A stretch of 13,510 bases of DNA from Cytophagales bacterium (lineage in GTDB: Bacteria > Bacteroidota > Bacteroidia > Cytophagales > Cyclobacteriaceae). The notes under the pieces are model-generated. The model made no database searches and had not been told where the DNA came from. It saw only the letters and a program-made list of their open reading frames with translations. Below are positions 1 through 13,510 of the stretch, piece after piece; positions within the stretch are counted from its first letter, which is position 1; each line of letters starts with the position of its first letter. The stretch is from NCBI GenBank assembly GCA_003537495.1, contig DPSB01000583.1:1618-15127 (forward strand), read 5' to 3'. The position numbers were made by a program, and so were the translations under genes.

Positions 1-1
1 T

Positions 2-652
2 TCATTTGGAATTTCACCGGCAGCATCCAGCGCCAGCGTGCACACCGCAGAAATTTTTACCAGTGGTGTATCGGGGTTAACACATCTTCGGTTTCAAAAT
101 GTAAACAAGAAGTTGTTCCGTAGTTTACTTATTCCGGGTATGTTGGGTGCCGTTGGTGGTGCATACATTCTCTTTTCGCTGGAGGATTATAATTACATCA
201 TCCGTCCGTTGGTGGCAGTTTACACACTTATTCTTGGGCTTGCCATTATTCGTAAAGCTGTGCTGATGCAAATACGCAAGCGTAGAAAAACTAAAAACGT
301 TCCGGCTCTTGCAGCCTTTGGAGGTTTTATGGATTCGATTGGTGGTGGTGGCTGGGGTCCAATTGTGTCTTCTACTTTAATTGCCCGCGGCCGCCATCCA
401 CGTTATACCATTGGCTCGGTTAACCTGGCCGAGTTTTTTGTTTCACTGGCAAGTTCTTTAACATTTTTTGCTACCATCGGGTTAAGTCACATTCAGATTA
501 TTGGCGGACTTATTCTGGGCGGTATAGTAGCTGCACCTATTGCCGCACACATTACACGCAAACTACCGGTAAAGCGCATGATGATTCTGGTTGGTATTGT
601 GGTTATCCTCGTTAGCATCCGATTGCTGATTAAATCTATCACCGCTCTTTGA
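2..652 (+). CDS. TauE/SafE-family (TSUP) membrane permease, 5' end missing
   Basis: This reading frame is open from the window edge, so the true start lies upstream. A GTG at 38 is inside the conserved N-terminal part and is unlikely to be the start. The protein is strongly hydrophobic with several membrane spans. The segment around 38-110 (ending THLRFQNV) resembles the first TSUP half-repeat, where a Ser/Thr-rich stretch precedes a loop with an HLR-like motif. The Gly-rich segment GGFMDSIGGGGWGP near 334-362 matches the second half-repeat of the family. TSUP proteins are inner-membrane transporters or exporters linked to sulfite, sulfoacetate or other organic anions. The substrate here cannot be told from sequence. 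About 217 codons are visible against roughly 250 for the family, so only a small N-terminal portion is missing. The family call is firm; the substrate is unknown. Confidence 0.85.
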   Translation, partial: SFGISPAASSASVHTAEIFTSGVSGLTHLRFQNVNKKLFRSLLIPGMLGAVGGAYILFSLEDYNYIIRPLVAVYTLILGLAIIRKAVLMQIRKRRKTKNVPALAAFGGFMDSIGGGGWGPIVSSTLIARGRHPRYTIGSVNLAEFFVSLASSLTFFATIGLSHIQIIGGLILGGIVAAPIAAHITRKLPVKRMMILVGIVVILVSIRLLIKSITAL

Positions 653-682
653 TTTATGCCTTTCGGCTGATGGATTTTCAAT

Positions 683-690
683 TATCTTCG
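683..690 (+). promoter_or_regulatory. Possible Bacteroidetes -7 box for the SET gene
   Basis: TATCTTCG matches the Bacteroidetes -7 consensus TAnnTTTG at seven of eight positions. It sits 7 nt before the ATG at 698, so the transcript would be nearly leaderless. I found no well-spaced -33 TTTG partner, so this is a weak call. Confidence 0.25.
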
Positions 691-697
691 CGGCCCT

Positions 698-1201
698 ATG
701 GCATTACTTGAAAAGAAAATGGTAATTAAGAAGTCCATCTTGCCGGGAGCAGGAAAAGGACTTTTTACAAAAGTGTTTATACCAAAAGGAACCCGCATTG
801 TAGAATACAAAGGCGAGATTGTTACCTGGAAAGAAGTAGAGAAGATGGCCGATGACCGGAATGGGTACGTATTCTTCTTCAACAATCAACATTGTATTGA
901 TGCCTGGAAAACTAAAAAAGGAATTGCACATTATGCCAATGATGCAAGGGGTCTGGTGCGCATAGAAGGAGTAAAAAATAATTCGGAATACGTAACTGAA
1001 AAGAAGCGGTGTTACATTGAAGCAATGCGCGACATTCCCGCGGGCTCTGAAATTTTAGTAGGATATGGTGGCGAATATTGGCAGGCTATCCGGTACAACA
1101 TTAGGTTAGAGCAACGGAACAAAGAGAAGGAAGGGAAGAAAGTTAGTAAGAAGGTAGAGTTACCGCATCACATCGCCACGAAGCGTAGGAGTAAGAAGTA
1201 A
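698..1201 (+). CDS. SET-domain protein (putative protein-lysine methyltransferase) with basic tail
   Basis: This 167-residue protein is essentially a minimal SET domain. The N-terminal GxG-type motif lies at residues 17-23 (GAGKGLF), the YKGE motif at 37-40, a NDARG segment at 81-85 in the place of the usual NHSCxPN motif, and a C-terminal EILVGYG motif at 118-124 supplying the active-site Tyr. SET domains transfer a methyl group from S-adenosylmethionine to lysine. In bacteria the targets are mostly unknown. Residues after about 135 form a Lys/Arg-rich tail ending KRRSKK, which could bind nucleic acid or an acidic partner (inference). The ATG at 698 is the first in frame; a second Met at residue 8 is a possible alternative start. 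The gene lies 45 nt after the permease and converges on another SET gene. Confidence 0.85.
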   Translation: MALLEKKMVIKKSILPGAGKGLFTKVFIPKGTRIVEYKGEIVTWKEVEKMADDRNGYVFFFNNQHCIDAWKTKKGIAHYANDARGLVRIEGVKNNSEYVTEKKRCYIEAMRDIPAGSEILVGYGGEYWQAIRYNIRLEQRNKEKEGKKVSKKVELPHHIATKRRSKK

Positions 1202-1219
1202 AGTAATTGTCTCATGCTG

Positions 1220-1252
1220 ATTGTCAATTGCTCGTTGCCAATTGTCAATTGA
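1220..1252. repeat. Short CAATTG-based repeats in the convergent spacer
   Basis: The 51-nt spacer between the two convergent SET genes carries ATTGTCAATTG twice (1220-1230 and 1241-1251). TCAATTG at 1224-1230 can also pair with CAATTGA at 1246-1252 to make a 7-bp stem. It may act as a weak bidirectional transcript end, but there is no clear T tract. It could equally be a neutral AT-rich spacer repeat. Confidence 0.4.
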
Positions 1253-1669
1253 TTATTCATCAGGAACAATCTCACCGTAATCCAAAAATAATTCTTCACC
1301 GGCTGCTATATCCCGTAAGGTTTCAAAGTAATCGCCATCATTAATCGATTTGATGTTGGGCTGATCGCCATGGTTAATGAAAAGCGACACATCCATTTTC
1401 TTAAAACCCTTCTCTGGAACAAAGTAGTTCAACTCTTCATCGAACAGGCAATAGTTACCAATCAGAAATTGTGCATGCGCTGGCAGCGATTCAACCTCTT
1501 GCTTTGATAGCGTGATCCATTTTTCTTCCGGGTCAGGTGCACTAAACATATCGCGGCAGCCTTTGGGTATGTCCACAACAGCAAACACGCCCACACCTGA
1601 AACGGCCGAAGGTTTTAGCATGACATACGTTGATTGCCGGAGTTCGGCCAGCAAACGATTTTTATCCAT
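1253..1669 (-). CDS. SET-domain protein, putative lysine methyltransferase
   Basis: This 138-residue SET-domain protein differs from its convergent neighbour. It has SGVGVFA at residues 24-30 (the GxG motif), the canonical-type FINHGDQPNI at 97-106 (equivalent to NHSCxPN) and EELFLDYGE at 125-133 with the catalytic Tyr. It is acidic overall, with a short C-terminal end just after the DYG motif. There is therefore no post-SET cysteine cluster, and substrate binding must use other parts. The predicted activity is S-adenosylmethionine-dependent lysine methylation of an unknown protein. The gene starts 13 nt after the stop of a lipoprotein gene on the same strand, so the two are probably co-transcribed. 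The family call is good; the substrate is unknown. Confidence 0.83.
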   Translation of the reverse strand: MDKNRLLAELRQSTYVMLKPSAVSGVGVFAVVDIPKGCRDMFSAPDPEEKWITLSKQEVESLPAHAQFLIGNYCLFDEELNYFVPEKGFKKMDVSLFINHGDQPNIKSINDGDYFETLRDIAAGEELFLDYGEIVPDE

Positions 1670-1682
1670 ACACTACTTGCCG

Positions 1683-2120
1683 TTATTGTTTGCTGTTTTC
1701 CTGTTTGGCCTTGTCGATACTCTCCAACATCAATGTTTTTACATTTCTGATTTTTTCCATTTCGCCTTCCAGGTATTCGCGGGCCAACTCTTGGTCAACA
1801 GAGTCTGGCAGCGGGTTAAACTTATGCATCCAGTCCATCATGGAGTTGCTGGCTGAATCCAGATTGCTAATGATTTTTTCCAGTTGTTCCTTACGCTCCA
1901 CTACCATATCGGGGGTGTTGGCAATTTGTTCCTGTAAGCTGCGCTTCAGTTTCATTATCTCGTCCATCTGCGGCATTACTTCATCGTGAACATCCATCAC
2001 CTGATCGTATAAAACCTGATTTGGGTTGTCACTTGTATCGGTTTCGGAAGTTGCGGATTGGTTCTTTTTGCAACCGGTTAAAAGTAGCGTCATCACAACA
2101 AGAGATAGCAGGGTCTTCAT
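1683..2120 (-). CDS. Small coiled-coil lipoprotein
   Basis: The protein has 145 residues. The N-terminus is a type II signal peptide with a lipobox ending LLTGC, giving Cys17 as the lipidated residue. A short polar Ser/Thr/Asp-rich linker follows (about 18-32). The rest is predicted almost entirely helical, with many Met, Glu, Asp and Lys residues in heptad-like spacing (VMDVHDEVMPQMDEIMKLK and similar), consistent with a coiled coil. Similar small Bacteroidetes lipoproteins are often annotated as 'viral A-type inclusion protein' because of their helical composition; that name carries no functional information. It would sit in the periplasm, attached to a membrane. It appears to be the first gene of a two-gene unit with the downstream SET gene. 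Function is unknown. Confidence 0.8.
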   Translation of the reverse strand: MKTLLSLVVMTLLLTGCKKNQSATSETDTSDNPNQVLYDQVMDVHDEVMPQMDEIMKLKRSLQEQIANTPDMVVERKEQLEKIISNLDSASNSMMDWMHKFNPLPDSVDQELAREYLEGEMEKIRNVKTLMLESIDKAKQENSKQ

Positions 2121-2142
2121 AAATCAAGAATTTTTAGGTTGG

Positions 2143-2150
2143 TAAAGTTA
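2143..2150 (-). promoter_or_regulatory. Possible -7 box for the lipoprotein/SET unit
   Basis: On the minus strand this reads TAACTTTA, seven of eight matches to TAnnTTTG, 22 nt before the lipoprotein ATG. The spacing would give a short 5' leader. No convincing -33 element was found, so the call is tentative. Confidence 0.3.
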
Positions 2151-2165
2151 AGGGATATAGGACAG

Positions 2166-2200
2166 AACTAACATGCTTGCACGGCTAACAAGGGTTAGTT
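2166..2200. repeat. Inverted repeat in the divergent gap, possible operator
   Basis: AACTAAC (2166-2172) is the exact reverse complement of GTTAGTT (2194-2200). A third copy of CTAAC at 2185-2189 can form a 5-bp hairpin with GTTAG at 2194-2198. The element lies between the two divergent promoter candidates and just upstream of the putative -33 of the pheA leader. That would suit a regulator site, but no known operator was recognised. Confidence 0.25.
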
Positions 2201-2204
2201 AAAA

Positions 2205-2238
2205 TTGAAATTTTAAAGATTTTTTTGAGCCAGTTTTG
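2205..2238 (+). promoter_or_regulatory. Candidate promoter of the pheA leader and operon
   Basis: CAGTTTTG at 2231-2238 matches TAnnTTTG except at its first base. TTG at 2205-2207 lies 23 nt upstream, within the loose spacing seen in Bacteroidetes promoters. Transcription would begin near 2244, leaving about 40 nt before the leader ORF. This placement is what the attenuator requires, since any start must lie upstream of 2284. Confidence 0.35.
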
Positions 2239-2283
2239 CACAAACAGATTTTTTCATCTTTCTTAGAACCAGAATTGAGACGA

Positions 2284-2361
2284 ATGATCACCAACCGATT
2301 TTATTTCTTTTACTTTTTTTATCAATCCCCTGCGGGACTTGAAAGAGAATCGGTTTGTTAA
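2284..2361 (+). CDS. Phe/Tyr-rich leader peptide of the aromatic operon attenuator
   Basis: This 25-codon ORF starts ATG ATC ACC and ends TAA at 2359-2361. Codons 6-13 read FYFFYFFY, so eight consecutive codons (2299-2322) specify only Phe or Tyr. The peptide then continues QSPAGLERESVC. Such a run just ahead of the gene for prephenate dehydratase is the signature of a leader peptide like E. coli PheL, which has runs of Phe. The presence of three Tyr codons fits an operon that makes both amino acids. The leader is followed by a strong terminator 26 nt after its stop. There is no Shine-Dalgarno sequence, as is common in this phylum. The peptide itself is probably not functional; its translation is the sensor. 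The ORF is too short for ordinary gene calling. The codon run and position are seen; the role is inferred. Confidence 0.88.
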   Translation: MITNRFYFFYFFYQSPAGLERESVC

Positions 2362-2386
2362 GAAATAATAAAACGAAAGAAACTCA

Positions 2387-2418
2387 GAAAGTCCCTCCGA
2401 AAGAGGGACTTTCTTTTT
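2387..2418 (+). terminator. Intrinsic terminator of the attenuator
   Basis: GAAAGTCCCTC (2387-2397) and GAGGGACTTTC (2403-2413) form a perfect 11-bp stem with loop CGAAA, followed by TTTTT (2414-2418). It lies only 5 nt before the ATG of pheA. It therefore cannot end an upstream gene: the lipoprotein is on the other strand, and the only upstream plus-strand ORF is the leader. It is best read as a conditional terminator in the pheA 5' leader. Confidence 0.92.
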
Positions 2419-2423
2419 GATGT

Positions 2424-3266
2424 ATGAGCAAAAAGAAAAAACTGAAGATCGCCATTCAAGGCATAGCTGCCAGCTTCCACGAGGTGGCAGCCTTAACGTA
2501 CTTTCAAGAGCCGATTCAAACCGTAGAATGCCTGAGTTTTCATGCCTTATGCGAATCGCTGAAGAAAGGCGAATCAGACTATGCGGTAATGGCCATAGAA
2601 AACTCTATCGCGGGAAGCATTTTGCCCAACTACTTTTTGCTGCAGGAATATCACTTCTCGATTATCGGTGAAGTTTATCTGCCCATACACATGCACCTGC
2701 TGGCATTGCCCGGTGTTAAGCTGAATGATCTTACCAGTATCGAGTCGCACCCGATGGCCATTCGGCAGTGTACGGATTTCCTTTACAAGTTAAATGGCGT
2801 CCAGATTTTAGAGAGCGAAGACACAGCTCTTTCGGCACGCAAAGTGAAAGAACAAAAACTAAAAACAACAGCAGCCATTGCTAACGAGTATGCCGCCAAA
2901 AAATTTGGGTTGAATATTTTAGAGAAACGCATCGAAACGCATAAGAAAAACTTTACCCGGTTTCTTATCCTTACCCGCAAAATCAAAACTACACCCGATA
3001 GCAACAAAGCCTCATTGTATTTTGAAGTTGCCAATGAAGTGGGTAGCCTGGCCGAAGCTTTGATGACCTTTAAGAACAATAGCATCAATCTTTCCAAAAT
3101 TCAATCGATACCCATTATTGGTAAACCCAGTGAATATTCCATTCACATAGATGTGGAGTGGAAGAAACGCAAAAGCTACGATGTGGCAATTGGTGAGGTG
3201 CTGCGGCAAGTAAAGAACCTGAACATTCTAGGGGAATACAAAAAAGCAAAAATTGAATACAAGTAA
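2424..3266 (+). CDS. pheA: Prephenate dehydratase (monofunctional)
   Basis: The enzyme converts prephenate to phenylpyruvate in the Phe branch. Of 280 residues, about 7-185 form the catalytic PDT domain, with ENSIAGS at 59-65, SHPMAIRQC at 108-116 and the catalytic-type TRF at 178-180. About 196-275 form an ACT regulatory domain, with GSLAEAL at 207-213 in place of the GAL motif. The ESRP motif that helps bind inhibitory Phe in well-studied enzymes reads QSIP here (227-230), so feedback by Phe may be altered. There is no N-terminal chorismate mutase domain, unlike E. coli PheA; that activity is supplied by the fusion at the end of this operon. The ATG at 2424 is chosen because it starts the conserved frame; an ATG at 2420 is out of frame. 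It is the first structural gene after the attenuator. Confidence 0.95.
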   Translation: MSKKKKLKIAIQGIAASFHEVAALTYFQEPIQTVECLSFHALCESLKKGESDYAVMAIENSIAGSILPNYFLLQEYHFSIIGEVYLPIHMHLLALPGVKLNDLTSIESHPMAIRQCTDFLYKLNGVQILESEDTALSARKVKEQKLKTTAAIANEYAAKKFGLNILEKRIETHKKNFTRFLILTRKIKTTPDSNKASLYFEVANEVGSLAEALMTFKNNSINLSKIQSIPIIGKPSEYSIHIDVEWKKRKSYDVAIGEVLRQVKNLNILGEYKKAKIEYK

Positions 3267-3267
3267 C

Positions 3268-4464
3268 ATGATTAAAACTGCAAACCGGATTGCCAATGTA
3301 GAAGAGTATTACTTCAGCCGGAAGTTGGCGGAAGTACGCGGGTTGGATACACCCACACATCCGGTAATTAACCTGGGTATCGGTAGTCCCGATCTGGCCC
3401 CCGCTGCATCGGTTATTGAAGCATTGAATGTAACCGCACAAAAAGCAAACAGTCATGGCTATCAGAATTATAAAGGCATACCGGCTTTGCGCGAAGGTGT
3501 AAAAGCATTCTACAAGAATACATATGGCGTTAACCTGAATGCTGAGAATGAAATCCTTCCGCTCATGGGTTCGAAGGAAGGCATCATGCATATTGCTATG
3601 GCTTTTGTAAATGAAGGCGAAGAGGTTTTGATTCCCGATCCGGGTTATCCCACGTACTCATCGGTAGCTAAATTGGTTGGAGCAAAAGTACGAACCTATC
3701 AACTTCAGGAATCGCTCGATTGGGGAATTGATGTAGAAGCATTGAAGCGATCTGATTTGTCGAACGTAAAAATCATGTGGGTAAATTTTCCGCACATGCC
3801 TACCGGTAGAACCGCATCTCAGCAAGAGTTGAAAGCGTTGGTTGATCTTGCCCGCGAAAACAATTTTCTGATTGTAAATGATAATCCGTATTCGTTAATC
3901 TTAAACGATAATCCGCAGAGCATTCTTGCCATAGAAGGAGCTGCCGATGTAGCGCTAGAATTGAACTCGCTGAGTAAATCGCACAACATGGCTGGTTGGC
4001 GCATTGGATGGGTAGCGGGTAACAAAGATTTAATTGATGCCGTGCTACGCGTAAAGAGCAATATGGATAGCGGCATGTTTCTGGGTTTGCAACAGGCTGC
4101 TGCTGAAGCTTTGAAGAATGGAAAGGAATGGTTTACCGAGTTAAATGCAGTTTATAAAAAAAGAAGAACGGCTGCCCGAAAGATTTTAGATGTTTTAGGC
4201 TGTTCCTATTCCGAAAAGCAATCGGGCTTGTTTGTTTGGGCTAAGGCTCCTGCGCATGTAGCCGATGTGGAGAAGTGGATTGATGAAGTACTTTATGCCA
4301 CGCATGTGTTTATAACGCCTGGTTTTATTTTTGGCGAAGGTGGTTCACGTTTTATACGCATCTCACTTTGTGCTACAGAAGAAAAGTTACAAGAAGCCCT
4401 TGTCAGGATTCAAAAGTTCGTGGATGAAAAATCAAGCGTTTCCAATCTAACATCTCAAGTCTGA
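3268..4464 (+). CDS. PLP-dependent class I/II aminotransferase, probably aromatic
   Basis: The ATG at 3268 lies 1 nt after the pheA stop and starts a 398-residue protein; an upstream TTG at 3253 would overlap pheA and is less likely. It is a fold-type I aminotransferase related to aspartate and LL-diaminopimelate aminotransferases. The PLP-binding Lys is K237 in SLSKSHNMAGWRIG; D205 and Y208 in NDNPY contact the cofactor; and the C-terminal FIRIS segment supplies the substrate carboxylate-binding Arg. The usual N(N/H)PTG motif is PHMPTG (175-180), so Met177 replaces the Asn that normally bonds the PLP 3'-oxygen. Its place between pheA and tyrA indicates transamination of phenylpyruvate, 4-hydroxyphenylpyruvate or prephenate. 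The family call is firm; the exact substrate is inferred from context. Confidence 0.9.
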   Translation: MIKTANRIANVEEYYFSRKLAEVRGLDTPTHPVINLGIGSPDLAPAASVIEALNVTAQKANSHGYQNYKGIPALREGVKAFYKNTYGVNLNAENEILPLMGSKEGIMHIAMAFVNEGEEVLIPDPGYPTYSSVAKLVGAKVRTYQLQESLDWGIDVEALKRSDLSNVKIMWVNFPHMPTGRTASQQELKALVDLARENNFLIVNDNPYSLILNDNPQSILAIEGAADVALELNSLSKSHNMAGWRIGWVAGNKDLIDAVLRVKSNMDSGMFLGLQQAAAEALKNGKEWFTELNAVYKKRRTAARKILDVLGCSYSEKQSGLFVWAKAPAHVADVEKWIDEVLYATHVFITPGFIFGEGGSRFIRISLCATEEKLQEALVRIQKFVDEKSSVSNLTSQV

Positions 4465-4469
4465 ATAAA

Positions 4470-5333
4470 ATGAAAACAACAATTGTTGGATTGGGTTTGA
4501 TTGGTGGTTCCATTGCATTGGGTTTGCGCAGAGCAGGGATCGCCACCGAATTGATAGGAGTAGATGCGAATGCTGCCAATGGATTGAAAGCGGTGGAGAT
4601 TGGCTTGGTAGATAAAATCTTAACAGAAGACAAAGCTCTTTCAACGGCCGATTTGATTGTGTTGGCTATTCCAGTAAATGCGTTGAATGCATTTTTACCA
4701 GCGGTGTTGGATATTGTGAAGAAGGGGGCTGTGGTTATTGATGGTGGATCAACCAAAACATCTATTTGTAAATCGGTGGCCAACCACCCAAAACGAAATC
4801 AGTTTGTGGCAGCTCACCCCATTGCCGGTACTGAAAACTCAGGTCCAACGGCAGCATTCGATGGTTTGTTTAAAGGTAAGACCAACATTATTTGCGAAGC
4901 CGGTAAATCTTCGGTGGAAGCATTGAATACTGCTATGAAAGTTTTTGATGCATTGGAAATGAAAACCATTTTTATGGAAGCCGATGAACACGATCGGCAT
5001 GTAGCGTATGTATCGCATCTCTCGCACGTGAGTTCCTTTTTGCTGGGTCAAACTGTGTTGGATATTGAGAAAGACGAAAAGAATATCTTTGATCTGGCCG
5101 GTAGTGGTTTTGCCTCTACGGTACGGTTAGCTAAAAGTTCGCCCGATATGTGGGCACCCATCTTTGAACAAAATGTAGAGTATCTGAGCCAGGCATTGCT
5201 GGAATACATCATGCACCTGCAAAAATTTCATTACCACTTAATGAAGCGCGACACAAAAGAGTTGCACCGCATTATGTCTAAGGCGAATGAGATTCGCAGG
5301 GTATTGGATCAGAGCGATAAACCCAAAACGTAA
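4470..5333 (+). CDS. tyrA: Prephenate dehydrogenase
   Basis: This 287-residue enzyme oxidatively decarboxylates prephenate to 4-hydroxyphenylpyruvate in the Tyr branch. The N-terminal Rossmann fold has GLGLIGGS at 7-14 and an Asp at the end of strand 2 (D32), favouring NAD over NADP. HPIAG at 116-120 contains the active-site His, and SHLSH at 182-186 lies in the helical substrate domain. There is no chorismate mutase and no ACT domain: the length matches the minimal dehydrogenase form. Feedback by Tyr may therefore be weak or act differently, and control could rest on the leader attenuator. The gene begins 5 nt after the aminotransferase stop, clearly in the same operon. The sequence does not distinguish arogenate from prephenate use with certainty. 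Confidence 0.93.
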   Translation: MKTTIVGLGLIGGSIALGLRRAGIATELIGVDANAANGLKAVEIGLVDKILTEDKALSTADLIVLAIPVNALNAFLPAVLDIVKKGAVVIDGGSTKTSICKSVANHPKRNQFVAAHPIAGTENSGPTAAFDGLFKGKTNIICEAGKSSVEALNTAMKVFDALEMKTIFMEADEHDRHVAYVSHLSHVSSFLLGQTVLDIEKDEKNIFDLAGSGFASTVRLAKSSPDMWAPIFEQNVEYLSQALLEYIMHLQKFHYHLMKRDTKELHRIMSKANEIRRVLDQSDKPKT

Positions 5334-5393
5334 CTTTATTGTTTTATTAATATCTAAAATCTAGAATCGAAATCTGTTTAATTTTATTGCGTT

Positions 5394-6497
5394 ATGACAA
5401 AGAAAGGATTACAACTCGAACCCATCTCATCCTGGATGAAGACCAGCAGACCCGTTATCATTAGCGGTCCGTGCAGTGCAGAGACAGAAGAACAAACAAT
5501 CGCGACAGCTAAACAAGTTGCGGCTACTGGCAAGGTGCATGCGTTGCGTGCCGGTATCTGGAAGCCGCGCACAAGACCTGGCCAATACGAAGGTGCCGGT
5601 GATATAGGTTTAAAATGGTTGGTGCAAGCGGGTAAAGAAACTGGGTTACCGGTAACCACTGAAGTTGCCAATGCGGCCCACGTGGAAGCGGCATTAAAAG
5701 CCGGTGTAAATTTTTTATGGGTAGGTGCGCGCACCACGGTAAATCCATTCTCGGTTCAGGAAGTTGCCGATGCTTTAAAAGGTGTTGACATTCCGGTGTT
5801 GGTAAAAAATCCTATTAACCCGGATGTCGAGTTGTGGCTGGGTGCGCTGGAACGTTTGAACAAGGCAGGTATTACCAAGTTGGCTGCCATTCATCGTGGA
5901 TTCTCTTCATTCGAGAAAGGCCCGTTTCGTAATGCACCGATGTGGGATCTGGCTATCGAATTAAAAACCCGGGGTCCTGAATTGGATATGATTTGCGATC
6001 CAAGTCACATCGCTGGTAATCGCGATTTGATTGCCTTCATTTCGCAGAAAGCACTTGATCTGGATATGGCGGGTTTGATGATTGAGAGTCATATTAACCC
6101 TGATGCTGCATGGAGCGATGCCAAACAACAAGTTACTCCAGCTGTGCTGGGTAAAATCATTAGTGAGTTGGTAGTTAGAACTGCGTCTGTGGAGAATAAG
6201 ACTTTCAAAGACACGTTGAGTATTTTGCGTGAGCAGATTGACCAGTTGGATGATGAAATTATGCAACGCTTATCGCAGCGCATGAAAATCTCAGAGAAGA
6301 TTGGACAGTATAAGAAAGAAAATAACGTAACCATCCTGCAGGTAAACCGCTGGGAAGAAATTGTACAAACCCGTATTGCTTTATGTAAGGCAATGGGATT
6401 AAACGAAGAGTTTACAAACGATTTGCTGAAGTTGATTCACCATGAGTCGATACAGGTACAGACTAAAGTGATGAATCAAATTGCAGAGCGGGTGTGA
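5394..6497 (+). CDS. aroF: DAHP synthase (type I-beta) fused to AroQ chorismate mutase
   Basis: This 367-residue protein has two domains. Residues 1-263 form a type I-beta 3-deoxy-7-phosphoheptulonate synthase, which condenses phosphoenolpyruvate with erythrose 4-phosphate: GPCS at 25-28 (metal-binding Cys), KPRT at 57-60, IHRGF at 166-170, CDPSH at 201-205 and ESH at 231-233. Residues 270-360 form an AroQ-type chorismate mutase helical domain, with LREQIDQLD at 278-286, QRM near 295-297 and NRWEE at 318-322. The same fusion occurs in other Bacteroidetes, where the mutase domain passes prephenate inhibition to the synthase. Here it supplies the mutase missing from both pheA and tyrA. The 60-nt gap after tyrA holds no terminator; TAATTTTA at 5379-5386 could be a weak internal promoter box. 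Confidence 0.94.
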   Translation: MTKKGLQLEPISSWMKTSRPVIISGPCSAETEEQTIATAKQVAATGKVHALRAGIWKPRTRPGQYEGAGDIGLKWLVQAGKETGLPVTTEVANAAHVEAALKAGVNFLWVGARTTVNPFSVQEVADALKGVDIPVLVKNPINPDVELWLGALERLNKAGITKLAAIHRGFSSFEKGPFRNAPMWDLAIELKTRGPELDMICDPSHIAGNRDLIAFISQKALDLDMAGLMIESHINPDAAWSDAKQQVTPAVLGKIISELVVRTASVENKTFKDTLSILREQIDQLDDEIMQRLSQRMKISEKIGQYKKENNVTILQVNRWEEIVQTRIALCKAMGLNEEFTNDLLKLIHHESIQVQTKVMNQIAERV

Positions 6498-6553
6498 CCC
6501 TCACCCCGTCCTCGTTCCTCGGACACCCTCTCCCCAGGGAGAGGGGGCGGGGG
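6498..6553. repeat. GC-rich hairpin repeat after the aromatic operon
   Basis: This 56-nt stretch is about 75% G+C, far above its surroundings. CCCTCTCCC (6526-6534) and GGGAGAGGG (6537-6545) form a near-continuous stem, and CCCCG (6504-6508) can pair with CGGGG (6548-6552) around it. It begins directly at the stop codon of the preceding gene. CCCTCACCCC...CCCTCTCCCC patterns occur as dispersed intergenic repeats in several bacterial groups (general knowledge). It may also act as a transcript-end hairpin, but no T tract follows. Confidence 0.7.
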
Positions 6554-6570
6554 ATTAATATTGAAATTGT

Positions 6571-7287
6571 ATGAGATTAATTACGCTTTTTATTATTGCC
6601 AGTTCGATTGTTCTTCAAGCCCAACCGGTTGATAAAAATTACTTGCTGGGAAAGTTTGATCCGGCAACGCATCCTCAGTTTGTAAAGTTGGCCGATGAAC
6701 ATACACGCGGAAGTGGCCGTGGGGCTTATCTGAGAAAAGAAACCTACGAAGCTTTTATAAAGATGAGCGATGCTGCCCGCAAGGAAGGCGTTGAACTAAC
6801 CATCATTTCAGCCACGCGTAATTTTGATTCACAAAAACGTATTTGGGAAAACAAGTGGAATGGCAAAGTGCAAGTAGAAGGAAAAGACCTGACTACCGTT
6901 ACCGATTTGAAAGAACGTGCACGACTCATCTTATTATACAGCTCCATGCCGTCCACCTCGCGCCACCATTGGGGAACGGATATGGATTTGAATGCACTCA
7001 ATAATAGCTTCTTTGATTCAGGCGAAGGCTTAAAAATTTATACCTGGCTTAAAGCCCATGCTGCTGAATACGGTTTCTGCCAGCCTTATACCGCTAAAGA
7101 TTCAGGCCGCACCGGCTACGAAGAAGAGCGCTGGCATTGGAGTTACCTACCCTTATCGGGCGAATTTTTAGAGCAATACCAAAAGCAAGTCAACTACGAA
7201 GATATTACCGGATTCGAAGGCAGTACGGTTGCTAAATCAATGGGTGTAATTAAGAGTTATGTTGAAGGAGTAGCGTGTAAGAAGTAA
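6571..7287 (+). CDS. Secreted D-alanyl-D-alanine carboxypeptidase, M15/VanY family
   Basis: The protein has 238 residues. The N-terminus is a signal peptide (hydrophobic 3-15, probable cut after LQAQ near residue 18). The body is a zinc peptidase of family M15B. SATRNFDSQ at 80-88 matches the family's S-x-x-R segment; SRHHWGTDMD at 130-139 is the SxHxxGxxxD motif giving zinc ligands H132 and D139; and EERWHW at 185-190 gives the catalytic Glu186 and third ligand His189. The enzyme would trim terminal D-Ala from peptidoglycan stem peptides in the periplasm. The residue after Ser130 is Arg, where VanY has Glu. It is separated from the aromatic operon by the GC-rich hairpin and from the large gene downstream by 138 nt, so it is probably transcribed alone. 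Confidence 0.9.
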   Translation: MRLITLFIIASSIVLQAQPVDKNYLLGKFDPATHPQFVKLADEHTRGSGRGAYLRKETYEAFIKMSDAARKEGVELTIISATRNFDSQKRIWENKWNGKVQVEGKDLTTVTDLKERARLILLYSSMPSTSRHHWGTDMDLNALNNSFFDSGEGLKIYTWLKAHAAEYGFCQPYTAKDSGRTGYEEERWHWSYLPLSGEFLEQYQKQVNYEDITGFEGSTVAKSMGVIKSYVEGVACKK

Positions 7288-7305
7288 ACGCATTACATAG
7301 TCTCA

Positions 7306-7336
7306 GGTCTGACCTCAAATTGTAAGACCATTTTTT
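7306..7336 (+). terminator. Possible intrinsic terminator after the M15 peptidase
   Basis: GGTCT (7306-7310) pairs with AGACC (7325-7329), followed by A and TTTTTT (7331-7336). The stem is only 5 bp with a 14-nt loop, so it is weak, but its place 18 nt after the stop codon and the T tract support the call. The remaining gap to 7425 shows no clear TAnnTTTG promoter. Confidence 0.4.
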
Positions 7337-7425
7337 ATTCTTCCCAGAAATTTTCTGAATAGATCGCAATATCTCTATCACTTTAGCGATATTTAGATTC
7401 CCGCTTAAACCTCAATTCCTCTGGT

Positions 7426-10400
7426 ATGAAAAAAGCTCTTATTGGTCTGTTGGTAGTTGGCGTAGCAGCCGCAGGTATCTACTACTTCGCTTTCCGTAAA
7501 ACGGAACAACCCGTTAACTCAACCATCAACCCCGCCTTTGGTCAGTACATTACTTCTTATACTGCCGGTGTTATCGGGTCGGGCTCACCCATCCGTGTAG
7601 TGCTTTCGCATGATGTAGCCGAAGAAACAGCGGTGGGGTCTGAAACAACCCTTAAATTATTTGATCTCAAACCATCCGTAAAGGGAACTACCGTTTGGGT
7701 TGACAAGCGCACGCTTGAGTTCAAACCCGAGGCGCGTCTTATTTCGGGTCAGATCTATAAAGTAGACTTTAGCCTAAGCCGGTTGATGGAAGTCCCTGCC
7801 GATCTCAAAACTTTTGAATTCTCGCTGCAGGTAATTCCACAAAACTTCGAGGTTTCGGTTGATAACATAAAGCCGTATGTAAAAACGGATTTAAAGCGCC
7901 AGAAAATTGAGGGTGTGGTGTACACAGCCGACTTTGCTGAAAATGAATCGGTTGAAAAAATGATTGCTGCAAATCAGGAGGGTACTTCGCTAAAAGTAAG
8001 TTGGACTCATACTGGCGAAGGCAAAACACATGCTTTTGTGGTGGAAGATGTAGCCCGTAAAGATGCAGCCAGTAAAGTTACATTGGCATTTGCCGGTGCT
8101 TCTCTTAATGTAGAACATCAGGAAGAACGTGAAGTAGAAATTCCTGCGCTGGGTGACTTTAAAGTGGTGAATGTCCGCGTAGAGCAAGGCACCAGCCAAC
8201 AGGTTGTTGTTCAGTTTTCCGATCCGCTTAACGAAACTCAGAATCTGGAAGGACTTATTCGTATTTCGGAATTAGCAAGTCTTGATTTTGAGGTGAAGGA
8301 CAATGAAATCAAAGTGTTTCCGCCAGTACGCCAAACAGGCTCGCGCACCATTACCATCGAAGCCGGAGTAAAAAATATTCTCAACTATAAAATGAATGAA
8401 GCGGCTACGTTCGATGTAGCGTTTGAACAAACACTACCGGCTGTGCGCTTTGTAGGTAAAGGAAGTATTCTGCCATCAACCGATGGTTTGATTATGCCCT
8501 TTGAAGCTGTGAACCTGAAGTCGGTAGATGTAAAGGTGATTAAGATTTATGAAGATAACGTGCTTCAGTTTTTACAGGTAAATGATTTTGATGGTAGCCA
8601 GGAACTGAGGCGTGTGGGTCGACCTGTATTAAGTAAAACTATCTCACTTGAAAATGCAGGAGTAGCCGATTTAGGAAAGTGGAATCGCTTTACGCTTGAT
8701 CTGTCTACGTTGATTCAGGCTGAGCAAGGTGCGATCTATCAGGTGCGCATCAGTTTTAAAAAATCTTACCTTGCTTATGTGTGCGAAGGTGGTGAAGAAA
8801 CCACCACCACTGAAGGAACCTTTGAGCAATGGGATGGTGATGATGGAGAAGGCGAAGAGAGTTATTGGGATTCGTACGATGATTATTATTACTACGATGA
8901 CTACGAATGGTCGGAACGCGATAACCCTTGCCACTCTTCTTACTACACAGGCAATCGAAACATCAAACGAAATGTATTAGCATCTGATCTTGGCTTATTA
9001 GCCAAACGTGGTGGCGATGATAATACGTTGGTAGTAGTGAATGATCTTAAAACAACCTTACCACTTTCGGGAGTTGAGGTTGAGTTGTACGATTACCAGC
9101 AACAAATAATTGCCACCGCTAAAACAGATAATGACGGTAAAGCAATCTTACAATCACCTAAAAAACCATTTGCCATTGTAGCTAAGAACGGAGTTCAACG
9201 TGGCTTCATGAAAGTACAAGGTGGAGAATCGCTTTCGCTGAGTAATTTTAATGTGAGTGGTGAGTATGTACAGAACGGACTGAAAGGATTTTTGTATGGC
9301 GAACGGGGAGTTTGGCGGCCGGGCGATTCACTTTACCTCAGTTTTATTCTGGAAGATAAAAACAAGTTGTTGCCAGCTTCGCATCCGGTAGTGTTTGAAT
9401 TGCAGAATCCACAAGGCCAGGTTACTACCCGTTTGGTGCGTTCATCATCCGAAAATGGTTTTTACAAATTTGCAACCGCTACCGCAGCCGATGCGCCAAC
9501 CGGTAATTGGTTAGGCCGTGTAAAAGTAGGTGGTACCGAGTTTCAACAATTCTTAAAAATTGAAACCGTTAAGCCAAACCGGTTAAAAATCAATCTTGAC
9601 TTTGGTGTAGATAAACTTACTGCGGGTAACAATAATGTATCGGGCAATCTGAAAGTAAACTGGCTGCACGGTGCGCCCGGAAAAAACCTGCGTGCTCAAT
9701 TTGATGTGCTACTCACCAAAGGCACAACCAAATTCGATCAGTATAAAGAGTATGTGTTTGACGATCCATCCATTGATTTTTACAGTGAAGCTCAAACCAT
9801 TTTTGAAGGAAATACCGATGCCAACGGAAATGCACAAGTAAATGCAAACCTGGAAGTTAATGGTGAAGCACCCGGTACACTCAATGCTGTGTTCAGGGGT
9901 AAGGTGTTTGAAGAGAGTGGTAACTTTAGTATTGATCGCTTTAGTATTCCATTCTATCCATATGAAGCGCTAACAGGTATCAAACTACCTAAGGGAGATA
10001 CCTGGGGTTTATTGCGCACTGATACTATCCAGCGTGTAGATCTGGTCACAGTAGATGCTGATGGTAATCCACTCTCTCGGACAATAGAGTTATCTGTTTA
10101 TAAGGTAAAGGGGTATTGGTGGTGGGACGGCTCGGAAGGTTCGGTAAATTTTATGTCGGGTAATTATTCGCAACCCATTGCTACAGGGCGAGTAAGTACG
10201 GTAAACGGTAAAGGCTCTTGGAATTTTGAAGTTAAGTATCCGGAGTGGGGTCGCTTCTTTGTAAAAGCTTACGATCCGCAAAGTGGACATACAACTGGCA
10301 AAGTGGTGTACATCGATTGGCCGGGTTGGGCTGGTCGTGCGCGCAACGAAGGCGAAGGTGCTACCATGCTTTCGTTTTCATCCGACAAGCAAGTTTACAA

Positions 10401-12972
10401 TGTAGGTGAGAAAGCCATGTTGGTTATTCCGGGTAGCGAAAAAGGTCGCGCGCTTATCAGCATCGAAAACGGAAGTAAAGTATTGCAAACCTATTGGCTC
10501 GAAACTCAGAAAGGCGACAACCAATTTACATTCGATGTTACCAAAGAGATGACACCGAATGTTTTTGTGAACATTACCTTATTGCAGCCACACGCACAAA
10601 CCACCAACGATTTACCGATACGATTGTATGGAGTAATTCCGATTCAGGTAGAAGATCCAAATACACATCTTGAACCAGTTATTGCCATGCCCGATGTGTT
10701 GGAGCCCGGTAAAGAAGTGGTTATTAAAGTAAGTGAAAAATCAAAACGCAAGATGACCTATACGCTTGCAATTGTCGATGAAGGCCTACTTGATCTCACG
10801 CGCTTCACCACTCCCGATGCCTGGAATAAGTTTTATGCGCGCGAAGCGTTGGGTGTAACTACATGGGATCTGTACGATCAGGTAATGGGTTCATTGGGTG
10901 GAAGAGTAGAGCGGTTGCTGGCATTGGGTGGCGATGCTGAGCTGGCAGCCAAAGAAGATGATGCAAAGTCAAATCGTTTTAAACCAGTTGTAAAATTCTT
11001 TGGGCCGATTACCCTTTCGGGTGGAAGTAATGAGCATAAGTTTATCATGCCACAATACATCGGCTCGGTTAAAACTATGCTGGTAGCTGGATATGAAGGT
11101 GCCTACGGTAAAACCGAAAAGGCAACACCGGTGCGCAAGCCACTAATGGTGCTGGCCACCTTGCCGCGCGTGCTCGGTCCAGAAGAACAAGTTAAACTAC
11201 CAATTACATTATTCAAGAGTGAGAACAATATTAAGAATGTGAAGGTGGAAATTAAGGTAAGTGGGCCGCTCGGTATAGTAGATGAATCTTCGCGCACGGT
11301 GGCGATGAACGAAAGTGATCTTACACTCGACTTTGCATTGAACGTGAAGAGCGAAACCGGATTTGCGAAAGTAACAGTTACCGCAACATCTGGAAGTTAT
11401 TCCGCAACCGATGAAATTGAAATTGAAGTTCGCAATCCGAATCCACCGGTTACACAAGTTGCCGATGTAGTGTTGGATGCCGGTAAAACCTGGAACACAA
11501 CTGTAACTCCGTTTGGTGTAGCCGGAACAAACTTGGCAACACTCGAAATTTCAAGTTTGCCACCGGTTAACCTCGGCCAGCGCATGCGCTACCTTTTGCA
11601 ATATCCGTATGGTTGTATAGAACAAACTACTTCATCAGTCTTTCCGCAATTGTATCTCGATAAAGTAAAAGCGTTAACCGATGCGGAGAAAACTACTATT
11701 CAACGCAATGTTACTGCTGGAGTAGAACGATTAAAAACTTTTGTGAATAGTGATGGTGGCTTTGCTTACTGGCCCGGTAGTGGCGATTCTGATAGTTGGG
11801 GCAGTACCTATGCCGGACATTTCTTAATTGAGGCTGAAGCGAAAGGTTACTATGTACCCAACGATATGATCAGGCGTTGGAAAAAGTATCAGAAGAACAA
11901 AGCCCAAAGCTGGCGCAAAGCACAAGAGTATGGTAGCAGTGAATTAATACAAGCCTACCGACTTTACACATTGGCACTTGCTGGCGATGCTGAACTGGGT
12001 GCGATGAACCGCTTGCGCGAACAAGGTAACCTGCCATCAACCGCAGCATGGATGTTGGCCGCAGCGTATGTAAAAGCCGGACAACCGGAAGCTGCTAAAA
12101 AGTTGATTGAAAAATTACCGACACAAGTTAAACCGTACCAGGAGTTGGCATATTCCTATGGCTCCGACTTGCGTGATAAGGCAATTATTCTGGAGACATT
12201 AATCCTGTTGAATGACAGAACTCGTGCGTTTGAAATTGTAAAAGAACTTTCGGTTGCCTTAAGCGATTTTAATTATTGGATGAACACGCAAACATTAGCC
12301 TGGAGTTTAAAATCGGTTGGTTCATTTGCGAGTGGTGAAAAAGGTGATCTGAAATTTTCATACACGTATAATGGCAAAGAAGTAACCACAGGCACTGATT
12401 TACCGGTTGCGTCTATTGTTTTACCAGCAGGAAGTAAACCAGCCGATCTGAAAGTAGTAAGTGCCAGCAAAGCTGTTTTGTTTGCACGTGTAATACAAGA
12501 AGGAGTACCCGCACGCGGCACAGAGGAAGATAGTGAGAAGAATTTGACACTAGGCGTTAGTTACACCAAAACCGATGGCACTCCGTTAGATCCAGCCACA
12601 TTGGAGCAAGGGACTGAGTTTGTAGCCACGGTTACGGTATTCAATCCGGGTATGCGTGGACTTTATAAAAACCTTGCACTCAATCAGATTTTTCCTTCGG
12701 GTTGGGAGATAAACAACTTACGCTTAACAGGCGATGATGCGGCAAAGATTACCGGTGATGTACCTACCTACCAAGACATCCGCGATGATCGGGTTTATAC
12801 GTACTTTGATCTGGGTGCGCGGCAATCCAAAACGTTTAAGGTGATGCTTACGGCCAGCTATGCAGGTTCGTATTACTTACCGGCTGTAAGTTGCGAAGCC
12901 ATGTACGATAACAACATCTATGCACGCAAGAAGGGTAAGGTAGTGGAGGTTGTAAAGCGAGTGGTGCAATAG
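7426..12972 (+). CDS. Large bacterial alpha-2-macroglobulin-like protein with thioester
   Basis: The protein has 1848 residues, in the usual range for bacterial A2M proteins. Residues 4-23 are a hydrophobic segment without a lipobox Cys, so it is either anchored by a transmembrane helix or exported, unlike the lipoprotein YfhM of E. coli. A chain of beta-rich MG domains follows. GVWRPGDSLYL near 627-637 is typical of bacterial members. A segment reading YTLAIVDEGLLDL near 1110 marks the MG6-like domain, and the variable stretch around 1157-1185 is the likely protease bait region. Cys1397 to Gln1400 (YGCIEQ) form the thioester motif within the alpha-helical thioester domain, then MG-like C-terminal domains. 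Such proteins are thought to trap proteases in the periplasm covalently. An acidic Tyr/Asp-rich insert (about 466-496) lies between Cys453 and Cys502. Only four Cys are present in total. Confidence 0.93.
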   Translation: MKKALIGLLVVGVAAAGIYYFAFRKTEQPVNSTINPAFGQYITSYTAGVIGSGSPIRVVLSHDVAEETAVGSETTLKLFDLKPSVKGTTVWVDKRTLEFKPEARLISGQIYKVDFSLSRLMEVPADLKTFEFSLQVIPQNFEVSVDNIKPYVKTDLKRQKIEGVVYTADFAENESVEKMIAANQEGTSLKVSWTHTGEGKTHAFVVEDVARKDAASKVTLAFAGASLNVEHQEEREVEIPALGDFKVVNVRVEQGTSQQVVVQFSDPLNETQNLEGLIRISELASLDFEVKDNEIKVFPPVRQTGSRTITIEAGVKNILNYKMNEAATFDVAFEQTLPAVRFVGKGSILPSTDGLIMPFEAVNLKSVDVKVIKIYEDNVLQFLQVNDFDGSQELRRVGRPVLSKTISLENAGVADLGKWNRFTLDLSTLIQAEQGAIYQVRISFKKSYLAYVCEGGEETTTTEGTFEQWDGDDGEGEESYWDSYDDYYYYDDYEWSERDNPCHSSYYTGNRNIKRNVLASDLGLLAKRGGDDNTLVVVNDLKTTLPLSGVEVELYDYQQQIIATAKTDNDGKAILQSPKKPFAIVAKNGVQRGFMKVQGGESLSLSNFNVSGEYVQNGLKGFLYGERGVWRPGDSLYLSFILEDKNKLLPASHPVVFELQNPQGQVTTRLVRSSSENGFYKFATATAADAPTGNWLGRVKVGGTEFQQFLKIETVKPNRLKINLDFGVDKLTAGNNNVSGNLKVNWLHGAPGKNLRAQFDVLLTKGTTKFDQYKEYVFDDPSIDFYSEAQTIFEGNTDANGNAQVNANLEVNGEAPGTLNAVFRGKVFEESGNFSIDRFSIPFYPYEALTGIKLPKGDTWGLLRTDTIQRVDLVTVDADGNPLSRTIELSVYKVKGYWWWDGSEGSVNFMSGNYSQPIATGRVSTVNGKGSWNFEVKYPEWGRFFVKAYDPQSGHTTGKVVYIDWPGWAGRARNEGEGATMLSFSSDKQVYNVGEKAMLVIPGSEKGRALISIENGSKVLQTYWLETQKGDNQFTFDVTKEMTPNVFVNITLLQPHAQTTNDLPIRLYGVIPIQVEDPNTHLEPVIAMPDVLEPGKEVVIKVSEKSKRKMTYTLAIVDEGLLDLTRFTTPDAWNKFYAREALGVTTWDLYDQVMGSLGGRVERLLALGGDAELAAKEDDAKSNRFKPVVKFFGPITLSGGSNEHKFIMPQYIGSVKTMLVAGYEGAYGKTEKATPVRKPLMVLATLPRVLGPEEQVKLPITLFKSENNIKNVKVEIKVSGPLGIVDESSRTVAMNESDLTLDFALNVKSETGFAKVTVTATSGSYSATDEIEIEVRNPNPPVTQVADVVLDAGKTWNTTVTPFGVAGTNLATLEISSLPPVNLGQRMRYLLQYPYGCIEQTTSSVFPQLYLDKVKALTDAEKTTIQRNVTAGVERLKTFVNSDGGFAYWPGSGDSDSWGSTYAGHFLIEAEAKGYYVPNDMIRRWKKYQKNKAQSWRKAQEYGSSELIQAYRLYTLALAGDAELGAMNRLREQGNLPSTAAWMLAAAYVKAGQPEAAKKLIEKLPTQVKPYQELAYSYGSDLRDKAIILETLILLNDRTRAFEIVKELSVALSDFNYWMNTQTLAWSLKSVGSFASGEKGDLKFSYTYNGKEVTTGTDLPVASIVLPAGSKPADLKVVSASKAVLFARVIQEGVPARGTEEDSEKNLTLGVSYTKTDGTPLDPATLEQGTEFVATVTVFNPGMRGLYKNLALNQIFPSGWEINNLRLTGDDAAKITGDVPTYQDIRDDRVYTYFDLGARQSKTFKVMLTASYAGSYYLPAVSCEAMYDNNIYARKKGKVVEVVKRVVQ

Positions 12973-12990
12973 CGCCTAATTAATTGATCA

Positions 12991-13422
12991 ATGAAAAGAG
13001 AAGAGTTTGATTCAGAAGGCATACGAAGTAATAAATTGTTCTATTTAATGCTTAGATATGGGTTGCTTTTCTTAGGAGTGGCTTTAATTATTAGGGATTT
13101 AATTTTTGAAACATTTGATTCAATTTATGGGCCTCAATTCCTGTTTGGTTTGATTATAATTTTTTCTGGATTACTCATGTTTTATTTTGTTCGATTTGCT
13201 AATGTCAATATAAACCAGATTCAATATGGAGACAACAAAATTGTTAAGTGGTCGGATGTTAGGTATATAGAAAGAATTGGATTTTTGTTTTTAGTCATAA
13301 CAAAAAGGCCACAAGGATTTATACTTTTCCCAATTGATAAACTCGGTTCTTTACTTTGGAATTACTCGGATTCTACAATGGTTCAGTTGATCTCCAAGGT
13401 TAAGGAGAAATATGATCTATAG
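12991..13422 (+). CDS. Small membrane protein, possibly with PH-like domain
   Basis: This 143-residue protein is not recognised as a named family. Residues 1-15 are polar, about 16-37 and 50-69 are two membrane helices separated by a short acidic loop, and the rest (70-143) looks like a beta-rich cytoplasmic domain ending in an amphipathic helix. The helix pair followed by a segment like IQYGDNKIVKWSDVRYIE resembles bacterial PH-like (bPH/YdbT-style) membrane proteins, but this is a shape-level impression. The gene is visibly more AT-rich than its neighbours. It starts 18 nt after the A2M stop, so it may be read through from that gene, though a functional link is not evident. Real gene status is supported by an open frame with ATG, and by good membrane-protein composition. 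Confidence 0.65.
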   Translation: MKREEFDSEGIRSNKLFYLMLRYGLLFLGVALIIRDLIFETFDSIYGPQFLFGLIIIFSGLLMFYFVRFANVNINQIQYGDNKIVKWSDVRYIERIGFLFLVITKRPQGFILFPIDKLGSLLWNYSDSTMVQLISKVKEKYDL

Positions 13423-13442
13423 AATTAGTTTTTAATATAATA

Positions 13443-13510
13443 ATGAAACTTGCCCTTGCGCAAACCAAACCCATAACAGGCAATATCAGTGCTAACATAA
13501 TTGCGCATGA
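13443..13510 (+). CDS. Carbon-nitrogen hydrolase (nitrilase superfamily), 3' end beyond window
   Basis: The first 22 codons read M-K-L-A-L-A-Q-T-K-P-I-T-G-N-I, followed by SANIIAH, before the window ends. This matches the start of nitrilase-superfamily amidohydrolases, where a first beta strand of the form K(I/L)xLAQ is followed by a Pro, a G(D/N)I turn and an Asn. Members hydrolyse amides or nitriles; the glutaminase domain of NAD synthetase begins in the same way. None of the Glu-Lys-Cys catalytic triad is within view, so the subfamily cannot be set. The ATG is 20 nt after the preceding stop. Confidence 0.7.
   Translation, partial: MKLALAQTKPITGNISANIIAH

What the first reader, a model, noticed from the sequence alone, without database searches (positions are those of the whole stretch)
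2284..2361. Unannotated leader peptide with eight consecutive Phe/Tyr codons ahead of pheA
A 25-codon ORF holds FYFFYFFY in a row and sits just upstream of a terminator and of the Phe/Tyr biosynthesis operon. E. coli PheL is the classical Phe-only counterpart. Here the mixture of five Phe and three Tyr codons would allow starvation for either product to be sensed, matching an operon that makes both. The ORF is too short for gene finders and would normally be missed.
Basis: partly seen in the sequence, partly recalled or inferred. Interest (0 to 1): 0.85.

Follow-up and report, generated by a model that had tools for sequence, protein, structure and literature searches.

The report
Phe/Tyr leader-peptide attenuator before pheA
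A tiny unannotated gene made largely of phenylalanine and tyrosine codons sits in front of the genes that make those two amino acids and very probably switches them on when either runs short; the same device recurs in many related bacteria, in a group where such switches had barely been described.

Summary
Window 2284-2361 is a 25-codon ORF (MITNRFYFFYFFYQSPAGLERESVC) with eight Phe/Tyr codons in a row; resampled sequence gave none. An intrinsic terminator (2386-2414) follows, then pheA, an aminotransferase (AT), tyrA and DAHP synthase/chorismate mutase.

76 of 79 pheA loci with upstream sequence carry the leader, 75 with intact frame. In a phylum draw it was found before 43 of the 50 PheA-nearest genes examined (35 by a stricter cut) and 0 of 40 remoter ones. 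All 81 non-redundant runs hold both Phe and Tyr. Strand 2 (GGGACTT) starts 7-11 nt after the last aromatic codon and co-varies with terminator strand 3. Related genomes have His runs before hisG (22 of 30) and WWW before trpE (21 of 30), neither on the reverse strand. Seven leader-like ORFs before AT-tyrA genes without pheA are Tyr-only (5), Tyr-rich (1) or mixed (1).

Verdict: a classical ribosome-mediated attenuator in a two-amino-acid version, widespread in Bacteroidota. Prior art found: a remark on Flavobacterium psychrophilum (PMC9723704). Function is inferred; nothing was tested at the bench.

The parts
2235..2266 (+). putative Bacteroidota-type promoter: TTTG (2235-2238), 20 nt, TTTCTTAG (2259-2266), a weak match to TAnnTTTG
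   Evidence: the motif scores >=9 of 10 in 20 of 77 loci (3.2% of shuffles); best position 23-28 nt before the ATG in 28 of 77. The window's own match is weak: exact pattern absent; the scan's best window position was elsewhere with 8 of 10. I placed this element by hand, by likeness to L003; it also scores 8 by hand count.
2284..2361 (+). leader peptide ORF, MITNRFYFFYFFYQSPAGLERESVC, stop 2359-2361
2299..2322 (+). regulatory run of eight Phe/Tyr codons
2293..2300 (+). strand 1 AACCGATT, pairs with 2348-2355
2322..2342 (+). small protector hairpin (5' arm 2322-2329, 3' arm 2334-2342) that hides strand 2
   Evidence: MFE, pairs read from the dot-bracket; the CCC:GGG core is also in the 42-sequence consensus fold, with no double changes
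2334..2340 (+). strand 2 GGGACTT (antiterminator 5' arm); 2345-2347 GAG extends it to 2383-2385 CTC
2348..2355 (+). strand 1' AATCGGTT
2389..2395 (+). strand 3 AAGTCCC: pairs with strand 2 (antiterminator) or with the 3' arm (terminator)
2386..2418 (+). intrinsic terminator: arms 2386-2397 and 2403-2414, T-rich tail to 2418
2424..3266 (+). pheA, prephenate dehydratase
3268..4464 (+). aminotransferase of the operon
4470..5333 (+). tyrA, prephenate dehydrogenase (above curated cut-off NF006307)
5394..6497 (+). DAHP synthase fused to chorismate mutase

Best explanation
It is a ribosome-mediated transcription attenuator that reads charged tRNA-Phe and tRNA-Tyr together. RNA polymerase starts just upstream of 2284 (inferred). 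A ribosome translates the 25-codon leader. If Phe-tRNA or Tyr-tRNA is scarce it stalls within 2299-2322; it then covers or melts strand 1 or the CCC arm of the protector hairpin. Strand 2 (2334-2340) is freed to pair with strand 3 (2389-2395), the terminator does not form in time, and pheA-AT-tyrA-DAHPS/CM is transcribed. If both are plentiful the ribosome runs to the stop and leaves, the 1:1' and protector hairpins form, strand 3 pairs with the terminator's 3' arm, and transcription stops before pheA. Shown: ORF, codon composition, terminator, co-varying alternative pairings, constant spacing, conservation, contrast with hisG and trpE leaders. Inferred: translation, stalling, termination, response to starvation.
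For: Conservation: 76 of 79 loci with upstream sequence, 75 with intact frame. Phylum draw, 90 upstreams: 43 at >=5 aromatic residues in 8 (reverse strand 7, shuffles 6.8), 35 at >=6 (0 and 1.4), 31 at >=7 (0 and 0.2); 39 of those 43 leaders have a terminator within 120 nt. Composition: of codons one step from Phe, Tyr 263, Cys 4, Ser 3, Ile/Leu/Val 0; both F and Y in 81 of 81 non-redundant runs. Structure: strands 2:3 93.2% paired over 21 distinct triplets, 9 double-change cells, 0 of 500 shuffles reach pairing, double changes or covariation score (14 and 35 of 500 reach the two type counts). Strands 3:4 97.3%, 11 double-change cells, 0 of 500 for the same three (23 and 3 for the others). Strand 1:1' at one fixed offset: 49 double-change cells, 0 of 500, but only 59.6% paired (1 of 500) and the two type counts no better than shuffles (264 and 221 of 500). 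Own partners pair better than foreign ones, 0 of 2000 permutations (kinship not controlled). Spacing: run end to strand 2 is 9.3 +/- 0.9 nt, strand 2 to stop 21.9 +/- 8.8. The GGG of strand 2 lies in all three frames (29/11/6 of 46), so it is kept as RNA, not peptide. Masking a stalled ribosome raises strand 2:3 pairing in the window from 0.04 to 0.61-0.78 before strand 4 exists. Specificity: His runs at hisG and WWW at trpE, with 0 of 30 and 0 of 30 upstreams reaching 6 Phe/Tyr in 8; Tyr-only ORFs at AT-tyrA.
Against: No experiment. In many homologues the untranslated RNA is already predicted to form the antiterminator before strand 4 exists (mean 0.70), so protection looks weak there. With the full RNA the terminator is favoured whatever the ribosome does (0.94-0.96), so the switch must be kinetic. 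In 39 of 76 leaders, including this window (0.76), the stop lies far enough downstream that a ribosome there leaves strand 2 mostly exposed (mean 0.86); termination in plenty must then rest on ribosome release, which was not modelled. pheA operons with no tyrA within the stretch (L072, L073, L075, L076) still have mixed leaders. 7 of the 50 closer phylum genes and L079, L080 have none found directly before pheA; in one of the seven (L122 = G116) a leader stands at the operon head. One trpE leader (L254) has YFFYFWW, so contrast is not perfect.
Confidence: 0.88

Rival explanations
1. Phe-only attenuator, like E. coli pheL; the Tyr codons are neutral drift from Phe codons (TTY to TAY).
For: Phe and Tyr codons differ by one base; Phe is commoner (346 vs 263). 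Rfam Phe_leader is the best family match (44.2 bits).
Against: Drift would also give Ser, Cys, Leu, Ile and Val codons: Tyr 263 against 7 in all. Leaders were chosen for aromatic content, which biases against the others, but the near loci lost only 3 of 79. No Phe-only run in 81. Tyr-only ORFs exist at AT-tyrA genes.
Confidence: 0.08
2. The terminator and U-rich stretch are an ordinary RNA element (sRNA, RNA-binding site), and the ORF is a by-product of a U-rich tract.
For: A Bacteroides sRNA family, BTnc231, matches weakly (22.4 bits, threshold 80.4).
Against: A U-tract would allow Leu codons (TTA, TTG); none occur in 81 runs. Start codon, frame and run are kept while length and other residues drift. 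BTnc231 reached its cut-off in 0 of 148 phylum genomes, 7 of 148 at E <= 0.001.
Confidence: 0.02
3. Control of pheA translation (start-site sequestration or coupling) rather than of transcription termination.
For: In the window the hairpin ends 9 nt before the pheA start.
Against: The hairpin ends from about 5 to about 200 nt before pheA in relatives and keeps its T tail; in four genomes the leader stands before the DAHP synthase gene instead.
Confidence: 0.02

Closest known systems
E. coli pheL/pheA attenuator (Rfam RF01859 Phe_leader)
   Same: short leader ORF with a run of the sensed codons, mutually exclusive antiterminator and terminator, just upstream of pheA; weak model match over the full length (44.2 bits)
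   Different: below Rfam's threshold of 55; codons are Phe and Tyr instead of Phe alone (PheL composition recalled); controls an operon for both amino acids; Bacteroidota
Multi-amino-acid leaders (thrL Thr/Ile, ilvL Ile/Val/Leu; recalled, no call)
   Same: one leader reads more than one amino acid linked to the same operon
   Different: a Phe+Tyr combination did not turn up in the paper searches (two aimed at it)
Structured 5' element upstream of pheA in Flavobacterium psychrophilum (PMC9723704; section 19 and passages seen)
   Same: same gene and phylum; authors report strong clues for leader-peptide attenuation before amino-acid operons, and separately a pheA 5' element conserved in the family without Rfam hit
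   Different: the section seen gives no peptide, codons, pairing or dual sensing; supplements could not be read here

Membership tests
classical ribosome-mediated attenuator | short leader ORF rich in codons for the amino acids the operon makes | tested here: met
   hisG and trpE contrast
classical ribosome-mediated attenuator | intrinsic terminator between leader and first gene | tested here: met
   window; near loci (L075 and L076 set by hand); 39 of 43 leaders of the phylum draw
classical ribosome-mediated attenuator | mutually exclusive antiterminator supported by co-variation | tested here: met
classical ribosome-mediated attenuator | protector (1:2) hairpin that favours termination when translation is not stalled | tested here: inconclusive
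   conserved pairings, but predicted protection is weak in many homologues
classical ribosome-mediated attenuator | read-through rises on starvation and needs leader translation | not testable with these tools
   needs a bench test
Rfam RF01859 Phe_leader | score at or above the gathering threshold (55 bits) | tested here: not met
   window 44.2 bits; 0 of 13 related loci reach it; among 20 more distant loci the one match at E <= 0.1 is 34.3 bits
Rfam RF04180 BTnc231 | score at or above the gathering threshold (80.4 bits) | tested here: not met
   window 22.4 bits; 0 of 148 phylum genomes over cut-off

The most novel reading that the evidence does not exclude
Bacteroidota, which lack Shine-Dalgarno initiation, run a set of classical leader-peptide attenuators (Phe/Tyr, Tyr, Trp, His, perhaps Thr/Ile and Ile/Val) whose codon content follows the content of the operon behind them. 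The pheA leader is an OR-gate for two amino acids. The set implies that the leading ribosome tracks RNA polymerase closely enough to control termination in these bacteria. (Odds lowered from 0.65 on recount: the ilvD signal did not exceed its reverse-strand control.)
Probability: 0.6. Interest if true: 0.75.

Novelty: new variant of a known kind. Interest (0 to 1): 0.62.

Why it matters
Classical attenuation is a textbook system of Proteobacteria; a 2010 paper knew it elsewhere only from Actinobacteria besides its own Firmicutes cases (PMC2965389, passages read). A conserved, amino-acid-matched set in Bacteroidota gives a regulatory layer that annotation misses. It offers a dual Phe/Tyr sensor with natural Tyr-only counterparts for comparison, and makes transcription-translation coupling testable in a phylum without Shine-Dalgarno initiation.

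Tried and rejected
BTnc231 as the Bacteroides counterpart: searched, not supported. Remoter PheA genes (L131-L170): 0 of 40 with an aromatic leader. For many of L131-L150 the first fetch was too short for long PheA forms, so 30 longer stretches (15 of the same genomes, 15 new) were taken: 5 of 30 had a 5-of-8 ORF, lying 395-1946 nt upstream and looking like chance. A Phe leader at 17 prephenate dehydratase loci of 18 genomes, most with split operons: none reached 5 aromatic in 8, four reached 4. Ile/Val leaders at ilvD: 10 of 30 at >=6 in 8, but 10 of 30 on the reverse strand too, and 5 against 3 at >=7, so single peptides such as MFANIIVVVVVILCTQTV are only suggestive. First orientation of L081-L110 was wrong for - strand matches; corrected. 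The hisG, trpE, ilvD and thrA-type leaders were not checked for pairing strands. The Tyr-rich ORFs of L339 and L340 have no visible terminator. Fisher tests ignore kinship and were thought of after seeing the case.

Full report
What is there. The window holds a 25-codon ORF at 2284-2361 with FYFFYFFY at 2299-2322, a terminator at 2386-2414, then pheA, an aminotransferase (AT), tyrA and a DAHP synthase/chorismate mutase. Named close PheA matches are mostly Cyclobacteriaceae or other Cytophagales/Bacteroidetes assemblies. No whole genome is held for the window.

Chance. No comparable ORF arose in 300 resamplings of the window or 20000 of the upstream region.

Near relatives. Of 80 pheA loci (the best 80 of 165 confirmed), 79 have upstream sequence. 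76 carry an aromatic-rich leader (>=6 of 8 Phe/Tyr/Trp) followed by a terminator; 75 have an intact frame, L007 a one-base break. The terminators of L075 and L076 were set by hand. Of the other three, L077 has a weaker YYFWY ORF and L079 and L080 have none. Peptides drift outside the run: for example MNANTFFYFYYYFFRPKTGL, MTNSRFYFYYFFGSPAGLERAVC, MKRFNAYFWFYYYYFKALPGFERVAVCC. 67 of 80 loci show pheA > AT > tyrA > DAHPS/CM, 7 are cut by a contig end after AT or tyrA, 4 show pheA > DAHPS/CM, 2 show pheA > AT > tyrA.

Phylum draw. 172 of 198 genomes matched PheA. I took upstream sequence of 90: the 30 best, the next 20, and 40 chosen lower in the list. A leader was found in 43 of the first 50 (L081-L130; eight of them only at 5 of 8, kept for an RFYF or TFYF motif) and in 0 of the other 40. 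L081-L084 repeat leaders of the near set. A covariance model of 42 leaders found 12 of 59 relatives and 16 of 198 phylum genomes, a few at other genes and at least one (L314) with no aromatic ORF, so RNA sequence alone detects it poorly.

Why Phe and Tyr. In 81 non-redundant runs: Phe 346, Tyr 263, Trp 20, all others 46; both Phe and Tyr in every run; a Trp in 20 runs. A codon one step from Phe is Tyr 263 times, Ser or Cys 7 times, never Leu, Ile or Val. Leaders were chosen by aromatic content, counting Phe, Tyr and Trp alike.

RNA architecture. Strand 2, located as the best 8-nt match to strand 3 after the run, starts 7-11 nt after the last aromatic codon in all 76 leaders measured. Strands 2, 3 and 4 change together (GGGGCTT/AAGCCCC/GGGGCTT; GGGGATT/AATCCCC/GGGGATT). 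L073 was dropped before the block counts, L007 before the spacing, composition and folding counts. Strand 1 just before the run pairs with a strand 7 nt after strand 2 (AACCGATT/AATCGGTT, AAGCGATT/AATCGCTT, AACACATT/GGTGTGTT); at that offset 69.6% of positions pair, against 24-53% at nineteen other offsets. On 49 distinct rows this helix shows 49 double-change cells (0 of 500 shuffles) but only 59.6% pairing, and two type counts no better than shuffles, so it does not hold for all. In the window a small hairpin hides strand 2. Masking a stalled ribosome raises antiterminator pairing there from 0.04 to 0.61-0.78; a ribosome at the stop codon gives 0.76. Over 76 leaders the untranslated RNA already gives 0.70 and stalled ones 0.88-0.94. 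A ribosome at the stop gives 0.00 in 37 short leaders and a mean of 0.86 in 39 long ones. In full-length RNA the terminator is favoured in every scenario (means 0.94-0.96). How termination is secured in the long class is open. Strand 2 falls in all three reading frames.

Initiation. Upstream of the ATG, position -3 is A or G in 84% and T in 4%, and -6 is A in 54%, in line with F. johnsoniae (PMC6847099, passages read); the A-enrichment at -12 and -13 reported there is not evident (37% and 28%). A promoter-like motif scores >=9 of 10 in 20 of 77 loci against 3.2% of shuffles; in the window it is weak.

Specificity controls (loci, thirty each). hisG: >=4 His in 8 in 22 of 30, reverse strand 0. 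trpE (best matches to TIGR00564, none over its cut-off): WWW in 21 of 30, reverse strand 0. Phe/Tyr >=6 in 8: 0 of 30 and 0 of 30; counting Trp too, 1 of 30 at hisG (L234) and 2 of 30 at trpE, one with YFFYFWW (L254). ilvD: Ile/Leu/Val >=6 in 10 of 30 but also in 10 of 30 on the reverse strand, so no case there.

AT-tyrA genes. Of 30 loci, 10 follow pheA and show no leader of their own. Of the other 20, L326, L346 and L349 show too little upstream to judge. Seven have a leader-like ORF: Tyr only in L327, L328, L329, L339 and L340, six Tyr and one Phe in L338, five Tyr and three Phe in L332. Terminators are seen in the printed sequence of L327, L328, L329, L338 and L332, not of L339 or L340. 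Tyr-only against 0 of 81 pheA-type runs: p 5e-7 for all seven; 7e-6 with the sister pair L327/L328 counted once; 1e-4 with terminators only; 2e-3 with both restrictions. These ignore kinship. In four genomes a mixed leader stands before the DAHP synthase gene (L308-L310, L313); in three of them pheA lies downstream on the same contig and strand, in G224 on another contig.

Known work. Searches. PMC9723704 (section 19 and passages) reports leader-peptide clues before amino-acid operons and a pheA 5' element in F. psychrophilum. PMC2965389 (passages) lists earlier phyla. PMC7366714, PMC4833913, PMC1262725 and PMC6847099 were seen as passages; all others only as listings. None of what I saw describes a Phe+Tyr leader; the library lacks most subscription journals and supplements could not be read. 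No Rfam family passed its threshold on the window, 13 pheA loci or 20 other leader loci.

Verdict. Ordinary in principle, new in form and place as far as I could search: a two-amino-acid version of a classical attenuator, widespread in Bacteroidota, with good comparative support and no bench test.

Noticed in passing
L213, L219, L222, L215, L226 and others (hisG upstream): His-rich leader ORFs before hisG in 22 of 30 loci, such as MKLALHHHLHHHCS and MNITLNISLHHHHHVTHTMRGKVLF.
   Followed up: partly
L240, L248, L250, L253, L264, L265 and others (trpE upstream): Leader ORFs with three Trp codons in a row in 21 of 30 loci, some with Phe or Tyr just before (YWWWH, FWWWH).
   Followed up: partly
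L273, L287, L289, L297 (ilvD upstream): Single Ile/Val-rich ORFs such as MFANIIVVVVVILCTQTV; as a set not above the reverse-strand control.
   Followed up: partly
L311, L312: A Thr/Ile-rich ORF (L311: MIFNTSIITTIIITTG, read by eye from the printed DNA) and a terminator before a gene that starts like aspartokinase (my reading); resembles E. coli thrL (recalled).
   Followed up: no
L327, L328, L329, L338: Tyr-only or Tyr-rich leaders with terminator before aminotransferase-tyrA genes that lack pheA in front.
   Followed up: partly
L308, L309, L310, L313: Mixed Phe/Tyr leader before a DAHP synthase gene; in three of the four genomes pheA lies further downstream.
   Followed up: partly
L007:4857-4997: One-base break in the T-rich run of the leader; could be an assembly error in a homopolymer.
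   Followed up: no
L077: A contig labelled Acidobacteria carries the same operon order and a weak aromatic leader (YYFWY): transfer or misbinning.
   Followed up: no
window 698-1201: Short protein with a weak match (29 bits, cut-off 550) to NF043024 AnkI/LegAS4; looks like a SET-domain protein (my reading), not tested further.
   Followed up: no
window 7426-12972: 1848-residue secreted-looking protein, resembling bacterial alpha-2-macroglobulin by eye; not tested.
   Followed up: no
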